DNA of 64,000 bases, from the NCBI GenBank assembly GCA_029259355.1, contig JAPDIZ010000004.1:62001-126000 (forward strand). Reading direction: 5' to 3'. Source of the DNA: Candidatus Bathyarchaeota archaeon. GTDB taxonomy: Archaea; Thermoproteota; Bathyarchaeia; JAPDIZ01. The position numbers were made by a program, and so were the translations under genes. Below, in pieces: positions 1 to 64,000 of the stretch (the first letter of the stretch is position 1; each line of letters opens with the position of its first letter). The notes beneath the pieces are model-generated. The model had not been told where the DNA came from. It worked only from the letters and a program-made list of their open reading frames with translations, and searched no databases.

Positions 1-858
1 AGCTGGAGTCCGAAGACGGTAGTTGCTAGGGAAAACCTCGTGGAGCGGGTGATTCGCGACCTAAGGAGGTTTTACCGAGGGAGAAGGGTTGTTATAAACT
101 TGGGGGTCTGCAACTGACCCGTACCAGCCAGCTGAGCAACGCTTTGGCTTTATGCGGAGGCTCATCCCCCTCCTAAAAAGCTGTGGAGCATCTTTTTACG
201 TATACACCAAATCCGACCTTATTCTCCGAAACCTAGATCTTCTCGTAGGCTACTCCAACGCTTGGGTTGGCTTTACGGTAACGAGCCTCAACCAAGAGTT
301 TTCAAAGGTCTTTGAGCCAAACGCTCCCAAGCCAAGCCAGAGAGTCGACGCAGTACAGAAGCTTCTCGAAGGAGGTGTGGAGGTTGTGGTGAGAATCGAC
401 CCAATAATCCTCATGGCAAACGATGGCGAAGACGAGCTTAAGGAGTTGGTTGGGGAGCTTAGGGCTGTGGGGGTAAAGCGCTTCGTAGCTTCTACGCTTA
501 AGCTTGACAGAGAGGGGAAGATTCTTTATGGAACGAGCGAAACTCCTCCGTGGAAAAAGACCCTAAGCCAAGCGCTTCTAGAGTGGTTTGGATCTGAGAA
601 AGGAGTTGGGAAGTTTGTGAAGCTCTTCGAGGGAGGGGGAGGTTCTCTACGGCTATCGAGTCCCACCACCTTGCTACAGGAAGAGGATGTTAGAAGCGGT
701 TAGACGCGTGTGGTGACGCGCTCTTCACCACCTGCAAGATGGGGATAGACCTAAAGTACCAGCTATCTACTTGGATCGAAGACGGAGAGTTTAGGTGTGC
801 TTGCTACGCCCAAAAGCCCACCAGAATACAGCCCAAATATTTTCTTAATCTTAAATAA
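1..858 (+). pseudogene. Frameshifted SPL-family radical SAM protein (5' end outside window)
   Basis: The first frame reads SWSPKTVVARENLVERV and then VVINLGVCN before TGA at 115-117; the second frame resumes at 116 with DPYQPAEQRFGFMRRL and runs to 703. The pattern matches the SplB-like branch of radical SAM proteins, where NLGGVTDPYQPAE is a usual stretch, so one extra base near 115 breaks the frame. Two more shifts are visible. Near 640 the sense frame becomes EVLYGYRVPPPCYRKRMLEAVRRV, written here only as the region 634-709. Near 708 it continues as GDALFTTCKMGIDLKYQL to a stop at 856-858. The cluster-binding CxxxCxxC motif would lie upstream of the window. Three independent indels argue for a dead gene unless the sequence is poor here. 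Confidence 0.72.
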
Positions 859-1001
859 TATAGAAATAAATAGAGTGGAATCTACCGGAAGTAACCAAAG
901 CTCTTTATTGCCCTCCTCTGATACTTCTGTGCGCGTGGTGGTGTGGCCTGAGTCCTTGGGAAATTGTCTCCTTATTCGGGGATGAGCCCTTTTACCTCGC
1001 T

Positions 1002-1757
1002 GTGCTTGCTCTCATATACCTGCTCTATGACAAGCGCCTCTGCGCTAGGCTCATGCCCCTACTTATACTGTGTGGGTGGCTAAATTATGGCCTCAAGTGC
1101 TTCTTCGCTTCTCCAAGACCTCCCTCCAGCCAGCAGCTTACGGTTGCTTATGGCTATGGTTTTCCGAGCGGACATGCTCAAACCTCGGCTTGTTTTTGGA
1201 GCTATCTCTCGCTCGACTTCTGGTCTCTCTCACTCGCTGTAGTTGGCATAGCCTTGGTTGCTCTCGTCTCGGCTTCTAGGGTTTTGCTCGGCGTACACTA
1301 CCTTGCCGACGTAGTCGCTGGAGTCGTGGTGGGGTTCGCTTTCACGTTAAGCTACTGGCTCGTGCTCAAGAAGTATAGGGTGGAGGAGGAGAGGGTTTTG
1401 TTGCTCGTCTCGGCAGCAGCGCCCTTGGTTTTGCTCTGCTTTGCTCTCCTAGCTCCACCTCTCTACGTATTAGCTGCTTTCGCGCTTGGAGGAGGTGTGT
1501 TGGGCTTTGCCCTCGGCTACCTCTCACTAAGCAAGTTTGTGAGCTTCGACAAGCCTCAAAACGCTGGAGAAGCTGTTCTGAGACTGGCTTGTTTTTCGGT
1601 CTTCACCACACCCCTAGCAGCTATCTACCTTACAAACCCCTTCGAAGTCCTCGACCAACCCTTGGGCATTCTCCTCCTCTACTTCCTCATAGCTTTCGTC
1701 TTATCGTTTGCAACTCCATTAGCTTGTAGCGCGTTGAAGAGGCACCAAAACCGCTGA
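1002..1757 (+). CDS. PAP2-family membrane phosphatase
   Basis: Membrane phosphatase of the PAP2/lipid phosphate phosphatase superfamily, probably acting on a polyprenyl or lipid phosphate at the outer membrane face. The three family motifs are present in order: KCFFASPRP (K..RP), PSGHAQT (PSGH) and SRVLLGVHYLAD (SR...H...D). About six to seven hydrophobic helices follow one another through the rest of the 251 residues. The start is uncertain. The frame is open from 870, and residues such as SLFGDEPFYLAVLAL before the GTG at 1002 look like a normal family N-terminus, so the true start may lie upstream or be damaged. A TATA-like stretch, CTTAAATAATA, sits near 849-860. The 3' end overlaps the convergent next gene by about 40 nt. 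Confidence 0.85.
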   Translation: MLALIYLLYDKRLCARLMPLLILCGWLNYGLKCFFASPRPPSSQQLTVAYGYGFPSGHAQTSACFWSYLSLDFWSLSLAVVGIALVALVSASRVLLGVHYLADVVAGVVVGFAFTLSYWLVLKKYRVEEERVLLLVSAAAPLVLLCFALLAPPLYVLAAFALGGGVLGFALGYLSLSKFVSFDKPQNAGEAVLRLACFSVFTTPLAAIYLTNPFEVLDQPLGILLLYFLIAFVLSFATPLACSALKRHQNR

Positions 1758-2468
1758 CTCTATGCAAAGCGCTGCAGAGCACGTGTCTGGAGAAAAACTC
1801 CTCAACTCCTCCGCTACCGAGGGGTTTCGATCCATAGCCTTTGCCAAGCAAGAAGCTAGGTCTACGTAAAGCATGAAGAGCCAGGGCTCCCCCTCTCCTC
1901 GCTTAAGCCTCCAATACCGCTTCTCATCGCGTTGCGCAGCCTTCGCTCTCTTGTCAACAAAAGCGCTTGGGTTGAATCTCTCCTCCCACAAGCTAGTGGA
2001 TTCCTCAACACTCTTTGAGTAGAAGTCCAAGACGGTGTAGTCTGCTATTCTGAGGTGTAGCCTCCATCCAGAAGCGTCTAGCTGGGTGTTTGACCAGATG
2101 CTGTGTATAGACAGCTTCTCAACTTCTTCCACAAGCGATCTCCCGATGACGAGGATGGGGGATACGTAGGCTGATGCTAGCACCACAGCCTCAGCCACGT
2201 CCACAGAAACCGAAAGCGCTTTGGATACGAAGTCGGCGAAGCGCTTAAGCTCCTCCACTGGGTAAGCAAGCTCTACAAAGGGCTTGCCACCCAAACGCTT
2301 CTCGAAAAACTCGGGAGCTTTCGAAACCACCGAAGGCGGGACGCCCACGTTTCTATACCTAAAGCGCTCGGTAAGCCACTGAACACCCTCGCCAACGCCC
2401 TCTTCACCAGGGCTTGGCAGCACCACGCCCCTAAGGTTCTTGACGAGAGCTGCATACTTCCAGAACAA
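1719..2468 (-). CDS. Conserved-looking hypothetical protein, 249 aa
   Basis: I do not recognise this family. The product is soluble, mixed alpha/beta, with no signal peptide or membrane segment. It has a hydrophobic middle (VDVAEAVVLASAYVSPILVIG) and a basic stretch (DKRAKAAQRDEKRYWRLKR) near residue 175. Its ATG is followed by FWKYAALV. Its 3' end overlaps the convergent PAP2 gene by about 40 nt, and 11 nt separate it from the retropepsin-like gene upstream on the same strand, so the two probably share a transcript. Codon use resembles the neighbours, which supports it being real. Confidence 0.6.
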   Translation of the reverse strand: MFWKYAALVKNLRGVVLPSPGEEGVGEGVQWLTERFRYRNVGVPPSVVSKAPEFFEKRLGGKPFVELAYPVEELKRFADFVSKALSVSVDVAEAVVLASAYVSPILVIGRSLVEEVEKLSIHSIWSNTQLDASGWRLHLRIADYTVLDFYSKSVEESTSLWEERFNPSAFVDKRAKAAQRDEKRYWRLKRGEGEPWLFMLYVDLASCLAKAMDRNPSVAEELRSFSPDTCSAALCIESAVLVPLQRATS

Positions 2469-2479
2469 AGTGGATCCCC

Positions 2480-2917
2480 CTACGCCTCAACAGTCCTTAC
2501 TCTCAAAAGCTTCTTATTCGGTTCCAACACCACCCTCAACTTGTTGAGGAATTCTCTATCAACCAAAACCTCCTCCGTCAAAAGCTCTAGCTCCTTCGGG
2601 ACGTAAACGCCAACGACTCCTACTTCAACGAAGCGGCCCCCTCCGTAGAGGTAAGTCTTAGCTTTATACACCTCAAACCAGGTGGAGCCGTGAATGGGGT
2701 TTTCCAAAACAACCTCTTTATCGGGTTCGATTCCTCGAAACAGCTCTACAACCTCGATGTTGGGGTAAACTCCTTCGTCGAATCCCGTATCGACGACTGC
2801 TGGTCCCCTAGCTCTGCGCCTCCCCACCTCCACAGCTAAGTGGATTATGGGTATATCGGGTATCTTGTCTCCATGAGCCGTGTACCCGTTTTCGACATAA
2901 TAGTAGGTCGCCTCCAA
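2480..2917 (-). CDS. Retropepsin-like aspartic protease (clan AA fold), intact DTG
   Basis: A 145-residue protein with the retroviral-type aspartic protease signature PAVVDTGFDEGVYP around residue 42, followed by beta-rich segments and the late motif VLVDREFLNKLRVVLEP, which in this fold is the second conserved hydrophobic-Gly/Asp region. The catalytic Asp of D-T-G is present, unlike in the two related proteins at 21687 and 52223. The TTG start begins EATYYYVENGYTAHG. It overlaps the 3' part of the upstream ribbon-helix-helix reading frame, so the pair looks like a DNA-binding small protein plus a protease-fold partner. Whether it cleaves anything is unknown. A single domain of this length would need to form a dimer to be active. 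Confidence 0.7.
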   Translation of the reverse strand: MEATYYYVENGYTAHGDKIPDIPIIHLAVEVGRRRARGPAVVDTGFDEGVYPNIEVVELFRGIEPDKEVVLENPIHGSTWFEVYKAKTYLYGGGRFVEVGVVGVYVPKELELLTEEVLVDREFLNKLRVVLEPNKKLLRVRTVEA

Positions 2918-3182
2918 CCTGCTCCTCCACCTCTTCGACTACCCACTTCCCACCAACTGCTCTGCTGGGGTGTCGTGGAGACCTCATCTTAAGCCATCCA
3001 CTCGTTTCCAGCTTCCACAAGACTGTTGGGTATTTGGGTGGTTCTTCGAGAGATCTCCCCAGCTTCTCCTCCAACACAGCGGATATGTAGTGGCTTCTGC
3101 TCACTCCAAGGCTTTGCGCAGCTTCGTCAACTCTCTTAGGCAGATCCTTTGGTAGGCTTATGCTAACCTTTTTCGAACCCAT
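2808..3182 (-). CDS. Ribbon-helix-helix DNA-binding protein (CopG/VapB-like)
   Basis: The first 45 residues (KKVSISLPKDLPKRVDEAAQSLGVSRSHYISAVLEEKL, about 3-40) are a textbook ribbon-helix-helix: a beta strand with alternating polar residues, then two helices. The rest up to VVEEVEEQVGGD is plausible, but the last ~35 residues (RKRVHGSWRQDTRYTH...) overlap the next gene out of frame and look non-native. A genuine end near 2915 may therefore have been lost by a frameshift. It most likely binds the operator of its own unit as an antitoxin-like regulator. The partner is the retropepsin-like gene rather than a PIN or RelE toxin. Confidence 0.65.
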   Translation of the reverse strand: MGSKKVSISLPKDLPKRVDEAAQSLGVSRSHYISAVLEEKLGRSLEEPPKYPTVLWKLETSGWLKMRSPRHPSRAVGGKWVVEEVEEQVGGDLLLCRKRVHGSWRQDTRYTHNPLSCGGGEAQS

Positions 3183-3251
3183 TTTGCCACCAAGTAATAT
3201 AGGCTGCTACCGCGATTTATCTCTTGAGAAAGCGCTCGAGTAGCGAGGTGA

Positions 3252-4078
3252 TCAATCCAAAGCCCCCATCCCTATTCTAAAAAGCTTTTGAGCGTTTTTG
3301 AAAAACACAGCCTCTTCCTCATCTGGCTCTAGCTCGAGGCTTTTTACGAAATCGAAGTAGTCCTTTGCGTCGTATTCCCTATCCTCTCCGTTGGTAGCCC
3401 AGTCGGTTGCGAAGACGATTCTGTCGGCTGAGCCTATGAGGGATATGGCTTCCAAAACCTCTCTCCTAATCAAATCGACGTATCTCTGGCGATACCTACC
3501 CTCGTAGGACAGCAAGTCGGATATGTCTGCATACACATTTTCCCTTCTACACATAACCTCGGCGCAGTCCCTCATCCAGGGATACCCCATGTGAGCCAGC
3601 ACGATGTTAAGGTCTGGGAAGTCGTAGGCGACTTCGTCGAAGTTTAGGGGATGCGAGTACTTCACCAACCCAAACTCGATTTTTTCCCAAGTCTCTCCAC
3701 AGTGAAACACCACTGGCTTTTTGTGGTCGAGAGCGGCTTCGTAGATTCTCGCAGCTCTCCTATCCCATGGGTAGAAGTGGTCGTAGCCTGGGTATAGCTT
3801 AACCGCTACAACCCTATCCAGCTCAAGCCACTTGCTGAGCATCTCCAAGTCTTGGCTGAAGCTGGGGTTGTTGGAGACGCGTATAGAGGCGGCTAAATAG
3901 AGGTTTTTGCAGGGCTAACGACTTCCCAAAGCTTAGGCAATCCTAGGAAGTTCAATCCACCTATCTTGGGCCAATCCATAACGACTGTGGCAAATACTCC
4001 TTGCTCCTCCATGCCCGCCAAAAGCTTCTGCAAATCTCTCTCATACCACAGGTGTACGTGCGCATCCACCACGTACAT
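3252..4078 (-). pseudogene. Amidohydrolase-2-family metal hydrolase with one frameshift
   Basis: A TIM-barrel metal-dependent hydrolase (COG2159-type). The ATG at 4078 gives YVVDAHVHLWYERDL, with the HxH metal motif. Later come VFHCGET, IVLAHMGYPW and IVFATDWATNG, supplying the remaining His and the catalytic Asp. The reading frame breaks near 3905 in a run of five A on the coding strand: as written it ends PAKTSI-stop at 3893, whereas one extra A gives PAKNLYLAASIRVSNNPSF, joining smoothly to EMLSKWLELDRV in the second part. The two halves together give about 275 residues, a normal family length. A single indel in a homopolymer is as likely a sequencing error as a mutation. The gene follows the ECF subunit on the same strand. 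Confidence 0.75.
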
Positions 4079-4118
4079 AGCCAAAAGGTGTTGGGGGTGT
4101 TTTTGTGGAAAAGCGTTG

Positions 4119-4745
4119 CTATGTCCAGAGCCAAGCCTCGCTCCACACACCCCTTCTCCGCACAGCATCTGCTGTTATGTACGCTGGGATCACCGAGAGG
4201 AGGGTGTGCAAGACGTTGAATACCGCTGTCAACGCGAATATCCAGATGAGGGCGTCGAGGTCTGAGGCAAAGCATGTGCCGAGAAAGGCTTCGACGCAGC
4301 CCGTGGCAAACTCAAAGAAAAACGGCATAAACACCACCAAAACCAAGTAGTTGAACACCGTCATAACCGCTGACCTAGTCAGAGCACCCAACCCCGTACC
4401 AGCCAACACACTGGCAGATGCGGACCTCCTCCCAACCCTCCTCAGGAGCCATACCCCGAGGTGGAGCCCAGCAAGCGTCGAAACCACCGCCGCATACTTC
4501 ATCGCAGGACCAAGAGGCACAAACTCGCCGACCAAGTTGTGAACCACCCAGCAAAGCGTCGCCGAAAGAAAGCCCACCCAAGGCCCCATCAAGAAATACG
4601 CTGTGAAGATCGGTATCTCAGCCAAGTCAAACTTCAGGTACGGTATGGGTGGAAACGGAAAGCTTAGGGGAGCAACCACCAGCGCCGCTGCCAAAGCTCC
4701 AAACACCGCTGCTCCAGCTAAGTCCACAGCCCTCAAACCAATCAC
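4119..4745 (-). CDS. ECF transporter substrate-binding (S) subunit, riboflavin type
   Basis: About six hydrophobic helices in 208 residues, with the stretch FPPIPYLKFDLAEIPIF between helices 1 and 2. This proline- and Asp-containing loop is characteristic of the RibU-like branch of ECF S components. Such subunits bind a vitamin and associate with an energy-coupling module (EcfT plus two ATPases) that is not in this window. The riboflavin assignment rests on that loop only; another vitamin is possible. ATG start. The amidohydrolase frame begins 40 nt downstream on the same strand. No riboswitch-like structure was noticed upstream. Confidence 0.75.
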   Translation of the reverse strand: MIGLRAVDLAGAAVFGALAAALVVAPLSFPFPPIPYLKFDLAEIPIFTAYFLMGPWVGFLSATLCWVVHNLVGEFVPLGPAMKYAAVVSTLAGLHLGVWLLRRVGRRSASASVLAGTGLGALTRSAVMTVFNYLVLVVFMPFFFEFATGCVEAFLGTCFASDLDALIWIFALTAVFNVLHTLLSVIPAYITADAVRRRGVWSEAWLWT

Positions 4746-4829
4746 CGCTCATTAGGCGAGTAAACTACATATTAAAAAGTAGCTACCAAAAAACGAGTTA
4801 TGTGATGAAAAATGCTTTGCGAAAAAAAG

Positions 4830-4836
4830 TTATATG
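4830..4836 (+). promoter_or_regulatory. TATA-like box A for the membrane protein/wHTH operon
   Basis: TTATATG lies in an A/T-rich stretch preceded by seven A. Its centre is about 26 nt before position 4859, just ahead of the GTG start codons at 4863 and 4872, so the transcript would have almost no leader. Confidence 0.45.
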
Positions 4837-4862
4837 TATCAAAGAGTAATTTCTGAGACGAG

Positions 4863-5513
4863 GTGGTTGAGGTGAGCAGGAAAGAGGTTGAGGAGAGAAT
4901 AGCCCTCATCGAGCAGATATCTAGGCTTGTAAGCGAGGAGAGAAGAGCTTACGGAGTTCTCCACGCCCTGTGGGGGATAGCGATCTTCGTAGGCTTCTCA
5001 GCTGCGCAGCTAGTGGTCTACGCATCAGCTCCATGGACCTACCTAGTGGCTTGCATAGCCGCATCCCTAGGGTTGGCGGCAGTGCTTCACGCATTGATTA
5101 GGAGGAGGATTCAGCGAGAACTTGGAGGCGCTGGGGCGGTGTGGCTGAGCATAAAGATAGGCATCAGCTGGTTTGCCACAGCCTTCATCGGCGGCACCTG
5201 CGCGATGCTATGGTTCTTCAACGTCCCAGAGTTTCAAGCTGTCTTGAGTGCTCAAAGCCCCTACTACGGTTCATCCATCATACTCCTGATGTGGTTTGTC
5301 ATCGATGGCATAGGGGTTATGGTCACTGGAGTACTCGTTGAGAGCAAAAAGTACTACGTACTTGGTGCAGTGCTCTGCGCGCTGGCTCCCATTCTCGCCG
5401 CCACCAACCCAATCCACGCTTGGGCGGTGTTTGGTGCGGTGCTTGGCTTAGGGTGGTTTGCCATCGGCATAAGCGACTACGCTAGGTGGAAGAGAGCAAA
5501 GCAGGGTGTGTGA
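4863..5513 (+). CDS. Multi-pass membrane protein paired with a winged-helix regulator
   Basis: The product has a charged N-terminal helix (KEVEERIALIEQISRLVSEERRAYG) followed by six hydrophobic segments, roughly at residues 33-50, 58-77, 92-112, 131-151, 159-178 and 182-200. No transporter signature was found and I do not recognise the family. The GTG at 4872 (SRKEVEER) is an alternative start with TTGAGGT just before it. Three nt separate it from the winged-helix gene downstream. This arrangement, a membrane protein followed by a small transcription regulator, is common in archaea and suggests the regulator controls or senses through the membrane protein. Confidence 0.65.
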   Translation: MVEVSRKEVEERIALIEQISRLVSEERRAYGVLHALWGIAIFVGFSAAQLVVYASAPWTYLVACIAASLGLAAVLHALIRRRIQRELGGAGAVWLSIKIGISWFATAFIGGTCAMLWFFNVPEFQAVLSAQSPYYGSSIILLMWFVIDGIGVMVTGVLVESKKYYVLGAVLCALAPILAATNPIHAWAVFGAVLGLGWFAIGISDYARWKRAKQGV

Positions 5514-5516
5514 GGC

Positions 5517-5831
5517 GTGGATGCTGAGGAGCTTGCGAAAGCTGTAGCCAGCCTCGACAGAGTTTTGCACGAAAAGATGAGGTTAGCGATAGCCACAGCC
5601 CTCTACCACAGGGGAAAAGCCGACTTCAACTACCTAAAGCGCTTGCTCAAAACATCTGAGGGCAACCTAGCAACTCACCTAAGAACGCTTGAGCAAATAG
5701 GCTATGTAAGGGTTGAGAAGCGCTTCGTCGGGAGAAGGCCCCAAACCCTATACGAGCTAACCGAAAAGGGTAAGAGAGCTTATCGCGAGTACGTTAAAAA
5801 TCTTGCCAAGTTGGCAAGGGAGATAGCATGA
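5517..5831 (+). CDS. Winged helix-turn-helix regulator (PF13601-like)
   Basis: A 104-residue winged helix: VLHEKMRLAIATALYHRGKADFNYL, then KTSEGNLATHLRTLEQIGYV as the recognition helix, VEKRFVGRRPQTLYELTEKGKRAYREYV as the wing and final helix. This is the arrangement of archaeal MarR/ArsR-like DNA-binding proteins that act as dimers without a ligand domain. GTG start, 3 nt after the membrane protein stop, so the two are cotranscribed. It probably regulates its own operon. Confidence 0.8.
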   Translation: MDAEELAKAVASLDRVLHEKMRLAIATALYHRGKADFNYLKRLLKTSEGNLATHLRTLEQIGYVRVEKRFVGRRPQTLYELTEKGKRAYREYVKNLAKLAREIA

Positions 5832-5952
5832 ATCCCCTCCACATTCTCTTTTTGGTCGTCTTCTGAGAAGCCGCTAGGTTAGTCTGCTTTCGCTATCAAG
5901 CTGGTGATGTACGATAGCGACTATTTCCCCCCAACGTGAGGAAAAATGAAGC

Positions 5953-6264
5953 CTAGGGAACAACCATGAGGGGTCTCCTCTCCACGAGCATAGTCGCTAT
6001 CTTTTTCCTCGCGTTGTCTAGGCAGCGCCAAAGCGTTCCCCGAGAAACTCCCATCCTCCTAGCAGCCTCCTCTTGGTTAAGCCCCTCATACATCACCAGC
6101 CTGATAGCTTCGTATTCGTCTAGCCTTAGCTCAATAGGCTCCCCAGCTGGAAGAGGCGTTCCAGATGGCGAAACGGGTATGAAGCCGAAGGCTGTAGGGG
6201 AGTAGGGTATGTACCTGGGCTTCATCGGCCTACCAGGGCCGAAGCCTCTCCTTCCCCTCCACAA
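5953..6264 (-). CDS. DUF134/UPF0251-family HTH protein
   Basis: The family core reads PIELRLDEYEAIRLVMYEGLNQEEAARRMGVSRGTLWRCLDNARKKIATMLVERRPL, a sigma-region-4-like helix-turn-helix. DUF134 proteins commonly sit beside genes for dinitrogenase iron-molybdenum-cofactor-type (NifX/NafY) proteins, and such genes lie at 46-49 kb here. The TTG start is the first after an in-frame TGA and gives the basic N-terminus WRGRRGFGPGRPMKPRY seen in the family. GGAG is 2 nt before it, which is short. A palindrome shared with the NifX/MinD cluster lies at 6359-6372, behind a TATA-like stretch facing this gene. Autoregulation and control of those operons is an inference. Confidence 0.85.
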   Translation of the reverse strand: MWRGRRGFGPGRPMKPRYIPYSPTAFGFIPVSPSGTPLPAGEPIELRLDEYEAIRLVMYEGLNQEEAARRMGVSRGTLWRCLDNARKKIATMLVERRPLMVVP

Positions 6265-6358
6265 AACTCCTCACCATTTGGCTCGTTTTCAGAGGCATTT
6301 GTCCCCTCTGCTCTTAAATGTGTTTGTTGTTTTGTTGAACCAGAACCGGGGCAACAAG

Positions 6359-6372
6359 TGCGCATAAGCGCA
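6359..6372. promoter_or_regulatory. Palindromic operator candidate (TGYGCATAWGCRCA family)
   Basis: TGCGCATAAGCGCA: arms TGCGC/GCGCA around ATAA. Read toward DUF134, it directly follows the A/T-rich GGTTAAAAAAGA at 6373-6384, the same order (TATA box, then palindrome) seen at 46553, 48477 and 49123. It also sits about 55 nt before the V4R start, upstream of that gene's own box A. Confidence 0.55.
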
Positions 6373-6399
6373 TCTTTTTTAACCGCGCTGGTACAATAT

Positions 6400-6408
6400 C
6401 TTTTAAAG
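6400..6408 (+). promoter_or_regulatory. Box A for a leaderless V4R transcript
   Basis: CTTTTAAAG is centred about 24 nt before the ATG at 6427, the spacing expected if transcription starts at or next to the initiation codon. This supports 6427 over the in-frame ATG at 6358. Confidence 0.5.
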
Positions 6409-6426
6409 AAGAGGCAAAAAATCAAT

Positions 6427-7035
6427 ATGTCCTATACGGTGCAGACCCTGATGAACCAAGGGGATCTGGTGAAGAAATTAATAGAATATGCGGAAGGTAG
6501 GCTCAAGTTAAGCGATATGATATCAGTAGACGCGGAGAGATGTGAATTTAGGCATCCTTTGCAGAGGATGGTTGCTTTACCAGCTAAGGCTTTGGCTTCC
6601 GTCCTAAGAGAGCTCGAGTCTGTAATTGGCCCAGCATACATATCTGTTATAATAGAGGGGGCTAAGAGGTATACTCGCGAGGTGGAGTTGAAGCAGATAG
6701 GGGATTATGTATCACCTGAAAATAGGATGAAAGTCGTTTCGGCTATGTTTAGGCTCTACAGAGAGCTTGGTTGGGGAAAAGTCTTCGACGTAGAATTCGA
6801 CGAGGGGAAGGGTGTGCTCAGGTTTAGGGTGGAGAATAGCGTAGAGGCTGACGGGTGGGGAAGCTCTGAACACCCTGTTTGTCACATAATCCTAGGCTAC
6901 AACATCGCTTTGATGGAGTGGGCTTTGGGTAAGCCTATGATTGGTGAAGAGGTTAGGTGTAAAGCTAAGGGAGACCCATACTGTGAATTCGTGATTAGGG
7001 CAGCGGAAAGTGGAGAGGACGGAGGTTTCTCCTAA
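6427..7035 (+). CDS. V4R-domain sensor-like protein
   Basis: About 202 residues. An N-terminal half (SYTVQTLMNQGDLVKKLIEYAEGRLKLSD...) is followed by a V4R domain ending HPVCHIILGYNIALMEWALGKPMI and GEEVRCKAKGDPYCEFVI, the conserved His/Cys and E.C...GDP.C.F signature of the 4-vinyl-reductase domain. V4R domains bind small hydrophobic ligands or metal-related molecules and often act as sensors. The next two genes encode a roadblock/LC7 protein and an AN1-transglutaminase membrane protein, separated by 2 nt and -1 nt, so all three form an operon. A second V4R protein lies at 42622. Confidence 0.82.
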   Translation: MSYTVQTLMNQGDLVKKLIEYAEGRLKLSDMISVDAERCEFRHPLQRMVALPAKALASVLRELESVIGPAYISVIIEGAKRYTREVELKQIGDYVSPENRMKVVSAMFRLYRELGWGKVFDVEFDEGKGVLRFRVENSVEADGWGSSEHPVCHIILGYNIALMEWALGKPMIGEEVRCKAKGDPYCEFVIRAAESGEDGGFS

Positions 7036-7037
7036 AG

Positions 7038-7412
7038 ATGGTTGAGAAGCCCATCAGGCTTAAGCTATTGGAGCTGCTCCACAGCCTTGAGGAAAGGAGC
7101 GGGGTATCTGCTTCAGCCATAGTTAGGCGAGATGGATTGATGATCGCCTCTCACCTCCCCGAAGGAGTCGATGGCAGAAGGGTCGCTGCCATGGCCGCCG
7201 CCATGGTTGGGACCGCCGAAAGAGCTGCTAGAGAGCTCGGCCAAGGAGTCTTTTACCAAGTAATTGTTGATGGAAGCGAGGGAAGGATGATTTCAATGGG
7301 CGCAGGCCCCTTTGCTCTCTTAGTCGCTATGGTGAGCAGAAACGCTAACCTACCACAAGTCCTTAAGGAAATGGCTAGAGTTGCGAGAGAGGCAGCTGGG
7401 ATCCTAAGGTAA
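7038..7412 (+). CDS. Roadblock/LC7-domain protein
   Basis: A 124-residue single-domain protein. LLELLHSLEERSGVSASAIVRRDGLMIASHLPE and VAAMAAAMVGTAERAARELG are the helix, beta-hairpin and second helix of the roadblock fold, and VIVDGSEGRMISMGAGPFALLVAMVSRNANL supplies the later strands. In prokaryotes these proteins bind small Ras-like GTPases or form dimer platforms; no GTPase gene is visible in the window. ATG start 2 nt after the V4R gene; its TAA overlaps the next ATG (TAATG). Confidence 0.88.
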   Translation: MVEKPIRLKLLELLHSLEERSGVSASAIVRRDGLMIASHLPEGVDGRRVAAMAAAMVGTAERAARELGQGVFYQVIVDGSEGRMISMGAGPFALLVAMVSRNANLPQVLKEMARVAREAAGILR

Positions 7413-8326
7413 TGGGGGGTAAATCCCTGCGAATAGAGTGTGACTTCTGTGGAAAGGTACTGAGGAGATATGGAGAAGTTTTTAAGTGTAGATACTGCGG
7501 TGGAGTTTTCTGCGCAGAGCATAGGCTACCACCAAATCACCAGTGCCTAGGAATAGATAGGTGGGTTGAGGAGGGTACTAGGCCCTACGAAACCCTTCTC
7601 TCGCCGCTCGAGCAGCCAGCGGCTTACGAAACCACACGATCCCCGCCTCCAGACCGTGGTATAAGTCCTTGGACATTACTACTAGCTATAGCTTTGATTT
7701 TTTCCCTGCTATTCAACGCATACTTCTACACCGTGGTCGGTAATCTTCAAAAGCGGTACTCAGACCTACAGACGAAGTACGAAGAACTCTACAAGGAGTA
7801 TTCGGAGATCAAGCAAGTCTACGACGAGCTTGTGAAAGTTCCCGCAAACTACTATAGCTCAAACCACTTCGCTGACTACTCGGGAACCTACTCAGAGCTA
7901 TGCTCCTTCTTAGCAAGCTTAGGACCAGTCCACAGCTATGAGGAAAACGTGTTTGACTGCAGCGAGTTCGCCTCCTACCTCGAGTGGGCTTTAGAGGACG
8001 CTGGCTTCGACGCTTACATAGTTGTTGGCCCAGACCCCTCGGGAAAAAGCTCGCAGGCTCTGCATGCATGGGTGTTGGTCAAGACTTCTGACGGAAGAGA
8101 GGTTATGGTGGAGCCCACAGCTTTCTCCGCAAAGAATTACCCCATAGAGCTGCTCTACTATCGATACTACGGCATAGCTCCTGGTGTAGTCAACGAGCTG
8201 AAGTATGGCGAATCAGCTCACAACTACTGGAGGTACAACCAGTGCTTCAAAAACGTCTACCAAGCAGTAAACGCCTTTCGCTCGGTTGATGAGTGGGACT
8301 GGTGGACGGTTTTGCCTCCTCCCTAA
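7412..8326 (+). CDS. AN1 zinc finger - TM - transglutaminase-like protein
   Basis: Three parts in one chain. Residues 10-45 form an AN1-type zinc finger with Cys10, 13, 26, 29, 34, His37, His43 and Cys45. Residues about 87-109 are a membrane helix, followed by a short coiled coil (112-142). From about 145 comes a transglutaminase-like core with a candidate triad Cys183 (FDCSEF), His218 (LHAWV) and Glu234 (VEPTA). AN1 fingers are ubiquitin/membrane-traffic domains in eukaryotes. The orientation predicts a cytoplasmic zinc finger and an external peptidase or cross-linking domain. It is the last gene of the V4R-roadblock operon, so a signal crossing the membrane is plausible, though unproven. 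Confidence 0.85.
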   Translation: MGGKSLRIECDFCGKVLRRYGEVFKCRYCGGVFCAEHRLPPNHQCLGIDRWVEEGTRPYETLLSPLEQPAAYETTRSPPPDRGISPWTLLLAIALIFSLLFNAYFYTVVGNLQKRYSDLQTKYEELYKEYSEIKQVYDELVKVPANYYSSNHFADYSGTYSELCSFLASLGPVHSYEENVFDCSEFASYLEWALEDAGFDAYIVVGPDPSGKSSQALHAWVLVKTSDGREVMVEPTAFSAKNYPIELLYYRYYGIAPGVVNELKYGESAHNYWRYNQCFKNVYQAVNAFRSVDEWDWWTVLPPP

Positions 8327-9123
8327 GTGGCTTGGGCAAGCGGCGCCAAAAAGTTCTCGGCGTATGAGAGGAGCTCGCTATCCAGCCTCTGGTGCTCTCT
8401 GAAGTGCTGGTTTGGGTCGTTGGTCAGAGTATATAGCCAGTAAAACCAGAAAAGCCCCATGGTAAGGACGTAAAGCACTACGTAAAGAACGATGTTTCTC
8501 TCGGGAAACCTATACCACTTCGAGAACTCGGGGAAGGATTTCTCCACCCCAAGCTCCTTAACAGCTCTCGACATCTCCTCCAACACCACAGCTTCTCTCT
8601 TGAAGTGGTCGACGAAGTCCTTGTTTAGGAAGTAAGCTACATAAAAAACCACCAAGGGAACTACTAGCTGGAGAATCGCCCAGAGGACTGGGCCCTTTTC
8701 TCCGCTCTCGATCCTCATCTCCGCCAAGTCTCTATCGACCTGGTGGAGAATGGCATCTGCAACTCCCCCTCTCTTCTTGCTAACCTCAGATATGAGTTCG
8801 TGTAGGGATTCCAGCATGAGGAGGGATCTAGCGAAGTGATCGTTTCTGCGCTTGATCCACTTGTAGACGACGTATATGTTGACGAGGGGCCCAAGTCCCA
8901 TTATGAGGAGGCCGACGAGGGATAAGCCGTAAAGGAAGTACTCGATGACCATCACAGCAACTCCTGCTAAGACGAGCAGAGCTGGTAGGTAGGGCATTAT
9001 CAGTGGCATCACGTAGTCTGTTTTCGCAGCTTTGTAGAAATCTCTGCGCAGGTTTTCCAAGCTAACACTCGCTGATTCCAACCTAACCTCCTCCGAGCCA
9101 TTGAATTGGCTTGCAAAACTCAT
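8323..9123 (-). CDS. Four-helix membrane protein, DUF4234-like
   Basis: 266 residues with paired hydrophobic hairpins at about 40-60 and 65-88, and again at 147-167 and 212-232. The second pair carries YVVLYVLTMGLFWFYWLYTLTND followed by PNQHFREHQRLDSELL, which resembles the DUF4234 pattern of membrane proteins of unknown role. A long amphipathic helix joins the two hairpins. The gene overlaps the convergent AN1-transglutaminase gene by 4 nt. Function unknown. Confidence 0.7.
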   Translation of the reverse strand: MSFASQFNGSEEVRLESASVSLENLRRDFYKAAKTDYVMPLIMPYLPALLVLAGVAVMVIEYFLYGLSLVGLLIMGLGPLVNIYVVYKWIKRRNDHFARSLLMLESLHELISEVSKKRGGVADAILHQVDRDLAEMRIESGEKGPVLWAILQLVVPLVVFYVAYFLNKDFVDHFKREAVVLEEMSRAVKELGVEKSFPEFSKWYRFPERNIVLYVVLYVLTMGLFWFYWLYTLTNDPNQHFREHQRLDSELLSYAENFLAPLAQAT

Positions 9124-9219
9124 TAAAGGTTTATCGTCGAATCGTATCTTCCTCAGGCTTTAAAGCTCTTGAAGCGAAAAATGGGTAAAGAACGCTACAT
9201 GGGAGGAAAGGGCGTTGAG

Positions 9220-10422
9220 ATGAGCGTGGAGGCTCCTCCTCGGTATAGGTGGGTTGCGCTTTCGCTGGCCTTCTCCCTAGCCTTCATAGAGCACATACTG
9301 CTCTTCTCCTACTCCCCCTTGATCCCCGACGTAGTAGAGGGGTTTGGCTTGTCCTACGCAGAAGCGGGGGCGGTGTTCTCCATCTGCATCGCTATGCTAA
9401 TACTGCTGCGAATCCCATGGGGGGTTGTGGTGGATAAGATCGGCCTTAGAGCTTCGGGGACGCTCGCATCTGCGTTCATGGCTGCTGGTGGGCTGCTGAG
9501 GTGCTACGCCCCAACCTACGCCACCTTCTTGGCAGCAAACGCTCTGCTCGGCGTAGGCGTTGCGGTAGTGGTTTTGGTGCTGCCTAGGGTGGTGGCTAAG
9601 TGGTTTCCTCCCAAAGAAACTGGCTTCGCCACTTGGCTGTACGTAAGTGGCTTTGCCATTGGAAGCATAGCAGCTCTAGCACTCACACCCATCATACAGG
9701 CGAGCTTGCTGAGCTGGAGAGCTACTCTCGCTGTATATGGTTGGGTTGCGCTCGTCTTTACCTTCATCTGGTTCGCCTTAGCTAAGGAGCCGCGCTCAGC
9801 AGGAGCGGGGGGTGACGAGCACCTTCTTCAAGGCCTGAAGGAGGTTCTTGGGAAAAGAGATACTTGGCTCTTGACCGCTCTCTTCATCTTCTCCGGAGGT
9901 TGCTACGATACCTACGTCACTTGGCTGCCCACAATCCTCGAAGCTCGTGGCATACCGCATCAGCAGGCTGGAGTCTATGCATCAGCTGTCCCAATAGGCT
10001 TCCTCTTCTCAGCCCCCTTGATGGGCTTCCTATCGGACAAAGTTGGCTTGAGGAAGCCCTTTATCTATGGCTTTGCGCCGATTGCGGCTTTTTCGATTGC
10101 CCTAACCTACGCGATGCCTATAGAGGTGATCTGGGTAGCTCCTTTCGTGACTGGCTTCGCAATTCTGGGCATGTTCTCCGTCACCATGGCTATGGCTGCT
10201 GAAAACCCCTACCTCCTCCCATACGTGTCAACAGCGGTTGGCGTAATCTCCTCCGTTGGGAACTTGGGCTCTTTTCTGTTCCCCATGGCAGTCGGCTACG
10301 TAAGAGACGTTACCGGATCATTCTATGGAGCAACTCTTTTGCTAGGCGCTGTCCCTCTTCTAGGCATAGTTGTTGGCGCGTTAACAACTGAGACTGGGTG
10401 GAGAGCTGCTGGGAAGCAGTAA
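9220..10422 (+). CDS. Major facilitator superfamily transporter
   Basis: Twelve hydrophobic helices. The loop after helix 2 reads RIPWGVVVDKIGLR, a form of the MFS A-like motif, repeated in the second half as APLMGFLSDKVGLRKP. The closest recognisable types are the anion/oxalate-formate or nitrate-type MFS carriers, but the substrate cannot be read from sequence. I prefer the ATG at 9220 (SVEAPPRYRWVALSL), with AGGAAAGG upstream; a start at 9169 adds 17 charged residues. It ends 15 nt before the methanopterin synthesis gene and is probably cotranscribed with it. Confidence 0.88.
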   Translation: MSVEAPPRYRWVALSLAFSLAFIEHILLFSYSPLIPDVVEGFGLSYAEAGAVFSICIAMLILLRIPWGVVVDKIGLRASGTLASAFMAAGGLLRCYAPTYATFLAANALLGVGVAVVVLVLPRVVAKWFPPKETGFATWLYVSGFAIGSIAALALTPIIQASLLSWRATLAVYGWVALVFTFIWFALAKEPRSAGAGGDEHLLQGLKEVLGKRDTWLLTALFIFSGGCYDTYVTWLPTILEARGIPHQQAGVYASAVPIGFLFSAPLMGFLSDKVGLRKPFIYGFAPIAAFSIALTYAMPIEVIWVAPFVTGFAILGMFSVTMAMAAENPYLLPYVSTAVGVISSVGNLGSFLFPMAVGYVRDVTGSFYGATLLLGAVPLLGIVVGALTTETGWRAAGKQ

Positions 10423-10437
10423 GCGCTGGTGGTTTAG

Positions 10438-11397
10438 ATGGCTAAGGTGTTGGTTGAAGCTCCTGCAAGGCTTCACTTCGGAATTCTCGACATGAGAGGA
10501 GACTTGGGGAGGGTATACGGATCGGTTGGCTTAGCCATAGAGGAGCCTAGAACTGTGGTTGAAGCGCGTGAACACAGCGTGCTCAGGGTTGAGGGAGAGC
10601 GAGCTGAGGAGGCGAAAGCCTACGCCGAGAAGATCTTGGCTGCGTCGGGACGCCGCGGTGTCTGGCTCAGAGTGCTGGAGACTGCTCCGCAACACGTTGG
10701 CTTGGGCTCCGGAACCCAGCTTGCTCTATCCATTGGTGTAGCGATATCCGAATTGTTCAGGCTCAACCTCTCGGTGGAGGAGGTAGCGCTTTTGATGGGT
10801 AGGGCAGGGGTTTCGGGAGTAGGGACCTACGCCTTCAAGCTGGGCGGCTTCGTAGTCGATGGAGGGCGTAGGCTCGATGGAGAGGGGCGCGTCCCTCCCT
10901 TATTATTCAGGGCGAACTTTCCAGCAAACTGGTTCTTTGTCGTTGGCATACCCAGTGTCGAGAGAGGGTTGTCTGGCGATGTCGAGAAAAAAGCGATGGT
11001 TGAGACTAGTCGGCGAGCGCCTCTAGAGACAGCGGAAAAAGCTTCTAGAGTGTTGGTGATGAAGCTTCTTCCATCGCTTATTGAGGAAGACCCCGTGGGG
11101 TTTGGAGAAGCGCTTACGCATCTTCAGAGGATTGTAGGCGAATCCTTCTCTGAGGTGCAGGGAGGGGTCTACAGGCATCCCGTGATTGCTGAGGGCATCG
11201 AGTTTTTGTTGAGGAGTGGGGCGTGTGGAGCTGGGCAGAGCTCGTGGGGACCTACCTTCTACGGGCTAGTGGTTGGCAGAGAGCGCGCAGAGGACTTGGC
11301 TCATCGCCTCCAAGGCTTTCTCAAAGAGAGGTGTGGGGGAAAAGCATTCTTCGTAGCTGCGAACAACCGAGGAGCTAGGGTTTCAAAGCTTAGCTAG
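10438..11397 (+). CDS. Beta-ribofuranosylaminobenzene 5'-phosphate synthase-like GHMP protein
   Basis: A GHMP-kinase-fold protein of 319 residues. The N-terminus VEAPARLHFGILDMRGDLGRVYGSVGLAIEEP, the phosphate-loop HVGLGSGTQLALSIG and the late motif GACGAGQSSWGPTFYGLV are those of the enzyme that joins 4-hydroxybenzoate (or p-aminobenzoate) to PRPP, the first committed step of tetrahydromethanopterin synthesis. This implies the cell makes a methanopterin-type C1 carrier; it does not imply methanogenesis. Related kinases of unknown function share parts of the motif set. ATG start. Confidence 0.82.
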   Translation: MAKVLVEAPARLHFGILDMRGDLGRVYGSVGLAIEEPRTVVEAREHSVLRVEGERAEEAKAYAEKILAASGRRGVWLRVLETAPQHVGLGSGTQLALSIGVAISELFRLNLSVEEVALLMGRAGVSGVGTYAFKLGGFVVDGGRRLDGEGRVPPLLFRANFPANWFFVVGIPSVERGLSGDVEKKAMVETSRRAPLETAEKASRVLVMKLLPSLIEEDPVGFGEALTHLQRIVGESFSEVQGGVYRHPVIAEGIEFLLRSGACGAGQSSWGPTFYGLVVGRERAEDLAHRLQGFLKERCGGKAFFVAANNRGARVSKLS

Positions 11398-11405
11398 ATC
11401 TCAAG

Positions 11406-12485
11406 TTAGCGAAGGCAGCGCAGGACTAGCTCCGCTATGTGAGTTACTCTATTGCCTAGGCCAAGCTCTCTGGACACCATCTTGAACTGGTTGGTGCAGA
11501 ATATGCACGAAGAGAGTACCGCCTCTGTAGGCGTGCTTTTCAAAGCTTTTTCAGCCATAGCAAACGATAGGTCCTTAAACAGCGACCTAACACCTCCTCC
11601 AGCTCCACAGCAAAGCGCTTTCTCCCTGCTAAGCTCTGCCTCAACCACCTCTGCTCCACACATACGCGCTATTTCACGAGGAGCGTCATACAACCCCTCT
11701 GCTCTACCTAGGTAGCAGGGATCTAGGTAGGTATACCTCTCCGCTTTCTGAGGCGATACCCTCAGTCTACCCAACTTCATCAGCTCATGAATTACCTCAG
11801 TGATCTGCTTAACTCTAAAGCCAACTTCGCCCAAAACCCTTGGGTAGTAGTTCTTGAAGCATCGGTAGCAGCCCAAGCAGGGCACGATTATCTCCTTGAT
11901 GCCCAGCTCTTCAAACCTTTTGGCGTTTTTTTCAAACACCTTCTTAGCTAGCTTCAAGTCCCCAGCTCTGTAGACGTATATGCCGCAGCAGCCCTCGTCT
12001 CTGAGTATGCGGAAATCAACGCCCGCCTTCTTTAGCAGAAGGTAGGATGCTGAAGCTACTCCCGTCTCGACGTAGGAGGCCAAACACCCTATAAAAAGAA
12101 GCCTCTCAGAGTCTCTCTCCTCGTAGGGCTCGGGAAGCCACCGCAGCCTTTCCGAAGGTTCTCTTCCAAGAGCGTTCCCTCTCTCAACTATGGAGGCAAT
12201 CACCTCCCTCTGCCTACTGAAGGGGATTCCCCATTTCTCCACAAGCGCTATCCTAGCTTGCTCAACGATCTCCACCAAATCAAGCTCTTTTGGGCATACC
12301 TGGTTGCAAGCGTAGCACAGAGTGCAGCTGAAGAGGCTCTTCACAGCTTCGGGAGCAAACTCCCCTCTCAACACCTTATTTGCCACCCTAACTCTTCCCA
12401 GAGGAGACAGCTCAAGCTCTCCCGACACGCTGTAGGTGGGGCAAACCTCTAAGCAGGACTCGCACTCGATGCACTCATACTCCAT
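11406..12485 (-). CDS. HdrD/GlpC-like iron-sulfur protein with two CCG domains
   Basis: Two 4Fe-4S motifs come first (CIECESCLEVCP at residues 5-16 and CTLCYACNQVCP near 54-65), then two cysteine-rich CCG-type domains: GCLASY...EGCCG...PCLGCYRC and DPCYLGR...LCCGAGGG...SSCIFC. This is the layout of the HdrD/GlpC/LldE family, membrane-associated or soluble electron carriers that transfer electrons to heterodisulfides, quinones or flavoproteins. No FAD-dependent partner oxidase is adjacent, so the electron donor is unknown. ATG start; convergent with the preceding gene by 9 nt. Confidence 0.85.
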   Translation of the reverse strand: MEYECIECESCLEVCPTYSVSGELELSPLGRVRVANKVLRGEFAPEAVKSLFSCTLCYACNQVCPKELDLVEIVEQARIALVEKWGIPFSRQREVIASIVERGNALGREPSERLRWLPEPYEERDSERLLFIGCLASYVETGVASASYLLLKKAGVDFRILRDEGCCGIYVYRAGDLKLAKKVFEKNAKRFEELGIKEIIVPCLGCYRCFKNYYPRVLGEVGFRVKQITEVIHELMKLGRLRVSPQKAERYTYLDPCYLGRAEGLYDAPREIARMCGAEVVEAELSREKALCCGAGGGVRSLFKDLSFAMAEKALKSTPTEAVLSSCIFCTNQFKMVSRELGLGNRVTHIAELVLRCLR

Positions 12486-12628
12486 TGGCGCATCGCTATA
12501 GATGGCTTAAGTAGTAGAAAAACGCTTTCGCCAGCTTGAAGCTGTTACCCCTTTCTACTCACAGGCGTCGAAAGAGCTTATACCCCCTCGAAGCGTCTTC
12601 ATATGCGGTGGTTGTGTTGGCTGCTGTG

Positions 12629-12958
12629 GTGAGGGGTGGAGAGCTCGAGTGGGTTCCCCACAGGCTAAACCAGAAGATCTTGACTAAGCCCCTGCTGACG
12701 AAGGAGAAGCATGAGGTGGAGGCTACGGTGATCTACGTCTACGTCCCAGCGGGTGAGGGAGTCCCCGAGCACGTACATGATGAGCAAGACGACATCATCT
12801 ATTTGGTAAGCGGCGAGATAGTGGTTTGGGTTGATGGGCTTGGAGAGGTGAGGCTGAGCGAGGGAGACTTGGTGGGGGTTCCTAAGGGAACCAAGCACTG
12901 GGCTAGAGCTGAGAAAGACTCCTACGTGCTAGACGTGTTTGTCCCGCCTCTGCTCTAA
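12629..12958 (+). CDS. Small cupin-domain protein
   Basis: A single cupin: motif 1 is VPEHVHDEQDDIIYLVSGEI (His, His, Glu metal ligands) and motif 2 VGVPKGTKHWARAE (His). Such proteins are metal-binding isomerases, dioxygenases or sugar epimerase relatives; none can be chosen here. I place the start at GTG 12629 (RGGELEWVPHRLNQ), because the open frame from 12536 adds a low-complexity, non-native-looking stretch. Confidence in the domain is high, in the start low. Confidence 0.75.
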   Translation: MRGGELEWVPHRLNQKILTKPLLTKEKHEVEATVIYVYVPAGEGVPEHVHDEQDDIIYLVSGEIVVWVDGLGEVRLSEGDLVGVPKGTKHWARAEKDSYVLDVFVPPLL

Positions 12959-13052
12959 TGCAAGTGGTGTCTAGCTGGTTATATGCTGAGACATGTGATC
13001 TGGTGATGTGCTTCCTCGAGCGGTGCTGTGAGTTGCTTGATAGGGTTTAGCC

Positions 13053-14768
13053 ATGGTTTTAGTTGTTGCTGAAAAGCCATCGGTGGCTAGGTCTATTAGG
13101 AAGGCGATAAATGGAGACTTCAAAGCAGTTGCTCTCAGTGGCCACATACTCGACGTAGACTTTCCGCGAGAGTATGAGAGCTGGTGGAAGACTGACCCAA
13201 AAGACCTCTTCAACGCACCAGTTAGGTGGGTGGTTAGGGATAGGAAGGCGTATAGGGAGCTGGTCGAAGCTCTTAGGGAGCACGGAGACCTCATCGTGCT
13301 TGCAACAGACAATGACCACGAGGGCGAGCTCATCGCTTACGAGGTTCTCTTGATAGCCAAGGACATCTTGGGCAAGGCTAGGTATGCTAGGATGAGGTTC
13401 AACTCCACCACACCTCGTGAACTCAAGAAGGCTTGGGAAAACCTTGAGCCAGACCTTAACTGGGGATGGGTTTGGAAAGCGCAGTTTAGGAGAATGTTCG
13501 ACCTAGTTACGGGTGCAGCCTACACAAGGCTACTAACCACTTCAGCAAGGAGAGCTGGAGAAGACGTTAAGCTGATCTCTTGGGGAAGCTGCCAAACGCC
13601 CACGCTTTGGTTTGTTTCGGAGAGGGAGAAGCAGATCAGAGAGTTCAAGCCCCAAACCTACTACACCATAGAAGCTACTGTGCTCGTAGATGGCGTCGAG
13701 GTAAGGGTTTCTTCGCCAACCATGAAGAACGAGGAAGAGGCTAAGAAGCTCTTCGAGAAAGCTAGGGAGGCTGACCGCGCAGAGGTGACTTCTTTTGGCG
13801 TTGAGCAGGAGGTTGAGCGAAGGCCGCTTCCAACAGACACAGACTCTATGCTCCAAGACCTCGCCAAAGCTCTTGGGCTAAGCGCTTCCAAGATAATGGC
13901 TTTGGCTGAGGAACTCTACGCAGACGGCTACATATCCTACCCAAGGACAGAGACTAATCAGTGGATTGGGGTAAACCACAGATGGGTTTTGGAGATGCTT
14001 AAAAACTCCCACCTATCGAACTTGGTAAAGCTTGACTCCATCAACCCCAGAAGCGGCTCAAAAAACGATGGAGCACACCCACCCATACACCCAACTCAGC
14101 CATACCCACACCAAGACCTCAAGGCAAGGGTTTGGGAATACGTCGCCCGCAGGTATTTGGCGAACGTGGTGTATGGAGACGCGGTTTTCAACCGCTGGAG
14201 GCTTTCGGTTAGCTTGGGGGGCGTAGAGCTGGGCGCATCCAACAGGTACTTCGTAGACGAGGGCTTCTACCAAGTGTTTCCATACTTTAGGCCAAAGCAG
14301 CTCCTATGGATACCCGAGGCAAGGCTTGGGCAGCTCTTACCCGTAAAAGACGTTGAGCTAGCTAAGAAGAAGACCAAGCCTCCTCCACACCTAACCGAAG
14401 CTGAGCTTCTGAGGCTTTTGGAGGCTCACGGAATAGGAACAGACGCTACGAGGCACGAATATCCCTCGATCATTGTGAGGAGGGGGTATGCGGAGAAGAG
14501 GGGGAAGTCGTTTAGAATCACGGAGCTTGGAGAGCTGCTGATGAACTTGTTGGCTAACGTAGATCAAAGGCTGGTTACGCCAGAGACTAGGAAGCACGTC
14601 GAAGAGATGATGAAGAGGGTTGAGAAGGGGGAGCTGACCATGGAGGAAGCGCTTAAGCAATCCCTACAGATTTACGAAGAGCTATTTGCCGAGTTGGAGT
14701 CTGCGCTTAGGGGAAACGAGAAGGTTTGGGTTAGGGAGAGAAGAGCACCTGAACACCAGCGGCTTTAG
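13053..14768 (+). CDS. topA: Type IA DNA topoisomerase without zinc fingers
   Basis: 571 residues. The Toprim domain is at the N-terminus: LVVAEKPSVARSI with Glu7, and ATDNDHEGELIA with Asp86 and Asp88. The catalytic tyrosine is Tyr296 in GYISYPRTET. The C-terminal half has the EAELLRLLEAHGIGTDATRHEYPSIIV region typical of the IA toroid. The zinc-finger tail found in many archaeal TopA proteins is absent, so the enzyme is a topoisomerase III-like core that relaxes negative supercoils or resolves crossovers. Variation: TDND in place of the usual TDPD. No reverse gyrase helicase domain is fused. A TATA-like GTTATATG lies near 12980. ATG start. Confidence 0.92.
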   Translation: MVLVVAEKPSVARSIRKAINGDFKAVALSGHILDVDFPREYESWWKTDPKDLFNAPVRWVVRDRKAYRELVEALREHGDLIVLATDNDHEGELIAYEVLLIAKDILGKARYARMRFNSTTPRELKKAWENLEPDLNWGWVWKAQFRRMFDLVTGAAYTRLLTTSARRAGEDVKLISWGSCQTPTLWFVSEREKQIREFKPQTYYTIEATVLVDGVEVRVSSPTMKNEEEAKKLFEKAREADRAEVTSFGVEQEVERRPLPTDTDSMLQDLAKALGLSASKIMALAEELYADGYISYPRTETNQWIGVNHRWVLEMLKNSHLSNLVKLDSINPRSGSKNDGAHPPIHPTQPYPHQDLKARVWEYVARRYLANVVYGDAVFNRWRLSVSLGGVELGASNRYFVDEGFYQVFPYFRPKQLLWIPEARLGQLLPVKDVELAKKKTKPPPHLTEAELLRLLEAHGIGTDATRHEYPSIIVRRGYAEKRGKSFRITELGELLMNLLANVDQRLVTPETRKHVEEMMKRVEKGELTMEEALKQSLQIYEELFAELESALRGNEKVWVRERRAPEHQRL

Positions 14769-14897
14769 GTTTACGCAAGCATAGGGGTGGGCGTTATTCC
14801 TAAAGATCTTCTTGTCACTAGACAAGCTCTTTCACCAAATACCTTTACTACTTGAAGAAATGCTTAATAGAGCTTTGAGGCTTTTACTCCTCCCGCC

Positions 14898-16274
14898 ATG
14901 AGGAGGAGATGCTCTAGGAGTCGAGCAATCTCTCCCGTAGTGGCTGAGCTCCTCATAATAGCCATAGTGCTTGCAGCTACTCTAGTCACGTACTTCTGGC
15001 TAACGGGCGCTTTGGGCGGATACACTTCTACATCCTCAGCGGTTGAGGTTCTGCAGATAGAGTCCTACGTGGTTGAGGGAACAACCATAACCGTCTACGT
15101 AAGAAACGTTGGGTCGGCTACCGCCACAATCGACGCAGCCTACCTCGAGTCGCATGGAAACACCTACAAGCTTGAGCAAGCCACATCCCCATGCCAATCA
15201 GCAGTCGATATCTGGGGAGGAGATGAGTGGGCTGTAGACCCCACAACCCTCGAGACAACCCGAACCAAGTCGGGCAAGATAATCTACGACACCTTCATCT
15301 CCCAAAACCCCTCTATGTGGGATGATACCTATGTCGACTACAACAACGACTGGAGCGCGGTATACTACGACCCAGATGGGCTGAAGCTTCTGTCTAGAAG
15401 CGCAGATGGTTGGGCGGTTAGAGGCTTGATCACTCAACAAAGGGTTGTGGATTTAAGCAACTTACCAGTTGTCATCGAGGTTGATCTGCAGAAAACCAAC
15501 TACCACGTACCAGACGGAGACGCTGCAGCAAGCCCCTTCGCAGCTTGCCTATACCTAAGCAGCTCCAGAAAACAAAATCCATACTACGCAACCCCTTGGT
15601 TTGCGGCCAAGCTCTACCCAAGGTATCCCCCGAGCAGAACTGAGGCGCAGCTCGTAGCTAGGTCAACCACCATCGACTTACAAACCCTATACACGTGGGA
15701 CAGCGCCCCCAACTCCCAGCCAAGAGGCGTTTTTCTGCTGGTTTTTGACGAGCAGGGAAAGGTTAGGTACTGGTTCTGGGAGGGCGATAGAAGCGGAGCA
15801 CCCGATGAGAGCGGGGAGTGGAGCCCGTCTCAGCTCTCCGACGTATACAGCTCGGGACCGCTCTACCTATACCTCACCATAGACAACAGAGTAACCGCCT
15901 CCTCTAGAAAGGTCCACGTAAGGTATCTGCAGGTCTACAGCGGCTACTCCGTCACCGTATCTGGCGTCAAGCCTGGCTGGACTGTTCAGCTGGTGGATCA
16001 AAGCAACACAGTGCTTTTTGAGGAAGTCGCTACGGATTCAACAGTCACCATAGACCTCCTCGACTACATAGTTAGCCACGGCATGCCCATAAGGGGGTGC
16101 GTCAAGGTGTTGACGTACAGCGCTGAGGAGCACAGAGAGTATGGGGGAACCACGCTGTCGCCGGGAGAGATGAAGGCGCTGGTATTCTCTATACGAGACA
16201 TTCCTAGAGGCGAGTACGTCCTGAAGCTAACCACCAAAAGCGGCTACCAATGCGTATCCAACGTAGTGATCTAA
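14898..16274 (+). CDS. Secreted pilin-like protein with LamG/DUF2341-like domain
   Basis: The N-terminus RRRCSRSRAISPVVAELLIIAIVLA is an archaeal type III (pilin) signal: basic residues, then AISPVVAE and a hydrophobic helix, cleaved by an EppA/PibD-type peptidase. The next 60 residues (VEVLQIESYVVEGTTITVYVRNVG) form the beta-rich domain typical of archaeal pilins. Residues about 120-350 look like a concanavalin-type jellyroll (SAVYYDPDGLKLLSRS, LYLYLTIDNRVTASSRKVHVRYLQVYSGY). The C-terminus has a further beta domain. A related LamG membrane protein is at 57016. It is probably a surface adhesin subunit or sugar-binding pilin. ATG start. Confidence 0.78.
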   Translation: MRRRCSRSRAISPVVAELLIIAIVLAATLVTYFWLTGALGGYTSTSSAVEVLQIESYVVEGTTITVYVRNVGSATATIDAAYLESHGNTYKLEQATSPCQSAVDIWGGDEWAVDPTTLETTRTKSGKIIYDTFISQNPSMWDDTYVDYNNDWSAVYYDPDGLKLLSRSADGWAVRGLITQQRVVDLSNLPVVIEVDLQKTNYHVPDGDAAASPFAACLYLSSSRKQNPYYATPWFAAKLYPRYPPSRTEAQLVARSTTIDLQTLYTWDSAPNSQPRGVFLLVFDEQGKVRYWFWEGDRSGAPDESGEWSPSQLSDVYSSGPLYLYLTIDNRVTASSRKVHVRYLQVYSGYSVTVSGVKPGWTVQLVDQSNTVLFEEVATDSTVTIDLLDYIVSHGMPIRGCVKVLTYSAEEHREYGGTTLSPGEMKALVFSIRDIPRGEYVLKLTTKSGYQCVSNVVI

Positions 16275-16299
16275 AAAAGCCTGAAAAAGAGAAGGGGGT

Positions 16300-16938
16300 T
16301 TATGCGCTGGACTGAGCATACAGCGTTCCGAAGATGTACGCTGCAACTAGTGCTACGTAGAAGCTCGCAAAAGCGGATATGAGCCCCCCGACCACTGGAA
16401 TCGCCGACGACACCAGCCCAAGCACGATCGCCAATATGACGATAACTATGTACCCCACAACGTAGTCGCTGAGCACCGACTTGATCCTAGCGAAGACCTC
16501 TCCGATCCTGAAAGCTGCTCCCATGCTATCGCTGGCTACATACATCGCGATGGCCATCGGCAGAATAAACCCTATCGCGATGGCCACTATGCCTCCAGCT
16601 GCGATGGCGGACAACGCTGCGAAGAACCCTCCGCCCTGCATGAGGGTCGTCGGCGAAAACAGCGCAGGCCCACCTAGGGCTAGGGCGACTATAATCGCTG
16701 GGATCAGGTAGATGAACGCTATGATGGCGGCAACCAATCCCCTTACGAAGAGGTCTCCCCAGTTCTCCCACTCTGGGAGCTTTGGAGAGCCCTCGATGGC
16801 AGTCTTCATGGTTTTGATGGCGAAGCCCGATGAGACGAAGTTGACAATCGGTATTATGCTGAGGACGCCGCCGACGATCACCTTGGTAACCCATTTCTCG
16901 TCTCTAGTCGGAAAGCCTATAGCTTCTCCAACATCCAT
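16300..16938 (-). CDS. DUF4013 membrane protein
   Basis: The N-terminal half carries VIVGGVLSIIPIVNFVSSGFAIKTMKTAIEGSPKLPEWENWGDLFVRGLVA, the diagnostic DUF4013 pattern with LPEW and GDLF...GL. Six hydrophobic helices follow through residue 210. The family is found in archaea and bacteria and has no known function; proteins of this type often surround secreted or surface proteins, as here beside a pilin-like gene. ATG start. A convergent gap of 25 nt separates it from that gene. Confidence 0.85.
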   Translation of the reverse strand: MDVGEAIGFPTRDEKWVTKVIVGGVLSIIPIVNFVSSGFAIKTMKTAIEGSPKLPEWENWGDLFVRGLVAAIIAFIYLIPAIIVALALGGPALFSPTTLMQGGGFFAALSAIAAGGIVAIAIGFILPMAIAMYVASDSMGAAFRIGEVFARIKSVLSDYVVGYIVIVILAIVLGLVSSAIPVVGGLISAFASFYVALVAAYIFGTLYAQSSA

Positions 16939-17121
16939 ATCTCTTCACCATCCCCGTCTTGCTCTCCGAAAGCTGTCTCTCCATTCACCACCATCCCTTA
17001 TTAAAGTTTAGCAACTTCGTCGAAGATTTTTGCTCAAACTCGTGATCAGCTCTTTACGGAGCAAAATGAGCTTTTTCCTACCAACCTTATCTATTCAAAA
17101 TGAGTGAAAACTTCAGCTTAG

Positions 17122-17436
17122 CTAGCTGCGCACGCACAGAAGATGCGCCAACGCGTTGGCGTAAGGCGAGTCGTAGATCACTGCGAAATCCCCTAGGCGA
17201 AATCCTTCTACTAGTCGGTCGAGTTCCTCGACGCCGAAGCTGAGAGCCTCAGCTCGCTTGCGCAGCGCGTGCAAAAACCTGCTTAGCCAAGACCTCTTCT
17301 CTCTTCGGCGGGAGATGGGGAGAGCTAAAGCGCTTTGGAGAATGTGGTTTCTCACGGCTTTGTCGCATAACCCAATTAGCTTCGGCTTATAAGCACACAA
17401 GTTTTCGCCAAGTTTGCTGCTGTGGCTCACCAGCAC
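17122..17436 (-). pseudogene. Possible 5' fragment of a RecA-superfamily ATPase
   Basis: The frame ends FGVEELDRLVEGFRLGDFAVIYDSPYANALAHLLCVRS. FGVEELDRL.EGF..GDF.V.Y resembles the stretch before and at the Walker A loop of RadA/KaiC-like ATPases (LDRLLGGGL..G....Y), but the loop here is DSPYANAL, without GKT/S, and the protein stops immediately after. The first half is basic and ordinary. I read it as a truncated gene. It could instead be a short intact protein of unknown family. No continuation is seen in the three frames downstream. Confidence 0.4.
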
Positions 17437-17437
17437 G

Positions 17438-17447
17438 TTTTATATCG
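17438..17447 (+). promoter_or_regulatory. Box A for the vapBC pair
   Basis: TTTTATATCG, centred about 26 nt before position 17468; the first VapB codon is at 17484. Confidence 0.45.
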
Positions 17448-17483
17448 ATGTAAAATGTACTGTATATTCTGTGGTGGTGAATC

Positions 17484-17714
17484 GTGGCGAAGACCATTGC
17501 CCTCCCTGAGGAGCTGTACTCTGAGCTGTTGGAGGTGAAGAGGGAGAGTGGTGCTGAAACCTTTGCTGAAGTAGTTGAGATGCTTTTGTCCATCTACAGA
17601 AGGCATAGGGTTGAGGAGCTGAAGAAGGCCATAGAGCGGCTAAAGCTCTCTGACGAAGAAGTGGAGAAGGTGGAGGAGGTCGTTAGAGAGGCTAGGGGGA
17701 GGAGCTGGTGGTGA
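17484..17714 (+). CDS. VapB-type antitoxin
   Basis: 76 residues: AKTIALPEELYSELLEVKRESGAETFAEVVEMLLSIYRRHRVEELKKAIERL. A short DNA-binding N-terminus of ribbon-helix-helix/DUF217 type is followed by an acidic helical tail (SDEEVEKVEEVVREARGRSWW), the part that wraps the toxin. GTG start. It overlaps the PIN-domain gene by 7 nt, the usual translational coupling of vapBC. It should neutralise the RNase and repress the operon. Confidence 0.85.
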   Translation: MAKTIALPEELYSELLEVKRESGAETFAEVVEMLLSIYRRHRVEELKKAIERLKLSDEEVEKVEEVVREARGRSWW

Positions 17715-18097
17715 ACGCGGTGCTCGACTCCTCGGTGCTGATTAAGCTGCTCGATAGAGGAGACGTTGACTTGCTCGAAGAGCTCGTAAGCAGATACGAT
17801 AGGCTGTACATCCCCTGGATATCTCTGTACGAGTACTTGTATGGACACGCTGTCTTGGGTAGATCGGTTGAGGAGCGCAAAAAAGCCTTGGAAGCTCTAG
17901 GGACCATCTTGTGGACTACGCAGGAGATTCTCACAAAAGCTCTTGAGGTAGATGTTGAGCTGCGGAAGCGGGGTGAGCCAATTCCCTTCTCAGATGTGTT
18001 GATAGCTGCTTCAGCTCTGCAAAAGGGGTGTGAGCTGGTGACGCTGGATACTAGGCACTTCTCTAAGGTTGAGGGGCTTAGGGTGGTGGTTCCATAG
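17708..18097 (+). CDS. VapC-type PIN-domain ribonuclease toxin
   Basis: 129-residue PIN domain. The acidic residues that bind Mg2+ appear in VLDSSVLIKLLDRG (Asp), ISLYEYLYG (Glu), PFSDVLIAASALQ (Asp) and LVTLDTRHFSKV (Asp). PIN toxins cleave tRNA or rRNA at specific loops. GTG start, either 17708 or the next GTG, 17711. Partner of the antitoxin immediately upstream. Confidence 0.88.
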   Translation: MVNAVLDSSVLIKLLDRGDVDLLEELVSRYDRLYIPWISLYEYLYGHAVLGRSVEERKKALEALGTILWTTQEILTKALEVDVELRKRGEPIPFSDVLIAASALQKGCELVTLDTRHFSKVEGLRVVVP

Positions 18098-18154
18098 GGT
18101 GAAGCTTTTTTACAAGTTCTTAGCCAAACGGCTTAACCCTCTTCTAGCGAAAAC

Positions 18155-20665
18155 TTGGTTTGGGTGTTTTGGTTGATAGAGAAGAAGTGGAGGGTGTTCT
18201 TCTTCCCTCACTTCCACTACGACGTTGTTTGGAAGTTTAACCGAAGAGACTACAGCTACGTAAACGCTAGGATACTTAGGCAGGTCGTAACCCTATGCTC
18301 CATGTTCCCCGAGTTTAGGTTTGGGGTAGAAGACGCTTATCAGCTGGTGGAGGTGGAGAAAGAGGAGCCTCAGCTGTTTCAGAGTATCGTTGAGGAGGCT
18401 AAGAAGGGGTGGATTCTCGTAGTCGATGGCCAGTACTTGATGGCTGATTCGTTTCTACCGGGTGGAGAGGTTTTTGTTAGGGAGATTCTCCGCGGAAAGA
18501 GGTATGTTAGGGAGAAGCTCGGCCAAGAGGTTGAGGTGGGCTGGATAACCGACTCCTTTGGCTTAAACGCTCAGATTCCTCAGATCTACAGAGACGCAGG
18601 CTATAGGTGGCTGGCTTTTGGAAGAGGTGCTGAGAGGAAGCTGGGTAGGAGCGAGTTTTGGTGGAAAGGCCTAGACGGAACCAAGATACTGGCTCACTAC
18701 TTCTCCTCTAAGCACAGCTACCACGTAGGCCTATTCGCCGAGTACTTGGAGCAAAACGTGGAGGAGCTAAAGAGGTACGCAGCAACCAAGAACGTGCTGA
18801 TGCCCTGTGGCATAGGGAGCTGCCCATTCCCCGAGTGGATCTTGAAGGCTTTGGAGGACTTTGTCGAAAAACACCCAGACCACGAGATCAGGATAGCGTC
18901 GCCCAAGGAGTTTTTCGAAGCTGTTGAGCAAGAAGGGGGTGGGCTTGAGACTGTTGAGGGGGAGATGTACAGCGGAGACAGGGTTTTCGACAGCGTGTGG
19001 AGCACTAGGATGTGGGTTAAGCTGAGGTACTTCAGGGTTAGGAACTTGGTGCTAAACGCTGAGAAGTTCGCAACCATTGCTTGGCTTTTGGGCAAGCCCT
19101 ACCCAAGGCAGGTGCTCGACGAAGCTTGGGACAGGATGCTGTTCCTTGCGTTCCACGACGTCATCACCGGAACCTCCATAGATGAAGTCTTTGACGAGGT
19201 GAGGGAGCACTTCGACTGGCTTGAGGAGGCCCTCACCCACATCCTCGAAGACTCGCTCGAGCACATACTGGCTAACGCGGACGTTGAGGAAGAGTCTATA
19301 GTGATGTTTAACCCAAACGCGTTTCCAGTCAAGGCCTATGTAGAGCACGAGCTCGAGTTTGGAGAGGGGGTCAAGAGGGTTTTCCTAGAGGATGTGGACT
19401 ACGAAGTTGTTGAGGAGGTTAGGGATGGAGAGGGTTGGCTCAAGAGAGCTAGGATAGGCTTCGTAGCCGAGGTTCCTGCCCTCGGGTACAGGGTGTATAG
19501 GGTTGGGAAGAGCCAGCTCATGGGTAGGGTTAGTAGGAGAAGGAGGGTGCATAGGAGGGACTTCGTCGAAAGCCCCTACCTAAAAGTCTTCTTCAACCCC
19601 CTAACCGGAGTCTGCAGAATCCTTAGGAGAGATGGGGATGAGGTTGTTAGGGAGTTTAGGCTTGAAGTCGAGAACGAGGTTGGGAGCGTCTACACCCATC
19701 GAGACATCTCTATGGGCTTGGTTGGGGTTGTAGCGGCTGAGGGGGATACGTCGCCCAACAAACCCGTTTTTGTTGTGGAGGATGTTTGGGTTGAGGAAGG
19801 CTCCCTTTCCCAGCGAGTAGTGTTTATGGAAAGCCTCTACGGGTGTTTCTGGCCCTATAGGCTTAGAGAGCACTATGGAATGGAGTTTTACCGCCAAAAG
19901 CTGATGGATGTTTGGAAAGAGGTCGTGGTCTACAGAGATCTTCCTTGGGCTGAGTTTAGGGTTAGGGTGTTGAGCAGGTTTCCCCACATAAGGCTTAGGG
20001 CTAGGTTTGACATGGGCTTCGAAGGAGAATACTTCGCCAACACAGCCTTTGGCGTGGTGAAGCGCGAAAAAGAGCCTAGGGAGTTTCCCATGGAGGATTG
20101 GGTGTGGTATGGAGGCGCTGACAAAGGCGTGGTTTTAGCTACTCAGGGAATACCTGGGCACGAGGTTAGGGACAGCACCATATACCTAACGCTCCTCAGG
20201 TCGGTCGACTTGCTCTCCCACGGAGACAAGGGGCCGATCGTGCCCGTACCGGATGCGTTGGAGCTGAACAGACCCTACGAGTACAGGTTTGCCCTCTTCC
20301 TATGCCGGGGAGATTGGAGAAGCGCTAGAGCTTGGGAAAAAGCCGCAGCCATAGCAAACCCCCTAATCTCCACGCACTACTTGGGTAAGGCGGAGGAGAA
20401 GATCAAGCCTCTGCCCAGCGGAGAGTACTCGTTTCTATCGCTTCCTCAAAACGTGGTGCTTTCGTGCCTAAAGCAGTCTGAAGACGGGGATTCGGTGATT
20501 CTGAGGTGCTACGAAACCGCTGGAACCAAAACACCCCTAGCCCTAAGCATCTTCAAAAAGCCAAAGGAGGTTTTGGTGTCCAACATAACCGAGGAGAGGG
20601 AGGAGAGAGCTGAGGCGATCGAGCTAAAGCCCTTCCAGATACTAACCCTCAAGCTAAGGTTTTAG
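18155..20665 (+). CDS. GH38 alpha-mannosidase
   Basis: 836 residues. FPHFHYDVVWKFNRRDYSY at 17-36 holds the His and Asp that bind Zn2+, WITDSFGLNAQIPQI at 130-144 contains the nucleophile Asp133, and AFHDVITGTS near 335 has the remaining zinc-site His. The second half is the beta-sandwich C-terminal region with its last strands FQILTLKLRF. GH38 enzymes remove alpha-mannose from glycans; there is no signal peptide, so it acts in the cytoplasm, perhaps on recycled glycan or a compatible solute. The start is uncertain: TTG 18155 or TTG 18173. The VapBC pair ends about 58 nt upstream, and a remnant of a second copy's C-terminus lies at 21424. Confidence 0.92.
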   Translation: MVWVFWLIEKKWRVFFFPHFHYDVVWKFNRRDYSYVNARILRQVVTLCSMFPEFRFGVEDAYQLVEVEKEEPQLFQSIVEEAKKGWILVVDGQYLMADSFLPGGEVFVREILRGKRYVREKLGQEVEVGWITDSFGLNAQIPQIYRDAGYRWLAFGRGAERKLGRSEFWWKGLDGTKILAHYFSSKHSYHVGLFAEYLEQNVEELKRYAATKNVLMPCGIGSCPFPEWILKALEDFVEKHPDHEIRIASPKEFFEAVEQEGGGLETVEGEMYSGDRVFDSVWSTRMWVKLRYFRVRNLVLNAEKFATIAWLLGKPYPRQVLDEAWDRMLFLAFHDVITGTSIDEVFDEVREHFDWLEEALTHILEDSLEHILANADVEEESIVMFNPNAFPVKAYVEHELEFGEGVKRVFLEDVDYEVVEEVRDGEGWLKRARIGFVAEVPALGYRVYRVGKSQLMGRVSRRRRVHRRDFVESPYLKVFFNPLTGVCRILRRDGDEVVREFRLEVENEVGSVYTHRDISMGLVGVVAAEGDTSPNKPVFVVEDVWVEEGSLSQRVVFMESLYGCFWPYRLREHYGMEFYRQKLMDVWKEVVVYRDLPWAEFRVRVLSRFPHIRLRARFDMGFEGEYFANTAFGVVKREKEPREFPMEDWVWYGGADKGVVLATQGIPGHEVRDSTIYLTLLRSVDLLSHGDKGPIVPVPDALELNRPYEYRFALFLCRGDWRSARAWEKAAAIANPLISTHYLGKAEEKIKPLPSGEYSFLSLPQNVVLSCLKQSEDGDSVILRCYETAGTKTPLALSIFKKPKEVLVSNITEEREERAEAIELKPFQILTLKLRF

Positions 20666-20677
20666 CAGCGGGGTTGG

Positions 20678-21016
20678 CTAAACCTCGACAAACTCCTTCA
20701 CAAACCTCTTGTACCAGCGCTCAACTTCTTGAGGCGTTGCTATGTGGAGCTGGATGGGTGCATCCACCGCTAGATAGACCTCTGCCCTTACCCTAGCAGC
20801 TTCTTCTTCATCAAATCCATCAACGACTACGAGCAGGTCTATGTCGCTCAAAGCCGTATACCTCCCAGAAAGAGATGAGCCAAAGAGGTATATCCTCGCA
20901 CCTCTCCAATGCCTCAACACAACCTCCTTAACCCTTTCAGCAGCTTCGAAGGGGTTTTGAAGGTGTTTTAGCGCTTTTTTCCCGCTTTCTACGTATGGGT
21001 CAAAGCTGTTCCACAA
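20678..21016 (-). CDS. MNT-type minimal nucleotidyltransferase (antitoxin)
   Basis: 112 residues. ARIYLFGSSLSGRYTALSDIDLLVVV has the GSS...SDIDL catalytic motif of Pol-beta-like minimal nucleotidyltransferases. Such proteins neutralise HEPN toxins by adding AMP to the HEPN active site. I choose TTG 21016 because GGAGGTG lies 9-11 nt before it and this reduces the overlap with the HEPN gene to 17 nt; an upstream start would force a 116-nt overlap. Pairs with the HEPN gene just upstream. Confidence 0.82.
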   Translation of the reverse strand: MWNSFDPYVESGKKALKHLQNPFEAAERVKEVVLRHWRGARIYLFGSSLSGRYTALSDIDLLVVVDGFDEEEAARVRAEVYLAVDAPIQLHIATPQEVERWYKRFVKEFVEV

Positions 21017-21389
21017 GGGGGAAATACACCTCCTCAACAAACCTTTGCAAAGCCTTAACCTCCTTCTCCTCATACCTCCTAGGAAGGTACCTAGCCCCGA
21101 TGTAGGCGTCCTCAAGCTTTGTCAGGTATATCACGTTTTGCTCATCGCTCAAAAACTCCTCTAGCTTTGGATAGATCTTGGCTAACAGCCTCAAAAGCCT
21201 GGTAAGTGAGTGTGTGCGGGGATAAGTACCTGTCTTCACCAAAAGCTTGTGCTTAGCCAAAAGCTGGCAGCTCTGCTCAAGGCAAAAAGCCGCTAAGTCG
21301 AAAACACCCTCCTCAACAAGCCTAGCAGCGTTTGTCAAAAAAGCCCTAGCACGCTCCTTCAAAACCTCAGCTTCCTCAAACGACAACAC
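21000..21389 (-). CDS. HEPN-domain protein (toxin of MNT/HEPN pair)
   Basis: 129-residue four-helix protein: VLKERARAFLTNAARLVEEGVFDLAAFCLEQSCQLLAKHKLLVKTGTYPRTHSLTRLLRLL, then the late helix with YIGARYLPRRYEEKEVKAL. The typical HEPN RX4-6H site is not obvious in canonical spacing; RYLPRRYEE may stand in its place. GTG start. HEPN proteins in these pairs are RNases whose activity the MNT partner blocks. Confidence 0.82.
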   Translation of the reverse strand: MLSFEEAEVLKERARAFLTNAARLVEEGVFDLAAFCLEQSCQLLAKHKLLVKTGTYPRTHSLTRLLRLLAKIYPKLEEFLSDEQNVIYLTKLEDAYIGARYLPRRYEEKEVKALQRFVEEVYFPLVEQL

Positions 21390-21423
21390 CAGAGCACCAA
21401 ATCAATAGACAAAGCCAACGCAT

Positions 21424-21572
21424 CTATAGATTTTCCCAAACAAAAAGCCGAAGCACCAGAGGACGCAGCCTACGCTTTTGCCTTAAAATGCGTGGTTTTG
21501 GAGACCAACGTAGCCGAGGAGAGGAAGGAGCTTGGGCCGTTTCGGGTAGAGACGCTGAAGCGGGGTTTTTAG
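21424..21572 (+). pseudogene. Remnant of a GH38 C-terminus
   Basis: One frame reads VVLETNVAEERKELGPFRVETLKRGF-stop, ending at 21570-21572. The mannosidase at 18155 ends VSNITEEREERAEAIELKPFQILTLKLRF. The shared pattern N..EER......PF...TLK..F over about 25 residues suggests a decayed tail of a second mannosidase copy. Upstream nothing similar was found. Weak but specific. Confidence 0.35.
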
Positions 21573-21616
21573 CAGCTCTTAAATCTCGCCAAAACCCTAC
21601 GTAGTTGGGGTGTCTA

Positions 21617-21724
21617 ATGAGGGTTTTCGTCGGTAGGATAAGGGTTAGGCGAATAGCTAGGGTCGGCAGAATCAAGGTGTTGAGAGTTGGCGGTGAGGCT
21701 GAGGCTAAGGATAGAAGTAGGTGA
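21617..21724 (+). CDS. Tiny basic beta-like ORF, first gene of a retropepsin-like cassette
   Basis: 35 residues: RVFVGRIRVRRIARVGRIKV and a tail GGEAEAKDRSR. An ATG start is preceded by TCTTAAATC (21577-21585) at TATA spacing. The same arrangement, a short ORF rich in VGR.(R/V) strands followed by an overlapping retropepsin-like gene, occurs at 52126-52645, where the small ORF reads YGRWVLVEKA..IGRWVLRIG. The repetition argues that this reading frame is real. Function unknown; it could be a tail strand or chaperone-like partner of the second protein. Confidence 0.45.
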   Translation: MRVFVGRIRVRRIARVGRIKVLRVGGEAEAKDRSR

Positions 21725-22109
21725 AAAAGCTGTTGAAGAAGTTGCTCTGCTCAACAGCGGATACGAAGCACCCACCCCACACCTGCTGATACCTGTTGGA
21801 ACAGCTCGAGAGCTTGGGCTATGGCCTCCTGAGGGAGCTGCTGAGGTTGAGCTGGATACAGCTGGAGGAGTTTTGAGAGCATGGCTTTTTCCAAGAGCAG
21901 CTAGGGTAAAGGCTTTGGCAAGCGACGCCGAGTCTAAGGAGGTTGTTGCGGATGTAGTGGTTTCTCCCATAGCCGACGAATCCTTGATAAGCGATCAACT
22001 AGCTGAGGAGCTGGAGATCGCCGTAGAATCCTTTGGAAGAGGTTTGTGGAGGTTTAGGTGGGAACCACCCACAAAGCTCAGAGAAAGCGAAGCCAAAACC
22101 ACCAGCTAG
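21687..22109 (+). CDS. Retropepsin-like fold protein lacking the catalytic Asp
   Basis: 140 residues. VALLNSGYEAPTPHLLIPVGTARELGLWP aligns with the D-T/S-G flap region of clan AA aspartic proteases, but D is replaced by N (LLNSGY). VADVVVSPIADESLISDQLAEELEIAVESFGRGLWRFR is the second half, with the GxGLWR end that the paralogue at 52223 shares. It should therefore fold like a retropepsin without cleaving peptides. TTG 21687 or GTG 21693 is the start, inside the small ORF before it. Confidence 0.65.
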   Translation: MAVRLRLRIEVGEKAVEEVALLNSGYEAPTPHLLIPVGTARELGLWPPEGAAEVELDTAGGVLRAWLFPRAARVKALASDAESKEVVADVVVSPIADESLISDQLAEELEIAVESFGRGLWRFRWEPPTKLRESEAKTTS

Positions 22110-22329
22110 ACATAGAGGCCTCAAAAGATAGCGTGAGCTAAGAGCTAGCTAAGGCAAAAACTGGAGAGGACTAAATCTGATAAGGCTATTTCACCGTTGA
22201 AGTTCGTCAAGCGACGTAGGCTAGCTGGGGAAAACGAATCCGCTTCTTATCAGCATCCTTTGGCAGCTGCTTGGTGATGGATTAGGGTTAGTAGGGAGAG
22301 CACTTTAAGGATGGGTAAGGTTTATCTTT
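22110..22329. other. Gap with no recognised gene
   Basis: About 220 nt. GTAAGGTTTATCTTTG at the right end contains a TATA-like TTTATC close to the GTG at 22330, which suggests the true start of the next gene is further in. Nothing else was recognised. Confidence 0.4.
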
Positions 22330-23100
22330 GTGAGAAGGAGAGATGCGGCTAGCTATTCAGGTTTGGCGGTGATTCTTGTGCTGTTTGTGAAGTTGAGCGA
22401 TGTGTGGAGTAAAGCTGTTGAAGAACCCTTTGGCGCGGAGGAGGATATGCAGAACCTGCTGATGAGGTTTTTGAGCAGCTTTTTGCTCAGCGTCGGCTAT
22501 GGCTCAGCTATAGCCTTTAGAGAAGTTCCCGTAGCTGGGAAGATGATCGACATACTCGCCCCAACGACTGAGGGAGAGGTTGTGTTGATCGAGTGCAAGA
22601 CAGGCTCTGGAGGCGTTAGAGAAGCTGTTGGGCAGCTGCTTGAATACGCTTCGCTTCTGTGGAAGCTTAGCTACGATGAGCTAAACGGTTTGTTGAAGAA
22701 GGCTGGAGCAAGCAGCTTGGATCGGGAGGTGGAGGATGTTGCTAAAGCGCTTGAGGGGTTTGGAGGCGTGGATGCAGAGCATTTACGCAACAGCTTCGAA
22801 GAAAAGCTTCAGAAGGGAGATTTTATGCTTTTGGTTGCTGTGGATAAGCTAGCTGAGGAGCAGAAAAGCATAGTTGACTACCTACACCAAGCTTCTGGTG
22901 GGAGGATTAGGCTGGGGCTACTCCACGTCCAGAGATACGCATTAAGCGATTCGAGTTTCAAAGCTGCTGAGCTCACGCTCTACACGCCCCAGCTCCAGAG
23001 GCCCAGAGTATGGGATGACCAAAGCTTTATAGAGTTTGTTAGGCAAGCGAGCTGTGGAGCATTAGACAAAGAATCCTGTCAAAGAGTAAAGATTTTTTGA
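22330..23100 (+). CDS. PD-(D/E)XK-type nuclease-like protein
   Basis: 256 residues. The central strand-loop-strand KMIDILAPTTEGEVVLIECKTGSGGVREAVGQLLEYASLL carries D-x(~13)-E-x-K, the restriction-endonuclease-fold signature, followed by a helix that normally packs on the active site. The N-terminal ~45 residues are probably not translated from GTG 22330; GTG 22378 or a later codon fits better with the box at 22318. The C-terminal half is ordinary alpha/beta. It overlaps the next gene by 4 nt and forms a two-gene module. It is probably a DNA nuclease, target unknown. Confidence 0.7.
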   Translation: MRRRDAASYSGLAVILVLFVKLSDVWSKAVEEPFGAEEDMQNLLMRFLSSFLLSVGYGSAIAFREVPVAGKMIDILAPTTEGEVVLIECKTGSGGVREAVGQLLEYASLLWKLSYDELNGLLKKAGASSLDREVEDVAKALEGFGGVDAEHLRNSFEEKLQKGDFMLLVAVDKLAEEQKSIVDYLHQASGGRIRLGLLHVQRYALSDSSFKAAELTLYTPQLQRPRVWDDQSFIEFVRQASCGALDKESCQRVKIF

Positions 23101-23501
23101 TCGACCTACTGCAGATGCTGAGGAGGGTGGAGGAGAAAGACCCCAAGATAGAGCTCAAGTACCCGGAAAAGCCCCGAATGTATCCACAGCTCCACCTAAA
23201 GGCATTGGTGGGGGAGCAGGTCTTCGAACCGCTAACGCTTTGGGTGGTGACCGACAGACTAGATCATCAACAGATCTACATATCTCTCTTCGACCCAACG
23301 TGGAGCGCACCAGAGCAAGCTGTGGAAGAAGCCAACAAAGTAATCGAAGAAAACATACCACACATAGCGAGACAAAGACAAGGCAGGTGGCAGATCTACA
23401 CAGTAGACATAGCCAAACAAAAACAAACCAAGCCAATCCTCGGAGCAATAGAGAAATACCTCGAAAAAGCTATTGAAGAACTGCAGAAAATTGCTACCTA
23501 G
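23097..23501 (+). CDS. Small partner protein of the PD-(D/E)XK nuclease
   Basis: 134 residues from a TTG that overlaps the nuclease stop (TTGA). The protein is alpha/beta, with LTLWVVTDRLDHQQIYISLFDPTW and a C-terminal amphipathic helix EKYLEKAIEELQKIA. I do not recognise the family. The coupling implies an obligate partner of the nuclease, for instance a specificity or immunity subunit. The window has no methyltransferase next to it, so a plain restriction-modification pair is not supported. Confidence 0.6.
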   Translation: MIDLLQMLRRVEEKDPKIELKYPEKPRMYPQLHLKALVGEQVFEPLTLWVVTDRLDHQQIYISLFDPTWSAPEQAVEEANKVIEENIPHIARQRQGRWQIYTVDIAKQKQTKPILGAIEKYLEKAIEELQKIAT

Positions 23502-23637
23502 AAAAACTGAATTGTTGGACATAGCCTCAATCACACAACAATCTCCAACCACTCATTTTCTTAGCTATTTTTTACCGAAATAATGGACAATAGTCGGTGC
23601 GTTACTCTTTATCGATTTTTCGTTGATGTAGATTGGG

Positions 23638-23665
23638 TTTGTTTGCCACAGCTGTGGCAAACAAA
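23638..23665. repeat. 28-bp perfect palindrome
   Basis: Fourteen-base arms, TTTGTTTGCCACAG followed directly by its reverse complement, with no loop. It is the longest perfect palindrome I noticed in the window. It could be a dimer-binding operator, a cruciform or hairpin, or a target of the nuclease encoded upstream. It overlaps a possible coding frame (VCHSCGK), so part of the symmetry could be coincidental. Confidence 0.7.
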
Positions 23666-23685
23666 GTGCTTCGGACTTAAGTGAG

Positions 23686-23811
23686 ATGTTGGAGAAGCAG
23701 GTGTTAACGACATATAATACATGGATCAAGTATTTGTCGAGAAATATATTCATTAAAAAACTAAGTGAAGCGGATAAGAAGGTAGTAAGTTATCTTTGTC
23801 CAATAATTTAG
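23686..23811 (+). CDS. Candidate small protein, possible CxxC ribbon
   Basis: The ATG at 23686 gives LEKQVLTTYNTWIKYLSRN... (41 aa), ending at 23811. The same frame is open from 23632 and reads IGFVCHSCGKQSASDLSE before the ATG, with a CxxC pair, so the real protein may be longer and begin with a non-standard codon. TTTAT near 23608 is a TATA candidate. Composition is AT-rich and unlike the neighbours. Evidence is weak. Confidence 0.25.
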   Translation: MLEKQVLTTYNTWIKYLSRNIFIKKLSEADKKVVSYLCPII

Positions 23812-23954
23812 TTTAAATTACGATGTTAGGTATTAGCTAATAAGTATGTGATGCAATAGGGGGAGCGTCCCAATTTTTGGAAATGAAGATGTGTTGGTAG
23901 ATATGCTCTCTATTTGAGAAATTGTTTTTAGCTGAGTTGTTTTTGTTGGTGTTT

Positions 23955-24745
23955 GTTTCTTACCTCGAGCTTAGGGAGTTTTGTGGCGTTTGCTAAGTTA
24001 AGGAGCCTCTGGAGCTTAGCGACTTCACCGTTTTGGTGGGTAGAAACAACGGTGGAAAAACCACTGTATTGGATGTGCTCTACCTATTGCCTCATCCGAG
24101 AGCAAAACACTCTATAGAGATCTCCGCCTTAGCTCAGAGAAAAGGCGGGCGCAGCGTCGGGGACGGCTTATCCGACACATCCACAGCGCAAGCCTCCAGC
24201 ACCTTATCTATGGGTATTCGGGTAAGGCTGTGATCAAGTATGTGCTTGATCGAGACATCCACCTAACCATATCCATCGGCGATGGATTGAAGGTGTTCGT
24301 CGATTCAGAAGAGGTCTCCACCTCCGACGTAGTCGAGAAGTTGGGCATTGACTCGGCTGAAAACCTCGTTGCCTACATCCCAAGCACCTCAGAGGTTGTG
24401 GATTGGCTTTGCGAAGCATTGGTTGAGGACTTTCTTTGGGGGCTAGTTGAGAAAAGCGATGCTCACGTAGACGTGGTTTGGGAAGTCGTCAACAAAGCCT
24501 TGGATGAGGAGTACACCGAGGTTTTGGTTCGGTATAGGGAGCTCTACATCAGAAAGGTTAGCGGACAAAAGCCCTACTATGTAAGGGTTAGGGATTTGGG
24601 AAGCGGGGTGGAGAAGGCTTTGTCCATCCTGCTCTGGCTAGGTGCTATCAAGCCAAAGCTCATCTCTTGGGACGACTTCGAAGCATCTATGCACCCAACG
24701 CTAAGTCGTTGCCATCAGCTTTGCTACCCCATGAAGAAAAGTTAA
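23955..24745 (+). pseudogene. Broken AAA/RecF-like ATPase
   Basis: The N-terminus ELREFCGVC meets a TAA at 23994-23996 in the same frame that continues VKEPLELSDFTVLVGRNNGGKTTVLDVL, the Walker A of AAA_15/21-type ATPases. About 24095 the frame shifts; the following frame reads ESKTLYRDLRLSSEKRRAQ and joins SGKAVIKYVLDRDIHLT. The signature YYVRVRDLGSGVEKALSI and a Walker B-like LISWDDFEASMHPTL are intact, then the protein ends early after ten unrelated residues. Stop, frameshift and truncation together make it a dead gene. Such ATPases often pair with nucleases; the PD-(D/E)XK module is upstream. Confidence 0.7.
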
Positions 24746-24769
24746 TATCGAGGGTGGGCTTCTCGAGAG

Positions 24770-25117
24770 ATGGGGGTTTCTGTGGATAGGGAACAGCTTT
24801 TGGAGAGGAAGAGGGAGTGGCTTAGGAGGCTTAAGGAGGAGGGGAAGCTGAGAGACCCTGCAGAAGACCACAGGATAGCTCTGAAGGCTATGCAAAGCAG
24901 GATGAGGCAGGAGATTCTCAGGTACTTGGGGTCTGTGGGGAGGGCTTCTTTTGAGGAGGTTGCGCAGAGGTTTGGGCTCGACAGCTTCCAAACAAAGATA
25001 CACCTAGACCTGCTGGAGCAAGCTCTTTTCATAGAAGCTGTCGAAGAAGGTGGGAAGAGGGTCTACGTCCTCACCCCAAGAGGAGAAGCATATCTCAAAA
25101 ACGTGGATTGGAGGTAG
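24770..25117 (+). CDS. Winged-helix DNA-binding protein
   Basis: 115 residues. A charged helix (REQLLERKREWLRRLKEE) precedes a winged helix: QSRMRQEILRYLGSVGRASFEEVAQRFGLDSFQTKIHLDLLEQALFIEAVEEGGKRVYVLTPRGEAYL. It is of the archaeal ArsR-like type with the wing KRVYVLTPRG. ATG start. Near 24743 the sequence GTTAATATC is a TATA candidate. Its target is unknown. Confidence 0.8.
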   Translation: MGVSVDREQLLERKREWLRRLKEEGKLRDPAEDHRIALKAMQSRMRQEILRYLGSVGRASFEEVAQRFGLDSFQTKIHLDLLEQALFIEAVEEGGKRVYVLTPRGEAYLKNVDWR

Positions 25118-25125
25118 AGGCAAAG

Positions 25126-25371
25126 CTACTTCTTTATCTTTACCGGAGCTGGCTGCTTCTTCACCATAGCTTCTCTAGCTTCATCCCTAAAGGTTGTTAG
25201 TACGAAGTTTAGCTTGTCCAATTCGTCGATGAGCTTCTCCCTAACCTTTAGAAGCGCCTTTAGGTCGTTTTCGAGGCAAGCTATTCGCGCGTTTACCTCG
25301 TCGAAGTCTATGACGTTTTCTCCCCTAACAGCAGACATAGCCGACTTTATCTTCTCAACCAAGCTCGCCAC
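25126..25371 (-). CDS. Small coiled-coil protein
   Basis: From GTG 25371 (ASLVEKIKSAMSAVRGENVIDFDEVNARIACLEND) the 81 residues form a long heptad-repeat helix (LENDLKALLKVREKLIDELDKLNFVL) with a basic tail ending VKIKK. GAGAGGTGG precedes the codon. No family recognised. Convergent with the winged-helix gene, 8 nt apart. Confidence 0.6.
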   Translation of the reverse strand: MASLVEKIKSAMSAVRGENVIDFDEVNARIACLENDLKALLKVREKLIDELDKLNFVLTTFRDEAREAMVKKQPAPVKIKK

Positions 25372-25538
25372 ACACCACCACCTCTCCACCATATACAGAA
25401 TCGCTCTAAAACTCTTTTGCAGCTCCAGAAAACTCCTTGTATAACAGAGCCGCAAGTTTTTAACAATTGGCGTAAAGGACTAGTAGATGTTAAAACCCCT
25501 TAGCTTCCCAAAACACTACCTTAAGTCCATACATTCGA

Positions 25539-26153
25539 TCATTTCTCTAGAGATTTTTCTAGCAATTTCCGTATCTCAACCAGTTCGCTGAGGATTTTTA
25601 AGCCAATGTTCGCTTCCCCATAGGCTTCGACTGCTACAGGTTTTTTGCTTCTAACAAACTCCATTATCAACTCTTTTAACTCCTCAAATTGTTCGACTCC
25701 CTCTATCCTTATTTCGGCAGAAGGCGTTCCTCTGGTGGGCGAAACCGAATATCCTGCTGTCTGAATTTCGAGAGAAGCTATTCCAAGCATTCTCGAAATA
25801 GGGCCTTGAACAACATCTATGTTTGTTATCCTGTTGTATGGAACAATTCCAATCTTTCTAAACCATACGCCTCTTTTGCACTCGATTTCATCTTTTGTAA
25901 GCCTATAGACTATTGTCTCATAGTACTTCGGAATCCAGTAAGCTACGAAGATTAGGATAGCCAAAACAGGTATCGTAATCCCAACTTTTACCTCAAATGG
26001 GGTAAAAAGCAATACGGGGATATACCACCACAAAATAGCAAAGAGGATTGCAAACAAAAGATAGATGTAGTAAAGCTTCTTAAACTGCGGTGATGGCTTG
26101 AATTCCTCACCTATTTTTACTTCGAGTCTCTCTTTCTCGCCGTATACCCTCAA
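25539..26153 (-). CDS. Bacterial PH-2-like membrane protein
   Basis: 204 residues: two membrane helices (FKKLYYIYLLFAILFAILWWYI and VKVGITIPVLAILIFVAYWI), then the YdbS/YdbT-type PH-like domain, recognised by TIVYRLTKDEIECKRGVWFRKIGIVPYNRITNIDVVQGPISRMLGIASLEIQTAG. The family binds membranes and its function is unknown. TTG start. The gene is clearly richer in A and T than its neighbours, which suggests recent transfer. Confidence 0.85.
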   Translation of the reverse strand: MRVYGEKERLEVKIGEEFKPSPQFKKLYYIYLLFAILFAILWWYIPVLLFTPFEVKVGITIPVLAILIFVAYWIPKYYETIVYRLTKDEIECKRGVWFRKIGIVPYNRITNIDVVQGPISRMLGIASLEIQTAGYSVSPTRGTPSAEIRIEGVEQFEELKELIMEFVRSKKPVAVEAYGEANIGLKILSELVEIRKLLEKSLEK

Positions 26154-26374
26154 CCTTTGCTCCGACTTTTTCTACAAGCGTTTCACCTCCTTAAATATTT
26201 CCCTATGCCTTCCGAAGCTATCTTTGATCTAATTCGCATCTTCCGTTCAGATGCCTATTTACGCTTAGCTGCTGAACGAGGTTTGCTTACAAGAATCCCC
26301 GATCCAAAGGCCAAACAAGGTATAGAGCAGATACAACCACAGCCAAGGACTGCGAATTTATAGCTTATTCGCAC

Positions 26375-27133
26375 TCACCACAACTCTTTGTGCTTCAACG
26401 CTTCCTCAGCTGCTCCCTGCTCAGCCTCCTTCTTAGACCTACCCCTACCCACACCCAAGAGCTTTCCACCAACCCAAACCCCAACGGTGAAAACCCTTTG
26501 GTGAGGAGGACCCTCCTCCGAAACCACGCGGTACTCGGGGATCCGCCCAAAGCGCTTCTGAGCCAATATCTGGAGCTTGCTCTTGTGGTCAACCCACCCA
26601 CCCCTCTCCAAAGACTCCTCCACCACGGAGCCAAGCGCCTTGTGGACAAAGCCTCTAGCAGCCTCCAACCCACCGTCTAGGTAGATGGCGGCAACCAAGG
26701 CTTCGAAAGCTGTTGACAAGATCTGAGGAGTTTCGGCGCTTCTCAAACTCTTTCCGGTGAGGAGAAACCTATGAAGCCTAAGCTCTTTAGCAGCTTTGGA
26801 AACAGATTCGTCGCTGACGACGAAAGACCTCGCTCTAGTCAACACACCCTCATCTCCGTCGGGAAGCCTTTGAAAAACCAGCTCCCCAACTAAGAAGTCT
26901 AGGATGGCGTCGCCAAGAAAAGCCAATCTATCGCAGCCCCTATTAGCTGGTAGCTTTCGCTGCCTCACATACGATCGGTGAGCAAGGGCTTCGTTTAGCA
27001 AAAGCTTGTTCTTGAAGCGGTAGCCAATTCTCTGCTCAAGCTCGCTGAGCACGTTTTTGCGAAGCTCATCGGGTTCGAGAGGGTCTTTGGGCTTTCTAAG
27101 CCTCCTAAAAAGCTGCTTTAAGCAGATGCTCAC
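26375..27133 (-). CDS. RNase III-like protein with two catalytic acids replaced
   Basis: The RIIID domain and a C-terminal double-stranded RNA-binding domain ([64 protein letters not shown]) are both complete. The signature is [19 protein letters not shown], where bacterial enzymes have NERLEFLGD: the metal-binding Glu is Ala while the Asp stays. At the second site, [16 protein letters not shown] replaces ILADTVEALIG: Asp becomes Thr and the Glu remains. RNase III is rare in archaea. The altered site suggests weak or lost cleavage, perhaps a dsRNA-binding role. I start at GTG 27133 ([11 protein letters not shown]); the longer frame runs into the divergent hydrolase. Confidence 0.88.
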
Positions 27134-27255
27134 TCTCCAAACCCCTAAACGCTTTGGAGAAGCAAATACGCCTCCAAGTACAAAGAGCTTTTCCAACTCC
27201 TTTTTTTTTGGAGAAACTTCTATACGCCTAAACAAGCGGAAATTGTCAAGGCTTT

Positions 27256-28182
27256 TTGGGGGGTTTGAGGTTGAGCAAAGAGCGCCTCGCCTACCTCCTC
27301 GCAGCACTCTTCGCTGTTTTGCTCGCTGGAGGCGCGTACCTGCTCCTCCTCAAGCAGCCAACCACGCCTCAAACGGTTTCGAAGCAGGATTTGATAGAGC
27401 ACTACTCCTACGACAAGAGCATCCCCCTAGAGCCCACAACCACCCTCGTAGGAGAAGAGGAAAACTACTCGGTCTATTCGCTTAGCTACACAAGCATAAA
27501 CAACGAGAGGGTTCCAGCTCTTCTGCTAATCCCAAAGGAGGGTGAGAAGCACCCAGCGGTAATCGCGGTGCATGGACTAGGCGGAGACAAGACCAAGCTC
27601 ATGAGCTACATGCGGGATCTCGCATTCCACGGCTACATGGTGCTTTCGCTTGACTTGCCCAAGCACGGCGAAAGGGCTTCTGGCCCCATCAAGCTCGAAA
27701 AAGACGCTTCCTACATCTTCGACCAAGGAGTTGTGGACATCAGGAGAGCTGTAGACTACCTCGAGTCTAGAGGAGATGTTTCTTCGATCGGCCTCTTGGG
27801 AAGGAGTATGGGCGGCATGATATCGTCGGTGGTTTTGGGCGTCGAAGACAGAATAGACGCTGCTGTGCTTATCTCCACTGGAGGAGACGTTGAGCTCATA
27901 TTCACCAAGGGAGCGCTTGGCCAAGACCCAAAGCTGAAGAAGGTTTTGGAGAGCGAGAAGAGACCCTACACAGAGCCCCTAAACTACATAGGGATGTACA
28001 AGGGAGCCATACAGTTTCACTTCGGCTTAAACGACCCCATCTTCCCGAAGGAGTCTAGCCAAAAGCTCTACGACGCAGCCACGTGCGAAAAAGAGGTGTA
28101 CTGGTACGAAGCTGGGCACGGCATACCTGAGGAGTGGGTCATCGACAGAGTGCTGAGCTTCTTTGACCAACACCTCAAGTAG
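27256..28182 (+). CDS. Membrane-anchored alpha/beta hydrolase
   Basis: A signal-anchor helix ([22 protein letters not shown], about residues 11-32) precedes an alpha/beta-hydrolase domain of dienelactone/prolyl-peptidase type. Nucleophile: GRSMGG; acid: GLNDPIFP; His: EAGHGIP. The oxyanion-side [14 protein letters not shown] is also clear. It is therefore an external serine esterase or peptidase. TTG start at 27256 or 27271; TTCTATACGC near 27218 is a TATA candidate. Confidence 0.85.
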
Positions 28183-28191
28183 CTTACGCAG

Positions 28192-28581
28192 CTACACCTC
28201 AAAGACCTTGATTCCAAGCGTTTTGGCTACCTCAGCCTGTTTTCCATCGCTCGTGACCAAAGCAGCTTTCTTGCTTTCAGCTAAAGCGATAAAGAGTGAG
28301 TCGTAGATTGTGATGTGGTTTTGCACCGCAATCTCGAAAGCTTTCTCCAAAAGCTTTGCTTGCCCAACCACCCTCACTACTTTAAGCATTCTTCGAAAAA
28401 CCTCCTGCGAAGCTTCGAGGCTTATCTCCTTCACCAACGCTTTTTTCCACAGCGCATTAGCAACCTCCTTCAGCGCAAGCTCAAGAGTTACGCACCCCTC
28501 TTCGAGATGCTTCAGAACTGCTTCCCACCCCTCCTCAAGCGACAAATACTTCACCAAAGCAGAAGAGTCAATGACCCTCAT
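28192..28581 (-). CDS. VapC-type PIN-domain toxin
   Basis: 129 residues. VIDSSALVKYLSLEEGWEAVLKHL gives the first acidic residue, LALKEVANALWKKAL the Glu, TIYDSLFIALAE the second Asp and LVTSDGKQAEVAK the last. It is downstream of its antitoxin, with a 14-nt overlap. ATG-type start (MRVID). Confidence 0.87.
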   Translation of the reverse strand: MRVIDSSALVKYLSLEEGWEAVLKHLEEGCVTLELALKEVANALWKKALVKEISLEASQEVFRRMLKVVRVVGQAKLLEKAFEIAVQNHITIYDSLFIALAESKKAALVTSDGKQAEVAKTLGIKVFEV

Positions 28582-28798
28582 CCCTATCCTCTCTCACGGA
28601 TTTTTCCGCAAACCCCCTGGGAGATAGCTTGACTTGGCTACGCAAAAGCTTGGTAAGCTCCTCCAGCTCTTTCCTAGCTTGGCTCTTCCAAGCCAAATCC
28701 TCCAAAAACCCACGCACCTCAGCTGCTATGTCTATTCCAGCAGCATCCAACGCATCCTTGACCTCCTTCCTAATCCTCACGCTCACCACAACAGACAT
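28568..28798 (-). CDS. VapB-type antitoxin
   Basis: 76 residues: SVVVSVRIRKEVKDALDAAGIDIAAEVRGFLEDLAWKSQARKELEELTKLL. The N-terminal strand and two helices are ribbon-helix-helix; the C-terminal helix carries an acidic tail. ATG start. An inverted repeat at 28821-28851 sits across the promoter. Confidence 0.83.
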   Translation of the reverse strand: MSVVVSVRIRKEVKDALDAAGIDIAAEVRGFLEDLAWKSQARKELEELTKLLRSQVKLSPRGFAEKSVREDRDEGH

Positions 28799-28820
28799 AC
28801 AACCACCTTTGTAAACAGAT

Positions 28821-28851
28821 TGTCTACATAGAGATAAGTATTTTGTAGACA
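28821..28851. promoter_or_regulatory. Operator of the vapBC pair
   Basis: Inverted arms TGTCTACA (28821-28828) and TGTAGACA (28844-28851), centre to centre 23 nt (two helical turns), flank a TATA-like ATACTTATC on the minus strand. The arrangement fits binding by a dimer of the antitoxin. Confidence 0.6.
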
Positions 28852-29058
28852 GGGAGAAGCGCCCCTCTACTCAGCCTTGTTTTCGCCTGCTCCACCCGCG
28901 CTTGGTAAAGAGTCAGAGCCGCTTCTCTCGAAAACTTCTTCGAAACCCCAAGCCCGTTAACCCCCAGCCCACTTGAGGAAATAGTTCTATCGGATGCGCA
29001 TCGACGCTAGCTAAAACGCGCAATATCGCGTGCATACCACACCAGCCTCTAAACAGCG

Positions 29059-30492
29059 TTGGCGAAAGAGTCTGCGAAGCTATTTCCAAAAGTAGCTAAG
29101 CACCACAGCACCTCGAGGAAAAACACCAAAACCGTAAAAGAGTGGTCGAGGAAAGTGTCTCCAAAGGTTTTCACAGGTGAGGGAGGTTTGGGTAAGAGAG
29201 CTGCGCTAGCAATAGCAGGTTTGGTGTTTATCGCCGCATTTTCTGCCTACTTTCTGCTGACCAAGCCAGAAGAAACCAAACAAGAGGCAGCCCTAGCTGA
29301 GAGGCTCGGCTTCGTCCAAGCTGGCATGGTGGGCGAGAGAGATTGGGACAGCTGGTTTGCGCCCCACATGGACATAGGCTTTGGTTGGGACCGCCCCCAC
29401 CCCGGCCCATTCGTCTGGAACGACATCGAGCCTCAGAAGGGAGTCTACGACTTTAGCAACGCCGACGCCTACGTCGCAGCTGCGCAAGAACGGGGGATAA
29501 AGGTTCTCGCAACCATCTGGCCCTACGCCAAATGGGATCAGGAGTACTGGATGAGCCAGCCCGATTGGAAGCCCGCATATGGCTTTGAGGAAGAGCTGCC
29601 CACAAGCAGATACAAGCCCCACGACATGGAAGCCTATAGAGAGTTCGTCAAGCGCTTGGTTGAGCGATACGACGGCGATGGCGTAGACGACATGCCAGGG
29701 CTGAAGCAGCCGATAAAGTATTGGGAGGTTTTGAACGAGCCCGAAACCTCTCTACACGGCGAGCACTGCTTCTTCCGCGGGTCACCCGAGGACTACCTAG
29801 AGATCCTGAAGGCCACCTACGAAGCGATTAAGGAGGCAGATCCCGAGGCAAAGGTGTTGAACGGCGGGATGTGCCCCTTCTCCAAATCCGACAACAGATA
29901 CCTCCAGGAGTTTTGGGCTAGGGTCTTCGAGCTTGACGGCGGGCAGTACATCGACATCGTCAACATACACGCCTTTGACCCCTACGAAGGCGCGATCAAG
30001 GTAAAGAAGTTTCTATCCAGCTACGGCGTAGACAAGCCTATTTGGGTAACAGAGTTTGTGGTGTTGTCAGACTACAAAGACCCCTACACAGGCGAATACC
30101 TCGATGAGAAAATGCAAGCAATCGAAATCGTTGAGCGGTGCGTCAAAGCCTTTTCCGTGGGAGTGGAGAAGGTGTTCTACGTCGCGTACGTAGATTCTCC
30201 AGAGGGACCACCTGACCTCCAAAGAGGCGGTTTGATCGATCGCTACGGCAATCCAAAGCCAGCTTACTACGCGATGAAGGCTATGCTTAAGCACATAGGA
30301 AGCTTTGTATCCGTAGAGAGGATCAGCGAAACATGCTATAGATTCGTAGTCGATGACAGAGAAGTATACGTGCTCTGGAGTTGCGACCTACCCCATGTGG
30401 AGAAGAAAGCGATATTCGACATCTGTGGAAAAGAGATCAGCGAAGAAGAAGCGAAGATGTCTTCGACACCAGTCTACGTATGCAGTGAGTAG
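29059..30492 (+). CDS. Membrane-anchored clan-A glycosidase (GH39/GH5-like)
   Basis: A basic N-terminal region and a membrane helix (RAALAIAGLVFIAAFSAYFLL, about 47-67) anchor a TIM-barrel hydrolase. Acid/base: Glu227 in YWEVLNEPE; nucleophile candidate: Glu332 in PIWVTEF. The stretch PHPGPFVWNDIEPQKGVYDFSNADAYV is the usual beginning of the barrel. The specific substrate is not readable. The enzyme would act outside the cell on a polysaccharide or glycan. Confidence 0.85.
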   Translation: MAKESAKLFPKVAKHHSTSRKNTKTVKEWSRKVSPKVFTGEGGLGKRAALAIAGLVFIAAFSAYFLLTKPEETKQEAALAERLGFVQAGMVGERDWDSWFAPHMDIGFGWDRPHPGPFVWNDIEPQKGVYDFSNADAYVAAAQERGIKVLATIWPYAKWDQEYWMSQPDWKPAYGFEEELPTSRYKPHDMEAYREFVKRLVERYDGDGVDDMPGLKQPIKYWEVLNEPETSLHGEHCFFRGSPEDYLEILKATYEAIKEADPEAKVLNGGMCPFSKSDNRYLQEFWARVFELDGGQYIDIVNIHAFDPYEGAIKVKKFLSSYGVDKPIWVTEFVVLSDYKDPYTGEYLDEKMQAIEIVERCVKAFSVGVEKVFYVAYVDSPEGPPDLQRGGLIDRYGNPKPAYYAMKAMLKHIGSFVSVERISETCYRFVVDDREVYVLWSCDLPHVEKKAIFDICGKEISEEEAKMSSTPVYVCSE

Positions 30493-30555
30493 CTCCTAGG
30501 TCAACGGAGGCAGGGGTAGAGCGACGCCCATCTTTACGCTCCAAGAGAGCCTAAT

Positions 30556-31266
30556 CTAGGCTCTATACCACTCCACTTTTTTCTTCGCTCTCCTAAACGG
30601 CTCATCTACTGCTCTATAGGCTTCGTAGGATAGTGGAAGGAGCAGAAGCACTGGCGGGAATATGGGAGAGGGTAGGGCTATGAGGAGGCACGCCACAGCG
30701 CCAGCCACCCAAGCAAAGAGGTGGCGCCTGTGCATGGATTCGTACTCGTTTACGTAGTCGAGGGGGCATGGCTTGTTCGAGAAGACCGATGCCCCAAGTA
30801 TCCCAGTTAGCTGAGCAGCGTTTACCAGAGCAGCCTCTGGGTTAGTCTCTCCCCTTATCCCGGAGATGAGCTCCTCAAGCTCCAGCGGGTTCAGGTATAT
30901 GTACCTCGAAGCCTTCTCAATCGCCTCCTCATCCACCTGCTCCGAAAAAGCTATGCGCTCGATCTGGTACTCGACATCCTCTCTCGCACCCGGCACCAAG
31001 GGCGTACCTACGCAGAGCTCCTGAACGTGGTATATGGCTTTACCCAAGTGATAAGCAGCTTCCTCAACCTCTCCTCTCAAGAAAGCTTTTCGCGCCATCC
31101 ACATCTCCTCAATGGCTTTGTCTCTGCTTGCTCTGCGAAGCCTACGTCCCTCAGCTTCTTTCTCGGAAACCCCCTCGATCAGCTTTGCGGCTACGGATGC
31201 TTCTCTAAACACCTCCAAGTGCTTCGTAAGCTCTCTCGCAAGGTGGGTGTGGGTGGATAGCTTCAT
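30556..31266 (-). CDS. Helical protein with C-terminal membrane helices, possibly PLC/P1-nuclease-like
   Basis: From ATG 31266 (KLSTHTHLARELTKHLEVFREA) 236 residues, mostly helical. The stretch AAYHLGKAIYHVQELCVGTPL resembles the conserved helix of zinc-dependent phospholipase C/P1 nuclease proteins (HLG..LHY.QD...P), with one His changed. Two hydrophobic helices near the C-terminus (LFAWVAGAVACLLIALPSPIFPPVLLLL) imply a membrane anchor. The homology is tentative. Confidence 0.55.
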   Translation of the reverse strand: MKLSTHTHLARELTKHLEVFREASVAAKLIEGVSEKEAEGRRLRRASRDKAIEEMWMARKAFLRGEVEEAAYHLGKAIYHVQELCVGTPLVPGAREDVEYQIERIAFSEQVDEEAIEKASRYIYLNPLELEELISGIRGETNPEAALVNAAQLTGILGASVFSNKPCPLDYVNEYESMHRRHLFAWVAGAVACLLIALPSPIFPPVLLLLPLSYEAYRAVDEPFRRAKKKVEWYRA

Positions 31267-31313
31267 CAAACAATAAGGATGAGGCTTATGTAATTGACTT
31301 TTTCCCAAACGAG

Positions 31314-33230
31314 CTAGAGGATTCCCGCGCTCCTCGCCTCCTCGACTAAGCCAAGCTCTCTGCACTTCTCAGGGGTTGGCGCCCCGGTTCTGAGATTCCA
31401 TCCACACTCGTCGTAGTACTCGTCGAGTATTCGATCAACCTCTTCTCTTGAGAGGGGTGGGATCACCTTATCACCGACGGCGAGGGATTCCTCCATCATC
31501 CTCGGAGGAGGCATGTCGTCTGCTCTCGAAGCCCCCTCTCTGACGTTGAACAGCCTCTGTATGTTCCATATCCTTTCGCCGATGCGCAGAAGCTCCTCCG
31601 GGCTCTTCTCTATCCCGGTAACCACTTCGTAGAGCTGGGAGATGAGGGAGATGTTGTATCGAGCAGCGATGAGAGGCCTCAAGCACATGCCCAAGCTAAA
31701 CGCCACCGAGTTGTAGACGTGTGCCCACTTCATCAGCCTAGGAACGCTGAACTCTTTTTCTCCGCATATCCTCTCGACAGCGTCTTGAGGAGTTCCTACA
31801 GTCTTCGACAAATACCTCTTGACCGCCTCTACGTCTTTCGGCAAGTAGGTTATGGCGTAGCCTCTTGCGTGGTGAGCACCCCTCGGATCCACGAGCTGGC
31901 CGAGGCTTTCGCACATCCTGTGGTCCCCCATCTTACCCCTTAGGTCGATGGTGGGCTCAAGGCCCTTGATGTGGACAGCATACCTCTCAGTACCTCTCCC
32001 AAGCCTCTTCGCAGCCTCCTTAACCCCCTCGGCTAAGACATCGCCTATTCCCTCTCTCCTCACGATCTTCTCCATAAGCCAGTGGACAGACTTGGCGCTC
32101 CAATCAAGTTCAACGCCCTCCGTATCCTTCTTGGTGAGAATCCCCTTCTCAAACAGCTCTATCGCAAACTCTGCGGTGTGTATGGTGGAGAAAGCGTCTA
32201 GCCCATACTCGTTGGCCAGCCTAGCGAGCTCAACGCCCTCCTCCCAGCTCCTCGCACCACACGCTGCGAAGAGGCTTGGAGTACCCCAAGGATTGGATAG
32301 CTTAAACGGAGGAACCTTGTCTGTGGAGACGACGCCCTTGCAGCCTACTACGCATCCGTGGCAAGCGAAGTAAGTCTTCCAGATGTTTTCGACGAACTCT
32401 TTTTGCGGAAAGTACTTCACGTACCAGTCGAGGAAGGCTTCTCGGTAGTTCTTAGCTATGTACAGCCCCATCTGGCTCCAAGGCTTCATGTAGAGGTTGA
32501 CCATTCCTCCGCGTCTCCAAGCATCGACCAATGGGTTTTGGGCGATAGACTTCCTTAGCTCCCTAACCATCTCCAAAAACCTCTTTCTATCCCAGACCCG
32601 AATCCCCTTGGTGCCCCTAACCGCCACCGCCTTAAGGTTCTTTGAGCCCATCACAGCTCCTAAGCCGGTTCGAGAGGACATGGAGTGCTTGTTGTCGATT
32701 ATGCACGCAAACCTCACGAGCCTCTCTCCAGCTGGGCCTATGCAGCTAACCCAGTAGTCCTCGCCAAGCTCAGCTCTAATCGCGTCTGTTGCGCTCAGCA
32801 CATCCATTCCCCAGATCCTAGAAGCATCCCTAAGCTCAAAGCGGTCGTTGTCTATGACGAGGTAAACTGGCTTGTCTGCTCTTCCCGTTATCACCAAGTG
32901 GTCGTAGCCTGCGTATCGAAGCATTATCCCCAAGGAGTTGCCAGAGCCAGATTCCGCAAACAACCCGGTTTGAGGAGACTTGCTCACGATGTATGCCCTA
33001 GGAAACCCCGGGATGGGAAGCCCCACTAAGGGCCCAGCGCCGTATATCAAGGGGTTTTCCGGTGAAAGCGGGTCTATCCCCGGCTTAGCCAAGTCGTAGA
33101 GGAGCTTGCTACTTATCCCCAACCCACCTATGTACTTGTGCATAAGCTCTTCATCGAGTTCTTGCTCCTCAAAGGATTGGTTGGAGAGGTCTGCGTAGAG
33201 GATTTTTCCAGCGTATCCATAGTACTCCAC
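31314..33230 (-). CDS. Aldehyde:ferredoxin oxidoreductase (tungsten type)
   Basis: 638 residues. Domain 1 has YGYAGKILYADLSNQSF and the pterin-binding GLFAESGSGNSLGIMLRYAGYDHLVITG; the cluster-binding CHGCVVGC lies near residue 296. Domains 2 and 3 contain GTPSLFAACGARSWEEGVELARLANEYGLDAFST and SLGMCLRP. It oxidises aldehydes to acids with ferredoxin as acceptor and needs tungstopterin. The small two-cluster ferredoxin just upstream is the likely acceptor. Start MEYYGYAGK. Confidence 0.93.
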   Translation of the reverse strand: MEYYGYAGKILYADLSNQSFEEQELDEELMHKYIGGLGISSKLLYDLAKPGIDPLSPENPLIYGAGPLVGLPIPGFPRAYIVSKSPQTGLFAESGSGNSLGIMLRYAGYDHLVITGRADKPVYLVIDNDRFELRDASRIWGMDVLSATDAIRAELGEDYWVSCIGPAGERLVRFACIIDNKHSMSSRTGLGAVMGSKNLKAVAVRGTKGIRVWDRKRFLEMVRELRKSIAQNPLVDAWRRGGMVNLYMKPWSQMGLYIAKNYREAFLDWYVKYFPQKEFVENIWKTYFACHGCVVGCKGVVSTDKVPPFKLSNPWGTPSLFAACGARSWEEGVELARLANEYGLDAFSTIHTAEFAIELFEKGILTKKDTEGVELDWSAKSVHWLMEKIVRREGIGDVLAEGVKEAAKRLGRGTERYAVHIKGLEPTIDLRGKMGDHRMCESLGQLVDPRGAHHARGYAITYLPKDVEAVKRYLSKTVGTPQDAVERICGEKEFSVPRLMKWAHVYNSVAFSLGMCLRPLIAARYNISLISQLYEVVTGIEKSPEELLRIGERIWNIQRLFNVREGASRADDMPPPRMMEESLAVGDKVIPPLSREEVDRILDEYYDECGWNLRTGAPTPEKCRELGLVEEARSAGIL

Positions 33231-33446
33231 CTAGTCCACCTCCAGAGCTCCGTACTGGCAGAACTCGGCGCAGACGCCGCAGTTGGTGCACTCATCGGTG
33301 AACTCTATGCCTGTCTCAACGTCGCCAATCCACCTAATCTTGATGTACGCCTCAAGAGGGTTGACCACTCCCTTGTGGATGAGGGAGCAGATCATTTGGC
33401 AAGCAAGGCACTTAGCACACCTCTGCGGATAAGCCTTCATAACCAA
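33231..33446 (-). CDS. Two-[4Fe-4S] ferredoxin partner of AOR
   Basis: 71 residues with CAKCLACQMIC (residues 10-20) and CTNCGVCAEFC (55-65). The stop is directly before the AOR start, so the two are certainly cotranscribed. It probably carries the electrons AOR releases. ATG-type start. Confidence 0.85.
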   Translation of the reverse strand: MVMKAYPQRCAKCLACQMICSLIHKGVVNPLEAYIKIRWIGDVETGIEFTDECTNCGVCAEFCQYGALEVD

Positions 33447-33593
33447 ACACCGAAACTACTTTGGCGCACCGAGTATTTCTAACCTACTTGCAGAGATGTC
33501 GAGAAGAGACTATGAAAGATCAACAAAATGCCTAAAAAGCTCTTGGAATGTGAGCGGTTTTTGCATACGAGAGGCTATTGGCGCGCTCTGCAA
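33447..33593. other. Short gap, no gene recognised
   Basis: About 150 nt between the ferredoxin start and the convergent end of the MNT gene. No feature seen. Confidence 0.4.
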
Positions 33594-33953
33594 CTAGAGC
33601 TCATCAGCTGGTATCGTTTCCCCCCTCTTAGCGTATTCCTCAAGCTCTTCCTCACCAACTATGTGGAGCTCTATCGGAGCGTATGGCGGCAGCCCAAGCT
33701 CCTCAGCAGCCTCTAAAACCCTAGCGCGTAGCTCCACAGCCTCGGAAAAGCTGGGTTTTTTGGGGAGAGCTATGAGCACGTCTACATCGCTTTTCGCAGT
33801 TAGCCTATTTTCCGCTGCCCCCCCAACCACCATAACCCTTGCTTCGGGAACGACTAGCTTAACTGCATCAGCTACCAGCTTAACGTACTTCCTCCAACTC
33901 ATCAACGCCTTTAGGGGGGTGATTTCTCCAGCCAATCTACTCAGCCCCTCCAA
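33594..33953 (-). CDS. MNT nucleotidyltransferase
   Basis: 119 residues. VMVVGGAAENRLTAKSDVDVLIAL carries the GG...SDVD motif of minimal nucleotidyltransferases. It is the antitoxin of the HEPN gene that overlaps its start by 17 nt. Start TTG/GTG uncertain. Confidence 0.83.
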   Translation of the reverse strand: MEGLSRLAGEITPLKALMSWRKYVKLVADAVKLVVPEARVMVVGGAAENRLTAKSDVDVLIALPKKPSFSEAVELRARVLEAAEELGLPPYAPIELHIVGEEELEEYAKRGETIPADEL

Positions 33954-34368
33954 ACACCCTTTCCTCGATGCCTTTTAGGAGCTCTACGACCGACTTCGCT
34001 ACTTCGAGGATAGCTGATGCTTGGTCTCCGCTGTACTCAAACACGCCATAGATGGATCGGGTGTGGGCTTCGTCTAACTCAGCTAAGGCTCTCCTATTCC
34101 TTCGCGAAAAATCTACGACTTGTTCAGCTACTTCGCCCAACTCCGCTTCCTCTGCCAAAAGAGCTAACGCTCCGAGAAGCGTGCGCACGCTGTGGCCCCT
34201 CCACTCCTCCCCAGAAAGCCTGTAGAGAAGGCTTTTGGCGTAGAGCTGCGCAGCGTACTCAGCGTTGTGTACAGCTAAGTCGTACTCCTCTTCCTCCAAA
34301 AGCCTTTTAGCCAGCTTCATCATGGATTCAGCGCGTCGCTTCAAGAGATTTGGGTAGTTTCCGCTCAA
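33937..34368 (-). CDS. HEPN-domain protein
   Basis: 143-residue helical protein: LLKRRAESMMKLAKRLLEEEEYDLAVHNAEYAAQLYAKSLLYRLSGEEWRGHSVRTLLGALALLAEEAE, then AEQVVDFSRRNRRALAELDEAHTRSIYG. The classical HEPN substrate helix ends RxxxxH-like in RRNRRALAELDEAH. Toxin partner of the MNT gene downstream. Confidence 0.83.
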   Translation of the reverse strand: MSGNYPNLLKRRAESMMKLAKRLLEEEEYDLAVHNAEYAAQLYAKSLLYRLSGEEWRGHSVRTLLGALALLAEEAELGEVAEQVVDFSRRNRRALAELDEAHTRSIYGVFEYSGDQASAILEVAKSVVELLKGIEERVFGGAE

Positions 34369-34572
34369 ACCTCAACAACCCAGTTCAAAGCTTCCCAGTA
34401 TTAGCTACGATTACATCATAAAAACCATATACATGCCGCTTTGGACAGCGACGCCCTAGACGACAAGACTTGGCTAGAGATGCCCATAGTTGCTAAGCGG
34501 AGTCAAAACTAAATTAACCTGTTAGCAGCCAAGAAAGGAGTTGATCAGTCGGGAGTAGGGTAGTGCTCAGCT
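34369..34572. other. Gap with a possible coding remnant
   Basis: One frame, about 34424-34512, reads KNHIHAALDSDALDDKTWLEM to a TAA. It is too short to assign and could be the tail of a lost toxin or transposase. Nothing else is recognised. Confidence 0.2.
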
Positions 34573-35232
34573 ATGGAGGAGCTCGTATACGAAGTACCTG
34601 TTTGGTGGATTCCTTCAAGGATGGCGATACTCAAGGGTTATGCGATTGCTGAGAAAGAAGCTGCTTGCCCAAGCTGCGGATCAAGATCTTTGAGGTTTAT
34701 TCGCCGAACGGTTCTCGAAGCGCAGAGGCTTAAGTGGCCGCATCGCGTAGGCGGCGACGAGCAAGTGTATAGCTGCGATAGGTGTGGTCGAAACGTAGTG
34801 GTTAAGCTGATCTATAGAGAGCCCGAGCCAAGTGAGGACGTTTTCTCGGAGTTTTGCCAGATCTACGAGGCTTTTCTAGATAGCTGCTCTCGCGGAGGAG
34901 CACCAAACTACATCACGTTTTCGATCAGAGCGGCTAACCTCCTCATAGACCTAAAGGAACACGATGAAGAAGCTTATGCAAAAGCTCTCGAAAGAGTGGG
35001 AAAAGACCTCAATACGCTTAGGAGCGAGATGGGCTCCGACCCCAAGACCCACAGCGTGTATAGGTTGATGGAGTACTTTGTTTCCAAGCTTCCGCCAGAG
35101 GAGTTCGAGCAAGTATCGAAGCAGTTGGAGAAGAGTTACGTGGAGTCGCTGGTGGAGCTTAGGAACAGAGAGGGAGTTCCTCCCTCTCTCCAAGAGCTTG
35201 TGGAATACCTTACGCTGCTTCAGCAGGTTTAG
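34573..35232 (+). CDS. Zinc-ribbon protein of unknown function
   Basis: 219 residues. A treble-clef-like ribbon is split over residues 33-36 (CPSCG) and 69-72 (CDRCG), after which comes a helical region with FSEFCQIYEAFLDSCSRGG and a C-terminal helix bundle. ATG start. It sits in a defence-like neighbourhood but is transcribed away from the BrxL pair. I do not recognise the family. Confidence 0.6.
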   Translation: MEELVYEVPVWWIPSRMAILKGYAIAEKEAACPSCGSRSLRFIRRTVLEAQRLKWPHRVGGDEQVYSCDRCGRNVVVKLIYREPEPSEDVFSEFCQIYEAFLDSCSRGGAPNYITFSIRAANLLIDLKEHDEEAYAKALERVGKDLNTLRSEMGSDPKTHSVYRLMEYFVSKLPPEEFEQVSKQLEKSYVESLVELRNREGVPPSLQELVEYLTLLQQV

Positions 35233-35235
35233 CGC

Positions 35236-35718
35236 TTACTTCTTCGAAACAGCGGTGCTGAGGACCAAAACGATGCCTGAGGCAGCCATCAGAGCAGCTC
35301 CACCCCCCATAGACAGCCCAGTGCCCAACACCAAGGTTGCGCTGGTGGTGCAGTAGAGGAGGAGTGGAGGGATAAGAGCTAATAAACCCGCTGCAACCAC
35401 GGTGCTCTTGCTTCGCCTGAAGTAGCCCGCTACAGCCAGTAGCAGTGCGAGCACCCAAAACCATGACACCAACGCAGCGCACACCAGCGCTCTCCTACAA
35501 GCTGCGACCCACGCCTCAAACCCCTCTCCCAATTCCAGAGGATATGAGGCTATACCTAGATGGGTTATGAAGTATAGAGCGTTGAGTCCCTTCGCTGAAG
35601 CATACCCCAGCACCGAGATTCTAACAAAGGGTAGGAAGCCAGACGCTCCGAGGAGGAGGATTCCCAAAACCACGATCCAAGTTGGAGACCACTTCTCCTG
35701 CTTCGACAAACCAACCAC
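35236..35718 (-). CDS. Four-helix membrane protein
   Basis: 160 residues with hydrophobic helices at about 14-30, 72-97, 105-120 and 128-156. No signature. Its downstream end is 3 nt from the convergent zinc-ribbon gene. Could be cotranscribed with the CFI-box gene, which ends 61 nt upstream. Confidence 0.55.
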   Translation of the reverse strand: MVGLSKQEKWSPTWIVVLGILLLGASGFLPFVRISVLGYASAKGLNALYFITHLGIASYPLELGEGFEAWVAACRRALVCAALVSWFWVLALLLAVAGYFRRSKSTVVAAGLLALIPPLLLYCTTSATLVLGTGLSMGGGAALMAASGIVLVLSTAVSKK

Positions 35719-35779
35719 TTCCGCCGGGTGAGTGAAAAGAGCCTTAAATGGGTTTTGCTTTTGTAAAGAGCAATACCCC

Positions 35780-37309
35780 CTAAAATGCGGCTCGGGCCAA
35801 GCGCTTCGCCACAGGATAGCCGATCTTGACGAGGGCTCTTATGGCTGCTGCAACAAAACCCCATCGCCCCACGTAGTCAACCAAGTATCTGCTCACCCAG
35901 TAGTAGGAGTCTACAACGAGTTCGCCAATTCTGGTTTGGAGGAGGAAAGCATCTCTAAACGCTCTCAGCGCCTCCAGCTCCTCCGCCTCCCGGTAGCCGT
36001 AGGCTGCTGTAGCCAGCACACACCTCCTCTTTTTGATGCCCAAGCGCTTGAGCTCTTCAGAAGACGCTTTGGAAACTTCTAGGTCTTTGGAGAGCTTGTA
36101 AACCCCCATCCCCCTAACCTCGAAGTAGTACATTCCTCTTCGCTCTATCACCCAAGAAACTCTACGCGGCCGAAACCTCCTCCTCAGATACTCCCTAGCC
36201 AATTCGATGCCGTCTTTGAGGCTTTTTCGCTTAACCGAGATCTGAGCATCTCTGGGGTGTAGCGAAAAAACAGCTTCCCCCAGCAACCCCTCCACCCACA
36301 CCTCCACCTCATCCCCAAGCGCCTTGATCGAAGCCTTCGACGGTGGGTCACCGTAGAAAATAGACCTATACCTATTCCTCGCGTCTGCTAAGAGCTGGCT
36401 TGGCTCTACCCTGAGCCTCAGCATTCCCTGCCTACACCCACCAAACTTGCTTAGCGTTATGAGATACTTCGGCGATGGGCCGACGACGAAGGAGGCGTAT
36501 CCCTCTCCCTGATCTATCAGCTCAGCCTCTGCTCGCACAACCTGCTTGGGCTGCTTGCCCAACGCTCTATCTATGAAGTCGTCCCAGCTTCTCCTAACCC
36601 CTTCTTCAGGAGCTTCCTCCACCAAAGCATATTCGAGGTAGAGTTCCCTAGCTCTCTCTTCGAGTTCTCTCGTGCTCATCGGCTCTAAGCCCCAAGCTAT
36701 TCCGAAGCAGTCGTCTACCCATAGAGTGTGGGTGGAGCCGCATACGTCGAGGGTTAGCCTCCAGAGGGCAGCTACCCAAACCTCCTCTCTATACAGCACC
36801 TCCACATCTCGTCTAGAAACCCTAAGCCCTTTAGCGACGTGCTCCTCAACCGCCCTCACCAAAGACCTAACCTCTCTCTTCTTGGCTTCGTAAGCCCTCA
36901 CCAAGCACTCGACGCCCAACAATGCCTCAACCTTTGGTCGCTCAATCTCGGCGTATTCGCCGATAGGCTGCACCACAAGCTCCTTTCGCGAAACAGTCTC
37001 TCTTGCGCTCTTTGTGGAGGGCTGGAGGGTTTCGAGGTCGAGCACAAGGCCTCTGGGTGGTTGAGCGTCTGAGGGCGGCTTGAAGGCTATGTGGAGGCCG
37101 CTTCTGCGAACGCTTCTGCGAACCCTACCCCGCCTATCCCTCCAAACCTTGTTAACCGACCAAGAAACTCTTACGCCTCTCTGAACTATTGCGGTTAGCG
37201 CGACAGCTTCTACGTCCTCCGATTGCGTGAGCTCCCTGACCCAGTTGATTAGGTTTTCGAAGGTTCTTGGCCTTAGCTTGGAGTAAAAGCTCGATACAGA
37301 TCTGGACAA
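35780..37309 (-). CDS. CFI-box C-terminal-domain protein paired with BrxL
   Basis: 509 residues. The C-terminus, from Cys430, reads CVLATAAYGYREAEELEALRAFRDAFLLQTRIGELVVDSYY and ends in a hydrophobic segment. This is the CFI-box tail (CFIATAAYG..., YY), a small conserved C-terminal domain of unknown role found on many unrelated proteins. The first 100 residues include a basic arm (RDRRGRVRRSVRRSGLHIAF), and the centre is alpha/beta with no family I recognise. Six nt separate it from the BrxL-like gene, so both are made together. A role as the effector or membrane anchor of a BrxL machine is a guess. Confidence 0.75.
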   Translation of the reverse strand: MSRSVSSFYSKLRPRTFENLINWVRELTQSEDVEAVALTAIVQRGVRVSWSVNKVWRDRRGRVRRSVRRSGLHIAFKPPSDAQPPRGLVLDLETLQPSTKSARETVSRKELVVQPIGEYAEIERPKVEALLGVECLVRAYEAKKREVRSLVRAVEEHVAKGLRVSRRDVEVLYREEVWVAALWRLTLDVCGSTHTLWVDDCFGIAWGLEPMSTRELEERARELYLEYALVEEAPEEGVRRSWDDFIDRALGKQPKQVVRAEAELIDQGEGYASFVVGPSPKYLITLSKFGGCRQGMLRLRVEPSQLLADARNRYRSIFYGDPPSKASIKALGDEVEVWVEGLLGEAVFSLHPRDAQISVKRKSLKDGIELAREYLRRRFRPRRVSWVIERRGMYYFEVRGMGVYKLSKDLEVSKASSEELKRLGIKKRRCVLATAAYGYREAEELEALRAFRDAFLLQTRIGELVVDSYYWVSRYLVDYVGRWGFVAAAIRALVKIGYPVAKRLARAAF

Positions 37310-37315
37310 AAGTTT

Positions 37316-38734
37316 CTAGCCCCATATCCTAAAGCCCAGCTTTTTCTTGGGGAACTCGCCTGGGGATAGCTCGTGGAGCCAGTCCGCTACTCTCTGCCTC
37401 ACCTCCACAGCTAGCTCCATTACTTCTTGAAGCTCGCTTCGAGTAAACTCGCCGTGTGGGTAGAGAAGCTTCAGCAACCCGCTTGCGACCTTCCTAATTC
37501 CCCTCTCATCCCTGATGGTGGTTGGTCCCTCAAACTCCACGTGCTCATCTACGAACCTTCCGTAGTCGCGCTTCCTAAGCTCGTGCATGATTTCGGCGAA
37601 GTAGTCGGATGCGAACCCGTAGTCGTTTGATAGGTGTAGGCGGGACTTCATTATCTTGGGAAGCTCCCACCCCGGAATCAAGCCGTGTATTCTGTCGATG
37701 AAGGCTGAGTCCCTCATGAAGGGTGGAAGGATGTCGCTTAGGGATTCGGCAGGCGCTCTTCCACTCACCTCTATGTTGCCCATGAAAACTAAGGAGCAGG
37801 TGCTGTGGGCTCGCTTGAGGATTCCGCGCTCGAAGAACCCATCCACCATGTAGTCCTTTAGCTTCCCCATCATCTCGTCAGGCTCTGAGAAGTTTATCTT
37901 GGATATCTCGTCAAAGACTATGCAGTCCCTTATCCCAACCTCACCGATGGTTCTGTGTAGCCCGTGGTAGAAGAGCACGGCTGGGCTGACCTTACCTCCC
38001 GAGAAGATCCTTGTGTAGTAGGAGATGTTTCTGTAGAGGTAGGTTTTTCCCGTTGCTCTTGGGCCGAGCTCAAACATGTTGGAGTTTGCCTCAACCAAGG
38101 GGACAAGCCTAAGTAGGAGCAGCATCCTAGACCTTCTGTCGTATACCTCTGGGTTTAGGCCCAAGGTGTTTATCAACACGCATACCCACTCATCTGTGGT
38201 GAACTCGTGCCTACCCTCGATAAACTCGTCCAAGTTGACGTTCGAAACCTGAAAAGGCTCAAAATTCACCACAACAGCTACCCCTTCTCCAGATCTCAGG
38301 GCTCTATACTCTAGCCTAACAAGCCCCCACATACCCGAGCGGAGGAGGTTTTCGTATTTCTCGAGCAAGCGCTCGTCGATTTGGGCATCAGTTATTCTAA
38401 CGCAGGGTATCTGAGCTTTGTGAGTGCCTGACTTGATGTCGGTTTCCACCTTAACCTCGTCGATTAGAGTAGCCGATCCCCTGGTCATGAGGTCGTGGAG
38501 AATCTTGTCCTTGTCCTTTGGGTCGGGGTGGTGTCGGCTTATGAACTCATCTAGCTTAGCTAGCTCCTCCTCAGTAGGCTCTTCGCTGCAGAACTTAGTC
38601 ACTAAATACTCCCCTATGTACCTCGGGAGCCTGCTAACCTCCTTTAGTCTAGCTAACCTCTTGTTTACGACTTTGTCGGAGAACAGCTGCCTCAGCTTGT
38701 AGCTAGCAACTTGTGAAACCGACACCTGCTCCAC
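37316..38734 (-). CDS. brxL: BrxL-like AAA+ protein, short form without Lon protease domain
   Basis: 472 residues. The N-terminus LPRYIGEYLVTKFCSEEP, the FTTDEWVCVLINTLGLNPEVYDRRSRMLLL region and RLVPLVEANSNMFELGPRATGKTYLYRNISYYT are the BREX BrxL pattern; Walker A is 224-231 (GPRATGKT), Walker B 271-276 (CIVFDE). SLVFMGNIEVSG and DRIHGLIPGWELPK follow. Full-length BrxL proteins have a Lon-type protease domain after this; here the chain ends LSPGEFPKKKLGFRIWG, so it is a short form. In BREX, BrxL is a DNA-dependent ATPase. Here it is alone with a CFI-box gene and no pglZ, brxC or pglX. Own promoter at 38763. Confidence 0.88.
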   Translation of the reverse strand: MEQVSVSQVASYKLRQLFSDKVVNKRLARLKEVSRLPRYIGEYLVTKFCSEEPTEEELAKLDEFISRHHPDPKDKDKILHDLMTRGSATLIDEVKVETDIKSGTHKAQIPCVRITDAQIDERLLEKYENLLRSGMWGLVRLEYRALRSGEGVAVVVNFEPFQVSNVNLDEFIEGRHEFTTDEWVCVLINTLGLNPEVYDRRSRMLLLLRLVPLVEANSNMFELGPRATGKTYLYRNISYYTRIFSGGKVSPAVLFYHGLHRTIGEVGIRDCIVFDEISKINFSEPDEMMGKLKDYMVDGFFERGILKRAHSTCSLVFMGNIEVSGRAPAESLSDILPPFMRDSAFIDRIHGLIPGWELPKIMKSRLHLSNDYGFASDYFAEIMHELRKRDYGRFVDEHVEFEGPTTIRDERGIRKVASGLLKLLYPHGEFTRSELQEVMELAVEVRQRVADWLHELSPGEFPKKKLGFRIWG

Positions 38735-38762
38735 CCTTCAGCTCTTCTTCTCACCCAGACCT

Positions 38763-38772
38763 CGATAAATTC
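38763..38772 (-). promoter_or_regulatory. Box A of the brxL/CFI-box pair
   Basis: On the minus strand the sequence reads GAATTTATCG. Its centre is about 26 nt before 38742, and the first brxL codon (GTG) is at 38734, so the leader would be very short. Confidence 0.45.
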
Positions 38773-38798
38773 GTTGTGAAAGAGTAGTGCGCAAGGCC

Positions 38799-39191
38799 TC
38801 AGTAACCAACGATCTCAACCCCTCTTACTCGCGAAAAGTGCTTAACATTCCTCGTTGCAACACGCTCTCCTCGAGCAACAGCGATCCCAGCGATGAGAGC
38901 GTCAAGGGGATCTATGGGGACGCCTTCCCTCATTAGCTCCCCCTGCAGCTCGCCAGCGGCTCTCGCCGCTTCTTCGTCTAGCGGCAGCACAACTTGCTCT
39001 CTCAAAACCTCTTCAACCCTCTGCTTCTCAGAATCACTTGCTCTAGAGAGAGCTATGCCCAAGAAAAGCTCGTAGATCGTTGGCGCAGTGAGATATATCG
39101 CCTCGCCGCTGCGCTCGAACTCCTCAAGCTTTTCAACAGCCTTCTTCGCACCCCTCATTAAGTCGATAACGAAGGATGTGTCGAGGATCAA
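38799..39191 (-). CDS. VapC-type PIN-domain toxin
   Basis: 130 residues: [28 protein letters not shown] with the first Asp, [14 protein letters not shown] with the Glu, [37 protein letters not shown] with the last acids. It overlaps the antitoxin stop by 4 nt. ATG start. Confidence 0.88.
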
Positions 39192-39415
39192 CTCCTTCCA
39201 CGCTCCGACAAAGCTTCTCTGAAGCGCTTCCTATTGTCAGCTATGGCTTCCTCAACCTCGTCCACGCGATCTTTGGGGAGAACCCCCACCAAGCCCCAAA
39301 CGGACGACTTTGAGGTGATTCTCAGGATGACATCCGAAAAGCTTTCCCCCTCTCTCTTAAGCGCTTTAAGCCTTCGATAGGCTTCTTCTGATATGGATAT
39401 GGTCCTCGTAGGCAT
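39188..39415 (-). CDS. VapB antitoxin (DUF217-like)
   Basis: From ATG 39415: [37 protein letters not shown], the archaeal DUF217 VapB pattern, then a helical acidic tail. Upstream, the palindrome at 39425-39440 lies between the TATA-like TATATATG and the start. Confidence 0.85.
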
Positions 39416-39424
39416 GAGATTACG

Positions 39425-39440
39425 TGTGTGCATACACACA
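39425..39440. promoter_or_regulatory. Operator of the vapBC pair near brxL
   Basis: TGTGTG-CATA-CACACA, six-base perfect arms around CATA, directly after TATATATG on the minus strand and 10 nt before the VapB start. Similar in look to, but not identical in spacing with, the TGYGCATAWGCRCA sites. Confidence 0.55.
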
Positions 39441-39460
39441 TATATACCTAGTCTTAGGGG

Positions 39461-40594
39461 CTACATAGAGCAGAGCTTTTGACAAGCTTCCTCAACGTCT
39501 TCATAAACTCGCAAAAGCTCCTTAGCAGCTTTTTCCCAAGTAAAGAGAGAAACTCTCTCCAAACCCATCTTAGCGTACTTCTTTCGAAGGCCTTCGTCGA
39601 TGAGCAGCTCCTCCATAGCCTCAGCCCATTCCCTAGGTTTTCGGGGAGAGGCATAAATCGCAGCCTCTCCCAACACCTCGGGTATGCAAGCAGCTCGAGA
39701 AGCCACAACAGGGCATCCACAAGCCATCGCCTCTAGAGGGGGCCACCCAAAGCCCTCGTATAGCGAGGGAAAGACGAAGAGCTCTGCGTTGGTGTAGAGT
39801 GAGGCAAGCTCTCGCAAGCTGAGCCACCTGTTAACGAAGACGACATCTTTCTTGAGCCTGAGGAAATCCACCAACGTTTGGGTGTATTTTCTGAAGTTGT
39901 ACTCGCTTCCACCTGGTGGACCTGCTTTCACAAACTTGAGGTCTCTAAACCTAGGGTTTTGCTTAAGCATCTTGAATGCTTTTAAAGCGGTTGCGAGGTT
40001 TTTCCTAGGGTGCTCAGATCCTACGTAGAGTATGTAGGGTTCGTCGAAAAGCCTAGGCTCTTCCATGGGCTTAAACGCTTCATCAACTCCGTGGTAGACG
40101 ACTTCAACCCTTTCTTCCGGGATCTCAAGGTGCTTGACCAAGTCCTTCTTGGTGTGGTTTGAGGGAACCACGATCTTACAAGCCTTGGAAACACCTTTGT
40201 AGTCTAGGAGTAGCCACGCTATATCCTGCAAGCAGGGCCTTCTTATGAAGCAGCCATTGCCCACGAGATCGAAGTACCTCGCTAAGTCATGAACAGTTAT
40301 CACAAATGGCTTTTTGAGGAAGTAGCCAAATCTGCCGAGGTGCTGGTTTGGCAAGTGGGGTATGTCAGAGATTTCCTTTAGCTTCTTCACAAACTCGACA
40401 AGCAAATGAGTTCCCTCAAGGGTGTAGTAGCTTAAGACAGGTCTGTTGAAGAGTCTTCTAATCCTCTGGTACACATCTGTGTGAAGTGTTGGCACATCTA
40501 GGTGATCAGCCAGTCTCTGACTATAGAGGTCTACAGAGCTGGTGCCGTGTGTAACTACCAACAGCACCACTTTTCTCTCACTTCCTCCCCCCAT
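39461..40594 (-). CDS. GT4-family glycosyltransferase
   Basis: From ATG 40594 ([27 protein letters not shown]) 377 residues with two Rossmann domains. [33 protein letters not shown] and [27 protein letters not shown] (the E-x7-E region) are diagnostic of GT4. It transfers a sugar from a nucleotide sugar onto a lipid or another sugar, in the cytoplasm. The longer frame to 40708 adds residues of poor quality. Confidence 0.9.
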
Positions 40595-40704
40595 TAGGCG
40601 AGGGGAAGAAGGAGTGAGGATACGGAATAAGTTGGGGAAAAAGGATTCTATAAAGGTTATTTCAAGAGCTTTGAGCTGGAGGTAAAAAGAGGGTTTTGGT
40701 GATT

Positions 40705-41340
40705 TCAAGTGCCGTAGTTAATGAGCTCCATAGATGTGACCACCGCTCCATTTTTAGTGGTCACAGATTTAACCACTTTGAATATGGGTACTTGGTCACT
40801 CACCCAGTAAGTGCTCTTGTACGTTTCTCCAGCTTGTGTAGTCTCCACCTCGTACTTGGCGCAACTGAAAGTGCCTGCTGGGACAGTGATGGTTTCATAG
40901 CCTAAGAATTTCGCCCCCTCGCTCACCTTTGCTTGCTCAACTACCTCCTCAGCTTGCTGAACATCAACCTCTTGCTCCATGACCAGGTTATTATCTTGGT
41001 ATATGCGGTAGCGTGCGTGAACAGGTTTGTTGTCTGCCTTCGCAGCCCATATAGTGTATACGTACTTCATATTGCCTGATATCATCGTGGACTCGAGCAA
41101 GTAGCAGTCTTTTCCGTTGTAGACCTCCTCTCCCGCTACGCTGTACTTCATTGTGAACTCGTTGCCCTGCGACACCACCTTGTACTCGACGAAGGAGCCA
41201 ACCTTCCACGCAGCAGCTGGAGATGGCTTCGGAGATGGCTGAGCAGATACCGCGAAGTACGCCACCGCTATGACGATGACAGCAGCTACAGCGATTATGA
41301 CATAGAGAATGTTTTTCTCTATCGGCAAAGACTTCGACAT
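40705..41340 (-). CDS. Membrane-anchored extracellular protein
   Basis: 211 residues. An N-terminal helix (NILYVIIAVAAVIVIAVAYFAV) and an Ala/Pro linker precede a beta-rich external domain (VGSFVEYKVVSQGNEFTMKYSVAGEEVYNGKDCYLLEST..., TVPAGTFSCAKYEVETTQAGETYKSTYWVSDQVPIFKVV) that resembles DUF3108-like/outer-surface beta proteins. ATG start. Function unknown. Confidence 0.7.
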   Translation of the reverse strand: MSKSLPIEKNILYVIIAVAAVIVIAVAYFAVSAQPSPKPSPAAAWKVGSFVEYKVVSQGNEFTMKYSVAGEEVYNGKDCYLLESTMISGNMKYVYTIWAAKADNKPVHARYRIYQDNNLVMEQEVDVQQAEEVVEQAKVSEGAKFLGYETITVPAGTFSCAKYEVETTQAGETYKSTYWVSDQVPIFKVVKSVTTKNGAVVTSMELINYGT

Positions 41341-42208
41341 GTGTTTTCCACCCGGCTAACACGGCTTACCTACGCATTCACCCGAGCCCATTTATTACGT
41401 TTACCGCCATAGCCGTCGAGAAGGCTCGGCTTTTTCAAATACTCAAGCGCTAGACTCAATGCTTCAGCAATCGCTGATTTTCGGGTGCCTACGCACAAAG
41501 GATTAACCCGATTTTTAAGAGCATACGTGTCCAAAGTTAGCTGGTGTCTTTGATGATCCTGAGGATGAGAGTTACCGCTCCTCAAGTTAGGGGGTGCATC
41601 AGCGACATAGAAATAGAGCTATAGGACGAAAAAGAAGCAGTTAACTTTCTGCTAAGCCCTCCCAAGCCTCTCGAATGGATCGTGGAGCTGCTAAACAAGC
41701 AGGTAGAGGTTATCAAGGCCGAGCTTGAGCTTGAAGAAACCTTTCCTCGTTGAAGAGGGAAATGAGGCAAAAGACCACTGAACAGCTTAGGAAGAGGAGG
41801 AGAAAGAGAAAGCCTCTCCTCGATAGGAAAAGAGATGCTAGGGTAAGTCGGCCGCTCATCTATGCTTGGATGGCAGATAGACATAGGACATATATTTGCG
41901 ACTTAGACCCAACCTTCACGCTCTACAGCCCCTCTTCACCAAGGCTCTTCAAAATATTTTTTGGCCCAAGCTCATCACATATGGAAAACACCACATAGCG
42001 AGAGTACAGCACCTTGATCTCGGTGTACTAGCTGGTTACCTCCCTCAGCTCAGCGTGTAAGAGGTTATGTAGGTGGGTTTGCCATCAGCGCATAGGCTAC
42101 AGCTCAAAGAACTACTACCACCAAAGCTAGTGCCAGCAAAAGCTTTGTTTTTAAATGCACAACATTCACCAAGCAAAACCTGTCAGCAATCTTTGAAAAG
42201 GTTTACCG
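41341..42208. other. Gene-poor region with coding remnants
   Basis: About 870 nt without a convincing intact gene. On the plus strand, one frame near 41583-41754 reads CISDIEIEL-stop-DEKEAVNFLLSPPKPLEWIVELLNKQ to a TGA, a likely degraded gene. A frame at 41750-41998 begins with a very basic stretch. On the minus strand, 41370-41585 ends in TRKSAIAEALSLALEYLKKP, faintly like a ribbon-helix-helix antitoxin. None is assignable. Confidence 0.35.
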
Positions 42209-42499
42209 CTAATCGAACTTGCCGTGAAGCTCCAAAATCTTCACCACCAACTCAGCTAAAACCCTTCCTTTCTCAGTTAGCGAGTACACAACTGGTCTAT
42301 ACCTCTCGTCCAAAACCCTTCTATCAATCATCCCTATCTCGCTCAACGCCTTTATAGCTCTGCTAGTGGTTGCGGGGCCACCAACTACTTTAGATAGCTC
42401 AGAGTAGGTTAGCTCCCCCCTTCTAAGAAGCGCTACAAGTATTTTTGGCGAACCCTTCAACGTGAGTACATACAGTATTGTAAAAGATTCCTCTTTCAA
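42209..42499 (-). CDS. Winged-helix regulator (HxlR/MarR-like)
   Basis: 96 residues. ILYVLTLKGSPKILVALLRRGELTYSELSKVVGGPATTSRAIKALSEIGMIDRRVLDERYRPVVYSLTEKGRVLAELVVKIL is a complete winged helix. It is divergent from the ACT-V4R gene at 42622, with TTTAATAG and ATTAATATC boxes between them; it may regulate that gene. Confidence 0.82.
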   Translation of the reverse strand: MKEESFTILYVLTLKGSPKILVALLRRGELTYSELSKVVGGPATTSRAIKALSEIGMIDRRVLDERYRPVVYSLTEKGRVLAELVVKILELHGKFD

Positions 42500-42565
42500 G
42501 ATTCCTCAAACAACCACTTTAGATGAAAGGACATCTCTATTAAACAATTCTTCATTTTGCGAAAG

Positions 42566-42574
42566 ATTAATATC
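42566..42574 (+). promoter_or_regulatory. Box A of the ACT-V4R gene
   Basis: ATTAATATC, centred about 26 nt before 42596; the TTG start is at 42622. Confidence 0.4.
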
Positions 42575-42621
42575 GTAAATGAAAGAGGTTTTCCGCAAAG
42601 TCCGTTGGAGGATTCGAAAAA

Positions 42622-43437
42622 TTGAGTTTATTTCCAAGAAAACTCCCCACACTTCTTCTCAGAAAGGACAAGAAATTTGTCGAATTTCACCTCAAGCTCG
42701 AAGGCTCTCCCACAGCGATGGAAAGAGTTTTGCGGGTGCTGCAAGAGCATAGCGTCGGCGTCGAAGAGGCTTGCGTATACTCCCACCCATCCGAAATGGA
42801 CATTGGCGAACAAAGGCGCTCACTTGTATTTGAGGGTTTCTTAGAAGTGACCAATTCCTCAACGCCTCTTACCCAGCTTCGAGAAAGCCTTGGAGGAATT
42901 AGTGATGTCTACGAGGTTCGTATACACCCGTACCCAATAGCTGGATTAGCAGCTTGCCGAATGCACTTTCCACCCACGGTTCTTGGAGAGGGGTGTGTCA
43001 TCTTCAGGAGGTCTACTTGGGGCAACTTCCTCAAGAGGCTCTATGAAAAGTTTTCCTCAGCTGCCTACATAGTGATGTATCAAGCAGGCATGGGGGTGGC
43101 AGCCTCTCACCTATCGGCTGAGGAGTTGGAGGAGCTGTATTCCATAGACCCTTGGATGCGCATCCGCATCTTCATAGATTTTTCACAAGCTCTTGGATGG
43201 GGGAGGTATGAGCTGGTTGAGGTTGACAGCGAAAACCTGTTTATGCGTATGAGGATGTACGACCACTTTGAGTGCGAGCCCTTTAGGAGGGAGTCGAGTG
43301 AGCCAAAGGCCTACTTCGTGAGAGGGTATTTGCAAGCGACATTGGAGAAGATGTTCGACAAAGAATTCGTTGTTGACGAGGTTCGGTGCATAGCCATGGG
43401 AGACCCATATTGCGAGATAGTTGCTAAAGCTCGGTAG
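42622..43437 (+). CDS. ACT-like plus V4R-domain protein
   Basis: 271 residues. The N-terminal ~95 (KFVEFHLKLEGSPTAMERVLRVLQEHSVGVEEACVYSHPSE) looks like an ACT amino-acid-sensing domain. The rest is a V4R domain, with RGYLQATLEKMFDKEFVVDEVRCIAMGDPYCEIV at the end. TTG start. It probably senses a small ligand and regulates the divergent winged-helix gene's targets. It is only weakly similar to the V4R protein at 6427. Confidence 0.75.
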   Translation: MSLFPRKLPTLLLRKDKKFVEFHLKLEGSPTAMERVLRVLQEHSVGVEEACVYSHPSEMDIGEQRRSLVFEGFLEVTNSSTPLTQLRESLGGISDVYEVRIHPYPIAGLAACRMHFPPTVLGEGCVIFRRSTWGNFLKRLYEKFSSAAYIVMYQAGMGVAASHLSAEELEELYSIDPWMRIRIFIDFSQALGWGRYELVEVDSENLFMRMRMYDHFECEPFRRESSEPKAYFVRGYLQATLEKMFDKEFVVDEVRCIAMGDPYCEIVAKAR

Positions 43438-43440
43438 AGG

Positions 43441-44382
43441 CTAGAGCAGAGATAGCGATGGAGCTTGCCTCAGTAGGTTAGTGGAGAACTCCTGCTTGTA
43501 TTGGTAGATGGGAGTAGTGAACTCGTAGGATACTCCAAAGACCTCTGTCGAGAAAGCGCCTTCCACATTAATGGATACTGCAGAGCTTTCTCCATTTGCA
43601 ATATGCGTAGCCCACCACTTTCTAAGAGTTTCTTCATCTAGCTCTATGGAAAACGTCACCGTAGCCCTTTCGCCTGGCTTCAGAAGCGTGTTTACAGAAG
43701 AAACCCACTCCCTAGAGACTCCGTTGACGTTGACAGCGCATCGAAGCTCGCGAACGGTTACAGCCTGTGAGTTCTCGAGTTCCACCCCAACCGAGTAAAT
43801 GAGCTCGACGGATTGAGAAGAAATCTCTCCCCAGCTAGCCGATAGCTTGCTCACCCTTACCAACCCGAAGGGGGTGGAGAGTTCTGTGGGCGGGGTGTTG
43901 GAGAGCGTTTTGCAGAAGTTGGTTTGGTAAACCCACTTGGTGGTGAAGGGCTTTTTTAATGCAATAGGCTCCACCCCTACTAAGACGTATCCAGAAATCT
44001 CTATCTCCGTCTCCTCGCCACGCTCTACGTGAGAGCATAGCCACTCACCTAGCTTGGTGTTGTCCACTACAGCCGCTAGCTCAATAGGCGACGAACTCAT
44101 GGGAAGCAGCACCGTTGGAGATGGAGAAACCAGAAACCCCATCTTCACTTCGTTGAAGTAAATTGCGCCAGAGACTCTGTCGATAATTATGGGGGATAGC
44201 GAGGAGTTCTCCACCACAAGGTGGATCTTTACCTCCGTGTAGTCTTCAGTGACCTCGCCCCACTCAAGGGAGTAGGTAGATATGTGCGGCGGCGAGGCAT
44301 AGACTGTGTAAGCTATGAACACAACCAGCACTACTAGCAAAGCATAGGCTGCTTTCCTCGCCCAGTCCAAAACGAAGCCCAC
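43441..44382 (-). CDS. Tandem WHy/LEA14-like surface protein
   Basis: 313 residues. A membrane anchor (AYALLVVLVVFIAYTVY, about 12-28) is followed by two WHy-type beta domains: WGEVTEDYTEVKIHLVVENSSLSPIIIDRVSGAIYFN and WGEISSQSVELIYSVGVELENSQAVTVRELRCAVNVN. LEA14-like domains are associated with desiccation or membrane stress. ATG-type start. It is 3 nt from the convergent V4R stop. Confidence 0.72.
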   Translation of the reverse strand: MGFVLDWARKAAYALLVVLVVFIAYTVYASPPHISTYSLEWGEVTEDYTEVKIHLVVENSSLSPIIIDRVSGAIYFNEVKMGFLVSPSPTVLLPMSSSPIELAAVVDNTKLGEWLCSHVERGEETEIEISGYVLVGVEPIALKKPFTTKWVYQTNFCKTLSNTPPTELSTPFGLVRVSKLSASWGEISSQSVELIYSVGVELENSQAVTVRELRCAVNVNGVSREWVSSVNTLLKPGERATVTFSIELDEETLRKWWATHIANGESSAVSINVEGAFSTEVFGVSYEFTTPIYQYKQEFSTNLLRQAPSLSLL

Positions 44383-44427
44383 CTTGTGAAGTACTCTATA
44401 GTGGTTTGGCTAAGGATTAAATCCTTT

Positions 44428-45279
44428 TCACAAAACCTCCGAGATCTTCTCCCACATCCGCCTAATCTCTTGAGCCGATGGAGAAGCTGGGCTATACTCA
44501 ACTACGGGCTTTCTGTGGGTAGCTGCTTCGACCACTTTTTCGTCAAAGGGTATCTTGCCCACAACCTCCACCTCTACTCTAGAGCAAAACCCCTCTATCT
44601 CCTCCGAAACCTCCTCGTTTACGTCGTACTGGTTTATGCAGACGTAGGTGGGAACTCCGAAGTGCTTGGAGAGGTCTATCAGCCTAGATAGGTCGTGAAG
44701 CCCAGAGGGTGTGGGCTCAGCAACCGCTAAAACAGCTGATGAGCCGCTCACTGACGAGATCACCGGGCAGCCTATGCCAGGAGGCCCATCCACTATCAGG
44801 AGCTTTGCCCCCTCCTTTCCAGCGACTACGGCAGCGGACATCTTGAGCTCAGTCACCAGCTTCCCAGAGTTTGCTTCTCCTGGAAAGAGCCTTGCGTGGC
44901 AAAGAGTTCCGTAGCGCGTCTTTGACAGGAATATCTCGCCAGATACGTGATCCCTCATCTCGATAGCGTTTTGCGGGCATACGAGAGCGCAGACTCCGCA
45001 GCCCTCACACCTCACTAAGTCTATCTCCAAGGTTATTGGATCTATGGCTAGGAAGCGACAACTGGTTGCGCAGAGCCCACACCTCAAGCACTTCTCCTCG
45101 TCCCTACGAGGCTTCTTGGACCCAACAAACTCCTTTTTTGAGAGGATTTGAGGCTCGAGGAGTATGTGGAGGTTTGGAGCATCTACGTCGCAATCCACCA
45201 AAACCTCGTCTTCGGCTAACGCAGCCAGTGACGCGACTATTGTGGTTTTGCCCGTACCCCCCTTTCCGCTAAGCACCAC
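44428..45279 (-). CDS. MinD/ParA-like ATPase with inserted ferredoxin domain (copy 1)
   Basis: 283 residues. P-loop: LSGKGGTGKTTIVASL; then LVDCDVDAPNLHILL; an inserted pair of 4Fe-4S motifs, CLRCGLCATSCRFLAI and CEGCGVCALVCPQNAI; then LLIVDGPPGIGCPVIS and VLAVAEPTPSGLHD. The GTG start has AAGGAG just upstream and comes 13 nt after the sister gene's stop. Proteins of this type occur with NifX/NafY-like and Mrp proteins in anaerobic archaea. They are thought to handle iron-sulfur or Mo/W cofactor parts, but their substrate is not proven. Confidence 0.88.
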   Translation of the reverse strand: MVLSGKGGTGKTTIVASLAALAEDEVLVDCDVDAPNLHILLEPQILSKKEFVGSKKPRRDEEKCLRCGLCATSCRFLAIDPITLEIDLVRCEGCGVCALVCPQNAIEMRDHVSGEIFLSKTRYGTLCHARLFPGEANSGKLVTELKMSAAVVAGKEGAKLLIVDGPPGIGCPVISSVSGSSAVLAVAEPTPSGLHDLSRLIDLSKHFGVPTYVCINQYDVNEEVSEEIEGFCSRVEVEVVGKIPFDEKVVEAATHRKPVVEYSPASPSAQEIRRMWEKISEVL

Positions 45280-45291
45280 TAGCTCCTTCAG

Positions 45292-46116
45292 CTAAACCAC
45301 CTCAGACACCTTGTCCAAGGCCTCTGCGAAGCGGCTTCTCCAACTTTCTTCTTCCACCAAAAGCCTCTTCCTTGAGTAGAGCTCAGCGATTCTTCGGCTA
45401 AAGGGAATCTCCATCACCACCGGAACCCCTCTTTTTTGGCAGAAGCTCTTCACATCCTCGTACCCGAAGCCAGACTTGTTTATAACCGCTACTAGTTTGA
45501 TTGATAGGTTTTGGCAGACATCTGCGATGATAGAGAAGTCGTGTAGTCCCATGGGAGTTGGCTCCACAACACCTACAGCGACATCGCAGCCATACATCGC
45601 CTCAACTGCTGGGCAAGAAGTACCAGGAGGCCCGTCAATGACCACCAATCCACCATCACGCGCCATCTCCTTCACCGACTCGATGACTGGAGTTGCCCTC
45701 GGCTCGCCAACGTTCAACACGCCGTAGACTAGCTCAATGCCTTTTCCAGCTCCCCACCTCACCACGCCTATGGGCCTATTCTCTTCGTAGATGGCTTGTT
45801 CTGGGCATGCGATGGAGCACGCTCCGCAGCTATGGCAAAGCTCCTCAAAAACCAGAACCTGCTTCCCAACCACAGCGATGGCGTTGTATGCACAAACCTC
45901 AGCACACTTTTTGCAGAAGGTACACTTGGACAGATCTATTCTGGGAACTTTTACGCAAACTAGCTTCTCCCCTTCTACCTTTGGGGATATGAAGAGGTGA
46001 GCGTTTGGCTCCTCTACGTCGCAGTCGAGCAGCTGAGCGCCAACAGCCACCGCGAGGTTGGTGGCGAAGTAGGTTTTTCCAGTCCCTCCCTTGCCGCTTA
46101 CCACAGCTATCTTCAT
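45292..46116 (-). CDS. MinD/ParA-like ATPase with inserted ferredoxin domain (copy 2)
   Basis: 274 residues. AVVSGKGGTGKTYFATNLAVAVGAQLLDCDVEEPNAHLF, CTFCKKCAEVCAYNAI, CHSCGACSIACPEQAI, VVIDGPPGTSCPAVEAM and VGVVEPTPMGLHDFSI repeat the layout of copy 1. Only the C-terminal half differs much. ATG start, 15 nt from the NifX/NafY-like gene. The two ATPases are tandem and probably form a heterodimer. Confidence 0.9.
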   Translation of the reverse strand: MKIAVVSGKGGTGKTYFATNLAVAVGAQLLDCDVEEPNAHLFISPKVEGEKLVCVKVPRIDLSKCTFCKKCAEVCAYNAIAVVGKQVLVFEELCHSCGACSIACPEQAIYEENRPIGVVRWGAGKGIELVYGVLNVGEPRATPVIESVKEMARDGGLVVIDGPPGTSCPAVEAMYGCDVAVGVVEPTPMGLHDFSIIADVCQNLSIKLVAVINKSGFGYEDVKSFCQKRGVPVVMEIPFSRRIAELYSRKRLLVEEESWRSRFAEALDKVSEVV

Positions 46117-46130
46117 GCTCGCTCATCTAC

Positions 46131-46535
46131 CTAAACCACTGGTCCAGGCCTCCACCCAAATCCGGAGAAGCCAAACCCTCTTCCATGCATCCCACACGCT
46201 AGGTCGTAGCTAGCTTTCTGCAACAAACCCCTCCTCCAGCTCTCGACGGCTTCCCTAACCGTTCCAGAAGCCCCCACGTAGACCTCTATCCCAAAGCTTT
46301 CGAGCATGCTTATAGCTTTAGGTCCTAGGTTGGAGCATATCAGGACATCTACTCCCATCCTGCGGAGTATCTCGGGCGCCTTCCCCACTCCACCCATGTG
46401 CTCGCTTGTGTTGGGAACTACCTTAACCTCTCCCGTGTCTAGGTCTACTATGGTGAAGGTTGGGGCTCTGCCGAAGTGGGGGCAGACCGCCTCATCTAGG
46501 CCAGCGTTTCCCATCGTTGGAACGCACACCCTCAT
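46131..46535 (-). CDS. NifX/NafY-like (dinitrogenase iron-molybdenum cofactor) protein
   Basis: From ATG 46535: RVCVPTMGNAGLDEAVCPHFGRAPTFTIVDLD, then GVDVLICSNLGPKAISMLESFGIEVYVGASGTVREAVESW. This is the RNase H-like fold shared by NifX, NafY and NifB C-terminus, which bind Fe-S-containing cofactor precursors. The tail is Gly/Phe/Met-rich (CGMHGRGFGFSGFGW). No nitrogenase genes are in the window. The promoter has the TGYGCATAWGCRCA palindrome 18 nt before the ATG. Confidence 0.88.
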   Translation of the reverse strand: MRVCVPTMGNAGLDEAVCPHFGRAPTFTIVDLDTGEVKVVPNTSEHMGGVGKAPEILRRMGVDVLICSNLGPKAISMLESFGIEVYVGASGTVREAVESWRRGLLQKASYDLACGMHGRGFGFSGFGWRPGPVV

Positions 46536-46552
46536 ATCAACCATCCTCGATG

Positions 46553-46566
46553 TGTGCGTATGCACA
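46553..46566. promoter_or_regulatory. Palindromic operator candidate (TGYGCATAWGCRCA family)
   Basis: TGTGCGTATGCACA, following TAAATTAATG (46568-46577) on the minus strand and 18 nt before the NifX/NafY-like ATG. The same intergenic region drives the divergent Mrp gene. Confidence 0.6.
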
Positions 46567-46623
46567 AAAACATTAATTTATGTTTCCTTCCGCCTTACCC
46601 AAGGTCTTTCGAAGAGGTGGGTT

Positions 46624-47469
46624 GTGGTGGAGGAGGCTAGAAAGAGAATCGCTGAGCTCGATGAGAGAATAAAGACTTCGATGTCTAAGATCAAGCACAA
46701 GCTCGTGGTTTTGAGCGGAAAAGGAGGCGTTGGCAAAAGCACAGTCACCGTAAACCTTGCAGTTGCGCTTGCGATGAGGGGGAGGGCTCAGATGGTGGGT
46801 GTGCTAGACGCCGACATTACTGGTCCAAGCATCCCCAAGATGATGGGGATTCGCCATGAGCAGCTCGATGTGTCAGCTGGAGCCATTGTCCCGGTAACCG
46901 CTGCGCTGGGGATAAAGGTGGTTTCGATGGACTTCCTCCTCTATTCAGATGAGATGGCGGTTATCTGGAGAGGCCCCCTAAAGTCTATGGCCATAAAGCA
47001 GTTTTTGGGAGAGGTTCAGTGGGGTGAGCTCGAATACCTCCTCATCGACCTCCCTCCTGGCACTGGAGACGAGGCGCTCACCATTGCTCAGTCGATTCCA
47101 AAGATCGATGGAGCGGTGATAGTGACCATACCGTCTGAGGTGTCTCAGCTAGTGGTTAAGAAGGCGGTGACCTTTGCCCGCCACCTCAACATACCCGTGG
47201 TAGGCATTGTGGAGAACATGAGCGGGTTTGTGTGCCCCAAGTGTGGGGCTGAGGTGGACATATTGGGGTCAGGAGGTGGTCTAAAAATTGCTCTTGACCT
47301 AAATGTGCCGTTTTTGGGGAGGGTACCCATCGACCCGAGGATTAGGAAGGGGTGCGACGAGGGAGCACCCTTCGTCATCAGGTACCCAGATTCCCCGGCT
47401 ACAAAGTCTTTCACAGAAATCGTCGAAAAAATCGAGAGGTTCGTGGAGAAAGGGGAGAAGCCTAGCTAA
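46624..47469 (+). CDS. Mrp/NBP35-type iron-sulfur scaffold ATPase
   Basis: 281 residues from GTG 46624 (VEEARKRIAELDERIKTSMSK), with GAGGTGG seven nt before. P-loop LSGKGGVGKSTVTVNLAVALA, Walker B LLIDLPPGTGDEALTIAQ and the cluster-binding FVCPKCGAEVD (CxxC) are all present, plus MSGFVCPKC. It delivers Fe-S clusters to target proteins. Divergent from the NifX/MinD operon. Confidence 0.92.
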   Translation: MVEEARKRIAELDERIKTSMSKIKHKLVVLSGKGGVGKSTVTVNLAVALAMRGRAQMVGVLDADITGPSIPKMMGIRHEQLDVSAGAIVPVTAALGIKVVSMDFLLYSDEMAVIWRGPLKSMAIKQFLGEVQWGELEYLLIDLPPGTGDEALTIAQSIPKIDGAVIVTIPSEVSQLVVKKAVTFARHLNIPVVGIVENMSGFVCPKCGAEVDILGSGGGLKIALDLNVPFLGRVPIDPRIRKGCDEGAPFVIRYPDSPATKSFTEIVEKIERFVEKGEKPS

Positions 47470-47491
47470 AAACTAGGTAGCTGAAGCTTCC

Positions 47492-47737
47492 TCAGACCCC
47501 GGTAGCTGGGGTTTCCTCAGATCCCTCTCCGTAGGTTGTAGGCGCCTTAGCTCCTCTTAGCTCTCTGAGCCTCTTTCTTATCAGCTCAAGCTCCGCCTCT
47601 AGCTGCTTCTCTAGAAGCTCCAGAACCATCTCCTCATATTCCGGCGGCGCCCACGGGAGGGGGTAGGTGAAGGGAGCGAAGTACGCCATCCACGGAAGCG
47701 GACTCCACCACCAAAGCCACGGCCACCAGAGCGCCAC
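47492..47737 (-). CDS. Small Trp/Pro-rich protein with coiled coil
   Basis: 81 residues: N-terminal WWPWLWWWSPLPWMAYFAPF, then a helix EYEEMVLELLEKQLEAELELIRKRLRELRG. The layout, an aromatic/proline N-terminus and a coiled coil, matches the DUF5320-like small proteins beside NifX genes. It is convergent with Mrp. Confidence 0.6.
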   Translation of the reverse strand: MALWWPWLWWWSPLPWMAYFAPFTYPLPWAPPEYEEMVLELLEKQLEAELELIRKRLRELRGAKAPTTYGEGSEETPATGV

Positions 47738-47749
47738 CTTCCTCCCCTC

Positions 47750-48139
47750 CTACTCCTCCTTCTCCAGCTTCTCCAAAGCCCTCCTAATCTCAGCAATCCT
47801 CTCCTCAACTCCTCTCAGCTCCTCCTGTAAGTAGTTGCGGTAGTCCTCAAGAGCGCTAAGCTCCTCCTCCAAGTAGGACCCGGGCTGCTCCCCCCTCCTA
47901 AGCTCCTCAAGCCTCTTCTTCATCCACTCTATCTCCGCCTCCACAGCCTTGATCTGCTGCTCCAACAGCCACTCCTCAACCTGTGGAGGAGGGGGCTGCA
48001 TGAACCAAGGCATTGGTGGAGGAGGCATTGACCACGTAGGCTGTAAAGTCGACTGCTGAGATGGCTGACTGGAAGCGGGGGGATAAGCCCAAGGAGGACC
48101 CATACCCCTTCTTCGCCACACATCAAACCAAGAACTCAT
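47750..48139 (-). CDS. Pro/Gln-rich protein with long coiled coil (DUF5320-like)
   Basis: 129 residues: RRRGMGPPWAYPPASSQPSQQ, WSMPPPPMPWFMQPPPPQ, then two coiled-coil helices (EEWLLEQQIKAVEAEIEWMKKRLEELRRG and LEEELSALEDYRNYLQEELRGVEERIAEIRRALEKLEKEE). 12 nt before the next gene. Function unknown, but its size and layout pair it with the NifX/MinD proteins. Confidence 0.65.
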   Translation of the reverse strand: MSSWFDVWRRRGMGPPWAYPPASSQPSQQSTLQPTWSMPPPPMPWFMQPPPPQVEEWLLEQQIKAVEAEIEWMKKRLEELRRGEQPGSYLEEELSALEDYRNYLQEELRGVEERIAEIRRALEKLEKEE

Positions 48140-48180
48140 TTCTCAAACCTCCTAATTGCATAAAAGGGAGGCTGGGGGCT

Positions 48181-48453
48181 TTACCAGATTCGCCATGGCC
48201 AGCTATACCAGTATGGGTAATACCAGTATGGATACCCCCACCAGCTAAACCAAGGAGCTCCCCAGCCCCATCCAAATGGGTAGAACCATCTGTAGGGGCC
48301 GAAGAGCCACCAGCAGGCTCCTCTACCGAATATCCATCCTGGCCTCTGCCATGGCGGTAGGTAGCTGAAGGGTCCTCTGCCAGGCCATGGGCTTAACCAG
48401 CCCCAGCCTCCTCCTCTACCTCTCCAACCCCATCCGCCAAACCACCAAGCCAC
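48181..48453 (-). CDS. Trp/Gly/Tyr-rich small protein
   Basis: From GTG 48453 (AWWFGGWGWRGRGGGWGWLSPWPGRGPFSYLPPWQ), preceded by GGAGGTGG, 90 residues, of which roughly a fifth are Trp. It ends WGYPYWYYPYWYSWPWRIW. No predicted fold. Such extreme Trp content suggests a membrane-surface or RNA/pi-stacking protein rather than an enzyme. It is the first gene after the palindrome at 48477. Confidence 0.6.
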   Translation of the reverse strand: MAWWFGGWGWRGRGGGWGWLSPWPGRGPFSYLPPWQRPGWIFGRGACWWLFGPYRWFYPFGWGWGAPWFSWWGYPYWYYPYWYSWPWRIW

Positions 48454-48476
48454 TTGTAACCACCTCCAACATTTTT

Positions 48477-48490
48477 CGTGCATATGCACA
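48477..48490. promoter_or_regulatory. Palindromic operator candidate (TGYGCATAWGCRCA family)
   Basis: CGTGCATATGCACA, with a perfect 12-bp palindromic core GTGCATATGCAC. CTTAAATA directly follows on the plus strand, i.e. is the box A on the minus strand. 24 nt before the Trp-rich gene's GTG. Confidence 0.62.
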
Positions 48491-48516
48491 TATTTAAGCG
48501 TTTATTCCCTAAGACG

Positions 48517-49104
48517 CTACCGCCTCCTAAGCTCGTTAAGCCTTTTCCTCATCTCCTTAAGCTGCTGCTCCAAGAAGCGTATCTGCTGCTCCAGCATCTC
48601 AGCCTCTTGCTCAGGGCTTGCAGCTGGCTGCTGAGACGGTAGAGGAGGGGGAGAAGGTGGTGGAGGCCCCCAGGCCACTCCACGCCCCATCCCCATGCCC
48701 ATTCCTCTACCCATTCCTCGACCCATGCCCATTCCTCTACCCATTCCAAAGCCAGGAGCCATGGGCATGGCTGGAGCCTGAGCGAGCCTACCTGCTTTGT
48801 AAGCCTCCACCGCCTCCCTGACGGTGCCAAAAGCGCCCGTGAATATCCTTACCCCAGCTGATGAAAGCACTTGATAGGCGTTTGGCCCCACGTTTCCAGT
48901 TATAACCGCCTCAACCCCTCTCTCCGCAACCAGCTGAGCAGCTTGTATTCCCGCTCCGCTGGGCATGGAGACAGCTGGGTTGGGGATGGCTTCATACCTC
49001 ATGGTGTCTGTATCGACAAAGACGAAGTAGGCACACCTTCCAAACCTTGGGTCTACTGGAGCGTCTAGCGAGCCGTACGAAGCGGTTACGCACACTCTTG
49101 CCAT
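48517..49104 (-). CDS. NifX/NafY-like protein with Gly-Met-Arg repeats and coiled coil
   Basis: From ATG 49104 (ARVCVTASYGSLDAPVDPRFGRCAYFVFVD) 195 residues. The NifX/NafY domain spans about 1-118 (GVEAVITGNVGPNAYQVLSSAGVRIFTGAFGTVREAVEAYKAG). A linker GMGRGMGMGRGMGRGMGMGMG and a proline-rich stretch lead to a C-terminal coiled coil (EQEAEMLEQQIRFLEQQLKEMRKRLNELRRR). The coiled coil resembles that of the DUF5320-like genes, so these proteins may assemble through it. Confidence 0.83.
   Translation of the reverse strand: MARVCVTASYGSLDAPVDPRFGRCAYFVFVDTDTMRYEAIPNPAVSMPSGAGIQAAQLVAERGVEAVITGNVGPNAYQVLSSAGVRIFTGAFGTVREAVEAYKAGRLAQAPAMPMAPGFGMGRGMGMGRGMGRGMGMGMGRGVAWGPPPPSPPPLPSQQPAASPEQEAEMLEQQIRFLEQQLKEMRKRLNELRRR
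48692..48747. repeat. 26-nt direct repeat, 30-nt period, inside the NifX fusion gene
   Basis: Positions 48692-48717 and 48722-48747 are identical over 26 nt. They encode the Gly-Met-Arg-Gly repeats. Such repeats are prone to slippage, so length variation is expected between strains. Confidence 0.8.
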
Positions 49105-49122
49105 AGCGGTCACCGCAGACAA

Positions 49123-49136
49123 TGAGCAAATGCATA
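49123..49136. promoter_or_regulatory. Degenerate palindromic operator candidate
   Basis: TGAGCAAATGCATA matches TGYGCATAWGCRCA at 11 of 14 positions. TTTATTTTTA lies beside it on the minus strand as box A, and the ATG of the NifX fusion gene is 19 nt away. Confidence 0.45.
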
Positions 49137-49285
49137 AAAATAAACCCAGCGGTCTGAGAAAACCTATTAAGCTGAGAGGGCCAACACCCTATGTAAGGAT
49201 CCCCTATCTGATGGGTGATGAGTGGGGACCTCTGGGAGCGCATGCGATGACCAAAGAGATGACTAAGGCTTTTGTGAAGTTCTGA
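49130..49285 (+). CDS. Candidate 51-aa basic protein
   Basis: HKNKPSGLRKPIKLRGPTPY and the C-terminus AMTKEMTKAFVKF. The composition looks protein-like and the frame is closed by TGA at 49283. Its ATG lies inside the operator at 49123-49136, so it would be divergent from the NifX fusion gene. No homologue recognised; could be a remnant. Confidence 0.35.
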   Translation: MHKNKPSGLRKPIKLRGPTPYVRIPYLMGDEWGPLGAHAMTKEMTKAFVKF

Positions 49286-50436
49286 CCCCAGCTGCATAGT
49301 TATTGATTTCGCGGAGAAACTCTGTAGATAGCTTACCGCTCTCGATCTGCTTTCTCGTCTCTTCTATCAAGCGGTTGATGGTCTTTTGGTCGCTAACTGG
49401 CGCATACGCCTTTAGGAGGTAGAGGTTTTTGGGAAGCTTCTTAGGCTCACCAAGCTTAGCCGATACGCACGCAAGCTCTGAGGTGAAGAGTCTAGCTCGC
49501 TGAAGATCTCCTCAGCTAGCGTCCAAGCCCTCCCAAAACCTCTTTTCCTTCTCCCTCGCAAGCATCTTCATGACAACGTGCTCAACCTCTTTTGCTTCGG
49601 GTTTTTTGCTGGAGACAGGCGTAGGCTCCTCAGAGATCGCAGCATCTCTAGAGGCTTAAGCAAACGGAGGCTCGCCAGTGAGCAGTTCATAAAAGATAGC
49701 GCCCAGCTGCCATATGTCGGTCTGTTGGTCTACATCCCCGAACTCACTGGATACGTGCTCAGGAGCTAGGTAGCTGGGGTCGAGCACATCACTAACTGCG
49801 CAGGCTCTCCCAAGTTACCAGCGAGACTCGAAGGATTTCACCCTCAGCCACCAGCATCTGCTGGGGGAGAAAGCTCCGTGCACAACCTCCTTTCATGCGC
49901 GTAGGCAAGCCCAGACGCAGCCTCAAACACGTACCTAGCTGCGTCGTCAACACTCACTGGCTTGAGTAGATTTGCCAACGTGTTTTCGCGGTACTCAAGC
50001 TCTACGTGTGGGACGGGGTCTGCGCCAGCGGAAAGGAGCTTAGCTATGTTGAGCGGTCAAGCTTTCCCCAGTCTCCGACACTCTCCAAAAACCCCTCTAC
50101 CGAAACCTTCTCGAGGTTAGGGAGAACCTCCAGAGCAACTTCCAGCTCCTCAGCCGGACTCCTCGCTCTATACACCTCGGCAAAGCCCAGTTTAAGCTAC
50201 GTGAGTACACTCCTCATATCGGCTGAGGAGCTCCTCGATAGGCGTTGCTCTAGGCCTCTCCTTCTTGGCTTGCGGAGGCTGAGACGGGGCGACTTTCTCC
50301 AAAGGCACTACTGGCAGAGGAGTTTCGGGTATCTGCAGCTCAGCAACCTCGGAGGGAGGTGGTAGAACAGCGGTTTCGGGAGGAGCTGGCGAGAGAGGGG
50401 GCGGGCTCCGAGATGACTTCTGAGATTAGGACAAGC
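49286..50436 (-). pseudogene. Degraded Ser/Thr protein kinase
   Basis: Reading the minus strand through several frameshifts gives kinase pieces in the right order: VVPLEKVAPSQPPQ (Pro-rich linker), [83 protein letters not shown], then a C-terminal VVMKMLAREKEKRFW. These are the helix alpha-E/catalytic-loop region, the APE motif and the DxWxxG motif. The HRD catalytic Asp is not seen, since the region reads HGAFS. At least four indels or stops. The neighbouring protein at 50440-50883 is probably its N-terminal membrane part. Confidence 0.72.
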
Positions 50437-50439
50437 CGC

Positions 50440-50883
50440 CTATCCGCTCTCTCTGTAGTCAGCGATAAACGACTCGTCCAGCCCCAAAGCCACCAGATCG
50501 GCCAAGGTAGTAGTTGCATCTGAGGTAGGCTTCAAAGTAGCTCTAACCAGCTTGTTCAGCGCTCGATCGTAGAACATCGCATCCACTATTCCAACAGCGG
50601 TTAAAGCAACGACGGAGTAGCCCAACAGCTTGATAGCGAGGGATAGAGCTTCTGAGCCCAGAGCAAAGCTCACGACGTAGAGAAACACCCAAAGCACAAA
50701 CAGTGCTACAACAAGCCTAATGACCAAGTTCAGAGCTATCCTCAGGAAGTTTACTCTATTGACCAGCTCGACGAGCTCTGACGTAGACTCACCAACCTCG
50801 CTCCACATCAACCGCACCTTCGCCAACAAATCTTTGAAGAAACAGGGTTTGCTGAAGGATTCAGCACTAGAAACCATCTTCAC
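50440..50883 (-). CDS. Membrane protein, possible N-terminus of the broken kinase
   Basis: 147 residues with two strongly hydrophobic helices: IALNLVIRLVVALFVLWVFLYVVSFAL (about 50-76) and LAIKLLGYSVVALTAVGIVDAM (80-101). Its C-terminus ADLVALGLDESFIADYRESG ends where the kinase linker frame begins, so it may be one gene with the kinase. Start probably ATG 50877 or later. Confidence 0.5.
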   Translation of the reverse strand: MKMVSSAESFSKPCFFKDLLAKVRLMWSEVGESTSELVELVNRVNFLRIALNLVIRLVVALFVLWVFLYVVSFALGSEALSLAIKLLGYSVVALTAVGIVDAMFYDRALNKLVRATLKPTSDATTTLADLVALGLDESFIADYRESG

Positions 50884-50954
50884 AAAGTTCCGACAATCTA
50901 GCTTTCATCATCCCCAAAACCATCTCGTAGCTAAAGCCATAAAAAGGTTTTTTG

Positions 50955-51974
50955 CTAAGAGCCCTCAGCTTTTTCACTCTTCCTCTCACCGATAATTTGG
51001 CGGAGGAGCTTGATCTGCTCTGGCGAGCCGAGCGCAAGAATCACCGAGTCCTTCTCGAGCTTTGCTTGAGGAGGTGGTTCCCTGCGAACCTCTCCAGCCC
51101 TGTATATGGCCAGCACCTTGGCTCCGCTTCGCTCCTCAATCTTGGAATCAGCTAGCGTAAGGCCCTCAACCTCTGAGTCGCTGGGTATGAGTATTTGAGC
51201 CACGTCTAGCCCGCGTAGAACGGTTATTCTATCTAAGAGCTCGAGGAGCGAGGGGTTGGAGAGAGCCCTCGCAAGTATTCTGCCTCCCTCTATGGCGGGG
51301 GATATTACGCGGTCTACCCCAACTTTGTAGAGCTTGTCGATGTTCTCCTCTCTGTTGGCTCTAGCCACCACGTAGATGTCGGGTCTAAGGGTTTTGGCTG
51401 TTATCGCCAAGAACACGTTGTCAGCATCGTTTCCGAAGAGAGCTGCGACACCCCTAGCCCTATCGATTCCAGCCTGCTTCAAAACCTCCTCCTCAGTGGC
51501 GTCGCCCACGACGGCGGGGATCCCCCTATCCAGCAGTTCCCTAACTCTGTCGGGGTTTTTGTCCACCACCACAAACTTTTCGCCAGAGGAAAGCAGCTCC
51601 TCGACCACAATCCTACCTATGTCCCCGTATCCGCACACTATGTAGTGGTCCTTCAGCTTCTCCACATCTGCTTTAGGACCTCTCAGAGCCTCCTCCACAC
51701 TCCTAACCGCTATGAACTCAGCAAACGCCTCCAGCAGTATAGTGAAGGCGCCTATGCCGATAAAGATCATGGCTATCGTAAAGAGTTTGCTAGCTGGAGT
51801 AGTCGGCCTGATGTCGCCATACCCCACAGTCGTTATGGTGATTATGGTGAAGTATAGGGCGTCGATGAGCGAAAGAGACTCAAGTATTGAGTAGCCCACG
51901 GCTCCAACCAAGAAGACAAGCGCCAAAAGCGCTAGCGCGAGGTAGATCCTCCTCCTAAGCCCTAAGGGGACCAT
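50955..51974 (-). CDS. TrkA-type potassium channel (MthK-like)
   Basis: From ATG 51974 (VPLGLRRRIYLALALLAL) 339 residues: two membrane helices flank the selectivity filter TITTVGYGDI. The RCK domain begins HYIVCGYGDIGRIVVEELLSSGEKFVVVDKNPDRV (GxGxxG plus acidic residue, NAD-like pocket), with GDATEEEVLKQAGIDRARGVAALFGNDADNVF. It ends with a TrkA-C domain (IPSDSEVEGLTLADSKIEERSGAKVLAI). It gates K+ flow, normally by Ca2+ or nucleotides. Confidence 0.94.
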   Translation of the reverse strand: MVPLGLRRRIYLALALLALVFLVGAVGYSILESLSLIDALYFTIITITTVGYGDIRPTTPASKLFTIAMIFIGIGAFTILLEAFAEFIAVRSVEEALRGPKADVEKLKDHYIVCGYGDIGRIVVEELLSSGEKFVVVDKNPDRVRELLDRGIPAVVGDATEEEVLKQAGIDRARGVAALFGNDADNVFLAITAKTLRPDIYVVARANREENIDKLYKVGVDRVISPAIEGGRILARALSNPSLLELLDRITVLRGLDVAQILIPSDSEVEGLTLADSKIEERSGAKVLAIYRAGEVRREPPPQAKLEKDSVILALGSPEQIKLLRQIIGERKSEKAEGS

Positions 51975-52082
51975 AGGCAGTCTTCGGCGCTGGCGAAGCA
52001 ACGCACCACCACAGCCTCATGAGCCGACCAGAGATAATAATCTGTCGCCTTAGCCACTCCACACTTCGCAACCACGCCAGAG

Positions 52083-52090
52083 CTTTATAT
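52083..52090 (+). promoter_or_regulatory. Box A of the second small-ORF cassette
   Basis: CTTTATAT, centred about 26 nt before 52113; the small ORF begins at 52126. Confidence 0.5.
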
Positions 52091-52125
52091 CGGCTTTCCA
52101 CACCAATAGACCTTGGGTACCTTCC

Positions 52126-52266
52126 ATGGAAGAAGCTAAGCTGAGGTATGGCAGGTGGGTTTTGGTGGAGAAGGCTTCGGAGAAGCCATACCTCACAATA
52201 GGCAGGTGGGTTTTGAGGATAGGTGACGACGGTGGTCGTTCACGTAAAGCTGAGAGTGAGGTCTAA
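52126..52266 (+). CDS. Tiny beta-rich ORF, first gene of the second cassette
   Basis: 46 residues: EEAKLRYGRWVLVEKASEKP and a repeat YLTIGRWVLRIGDDGGR. The strand unit GRWVL appears twice, and resembles VGRI.V of the ORF at 21617. It overlaps the retropepsin-like gene by 44 nt, as in the other copy. Two copies sharing this arrangement make it likely to be translated. Confidence 0.5.
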   Translation: MEEAKLRYGRWVLVEKASEKPYLTIGRWVLRIGDDGGRSRKAESEV

Positions 52267-52645
52267 GCGCAGCAGCTCCGCCGAGGAGGTGGTTGCTCTC
52301 GTTAACGGTGGAGCGCACAGCCCTGAGCCAGTGCTTGTGGTCGATGAAATCACTGCTAGGAAGCTGGGGTACACCGAGGGTGAAGCTGTTGAGGCTTCAG
52401 TCGCGGACGGAAGGCGTAGAGTTCAGCTAGTGAGAGATGCTGTCGAGCTTACGCTAATCGGCGATGATGGAGCTGAGCTCGCGAAGATCTCCACGCACCT
52501 AGTGATTCACCCAAGGCTCGAAGAGCCGCTCATCACCGACACCACCATCGACGCGCTCGGAATATCGGTGGTTAGCTTTGGCAAAGGCTTGTGGAGGCAC
52601 TCAAGCGACCCACCAACTAAAGTGAGGAGAAGCGCTAAGGCTTAG
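52223..52645 (+). CDS. Retropepsin-like fold protein lacking the catalytic Asp (copy 2)
   Basis: 140 residues from GTG 52223. VVALVNGGAHSPEPVLVVDEITARKLGY is the flap-like region, with D of D-T-G replaced by N (VNGG). THLVIHPRLEEPLITDTTIDALGISVVSFGKGLWRHS is the second half, sharing the F-G-(R/K)-G-L-W-R end with the protein at 21687. It is not a peptidase by sequence. Divergent from the K+ channel gene. Confidence 0.65.
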   Translation: MTTVVVHVKLRVRSKRSSSAEEVVALVNGGAHSPEPVLVVDEITARKLGYTEGEAVEASVADGRRRVQLVRDAVELTLIGDDGAELAKISTHLVIHPRLEEPLITDTTIDALGISVVSFGKGLWRHSSDPPTKVRRSAKA

Positions 52646-52736
52646 TCCCTGCCCGCTTAAGCGCGATAGAGCTCCTGTTGAGCAGTAACAATAGGATAGT
52701 AGCGCGCATAAAAAGCAAGCGGAGACTCTTCCAAAC

Positions 52737-53885
52737 CTAGCCAACATATCCTTTGGGGATCAAACTCGTTGCGAGCATAACCATGTTTATGTCTCTGTGC
52801 TGAGCCCACGTATCGGCTTCCCAGTTGGCTTGGTTTAGCCAGAAAGACTCAATCTCGTCTCTCATAGGCAAAAACTCCTCCAGCTTCTCGAAAAGCGGGT
52901 GGCTTGAAATGCCTAAGTCCTCGGCCAAGTCGCTCAGCTTTTGAGCTGCGTAAAGCCCTATGGAGAGCCCGAGTTCGCGAAAGGCTAGTCTGCAGCTAGC
53001 TGGTTGGCTGAGAAAATCTCTTGGCAGAAATGCTCTCAAGCTTGCGTAGGACGCCTCGACCATAGACCGCAACACCTCAGCTAGGTAGCTTGCGCCCTCG
53101 ACAACGAGCCTAGCTGCTCTGTAAGAGAGGCTGAGCAGTTCTCCCACGCCAAGAGGGTCGTCAGTGACCCACTCGCTCCAGTCTTTTATTCTGCACATGT
53201 CTAGGAAGTCCTCGACTTCTTTGCTTAGTGCGAGATCTTCGCCCGAAGCCGCTTGTAGCTCAGCGTAGGTCACCAATCCGTCGAGGGCATCGTGTAAGCC
53301 TTCTTGCGGAACCAAGGGCCTCGTCAAGTCTATGCTCATCTTCCAGTAGATGTGCTTGCGGCCGTCGAGGGGTGAGGTGTAAACGAATGCTTGGTGAGCT
53401 TTCTTCGCCAGCTCCACCGACCACCTGAGGTACTTGGCCTCACCCGTTGCCTGAGCCACTCTGCGTAAAGCAAGCATCCACTTGGTGAGGTAGTGGAAGT
53501 ACTGGCCGTCGCGCTCCCACTCCAAAACGGGGTCGTAGAGCTCATCGGGTCTGCGCTCGGGAAGCCTCTTGCCTATCCTCAAGCCTCCGATGGTTGGGTG
53601 CTCCTCAGCCTCGCTGTTTTCGAGCCCGCTTATCCAGCCGCTTCTCCCATCGTCTCCGCGGTGCTTCCCCAAGACTTGGTGTACTTGATCCACCAACCGC
53701 AGCGCGAGCTGCTTGTAAGTCTCTTCGCCAATAAGCCTGTTGAGCTCGAGGAAGTTGAACACCGCAAAGGCATCGGTCCATAGGTAGCGCTTTGGCCGAC
53801 CCCCTGGGTGTAGGCCCGTTGAGCGCACAAACTCCTCCATAATACCTGATGCGATCTCAATGTGAGCCTGTGGGCTTTTAGCCAA
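52737..53885 (-). CDS. Six-hairpin-like glycosidase-fold protein
   Basis: 382 residues, almost all helical, with repeated aromatic/acidic helix starts: KRYLWTDAFAVFNFLELNRLI, DGQYFHYLTKWMLALRRVAQATGEAKYLRWSVELAKKAHQAFV, DALDGLVTYAELQAASG. This is the look of (alpha/alpha)6-barrel proteins related to glycosidases or trehalase-like enzymes. No catalytic pair can be assigned. ATG start. Confidence 0.62.
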   Translation of the reverse strand: MAKSPQAHIEIASGIMEEFVRSTGLHPGGRPKRYLWTDAFAVFNFLELNRLIGEETYKQLALRLVDQVHQVLGKHRGDDGRSGWISGLENSEAEEHPTIGGLRIGKRLPERRPDELYDPVLEWERDGQYFHYLTKWMLALRRVAQATGEAKYLRWSVELAKKAHQAFVYTSPLDGRKHIYWKMSIDLTRPLVPQEGLHDALDGLVTYAELQAASGEDLALSKEVEDFLDMCRIKDWSEWVTDDPLGVGELLSLSYRAARLVVEGASYLAEVLRSMVEASYASLRAFLPRDFLSQPASCRLAFRELGLSIGLYAAQKLSDLAEDLGISSHPLFEKLEEFLPMRDEIESFWLNQANWEADTWAQHRDINMVMLATSLIPKGYVG

Positions 53886-54011
53886 CTCAGACCCACCTAG
53901 CTTTTTGAGGAAAATATGTGAGTTAAGGATTCTCGGATGCTGGCTAGAGCATCCTCTACGCGGCTAAAAACCAAGTTAATATGTCATTAGCTTATCATAA
54001 GTTATTTGCTT

Positions 54012-54743
54012 ATGAAGTGGTTGCCTGAGTGGCTTGGGTTAAGGTATCTTAAGCTCTTCGACTCCTTTGGCTATAGGGTGTTTTCGCTCGACGAAGCCTG
54101 CGGCATCTTGGAGGAAGGTAGGGAAAGAGTTAGGGTGGTTCTATCGGAGCTGTGCAGAGGTGGGTGGGTCCTTAGGCTGGATAGGGGGAAGTACTTGGCT
54201 CTCCCCCCATCGGCATGCTACGTAAGGGGAGAGTGGGAGAAGCGAGTGAGGCAGAGGGAGTACCTCCCCCTGATCGTAGCTCTTTCAGCTAGGGTTTTGG
54301 AGTGGTTAGACGGCAGCTTGGTCTCCATGGCCATTTACGGATCAGTTGCTAGGGGGGAGGCTAAGCCCAACAGCGACCTCGACGCGTTGGTGGTGTCTGA
54401 GGATTTTCCGAAGAGTTATTCGAAGAGGGTTGAGGCTGCTGTAGGCGTTCTCGAGCCTCTGAAGCACCTAAAGCTTTGGCTTTGGCGCAACAAAGGCATC
54501 TACTGCAACACAGACCTGCTCATGCTCACCAAGGCGGAGGCTTCTCTTGCTCAGCCCATCTACCTAGACATGGTCTTCGACTCCGTGATCGTCTACGATA
54601 GAGGGGGTTTTTTGAGCAGTGTATTCGAGAGGCTTGGGCACAAGCTTAGGGCGGTGGGAGCGGAGAGGATTGAGCTGCCGTCGAAGCGGTGGTTTTGGAG
54701 GTTTGGGGCGGTAGCTGGCGAAGACGTGGTGGTTGAGCTTTGA
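54012..54743 (+). CDS. Winged-helix plus MNT nucleotidyltransferase
   Basis: From ATG 54012: residues 1-60 look like a winged helix (YLKLFDSFGYRVFSLDEACGILEEGRERVRVVLSELCRGGWVLRLDRGKYLAL), then a nucleotidyltransferase with YGSVARGEAKPNSDLDALVV (GS...DLD). The N-terminal HTH makes it an autoregulating antitoxin of AbiEi-like layout. It overlaps the HEPN gene by 4 nt. Confidence 0.82.
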   Translation: MKWLPEWLGLRYLKLFDSFGYRVFSLDEACGILEEGRERVRVVLSELCRGGWVLRLDRGKYLALPPSACYVRGEWEKRVRQREYLPLIVALSARVLEWLDGSLVSMAIYGSVARGEAKPNSDLDALVVSEDFPKSYSKRVEAAVGVLEPLKHLKLWLWRNKGIYCNTDLLMLTKAEASLAQPIYLDMVFDSVIVYDRGGFLSSVFERLGHKLRAVGAERIELPSKRWFWRFGAVAGEDVVVEL

Positions 54744-55165
54744 GACTTAGCTCCCTCGCCAGAGACTACTTAGAGAGAGCGCAAAACAGGGTGATAGACG
54801 CTACATCCGCTCTGAGCCGAGGAGCGTACCCAGAGGTGGTTAGGTATTCGCAAGAGTGTGTCGAGCTATCGCTAAAAGCTGCTCTCAGATCGGTAGGCGT
54901 TGAGTACCCAAGGTCCACGATGTGGGAGACGTGCTAGAGCTACATCGAGAGAGGTTTCCGAAGTGGTTTATGGAGCGTATACCTGAGTTGAGGAGGATCT
55001 CCGCTGAGCTTGCGCAGAAGAGAGGTCCAAGCCTCTACGGGATAGAGAGGTATGCCTCCAAGCGAGATATTTGGTGAAGAAGACGCTAGAGAAGCCTTAG
55101 ATGCTGCTAAAATGGTCTACGAGCTTTGCCTCAAGCTTTTCAAAGAGCTCTACGGAGGCGAGTAG
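54740..55165 (+). pseudogene. Frameshifted HEPN partner
   Basis: GTG or ATG start at 54740 gives RLSSLARDYLERAQNRVIDATSALSRGAYPEVVRYSQECVELSLKAALRSVGVEYPRSTMWET, then a stop (54935-54937). A second frame reads VGDVLELHRERFPKWFMERIPELRRISAELAQKRGPSLYGIERYASKRD, and a third continues EIFGEEDAREALDAAKMVYELCLKLFKELYGGE to 55165. Joined, they make a complete HEPN of about 140 residues. Two shifts, so the toxin is probably dead while its MNT partner stays intact. Confidence 0.7.
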
Positions 55166-55244
55166 CGCAGCTGGTTTTGGGAGTTGATGCTTGGGCTCAG
55201 GAGTACAATCCTTGATAAACGCCTTTTTGCTTAGATTATATGCG

Positions 55245-56309
55245 ATGAGCTCGATCGCTTTCGAGAAGATTACGGTCATATCTAGGTTGGAAAACCCTCT
55301 CAAGAGCTTCGCAGTCGATGAACAGATGATCGAGTATAGGAGAGATCCCTTAACGGGCTGGTTATCGGTCATCAACGCGAGGAGAGCTGAGAGGGTTAAG
55401 CAAGCCGCTGCTGCGTCAGCGGAGAAGAGGGTGTTAGATGAGGTCATAGAGTCTTCGAGGAAAGGTTGCTTCTTCTGCCCAGAAAACATAGAAAGGTCTA
55501 CGCCTAGGTTTCCCCAAGAGGTTTTTCCAGAGGGTAGGCTTTGGAGAGGAGAGTGCTGCATCTTCCCAAACCTCTACCCATTCGCTAAGCACCACGCCGT
55601 CGCCACACTAACCACTCAGCACTTCGTAGACGTTGGAGACTTTCGCCACCAAAACGTCTTCGACAACCTGTGGCTCGCTAGAGAGTTCTTCAGAAGAGTT
55701 CGCGAAATCGATCCAAAAGCGAAGTACCCCATGTTCAACTGGAACCACCTACCCCCAGCTGCCGCCAGCATCATCCACCCACACACCCAGATACTGGTGG
55801 AGGAGCAACCTACTCCAGCTGAGAAGCAGATGCTCGAGAAGAGTAAGAGGTTCTTCAAGAAGTGGGGCGAGTGCTTTTGGGAGGCTCTTGTGCGAGAGGA
55901 GAGGAGGCTTGGTGAGCGGATGGTTTATGAGTCAAAGGATGTAGCCGTCGTAGCCTCCTTCGCTCCTAGGGGAAACAGAGAGCTTCAGCTAATCGTAAAG
56001 TATGCCTCAAGCCTACTGGACTTGAGCGATCGAGTGCTGGATGAGGTGGCTAAATTGCTCTGCGCGCTGCTAAGGGGATACAGCCAGCTTGGCGTGGGCT
56101 CCTTCAACACATCCACCTATTCAGCGGGCTTTGGCGAAGGAGCTGACTACTTCTGGACGAGCTTCCGAATAATCTCTAGGCCTCAGCCAGCTACGCTCTA
56201 CACAAGCGATACGGGCTTTATGGAGAGGTTTCACGACGAGTGGGTGATTGAGGGCTTTCCCGAAGACTTTGCAAAAGCAATTCGAAGAAGTCTCGACGAA
56301 GTTCTCTAG
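55245..56309 (+). CDS. GalT/HIT-superfamily nucleotidylyltransferase-like protein
   Basis: From ATG 55245 354 residues. CFFCPEN at about 85-91 and IIHPHTQIL (HxHxQ with nucleophile His) are the GalT signature. The rest matches the galactose-1-phosphate uridylyltransferase/DUF4931-like layout, with FPQEVF and YPFAKHHAVATL. It transfers a nucleotide onto a sugar phosphate. The Zn-binding pattern of true GalT is only partial, so a related adenylyl- or guanylyltransferase is possible. Confidence 0.82.
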   Translation: MSSIAFEKITVISRLENPLKSFAVDEQMIEYRRDPLTGWLSVINARRAERVKQAAAASAEKRVLDEVIESSRKGCFFCPENIERSTPRFPQEVFPEGRLWRGECCIFPNLYPFAKHHAVATLTTQHFVDVGDFRHQNVFDNLWLAREFFRRVREIDPKAKYPMFNWNHLPPAAASIIHPHTQILVEEQPTPAEKQMLEKSKRFFKKWGECFWEALVREERRLGERMVYESKDVAVVASFAPRGNRELQLIVKYASSLLDLSDRVLDEVAKLLCALLRGYSQLGVGSFNTSTYSAGFGEGADYFWTSFRIISRPQPATLYTSDTGFMERFHDEWVIEGFPEDFAKAIRRSLDEVL

Positions 56310-56424
56310 CCTCACGAAGATCGCTGGCCAGCGCCTCAGCTAAGAGCGAAACCAAGTCTCGGCTCTTTCCGCTCTGAGCCACTGCCTCAGCCAAGTAGGC
56401 GTACTCAGCGTAGGCATCTATCAA
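56218..56424 (-). CDS. Small helical protein after mpg
   Basis: From TTG 56424 (IDAYAEYAYLAEAVAQSGKSRDLVSLLAEALASDLREARELRRDFFEL), preceded by AGGAGG at about 10 nt, 68 residues of all-helical character. It overlaps the end of the convergent GalT-like gene by 92 nt. It is the last gene of the rad50-mpg unit. Function unknown; the strong ribosome-binding site is the main support. Confidence 0.45.
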   Translation of the reverse strand: MIDAYAEYAYLAEAVAQSGKSRDLVSLLAEALASDLREARELRRDFFELLLQSLRESPQSPTRRETSP

Positions 56425-56425
56425 C

Positions 56426-57019
56426 TCAAGCCCTCCTCCTAGAAACAAACATACTATTGGCTATGTAGAACCTCCACATCCTATCCAACCCAGCAGATAC
56501 CCCGATCCTAGGCGAGGACTTCACCACAAAGCTTCTCCGCTCTACGGAGTGGGCTATGTAGAGCTCTTCCCCTTTGGTTAAGTCTTTGCCATGGTGGCTG
56601 AGCGTAATCCCAAAGGCTTGAGTAACCCTTCCTGGTCCGTTGGTCAGCTCAGCGATTCGGCTAACTCCGCGCATCTTCTTCATCTGCTCCAACCCCAAGA
56701 TGGGTTCGACAGCTCTTATGAGGACAGCGGCTGGCTTTCCCGGAGGCTCAGCGGTTACGTTTAGCAAAAGGTTCTTTCCATAGGCTAGGTATACGTAAGC
56801 GCATCCGCAAGTATCGTACATAATGGCGTTTCGCTCGGTTCTTCCAAAGCGAGCGTGGCTCGCAAAGTCATCTTCTCCATCGTAGGCCTCAACTTCGACG
56901 ATCAGCCCAGCCAGCACCTCACGATCCAATTCCCTCACCAAAACCTTTCCCAGCAAATCCTTAGCAACCTCAACCACGCTTCTGAGGTAGAAGCCTCTGT
57001 CGATGGGAGTCAGCTTCAT
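56426..57019 (-). CDS. 3-methyladenine DNA glycosylase (AAG/MPG family)
   Basis: 197 residues. LLGKVLVRE, LIVEVEAYDGEDDFASHARFGRTERNAIMY, GCAYVYLAYGKNLLLNVTAEPPGKPAAVLIRAVEP and NGPGRVTQAFGIT are the AAG signature, with the catalytic Glu in EVEAY and the damaged-base Tyr in AYVYLAYG. It removes alkylated purines. It overlaps the LamG gene by 4 nt (ATGA). Confidence 0.93.
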   Translation of the reverse strand: MKLTPIDRGFYLRSVVEVAKDLLGKVLVRELDREVLAGLIVEVEAYDGEDDFASHARFGRTERNAIMYDTCGCAYVYLAYGKNLLLNVTAEPPGKPAAVLIRAVEPILGLEQMKKMRGVSRIAELTNGPGRVTQAFGITLSHHGKDLTKGEELYIAHSVERRSFVVKSSPRIGVSAGLDRMWRFYIANSMFVSRRRA

Positions 57020-58062
57020 GAGCCAGATACCTCGAAGCTCACAACCTGTCCTTCGCGGATCTTTACATAACCACTGTAGCTTCCCCCAATCTCGAGCACA
57101 AGGCTCGTTGGAGAAGCATGGATGGCTTCAGCTTCTCCAGGCATGATGACGCCGTCTCCAGTAAAGAACAGTCCATCTCTCGGGATCGTCTCACCGACTC
57201 CAGAGGGTGAGGAGATATAGACGCTGTCGATGGTGGCTGGATCAGTTCCCTTGTTCTCCACCACCAGCTCCAGCTCGGGAACAGCCCCTCTCTGGAGGTA
57301 GTGGCTCATCACCTCCAGCTCAGTCAGCTTTCGGCTGTACAGCGCCACCTCGTCGATTTGGCCACAGAACGTGAACATCTTTCCCTGATAGCTCCCTATG
57401 TACACCTTTCCCTTCTCCGTCTCAAGCATCCACCTAGCGTTTCTCACACCCTGAGACTCTCCATCGAAGTAGAGCTCGAAGTCTTCTCCTTCCCTCACTA
57501 TCACTACGTGGTGCCAGCTTCCATCCGATAGGTCTACGCGCCAAGTGAGCGAGTTTATGGATAAGCCATCTGAAAAGCCGAAGCTCATGGAGTCTCCGCT
57601 GTTGGGTACGTAAATAAACCAGCAGCCCTGACCAGCCCTCTGCTCTCCTCTGCAGACGACTATGCCGTAGCCACCCATCGAGGTTGGACCTCTCCAGCGA
57701 ATCCAAGCCTCCCAAGTAGAGATGTTGTTGAAGTCGGAGGAATCCTCTACCTCTACGCAGCTCTTCCACCCATCGAACTTCACCGAAGACCCGCGTACGC
57801 CAGTTGCCCACATACACCCCTTTAGGTAGCCGCTGTGCCCCTTTCCAGAGCTATCTTGAGCAACAGCTCCCCCGCCCTCGTCAAACCTCCACCAACTAAT
57901 CAAGCCCTTGGGAGGCTTTACGTCAGCAGATACTACCTCAACCTCTGCGTGCATCACAGGCGTTAGCCCAAAAAACTGCGAGGCGATGGCGAATACGGAG
58001 CCAGCTATCAACCCCACCAGAAACGCGATGGCTGCGAGGGTTTTCAGCGAATCGCTGAGCAC
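57016..58062 (-). CDS. Membrane-anchored LamG-domain protein
   Basis: 348 residues. A hydrophobic N-terminus (LAAIAFLVGLIAGSVFAIA, about 9-27) precedes a LamG/ConA domain: GLISWWRFDEGGGAVAQDSSGKGHSGYLKG..., VKFDGWKSCVEVEDSSDFNNISTWEAWIRW, WHHVVIVREGEDFELYFDGE and GQIDEVALYSRKLTELEV. A C-terminal beta domain follows. It resembles the pilin-like protein at 14898. Its position between rad50 and mpg is odd. ATG start, 9 nt after rad50. Confidence 0.83.
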   Translation of the reverse strand: MLSDSLKTLAAIAFLVGLIAGSVFAIASQFFGLTPVMHAEVEVVSADVKPPKGLISWWRFDEGGGAVAQDSSGKGHSGYLKGCMWATGVRGSSVKFDGWKSCVEVEDSSDFNNISTWEAWIRWRGPTSMGGYGIVVCRGEQRAGQGCWFIYVPNSGDSMSFGFSDGLSINSLTWRVDLSDGSWHHVVIVREGEDFELYFDGESQGVRNARWMLETEKGKVYIGSYQGKMFTFCGQIDEVALYSRKLTELEVMSHYLQRGAVPELELVVENKGTDPATIDSVYISSPSGVGETIPRDGLFFTGDGVIMPGEAEAIHASPTSLVLEIGGSYSGYVKIREGQVVSFEVSGS

Positions 58063-58071
58063 CTCAACCCC

Positions 58072-60075
58072 CTACTGGATAATCCTCGACGCACCCTCCT
58101 CAATGCTCACCTCTATAATGTTGTCAGCATCCTCTACCCCGAGACTGTGGTGAGTCACCAGTATTACTTGCCCAACCTCCTTAGAAAGCCTAGCGATGTG
58201 GGAGAGGAGCTGAGGCAGGTTTTCCTCGTCTACGCCGTAGGTGGGCTCATCCATTATCAAGAGGTGCCTGTAGTTCAAGACCTGAAGCATAGCCAGCCTA
58301 AGCGCAAGCGAGATAAGCGTTCGGTGCCCACCACCCACTCTAGTCGCTGGAATAGCTTCTCCCAAGCTGGGGGTTGAGACGTAGACTTGGTAGGTCTCTG
58401 GGTCTATGCGGAAGGCGTTGTAGATGCGCTGGTCAGTCATGCGCTCGTATATCGCGAGAGCGCGCTGCGCTATGCGCTCAAGCCTCCTTCGCCTAACCTC
58501 TTCCACCACAGCATCGAGCCTCTCCACAAGCTCCTTCGCTAAATCAGCCATAGCCTTCCTCTTCTCCAAGGCCTTGATGGCTTCGTCGATTTCTCTAAGC
58601 TGCTTCTGATGCTTCTCAACCTCAGCCTCCTTCTCCACAAGCTCCTTCCTCTTCTCCTCGAGCTCCTTCTTCTTGCGGTCGAGCTGAGCGGGGTCTAATG
58701 GAAAGTTCTGAGCTAGCTTGGCTTGGAGCTCCACGTCCCCGGGGCTGTAGTCCAAGCCAAGTTCAGCTAATCCCTCGCCGATCTTCAAGACAACGTCTCG
58801 CTTCCTGCTCTCCGCAGACTTCTTTTCCTCCAGAATCCTCTTGACCGAGGTGCACGCTCGCTTGATCGAGGAGGAGGTTTGCTCAAGGCTCACCTTCTTC
58901 CTCCTCAGATCATCGAGCTTTTTCCTAACCTCTTCACGAACTCTTCTGCAGCTCTCCTCCTTTTCTCGAAGCTTAGAGAGCTCATTTTCTTCGCTGGATA
59001 TAAGGGATAGCAGTATCAGCGGAGAGATTTTCTGACCACACGTTGGGCAGAGAGCTTCTTTCTCGCTCCTCTTCAGCAGGTCTTGGTGGGTGGTGAGCTG
59101 CTTTTGGACGCGCTGCAGCTCCCCCTTTATCCTAGTGTACTCCTCCTCTACCAAGCTCTCCTGCTTCGAAGCCTCCTCTATCTGCTTCAACACCTCAGCA
59201 AGCTCTTGCTGAGTCTTCGCCAGCAAAGCCTCAGCCTCTTCTGGAGAGGAGCAGCCCACCACTGAGAGCTCAGCCCTAACCCTCTGCTCAAGCCCCTCCA
59301 GCTCTCTGCTGAGGCGATCCCTATCCCTCACCAGCGAGAGAAGCTGCCGAAGCGCAGGAGACTTAGCCTTCTCTACGAGCTCTTGGAGCTGGCTCACCTC
59401 TTTGCGCAGCTTCTCTAAGTAGCTAGTAAAGTTTGAGATCATCTCCTCGCGTAGCTTCCTCTGTTCTTTTTTCTGCGCTAGCAGCGTAGCTACGTCCATT
59501 CCCTCGTATTTCCCAAGCTCTTGCCTCGCTCTATCCAGCTGATGCCTAATCTCTCGCAGAGTAGTTATGCCTAGAATTGAGTCCATCCGCTCTTTTTTAG
59601 GGGCCAGTATGGACTCCAGCTTCCCCTGCTCGATGTATACGAGGTCCATGAACCTCCTTTGAGAAAGCCCCAGCTCCTCGATCACCTTAGCCCTAGCCTC
59701 TTCCTTCCCAGATACTGGAGCTGACTTCCCGTTTACCCTGAGGGCGATCTTGGTGGTTCTAAAGCTGTTTCCTTCAAGCCTTCCGGAGCGAAGGATTTCG
59801 ACTACGTTGCCCGTTACAGGGCTTCTAAACCTCACGTAAACCTCCATTGACCTGCTAGCTCGAGAAGCCCTCGACACTAGCATTGAGGGAGTTACTCCAG
59901 GAACATCACCGTAGAGCCCATAGACGAGCGCTTCGAGGAGCGTGGATTTTCCCACAGAGTTTCTTCCGCGAATCAGGTTTAGCCCAGGCGAGAAGAGGGC
60001 CTTCTGGGGCTTTGGCCCCCAATACCCCATGAAGTTGGACAGCCTAATCTCCTCAATTACGCTGCTCATGCTCAA
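58072..60075 (-). CDS. rad50: Rad50 ATPase
   Basis: 667 residues. Walker A NLIRGRNSVGKSTLLEAL (G37-S44), a coiled coil with the zinc hook CPTCG at Cys343/Cys346, and C-terminal LLIMDEPTYGVDEENL (Walker B) with the signature-like RVGGGHRTLISLALRLAML. The coiled coil is shorter than in typical Rad50 (850-880 residues). It overlaps mre11 by 23 nt. Works with Mre11 on DNA ends. Confidence 0.96.
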   Translation of the reverse strand: MSMSSVIEEIRLSNFMGYWGPKPQKALFSPGLNLIRGRNSVGKSTLLEALVYGLYGDVPGVTPSMLVSRASRASRSMEVYVRFRSPVTGNVVEILRSGRLEGNSFRTTKIALRVNGKSAPVSGKEEARAKVIEELGLSQRRFMDLVYIEQGKLESILAPKKERMDSILGITTLREIRHQLDRARQELGKYEGMDVATLLAQKKEQRKLREEMISNFTSYLEKLRKEVSQLQELVEKAKSPALRQLLSLVRDRDRLSRELEGLEQRVRAELSVVGCSSPEEAEALLAKTQQELAEVLKQIEEASKQESLVEEEYTRIKGELQRVQKQLTTHQDLLKRSEKEALCPTCGQKISPLILLSLISSEENELSKLREKEESCRRVREEVRKKLDDLRRKKVSLEQTSSSIKRACTSVKRILEEKKSAESRKRDVVLKIGEGLAELGLDYSPGDVELQAKLAQNFPLDPAQLDRKKKELEEKRKELVEKEAEVEKHQKQLREIDEAIKALEKRKAMADLAKELVERLDAVVEEVRRRRLERIAQRALAIYERMTDQRIYNAFRIDPETYQVYVSTPSLGEAIPATRVGGGHRTLISLALRLAMLQVLNYRHLLIMDEPTYGVDEENLPQLLSHIARLSKEVGQVILVTHHSLGVEDADNIIEVSIEEGASRIIQ

Positions 60076-61348
60076 CAGCCTCTTCCAAAATCTTCACCCA
60101 CCTTTTGACGAAGGGGTCACGGTCTCTATCGGTTAACAAGCCTGTAGCTGTGCTAGCGCGCTCGTCTAGGACTACCTCGACATCAGAAACGAGCTTCATA
60201 GCTTCAGGCACAAGCTCACCCAGCGGGCTAAACGCTTCTTGGAGAAAGCTAGACTTTTCGGGGACGGCGGGGAGCGCTAGCTCCCTCGAAACAGGGCTTG
60301 CTCTGCAATCCACCTCTACGTAGAGCAACCCCTTCTCGCCCACATGCTTGAAGGCCTCTCTCTCAACAGCTACGCGGAGGTCTATATCGTCTCCATCTAC
60401 TCTCCCATCCAGCACCACTCTCAGAATCCCATCGGCTTCGGAGAATTTGAGCTGCTCAGCAAAGCTCCTAACTTCTGCTAACGCTTTTTCTACAAAGCGT
60501 TGAATACCCCAAACCGCTCCCTCGCTAGAGACCTTAACAGACTTGATGAGCTGCAGAGGCTTTAGCTCAACGAATCGGAGGCTTTGAAGCGCGCCCCCCT
60601 CAACCTCTGCTATGTAGACGCCGAAGGGCCCTTTGTCCCCGAGGTCTATGGCGTCCGTCCCTCCTGGGGTGAGCAGAACGCTTCCGCCTTTCTCGGCTGG
60701 GTCCAGGTGTCCATGGTAGTGCCCACACACCACGAGATCTGCTCCAACGCTTAGGGCTTGAGAAGCTGATATGGTCGAGTATTCAGGCGTTCCCGGGGGG
60801 ATAGGGTGGTGTCCCTCTACAAAGGCGTGGAGGAGTAGGACCTTGAAGCTTCCTCGGCTAAGAGCCTTTTTGATTGAATCGGCTTTTTCGCTAAACGTCT
60901 TTTTGGCGAAGGGGGTGTAGCCCAAGCCTGCTACACAGATTTGTTGGTCGAAGAAGGTGGAGATGCCTCCGTCCTCATCCTCGCCCACAACGTGGAAGTA
61001 CTCTGCAAGAGGGTGCCATACGTAGTCTAAGGCGCTATTCTCCGACGTTCCATCATGATTTCCCCTAACCACCACAATGTTAACTCGCTTGCGGTATAGC
61101 TCAGATATGGCGTCTATCAGCCGCTGAAGCTCCTTCTTAACAAAGGCGGTGTCCTCAGGCCTCATAGACCTTCGTTCAAAGAGATCTCCGCTGTGAAGCA
61201 CGTAGTCAACGCCTTCTCTTATGAACACGTCTATGGCTTGGGAAAAGGCGTGTTTAAAAGCCGCCCTCCTCTTGTCTCCAACAACTCTTGGGATGCTTCT
61301 ACCCACGTGGGTGTCGCTAAAAATCCCTATCTTGAAGGATTCCCCCAC
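60053..61348 (-). CDS. mre11: Mre11 nuclease
   Basis: 431 residues. Phosphoesterase motifs: FSDTHVG, LHSGDLFERRS, VVRGNHDGT, VLLLHAFVEGHH, VVCGHYHGHLD. Mn-dependent endo/exonuclease of the MR complex. ATG start, 4 nt after herA. Confidence 0.97.
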   Translation of the reverse strand: MGESFKIGIFSDTHVGRSIPRVVGDKRRAAFKHAFSQAIDVFIREGVDYVLHSGDLFERRSMRPEDTAFVKKELQRLIDAISELYRKRVNIVVVRGNHDGTSENSALDYVWHPLAEYFHVVGEDEDGGISTFFDQQICVAGLGYTPFAKKTFSEKADSIKKALSRGSFKVLLLHAFVEGHHPIPPGTPEYSTISASQALSVGADLVVCGHYHGHLDPAEKGGSVLLTPGGTDAIDLGDKGPFGVYIAEVEGGALQSLRFVELKPLQLIKSVKVSSEGAVWGIQRFVEKALAEVRSFAEQLKFSEADGILRVVLDGRVDGDDIDLRVAVEREAFKHVGEKGLLYVEVDCRASPVSRELALPAVPEKSSFLQEAFSPLGELVPEAMKLVSDVEVVLDERASTATGLLTDRDRDPFVKRWVKILEEAVEHEQRN

Positions 61349-61352
61349 TCAG

Positions 61353-62906
61353 CTACCACCTCTCCCTATCAAAGGATTCCACAGCCTCCATGATCACGCT
61401 GTTCGCCTCCAAAAGCCTAGGGGTGATTCCTCGGTGGACGGTGGCTCTTGGAAGCGTCTTGATCTGCGCTGGGAGGGGGACGAAGGGACCCACCAAAACC
61501 GCTTCTCCTTGGTTTAGGCTTGGGAGATCCTCTATCAGCCTATGGCTGAAGCTTTCGCTTGCGCTCTCTATCATCAGCTGGTCTTGGCGGTTCACTATCC
61601 TGAGCACAGCGTAATTGCCTATGTTGGCCATGATGTCTGGGCTTATGCTCCTTGGCCGCTGGCTTATGAGAGCAAGGTGTAGCCCAAACTTAGCTCCTTC
61701 GCGTATAGCAGTCGATATAGCTCTCGTCGCGTACTTGCTTCTCTCGGTGGATGCGACTCGATGAGCTTCTTCGATGAAGAGGAAGGTGGGCGGAGCCTTC
61801 ACCCAGTCGCCTTGGTGCTTCACCATGTGCCTAAAGACTAGGTCTACGACAAGGCCTGTGTAGACATCTTGCATCCTATCGGGCAAACCCCTTAGGCATA
61901 TCACGCTCAAGGTCTTTGGCCTAAGCAGATCAGATATCGGCGTAGACTCTGGGGGAAGGTCTATGTCCTCCCCCATGTCCTCAAGCCTCATGAGCAGAGA
62001 GCTCAGCCTCTTCTTCCTGTCAGAGGATTTCTCTCCCTCAAGCTCCTCCTCAAGCCTAGAGATGACATCGGCTAGCCCAAACGGCTTGTTCTCCTTCCTA
62101 AGCTCCTTGATCACCTTCCTAAGCTCGTATACCTGTAGAGGTCCCAAAGCCCCCAAGAGCTCTGCCATAGCCTGAGAAGAAACCTGCTCCAAGCTTATCT
62201 TAAGCTCCCGAGTCTCTGCCGTTATGCCGGGAATCTTGGGTGCCTTGGGTGGGTAGTAGACCACTACGTCGAAGTCGCTGTGCTTTTTCCCATCCCACCT
62301 CTGATCCATCATCACATAGTCTCCGTGTATGTCCACAACCACCACGGGGAAGTAGGTGTTGAGCAGTATCTCCTCCATGAACTTCCCAGCGAGGTAGCTT
62401 TTGCCCGCTCTCGTCTGAGCAAATATGCCTAGGTGGAATTGGAGGTCTTGGAGGTGTATGGGGACCCTTACGTTTGGCCTATGTATCAGGCTGCCGACAA
62501 AGACGGGTAATCTGGGCTCGTCTCCCGAGAAGAACTGGCCCAAAACTTCGTCGCTAGCTCTGTAAACAGGAGTGCCGGGGCGGGGCGCTGACTTTGGCCT
62601 CAGCATCCTTCCGTTCTCCAAGTAGCCGAGTACCTCAGCTCCAGCAACCTGGTACTCGTACTTCCTCGCGTAGTCGGGTGAGAGGGGGAGCGTTTGGGAA
62701 AGCCCCTCTCGAGCAAGAGGGCTTTTTGCGCCAAGCCTAACCACCTCAGCTAAAACATCAACCCTCTTGCTCCCCTCGGGAACGAGCTCCTCAACTGAAA
62801 CCAGCACGTACTCGTGGAGAGCCATGGCCAAGCCTCTATCAACTTGAAACTCGAAGTAGTTTGGAGTAGATTCGCCGATGACATCGCCTACTCGCTCAAG
62901 CTCCAA
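61353..62906 (-). CDS. herA: HerA bidirectional DNA helicase
   Basis: 517 residues. HAS-barrel N-terminus (ELERVGDVIGEST...), Walker A IFAQTRAGKSYLAGKF (162-176), Walker B TFLFIEEAHRVAS, then AISTAIREGAKFGLHLALISQRPRSISPDIMANIGNYAVLRI (sensor/arginine finger). FtsK/HerA hexameric translocase that resects ends with NurA. ATG start, 3 nt after nurA. Confidence 0.97.
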   Translation of the reverse strand: MELERVGDVIGESTPNYFEFQVDRGLAMALHEYVLVSVEELVPEGSKRVDVLAEVVRLGAKSPLAREGLSQTLPLSPDYARKYEYQVAGAEVLGYLENGRMLRPKSAPRPGTPVYRASDEVLGQFFSGDEPRLPVFVGSLIHRPNVRVPIHLQDLQFHLGIFAQTRAGKSYLAGKFMEEILLNTYFPVVVVDIHGDYVMMDQRWDGKKHSDFDVVVYYPPKAPKIPGITAETRELKISLEQVSSQAMAELLGALGPLQVYELRKVIKELRKENKPFGLADVISRLEEELEGEKSSDRKKRLSSLLMRLEDMGEDIDLPPESTPISDLLRPKTLSVICLRGLPDRMQDVYTGLVVDLVFRHMVKHQGDWVKAPPTFLFIEEAHRVASTERSKYATRAISTAIREGAKFGLHLALISQRPRSISPDIMANIGNYAVLRIVNRQDQLMIESASESFSHRLIEDLPSLNQGEAVLVGPFVPLPAQIKTLPRATVHRGITPRLLEANSVIMEAVESFDRERW

Positions 62907-62909
62907 GCC

Positions 62910-64000
62910 CTACACCCTCCTCAGAACCCTATCCCTAAGCTCCCTCCGCCTAACAGATACGTCGTAGCCCATGCTCCTAAGCTCGTCGAGAATAAGCCTC
63001 TCAATAATCTCCACATACTCAAACCGCTTGATACGAGCTACCTCATCGACCTCAACCAAAGGCCTTATGAAGACGGGGTCTTCCCCCAAGCCGTTTAGTA
63101 CGCTGAGCAGCTCCTCAAGCGAGGGCTTCCACCTCTCTCCTGGGAAAAACACGTTTTCCACAATATCTCCCCATGATGGGCCGTCGTATCCCAGAGCAGT
63201 GGAGGGGATGTCTACTCGAAAAGCGTTAGTAGATCCCGGAGGCTTCCAGTAAGTTATCGCGACTGGCGGCAGCGAGTAGAGCTCGTCGAGAGCACTGACT
63301 AGGCGTAGCAGCTCAGCTCCCACAAGCCTCTTCCTAAACTCTGATTCTCCCCAGCTTCTGGCGGGGTATACGTAGAGGGTTATGGGGGAAAGGATGAGGG
63401 GCGTGGTGTAGCCTGGGGTGTGCGTCATCGATGAGTAGACGTATTCGTCGCTTATGGGGTGCTCCAGCTCCTCGAGTAGGCTCTCAACACCCTCTAAGTC
63501 GCTTCCCAAGATCTCCCTAATCCTCTTCACCACTTTGTGGGGCTTGCGATACTTCCTCCTCAAATCGTAAGCATATTCTTCGCCGATGGTTGGCTTAGCC
63601 CTCAGCAGCTTATCTATCAACAGCTTGCTCCTCAAGTAGCTTACGCGGCTATCCTTAGAAACGCCTAAAGCCACCAAAGAGCCTTCACAACACATCCTCA
63701 AGAGCTTAGACAGCTCCTCCAAAGCCTTGCTCAAAACATCTTGCTCGCGCTCAAGCCACCCGATGTGATGTCGGTAGACAGGATAAAGCGATCCATCTAG
63801 GATCGCGAGGACGCGCTCTACTCCCCGCTGTTTGAGCAACTCCTCAACAACTCTTCTAAGAAGCTCAAGCTCAACTGCTTTGCAGAAGAGCCCTGGGGAA
63901 ACCGCGTCGTCTCTCGCCAAAAACCTGTACTCAGTTATGGGCTCAAAATCCTTTACGCCGTATACGTGAGCAACCGCTCTTACACAAACCACTGAAATCC
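62910..64000 (-). CDS. nurA: NurA nuclease, 5' end outside the window
   Basis: The visible 363 residues hold most of the NurA fold: VERVLAILDGSLYPVYR with a catalytic Asp, the helical LRSKLLIDKLLRAKP region, and the C-terminal VAITYWKPPGSTNAFRVDIP and VFIRPLVEVDEVARI. The open frame continues past 64000 (SVVCVRAVAH), and the first Asp-containing motif of the family, usually about 60 residues before, is missing, so the start lies beyond the window. Confidence 0.95.
   Translation of the reverse strand, partial: ISVVCVRAVAHVYGVKDFEPITEYRFLARDDAVSPGLFCKAVELELLRRVVEELLKQRGVERVLAILDGSLYPVYRHHIGWLEREQDVLSKALEELSKLLRMCCEGSLVALGVSKDSRVSYLRSKLLIDKLLRAKPTIGEEYAYDLRRKYRKPHKVVKRIREILGSDLEGVESLLEELEHPISDEYVYSSMTHTPGYTTPLILSPITLYVYPARSWGESEFRKRLVGAELLRLVSALDELYSLPPVAITYWKPPGSTNAFRVDIPSTALGYDGPSWGDIVENVFFPGERWKPSLEELLSVLNGLGEDPVFIRPLVEVDEVARIKRFEYVEIIERLILDELRSMGYDVSVRRRELRDRVLRRV

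Follow-up and report, generated by a model that had tools for sequence, protein, structure and literature searches.

The window analysed here, a 64,000-nucleotide stretch of contig JAPDIZ010000004.1 of a Candidatus Bathyarchaeota archaeon (GCA_029259355.1), contains two copies of a two-gene cassette, both on the forward strand. In copy 1, a 35 aa mini-ORF (21617-21724; MRVFVGRIRVRRIARVGRIKVLRVGGEAEAKDRSR) with the doubled motif VGRI...VGRI overlaps by 38 nt, in a different frame, the gene of a 140 aa retropepsin-fold protein (21687-22109), which begins with a TTG codon at 21687. The codon at the position of the catalytic Asp (21753-21755) encodes Asn, NSG replacing DTG. Copy 2 consists of a 46 aa mini-ORF (52126-52266) with the doubled motif YGRW...IGRW and a 140 aa retropepsin-fold protein (52223-52645), for which the GTG at 52232, with AGGTGA just 5' of it, is an alternative start; its Asn codon lies at 52304-52306 and the motif reads NGG. 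The first-pass annotation had placed a basic 35-residue ORF overlapping a retropepsin-fold gene at copy 1, which is exact, and had correctly located the same arrangement at 52126-52645. It had also read N-S-G in place of D-T-G in both proteins; the Asn is indeed present in both and NSG in copy 1, but copy 2 has N-G-G. The FG(R/K)GLWR motif that it described as a shared ending is common to the two proteins, but it lies some 20 residues from the C-terminal end. Between the two copies, the large proteins show 40% identity over 135 aa. Pairwise comparison of the two mini-ORFs gave no significant likeness (E 1.8), hence their relation is seen only via their homologues. The mini-ORF tail GGEAEAKD, considered as a shared element, was rejected, being an out-of-frame reading of MAVRLRLRI, the start of the next gene. 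TATA-like elements were noticed, by eye only, 5' of both mini-ORFs.

Directly upstream of copy 1 an MNT/HEPN-type pair (an NTP_transf_2 nucleotidyltransferase and a HEPN gene) occupies 20678-21389 on the reverse strand, and a VapB/VapC (PIN) pair lies nearby at 17484-18097 on the forward strand. The gene adjoining copy 1 on its other side (22330-23100, forward strand) has borderline similarity to the NucS C-terminal nuclease (24.5 bits, cut-off 24).

Structure prediction confirmed a clan AA retropepsin-like single-domain fold for the large protein. The AlphaFold2 model of a single chain, built on 73 aligned sequences, has a pLDDT of 94.5 and a pTM of 0.88, and the PDB matches listed by Foldseek are retroviral proteases of HIV type (E about 2e-5, with a target-normalised TM of 0.62-0.71), inactive D25N forms (entries 2nxd and 6o54) among them; a viral library agrees with the likeness to retroviral proteases. 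Recognition by profiles is weak, clan AA families giving best E values of 0.0006-0.06 across 16 members. Searches of the large proteins against Pfam, NCBIfam, PADLOC and PHROGs returned no match above cut-off, and a sequence search of solved structures gave nothing convincing.

Thermoproteota supplied nearly all of the 116 distinct full-length relatives that database searches yielded. Active aspartic proteases of clan AA are homodimers sharing one peptide groove and have a catalytic Asp in D-T/S-G; all 116 relatives have Asn at this position (NSG in 89, NTG in 20, NGG in three, NAG in two, and NSS and NSR in one each), and none of the homologues has regained D-T-G, in agreement with the first-pass annotation. 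One of the two patterns used in the contig scan contained the Asn, while 50 of the 116 members came from profile searches not keyed to it, therefore the constancy of the Asn is not an artefact of the Asn-keyed scan. Asp occurs at the catalytic position only in one broken copy (L088). Besides the NSG loop, the conserved columns comprise TAGG in the flap region, LISD and a C-terminal G-x-W-R. In this pattern the groove side is kept and the catalytic acid excluded, which is what one would expect if a protease had been turned into a binding protein.

The core of the mini-ORF is short and basic (median length 25 aa, median net charge +7) and typically carries two copies of the motif [RK][IV]G[RH]I, most often 10-11 residues apart. 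VGRI...VGRI, RIGHIYPLRRRIGHIYPLRR, FVGLIRDHKTRIGRI, RVGYIKPLR...RVGYIRPLR and YGRW...IGRW are among the types seen. The strict doubled motif is found 5' of 76 of 115 family members and a looser pattern 5' of 92; inspection by eye showed that the remaining loci mostly have weaker doublets or other small ORFs, and the small ORF that the first-pass annotation expected before the homologues is thus present in most of them. The strict motif was absent from reverse complements (0) and from dinucleotide shuffles (0.0 on average). It was detected in 23 of 1,119 control ORF upstream regions, 22 of which turned out to be records of family loci, leaving effectively one. The frequency of the motif before family members is far above chance. 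The window mini-proteins had no match in Pfam or NCBIfam. Three near-identical RIGHIYPLRR repeats occur in the mini-ORFs of L053 and L133, and in L023 and the second copies of L121 and L065 the mini-ORF is of a different, acidic type that also seems to be doubled (e.g. ILTLMPLEL...ILTLIDPGV).

The mini-ORF frame is under selection at the protein level: pN/pS is 0.36 in this frame vs 1.37 and 1.33 in the other two, as calculated from 317 locus pairs that are mutually non-independent and were picked solely by the similarity of their large proteins. All four Gly codons are used for the invariant Gly of the motif. That the repeats constitute a DNA or RNA element was rejected, since synonymous positions vary and selection is confined to the ORF frame. 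The distances between mini-proteins and those between large proteins are correlated (Mantel r 0.70, permuted maximum 0.12), which is what joint inheritance of the two genes should produce.

We propose, with a probability of roughly 0.55, that the large protein is a non-cleaving, peptide-binding retropepsin with the mini-protein as its dedicated partner, in toxin-antitoxin-like or regulatory use. The large protein preserves the active-site loop, the flap region and the C-terminal motifs, Asn being obligatory where proteases need Asp, and with Asn in place of Asp it should hold an extended peptide uncut. The upstream overlapping gene would provide a basic mini-protein of 25-45 aa with two (sometimes three) strand-like R-I/V-G-R/H-I repeats, which may serve the pseudo-retropepsin as its own dedicated ligand or subunit. 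Each of the two repeats perhaps matches one protomer of a dimer; such a correspondence would not be universal, since in some members (L004, L091, L114, L198, L023 and L121) the mini-ORF is acidic or has only one motif, preceded by a helical stretch. The pair as a whole may work as a module of toxin-antitoxin-like or regulatory type, with frequent duplication and loss. A binding protein derived from a protease fold with a dedicated tiny partner had been suggested in the first-pass annotation; the fold, the Asn, the pairing with the mini-ORF and the conserved motifs bear this out, while the binding of the two proteins to each other is what we infer. In a tethered single-chain AlphaFold2 model, obtained by reading through a natural stop in L101, the mini-protein was unstructured (pLDDT 37-62), a result of little weight for or against docking. 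More tentatively, the cassette may represent a new class of two-component system, common across Thermoproteota: a retropepsin inactivated in all members would hold a tandem-repeat mini-protein in what was once its substrate groove, and the pair would be a selfish or stress module, or would regulate the active DTG retropepsins of the cell.

Within the class, apparently Bathyarchaeia to judge by named relatives, profile searches detected the family in 19 of 257 genomes, and within the phylum in 96 of 398. Its spread is patchy, often with several copies per genome, many of them broken; the genome from which the window comes has four that are intact and one that is broken. Among the named hosts are Desulfurococcales, Caldivirga, Vulcanisaeta, Bathyarchaeota and Nezhaarchaeota, together with one member of the Methanosarcinales and one deltaproteobacterial MAG, and most of them appear to be thermophiles. 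The contig filed under the deltaproteobacterial MAG (L138) carries the cassette including the mini-ORF, by interdomain transfer or contamination. The neighbours of the cassette vary: ABC transporter genes, other retropepsins and HEPN genes recur, and retroelement genes do not.

A small upstream gene overlapping a larger one, in a patchy, multicopy and decaying distribution, is also what a classical toxin-antitoxin pair would look like, with the retropepsin-fold protein toxic via a cellular target and the mini-protein neutralising it. The MNT/HEPN and VapBC pairs close to copy 1 and the HEPN genes that recur near some homologues accord with this reading, which we hold to be possible, at odds clearly below even. 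On the other side, no known toxin or antitoxin domain was matched by the large proteins in Pfam, NCBIfam or PADLOC or by the window mini-proteins in Pfam or NCBIfam, and a scan of viral contigs and a tblastn search of plasmids revealed no relatives. Moreover, an open doubled mini-ORF is kept in 12 of 27 broken copies, and the broken copies thus lack the order of loss expected of toxin-antitoxin pairs. The missing PADLOC match, the lack of viral and plasmid relatives and the order of loss also count against the reading proposed above. Toxin-antitoxin action is a special case of binding, as is the regulation of DTG retropepsins considered below, and our confidence in either overlaps with that in the peptide-binding retropepsin and its partner.

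The mini-ORF overlaps the start of the large gene at most loci, with variable frame and overlap length; its frame relative to the large gene is +2 in 81 of 93 cases, +1 in seven and 0 in five, and the in-frame mini-ORFs stop close to the start of the next gene. A start codon is present at the aligned beginning of the large gene in 88 of 91 cases. SD-like sites precede the large gene in 41 of 88 cases, vs 17 expected, and lie inside the mini-ORF. Both genes are probably read from one transcript, mini-ORF first. The overlap and the internal SD-like sites would also suit a regulatory leader, whose translation or nascent peptide controls the large gene and whose peptide has no later role. We consider this unlikely: a leader accounts poorly for tandem repeats and strong protein-level selection over some 20 residues, the tail is variable where an arrest sequence would be expected, and neither the frame nor the length of the overlap is fixed.

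The same hosts also possess retropepsins of the active type. Of 121 genomes sampled from the class, 25 have TIGR03698 matches, and the motif, where it was read, is Asp-based in nearly all of them. Thirteen genomes of the class hold both the Asn and the DTG families, a raw co-occurrence uncorrected for shared ancestry and habitat. In the window's own genome, a DTG retropepsin (C2:19438-19728, L160) is located about 3.2 kb from an Asn copy (C2:22943-23356, L003/L049), and a DTG gene is likewise near an Asn copy in a few other genomes. The first strand of the DTG proteins (MGHIWVKV, for example) is often similar to a single mini-protein repeat (8 of 14 vs 1.4% of background windows). This likeness, together with the shared genomes, gives a lead: the cassette might compete with active retropepsins or regulate them, the large protein lowering or tuning the DTG retropepsins of the cell via mixed dimers and the mini-protein mimicking their first strand. 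The proximity of the genes fits such a scheme, which we nevertheless judge rather improbable, as the Asn proteins already own a first strand, a genome (G006) has the Asn family without a DTG match, and the co-occurrence carries no correction for ancestry or habitat.

NS, NT and NG are deamidation-prone sequences, and in hosts that mostly appear thermophilic the large protein might be a latent protease, switched on when Asn deamidates to Asp at high temperature. This has very little probability: Asp is one base change away and yet occurs in 0 of 116 intact copies, where mixtures would be expected if it were the working form. That the two ORFs yield a single protein via programmed frameshifting is scarcely credible: the prevalence of one relative frame speaks in its favour, but all three frames occur, some with a stop beside the next start, the large gene has its own start codon and enriched SD-like sites, and fusion is unlikely where in-frame mini-ORFs stop close to the next gene's start.

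The proposed non-cleaving retropepsin with its mini-protein partner can be compared with three known systems. The TIGR03698/AF_0612-type single-domain aspartic proteases of clan AA (COG5550) resemble the large protein in retropepsin layout, in length and in hosts. Their profile likeness to the Asn family is weak (5 of 16 members, best E 0.0063), and copy 2 scores 13.2 bits against the curated cut-off of 57.35 bits of TIGR03698 (clan_AA_DTGF). In contrast to the Asn family, they keep DTG or DSG, and a doubled-motif mini-ORF was found upstream of none of 14 clear DTG retropepsins of the same archaeal class. Retroviral proteases share the fold, and their inactive D25N mutants also the Asn at the catalytic position; unlike them, the Asn family, at about 12-20% identity, belongs to a cellular two-gene cassette. 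A literature search, mostly outside subscription journals, found no description of the pair, and no library named it. The fold is known; the constant loss of the catalytic Asp combined with a dedicated mini-protein is, as far as can be told, undescribed. The role known for single-domain retropepsins is that of a protease; a large family in archaea with Asn always in place of the Asp, and with a dedicated mini-gene beside it, would clearly exemplify the natural reuse of a protease groove for binding. With it comes a conserved family of mini-proteins that the profile libraries searched had missed, in about a quarter of the phylum's sampled genomes (96/398). Neither aspartic nor retropepsin-type proteases are mentioned in the main comparative survey of type II toxin-antitoxin modules (PMC2701414). 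The cassette differs from such modules (VapBC, MNT/HEPN) in matching no known toxin or antitoxin family, and shares with them the small upstream gene overlapping a gene of about 130-140 aa and the patchy, multicopy and decaying distribution; as a candidate for a new type of toxin-antitoxin-like module, it can be tested directly.

Follow-up and report, generated by a model that had tools for sequence, protein, structure and literature searches.

Can a BrxL protein, the ATP-driven DNA clamp of BREX phage defence, serve outside a BREX operon, together with a partner of its own? This question is raised by two adjacent reverse-strand genes in a stretch of 64,000 nt from Candidatus Bathyarchaeota archaeon (GCA_029259355.1, contig JAPDIZ010000004.1, positions 62,001-126,000), hereafter called the window. 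The upstream gene (37316..38734, GTG start) encodes a short BrxL of 472 aa, which comprises the N-terminal domain and the AAA+ ATPase and lacks the C-terminal Lon/HKD domain. The downstream gene, separated from it by 6 nt (35780..37309, TTG start), encodes a protein of 509 aa that we propose to be a remote member of a BrxL-associated, PepSY-like family. The best explanation we can offer, and one to which we give about an even chance, is a two-gene BREX-independent module composed of a short BrxL and a PepSY-like partner, likely acting on DNA. That the pair is a real module with a partner from a PepSY-like family is by itself quite probable; a DNA-directed mechanism of defence, the use that we favor, is a more tentative proposal.

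The BrxL of the window matches TIGR02688 with 517.9 bits (curated cut-off 329.3) over residues 15-457, and both Pfam domains, BrxL_N and BrxL_ATPase, are found in it. It aligns with the solved BrxL 8EMC (679 residues) over about residues 13-463 of the latter, and since the alignment stops there, the C-terminal domain is absent, as an earlier note on this DNA had claimed for the Lon domain; the gene order described in that note, with a 509-aa protein 6 nt downstream and a CFI-box near its C-terminus, proved exact in coordinates and lengths. The Walker A (GPRATGK) and Walker B (D275-E276) motifs are invariant in a nine-row BrxL alignment, with the Walker-B glutamate E276 aligned to E280 of 8EMC. 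The N-terminal domain and the AAA+ ATPase, which align over residues 14-461, are shared with the Type 1 BREX BrxL of Acinetobacter (8EMC/8EMH), from which the window protein differs in the missing C-terminal domain and in that no BREX operon was found. A passage of PMC12839542 describes the BrxL of Type 4 BREX as having no C-terminal extensions, thus the short form is not new in itself; unlike Type 4 BREX, the genome studied here contains no match to PglZ.

Analysis of the neighborhood revealed a box A-like AATTTAT (38765..38771, reverse strand, judged by eye) about 31 nt before the GTG of BrxL, in agreement with the earlier suggestion that the pair possesses its own box A. The upstream VapC gene shares the strand of BrxL, with only 64 nt from its end to BrxL. 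Both flanks, VapBC and HEPN/MNT, were found where they had been placed before; between the pair and HEPN/MNT are two genes, one for a hydrophobic protein of 160 aa and one for a product of 219 aa. Rfam reported no match in the window. None of the PADLOC BREX models matched the 20 further, larger ORFs of the window at E<=1e-5, which fits the claim that no other BREX gene is nearby. In the whole genome (95% complete, 9 contigs) no match was found to PglZ (PF08665, E<=0.01) or to the Eco57I methylase domain (PF07669), which is carried by PglX, so that BREX methylation probably does not select the target. As a caveat on methylation, another contig does encode a DUF1156-type methyltransferase.

This methyltransferase (883 aa, contig C1 of genome G000) is encoded beside a DUF499 gene (1005 aa) and further genes, and the BrxL of the window could serve this BREX-related system in trans. 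Elsewhere BrxL is found directly with DUF499 (loci L113 and L141), in line with such a role. However, the C1 locus yielded nothing PglZ-like with phmmer, and the pair has a promoter-like box and a dedicated downstream gene of its own. The set of DUF499, DUF1156 methyltransferase and helicase is absent from the BrxL locus, the DUF499 match of the genome being on the other contig. According to a passage of PMC12839542, Type-1 BR systems consist of an ATPase, a methyltransferase and a helicase, without BrxL. We consider service in trans very unlikely.

The 509-aa partner is a previously undescribed protein. Searches of the PDB with it and with a profile of four partners (see below) found nothing, and the Pfam PepSY profile (PF03413) does not match it. 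Its CFI-box domain (residues 430-494, 35828..36022, reverse strand) scores 58.8 bits with NF041770 (cut-off 40) and is the sole match to this profile genome-wide (E<=0.01). It looks like an accessory C-terminal tail, present among the partners in the window member only, and the similarity to the other partners sits in the body of the protein, outside the CFI-box. The 88 BrxL loci collected were reduced to 71 distinct ones at 98% BrxL identity, and in the sequence available per locus none of the other 70 shows a CFI-box. The CFI-box as a conserved feature of the partners was therefore rejected, and with it the earlier claim that the BrxL/CFI-box pairing is conserved; many BrxL loci end at contig ends, so unseen neighbors are possible. 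Support does exist for the wider idea of a BrxL outside BREX with a partner of its own: four further partner genes, each immediately behind BrxL, come from three lineages. CFI-box-CTERM proteins (NF041770) resemble the tail of the window protein above the curated cut-off, and its match to those of the phylum is confined to residues 365-502. By simple hydropathy, 27 of 29 such proteins from the phylum (several of them cut by contig ends) contain at least one strongly hydrophobic stretch, whereas the window protein contains none, even at a lower threshold.

A short BrxL followed by a partner of 403-573 aa, at a distance of at most 6 nt or with an overlap, was found in a Pyrodictiaceae/Desulfurococcales group, in Thermoproteota S9B2_HD70 and in Thermoproteota B15_G15 (gaps: L129, 6 nt; L131, 1; L148, -10; L137, -4). 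In a five-sequence phmmer comparison the partners from L129, L131 and L148 match each other at E<1e-24, and those from L137 and L148 match at 8e-7 one way and 2e-5 the other. Judged from these comparisons, the four partners, from three lineages, are one fast-evolving family. The partner from L131 (the same protein as in L066) matches PF03413 PepSY with 30.9 bits (cut-off 24), and no other partner has a PepSY match in Pfam. The window and L137 share their surroundings: toward the BrxL end of the pair are PIN toxin-antitoxin genes, toward the partner end HEPN/MNT genes. In one order, 3 of 197 genomes have a match to the partner profile; for two of them the contig covers the upstream side, and BrxL is directly adjacent there.

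A profile built from the partners of L129, L131, L148 and L137, with the window protein excluded, was run with hmmsearch against 1024 real ORFs, 2000 shuffles and the reversed ORFs. The window protein was the top non-member (E 0.0047 with the complete sequence and 0.0041 with a piece of 482 aa; next 0.27), aligned over residues 175-291 (36437..36787, reverse strand). A comparison with 594 proteins by hhalign again placed it first, with a score of 44.6 (E 5.3e-5, 126 columns) against 29.1 for the runner-up. The same similarity is weak in single-sequence tests: used as a phmmer query, the window partner recovered only itself, both in the set of neighbor genes from the first loci (E<=1) and in the set of five partners (E<=10), phmmer --max ranked an ORF from L119 first (0.0055) and L137 second (0.15), and BLASTP gave E 0.11 to the L066/L131 partner and 0.005-0.009 to L129 and L137. 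A two-row profile matched the window partner with E 0.011, but it also found four further proteins (E 3e-4 to 0.009) in genomes without a BrxL match, which counts against membership. A further match, in genome G579 (E 1.3e-4), is not adjacent to BrxL and counts against it as well. So does L136, the BrxL of which is sister to that of L137, where the next ORF, cut by the contig end, has no detectable similarity. A resemblance by eye of this 136-aa ORF to the N-terminus of the window protein received no support from BLAST and was dropped. At the level of sequence, the position of the 509-aa protein as a remote member of the partner family is supported but not proven.

The model of the L129 partner (pLDDT 82.6) is composed of tandem helix-plus-four-strand units. 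The AlphaFold2 model of the window partner, which used the same alignment, is poor overall (pLDDT 46.6), with a mean pLDDT per ten-residue block of 61-80 for residues 261-370 and lower values beyond; helix-plus-strand units are predicted at residues ~259-410 (36080..36535, reverse strand), and the order of elements is the same as in the L129 model. A fold search with the window model gave no match at E<=0.001, the first row being 3u1w, which we take to be a PepSY-like protein. A profile of the L129 repeats finds these repeats themselves and weak ones in L148 (best 3.7e-6), but none of note in the window protein, which counts against the assignment. That the body of the window partner consists of PepSY-like helix-plus-strand repeats, with PF03413 above the cut-off in the L066/L131 partner and repeating units in the L129 model, is supported but not proven. 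Foldseek with the L129 model returned 254 matches at E<=0.001, the best 50 of which are largely propeller-bearing proteins with rmsd >30 A and TM <=0.13 to the query, and VIA-align rows, mainly over residues 253-491, include Nup133 as the best (Z 8.4, rmsd 2.9, 100 aligned) and 3u1w (Z 5.5, rmsd 19.8); we read these matches as a common beta-meander arrangement and set aside a fold assignment from them.

The apparent distant relatives of the partner, which follow a BrxL gene in three further archaeal lineages, give the pair the look of a small independent system. The 509-aa gene could alternatively be unrelated and follow BrxL by chance in this lineage, BrxL being a relic of a decayed BREX-like system. 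The pairing with a CFI-box in the window alone, the weak single-sequence similarity of the window partner and the other neighbors of many archaeal short BrxLs all agree with this, and so does the BrxL tree. Trees were calculated from 33 rows and then from 48 of the 71 loci (fragments, the long BrxLs except L104 and L105, and the distant L110 were omitted; the partner-bearing L148 had been removed in the reduction and is counted from the partner comparisons, while L145, the other half of its BrxL, was kept). A single clade of the window, L129, L130, L131, L136 and L137 is rejected (p-AU 0.016); the tree does not unite the pairs. A relic is nevertheless at odds with a BrxL that is full length for the short form and retains intact ATPase motifs, and chance is at odds with the tight 6-nt spacing and with profile comparisons in which, of 594 and 1024 proteins, the one encoded next to BrxL stands out; we regard this alternative as rather unlikely. 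Slightly less unlikely is a domesticated pair for DNA maintenance (repair, replication restart or an aid to recombination). In two genera of the Pyrodictiaceae/Desulfurococcales group a cysS-like gene is close to BrxL (adjacent to it in L130 and L145, separated by two genes in L129), and an alpha/beta-hydrolase-like gene follows the partner (names by eye). In L131 a dCTP deaminase-like gene follows the partner and an AdoMet decarboxylase gene is upstream. In two lineages the genes around the pair have a housekeeping appearance, a point against our preferred explanation. In 7 of the 71 loci, all from the Thermofilum group, BrxL comes directly after another small gene, and queries for methylase, DUF499, PglZ, BrxC and DUF1156 hit nothing within 8 kb. 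Maintenance is less easily reconciled with the patchy spread of BrxL (30 of 398 genomes of the phylum) and with the toxin-antitoxin genes beside the pair in both the window and L137.

For the two-gene module that we prefer, the Acinetobacter BrxL, for which passages of PMC10164562 describe ring assembly on DNA, offers an analogy: the window BrxL would likewise assemble as an ATP-dependent ring on double-stranded DNA. The partner may dock on this ring, where it would perhaps substitute for the absent C-terminal domain, the part through which two rings are joined, and could license or restrain the ring; the most likely use is to exclude or dispose of DNA that is foreign or damaged. We speculate that the pair is a small anti-element system of archaea. 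Its BrxL ring would act without PglZ, BrxC and BREX methylation, and a dedicated partner built of PepSY repeats would target or license it and could carry interchangeable tails, for example the CFI-box. The different neighbors around archaeal short BrxLs suggest that BrxL is a reusable module paired with different partners, also beyond BREX. If this is true, BrxL would be a general DNA-clamping module to which different systems add different partners. The role of BrxL within BREX is presented as open in passages of PMC10164562 and PMC12707154, and should it prove real, a system of two genes would be a particularly small context for asking how the ring acts on DNA and what triggers it.

In the open-licence literature we found no paper that mentions the CFI-box or TIGR02688, or that joins BrxL with PepSY or with Pyrobaculum; the passages on archaeal PepSY in PMC4158269 and PMC6393860 do not mention BrxL. 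Among viral contigs, a search with the BrxL alignment gave 184 pattern matches and 0 relatives. Plasmids contain no match for the 509-aa protein, while BrxL matches 318 plasmid records, none at >=60% identity, and among the matches listed 9 of 10 are annotated as brxL.

The short BrxL of the window (472 aa, 37316-38734, minus strand; TIGR02688, 518 bits) comprises the BrxL_N and BrxL_ATPase domains and is followed after 6 nt by the gene of a 509-aa protein (35780-37309, minus strand), hereafter the partner. The partner has no Pfam family above the cut-off; near its end, a CFI-box domain scores 58.8 bits against a cut-off of 40 and is the only one detected in its genome. Coordinates, TIGR02688 match and CFI-box score agree on this arrangement, as the earlier note had described it. 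The alignment to the solved Acinetobacter BrxL (8EMC) spans just residues 13-463 of 679, which indicates that the C-terminal domain is absent, and it matches the Walker B glutamate E276 to E280, the residue altered in the BrxL ATPase mutant according to the accessible text of PMC10164562.

The earlier proposal that BrxL and a CFI-box protein form a conserved pair did not hold: among 71 distinct BrxL loci (88 before removal of near-copies; the 71 include long BrxLs and fragments), many of which stop at contig ends, only the window has a CFI-box. A CFI-box profile built from the tail of the window partner and 29 ORFs of the phylum found no further CFI-box in the 3316 ORFs of the remaining loci, with neighbours beyond contig ends out of view. 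The part common to the partners is not the CFI-box but the partner body. It is represented by four other genes following BrxL, none with an NCBIfam match at E<=1: those of Pyrodictiaceae archaeon S141_63 (locus L129; 544 aa, 6 nt after BrxL), Thermoproteota archaeon S9B2_HD70 (L131; 573 aa, 1 nt), Desulfurococcales archaeon A1 (L148; 545 aa, -10 nt; its BrxL appears divided between contigs L145 and L148) and Thermoproteota archaeon B15_G15 (L137; 403 aa, -4 nt).

In phmmer comparisons of the five partners, those of L129, L131 and L148 match one another with E<1e-24, and L137 matches L148 at 8e-7 and 2e-5, one value per direction. A profile of the four, made without the window protein and searched against 1024 real ORFs, 2000 window-protein shuffles and reversed ORFs, reported the window partner as the top non-member (E 0.0047, and 0.0041 when a 482-aa piece of it is scored; next 0.27), as did hhalign among 594 proteins (score 44.6, E 5.3e-5, 126 columns; next score 29.1). 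However, its match is weak in single-sequence comparisons, which counts against family membership: phmmer with the window partner returned only the self-match in two comparison sets, one of them the five partners; BLASTP against the other partners gave 0.11 in one run and 0.005-0.009 in another; phmmer --max ranked an ORF of locus L119 first (0.0055) and L137 second (0.15); and a two-row profile reached E 0.011.

We use "PepSY-like" as a working label for the family, because of a Pfam PepSY match in the L131 partner (identical to the L066 protein; 30.9, cut-off 24) and the repeat pattern of the L129 partner, whose model (pLDDT 82.6) consists of tandem helix-plus-four-strand units. The window partner model is poor (pLDDT 46.6 overall, with blocks of 61-80 over residues 261 to 370); its elements follow the order of the L129 model, but the same alignment underlies it. 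Fold searches with the partner models gave no clear fold, and a profile made from the L129 repeat sequences fails on the window partner.

In the order that includes G381, a sampled genome, 3 of 197 genomes contain a strong partner match; BrxL is the gene immediately upstream in two of them, G381 and G579, and the contig of the third, G582, stops inside the partner. A further, weak match in G579 (1.3e-4) is not next to BrxL and falls in a seemingly unrelated ORF. Among 398 genomes of the phylum, the two-row profile recovered the two known genomes and, weakly (E 3e-4 to 0.009), four further matches, which fall in genomes without a BrxL match. G373 alone matched among the four genomes of its order, and a five-row profile including the window matched only the window's own genome among 343 of the phylum.

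The window BrxL shares 54-56% identity with its nearest relatives. In the BrxL tree L129, L130, L131, L136 and L137 group weakly (70/55), and a clade that also includes the window BrxL was rejected (p-AU 0.016). The pair may have arisen repeatedly, or may reflect exchange of BrxL and partner.

No BREX neighbour was found, in line with what had been claimed: PADLOC models gave no component among 20 further, larger ORFs of the window. Since neither PglZ nor an Eco57I-type methylase has a match in the window's genome (95% complete), target selection probably relies on something other than BREX methylation. On another contig of this genome, a DUF499 ATPase gene adjoins a DUF1156-type methyltransferase (L170:8198-13863), with no BrxL match at that locus; the available text of PMC12839542 describes these two as components of a so-called BREX-related system without BrxL.

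As far as the accessible text of PMC10164562 goes, a BrxL homologue assembles ATP-dependently on double-stranded DNA, and its C-terminal domain connects two rings. The short BrxL would form single rings, on which the partner, presumably produced in close ratio with BrxL, might dock and either substitute for the lost joining domain or gate loading. For the role of the pair we favour keeping out or disposing of foreign or damaged DNA; the main alternative is genome maintenance. The neighbouring genes point to surroundings rich in toxin-antitoxin genes in two lineages and to stable surroundings in the other two. The window pair is indeed flanked by VapBC (BrxL side) and HEPN/MNT (partner side), and L137 has a PIN toxin and MazE-like antitoxin on the BrxL side, with HepT/MNT starting 188 nt past the partner; in L131 and the L129 lineage the neighbours resemble housekeeping genes (names partly by eye). 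A local search of limited sensitivity, queried with these toxin-antitoxin proteins, reported only the window, L137 and three loci with a PIN at least 5 kb away. A short form of BrxL is already known from Type 4 BREX (PMC12839542, available text); BrxL with a PepSY-like partner is apparently an undescribed variant, no description having been found in the open-licence literature.

Elsewhere in the window, a 160-aa protein with hydrophobic stretches (35236-35718) lies 61 nt past the partner and is probably a separate transcription unit, because a TTTAAGG-like box (by eye) belongs to it. A 571-aa protein (13053-14768) has an N-terminal match to the defence-related DpdF model (1.4e-18). The segment 58072-63992 contains a gene with LmuB/PbeC-type PADLOC matches and another that is HerA-like; the genes that separate and follow these two are unmatched. 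We take the first to be Rad50-like and the segment to be, presumably, an archaeal HerA-NurA-Mre11-Rad50 operon.

TIGR02688 matches occur in 30 of 398 sampled genomes of the phylum (26 above cut-off) and in 11 of 256 of the window's class, and a contig scan using nine BrxLs gave 50 loci. An Eco57I-type N6 methyltransferase and BrxL form a recurring, often overlapping archaeal two-gene pair: in 15 of the 71 distinct loci (L061, L064, L067, L069, L070, L071, L104, L105, L118, L121, L133, L140, L155 and, as shorter pieces, L075 and L077) the methyltransferase gene either overlaps BrxL or ends no more than about 10 nt before it. Twelve of the enzymes have 1219-1279 aa, and that of L105, at a contig end, 856 aa; BrxL is longer in L104 (632 aa) and L105 (646 aa). 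One other family directly precedes BrxL in 7/71 distinct loci, all of the Thermofilum group (genus-level; placement rests on named copies). There (L079-L084, L087, L135, L138) a 248-294 aa protein, hydrophobic by eye, precedes BrxL, with no Pfam match above cut-off in the two scanned. Its C-terminal end NRI(E/D)RLL, conserved in 6 of the 7 listed, suggests a docking peptide.

BrxL is placed only in BREX Types 1 and 4 in the accessible text of PMC12839542. Some other BrxL loci carry DUF499 or DUF1156 genes. In L113 and L141 a DUF499-type ATPase gene is directly followed by BrxL and then by a ~300-aa protein (weak PglZ match in L113, 11.5 bits vs cut-off 25), with a DUF1156-type methyltransferase encoded on the other strand. 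In L075 and L077, methyltransferase pieces lie upstream of a short BrxL; downstream, L075 encodes a NOV_C-domain protein, and L077 a related counterpart cut by the contig end.
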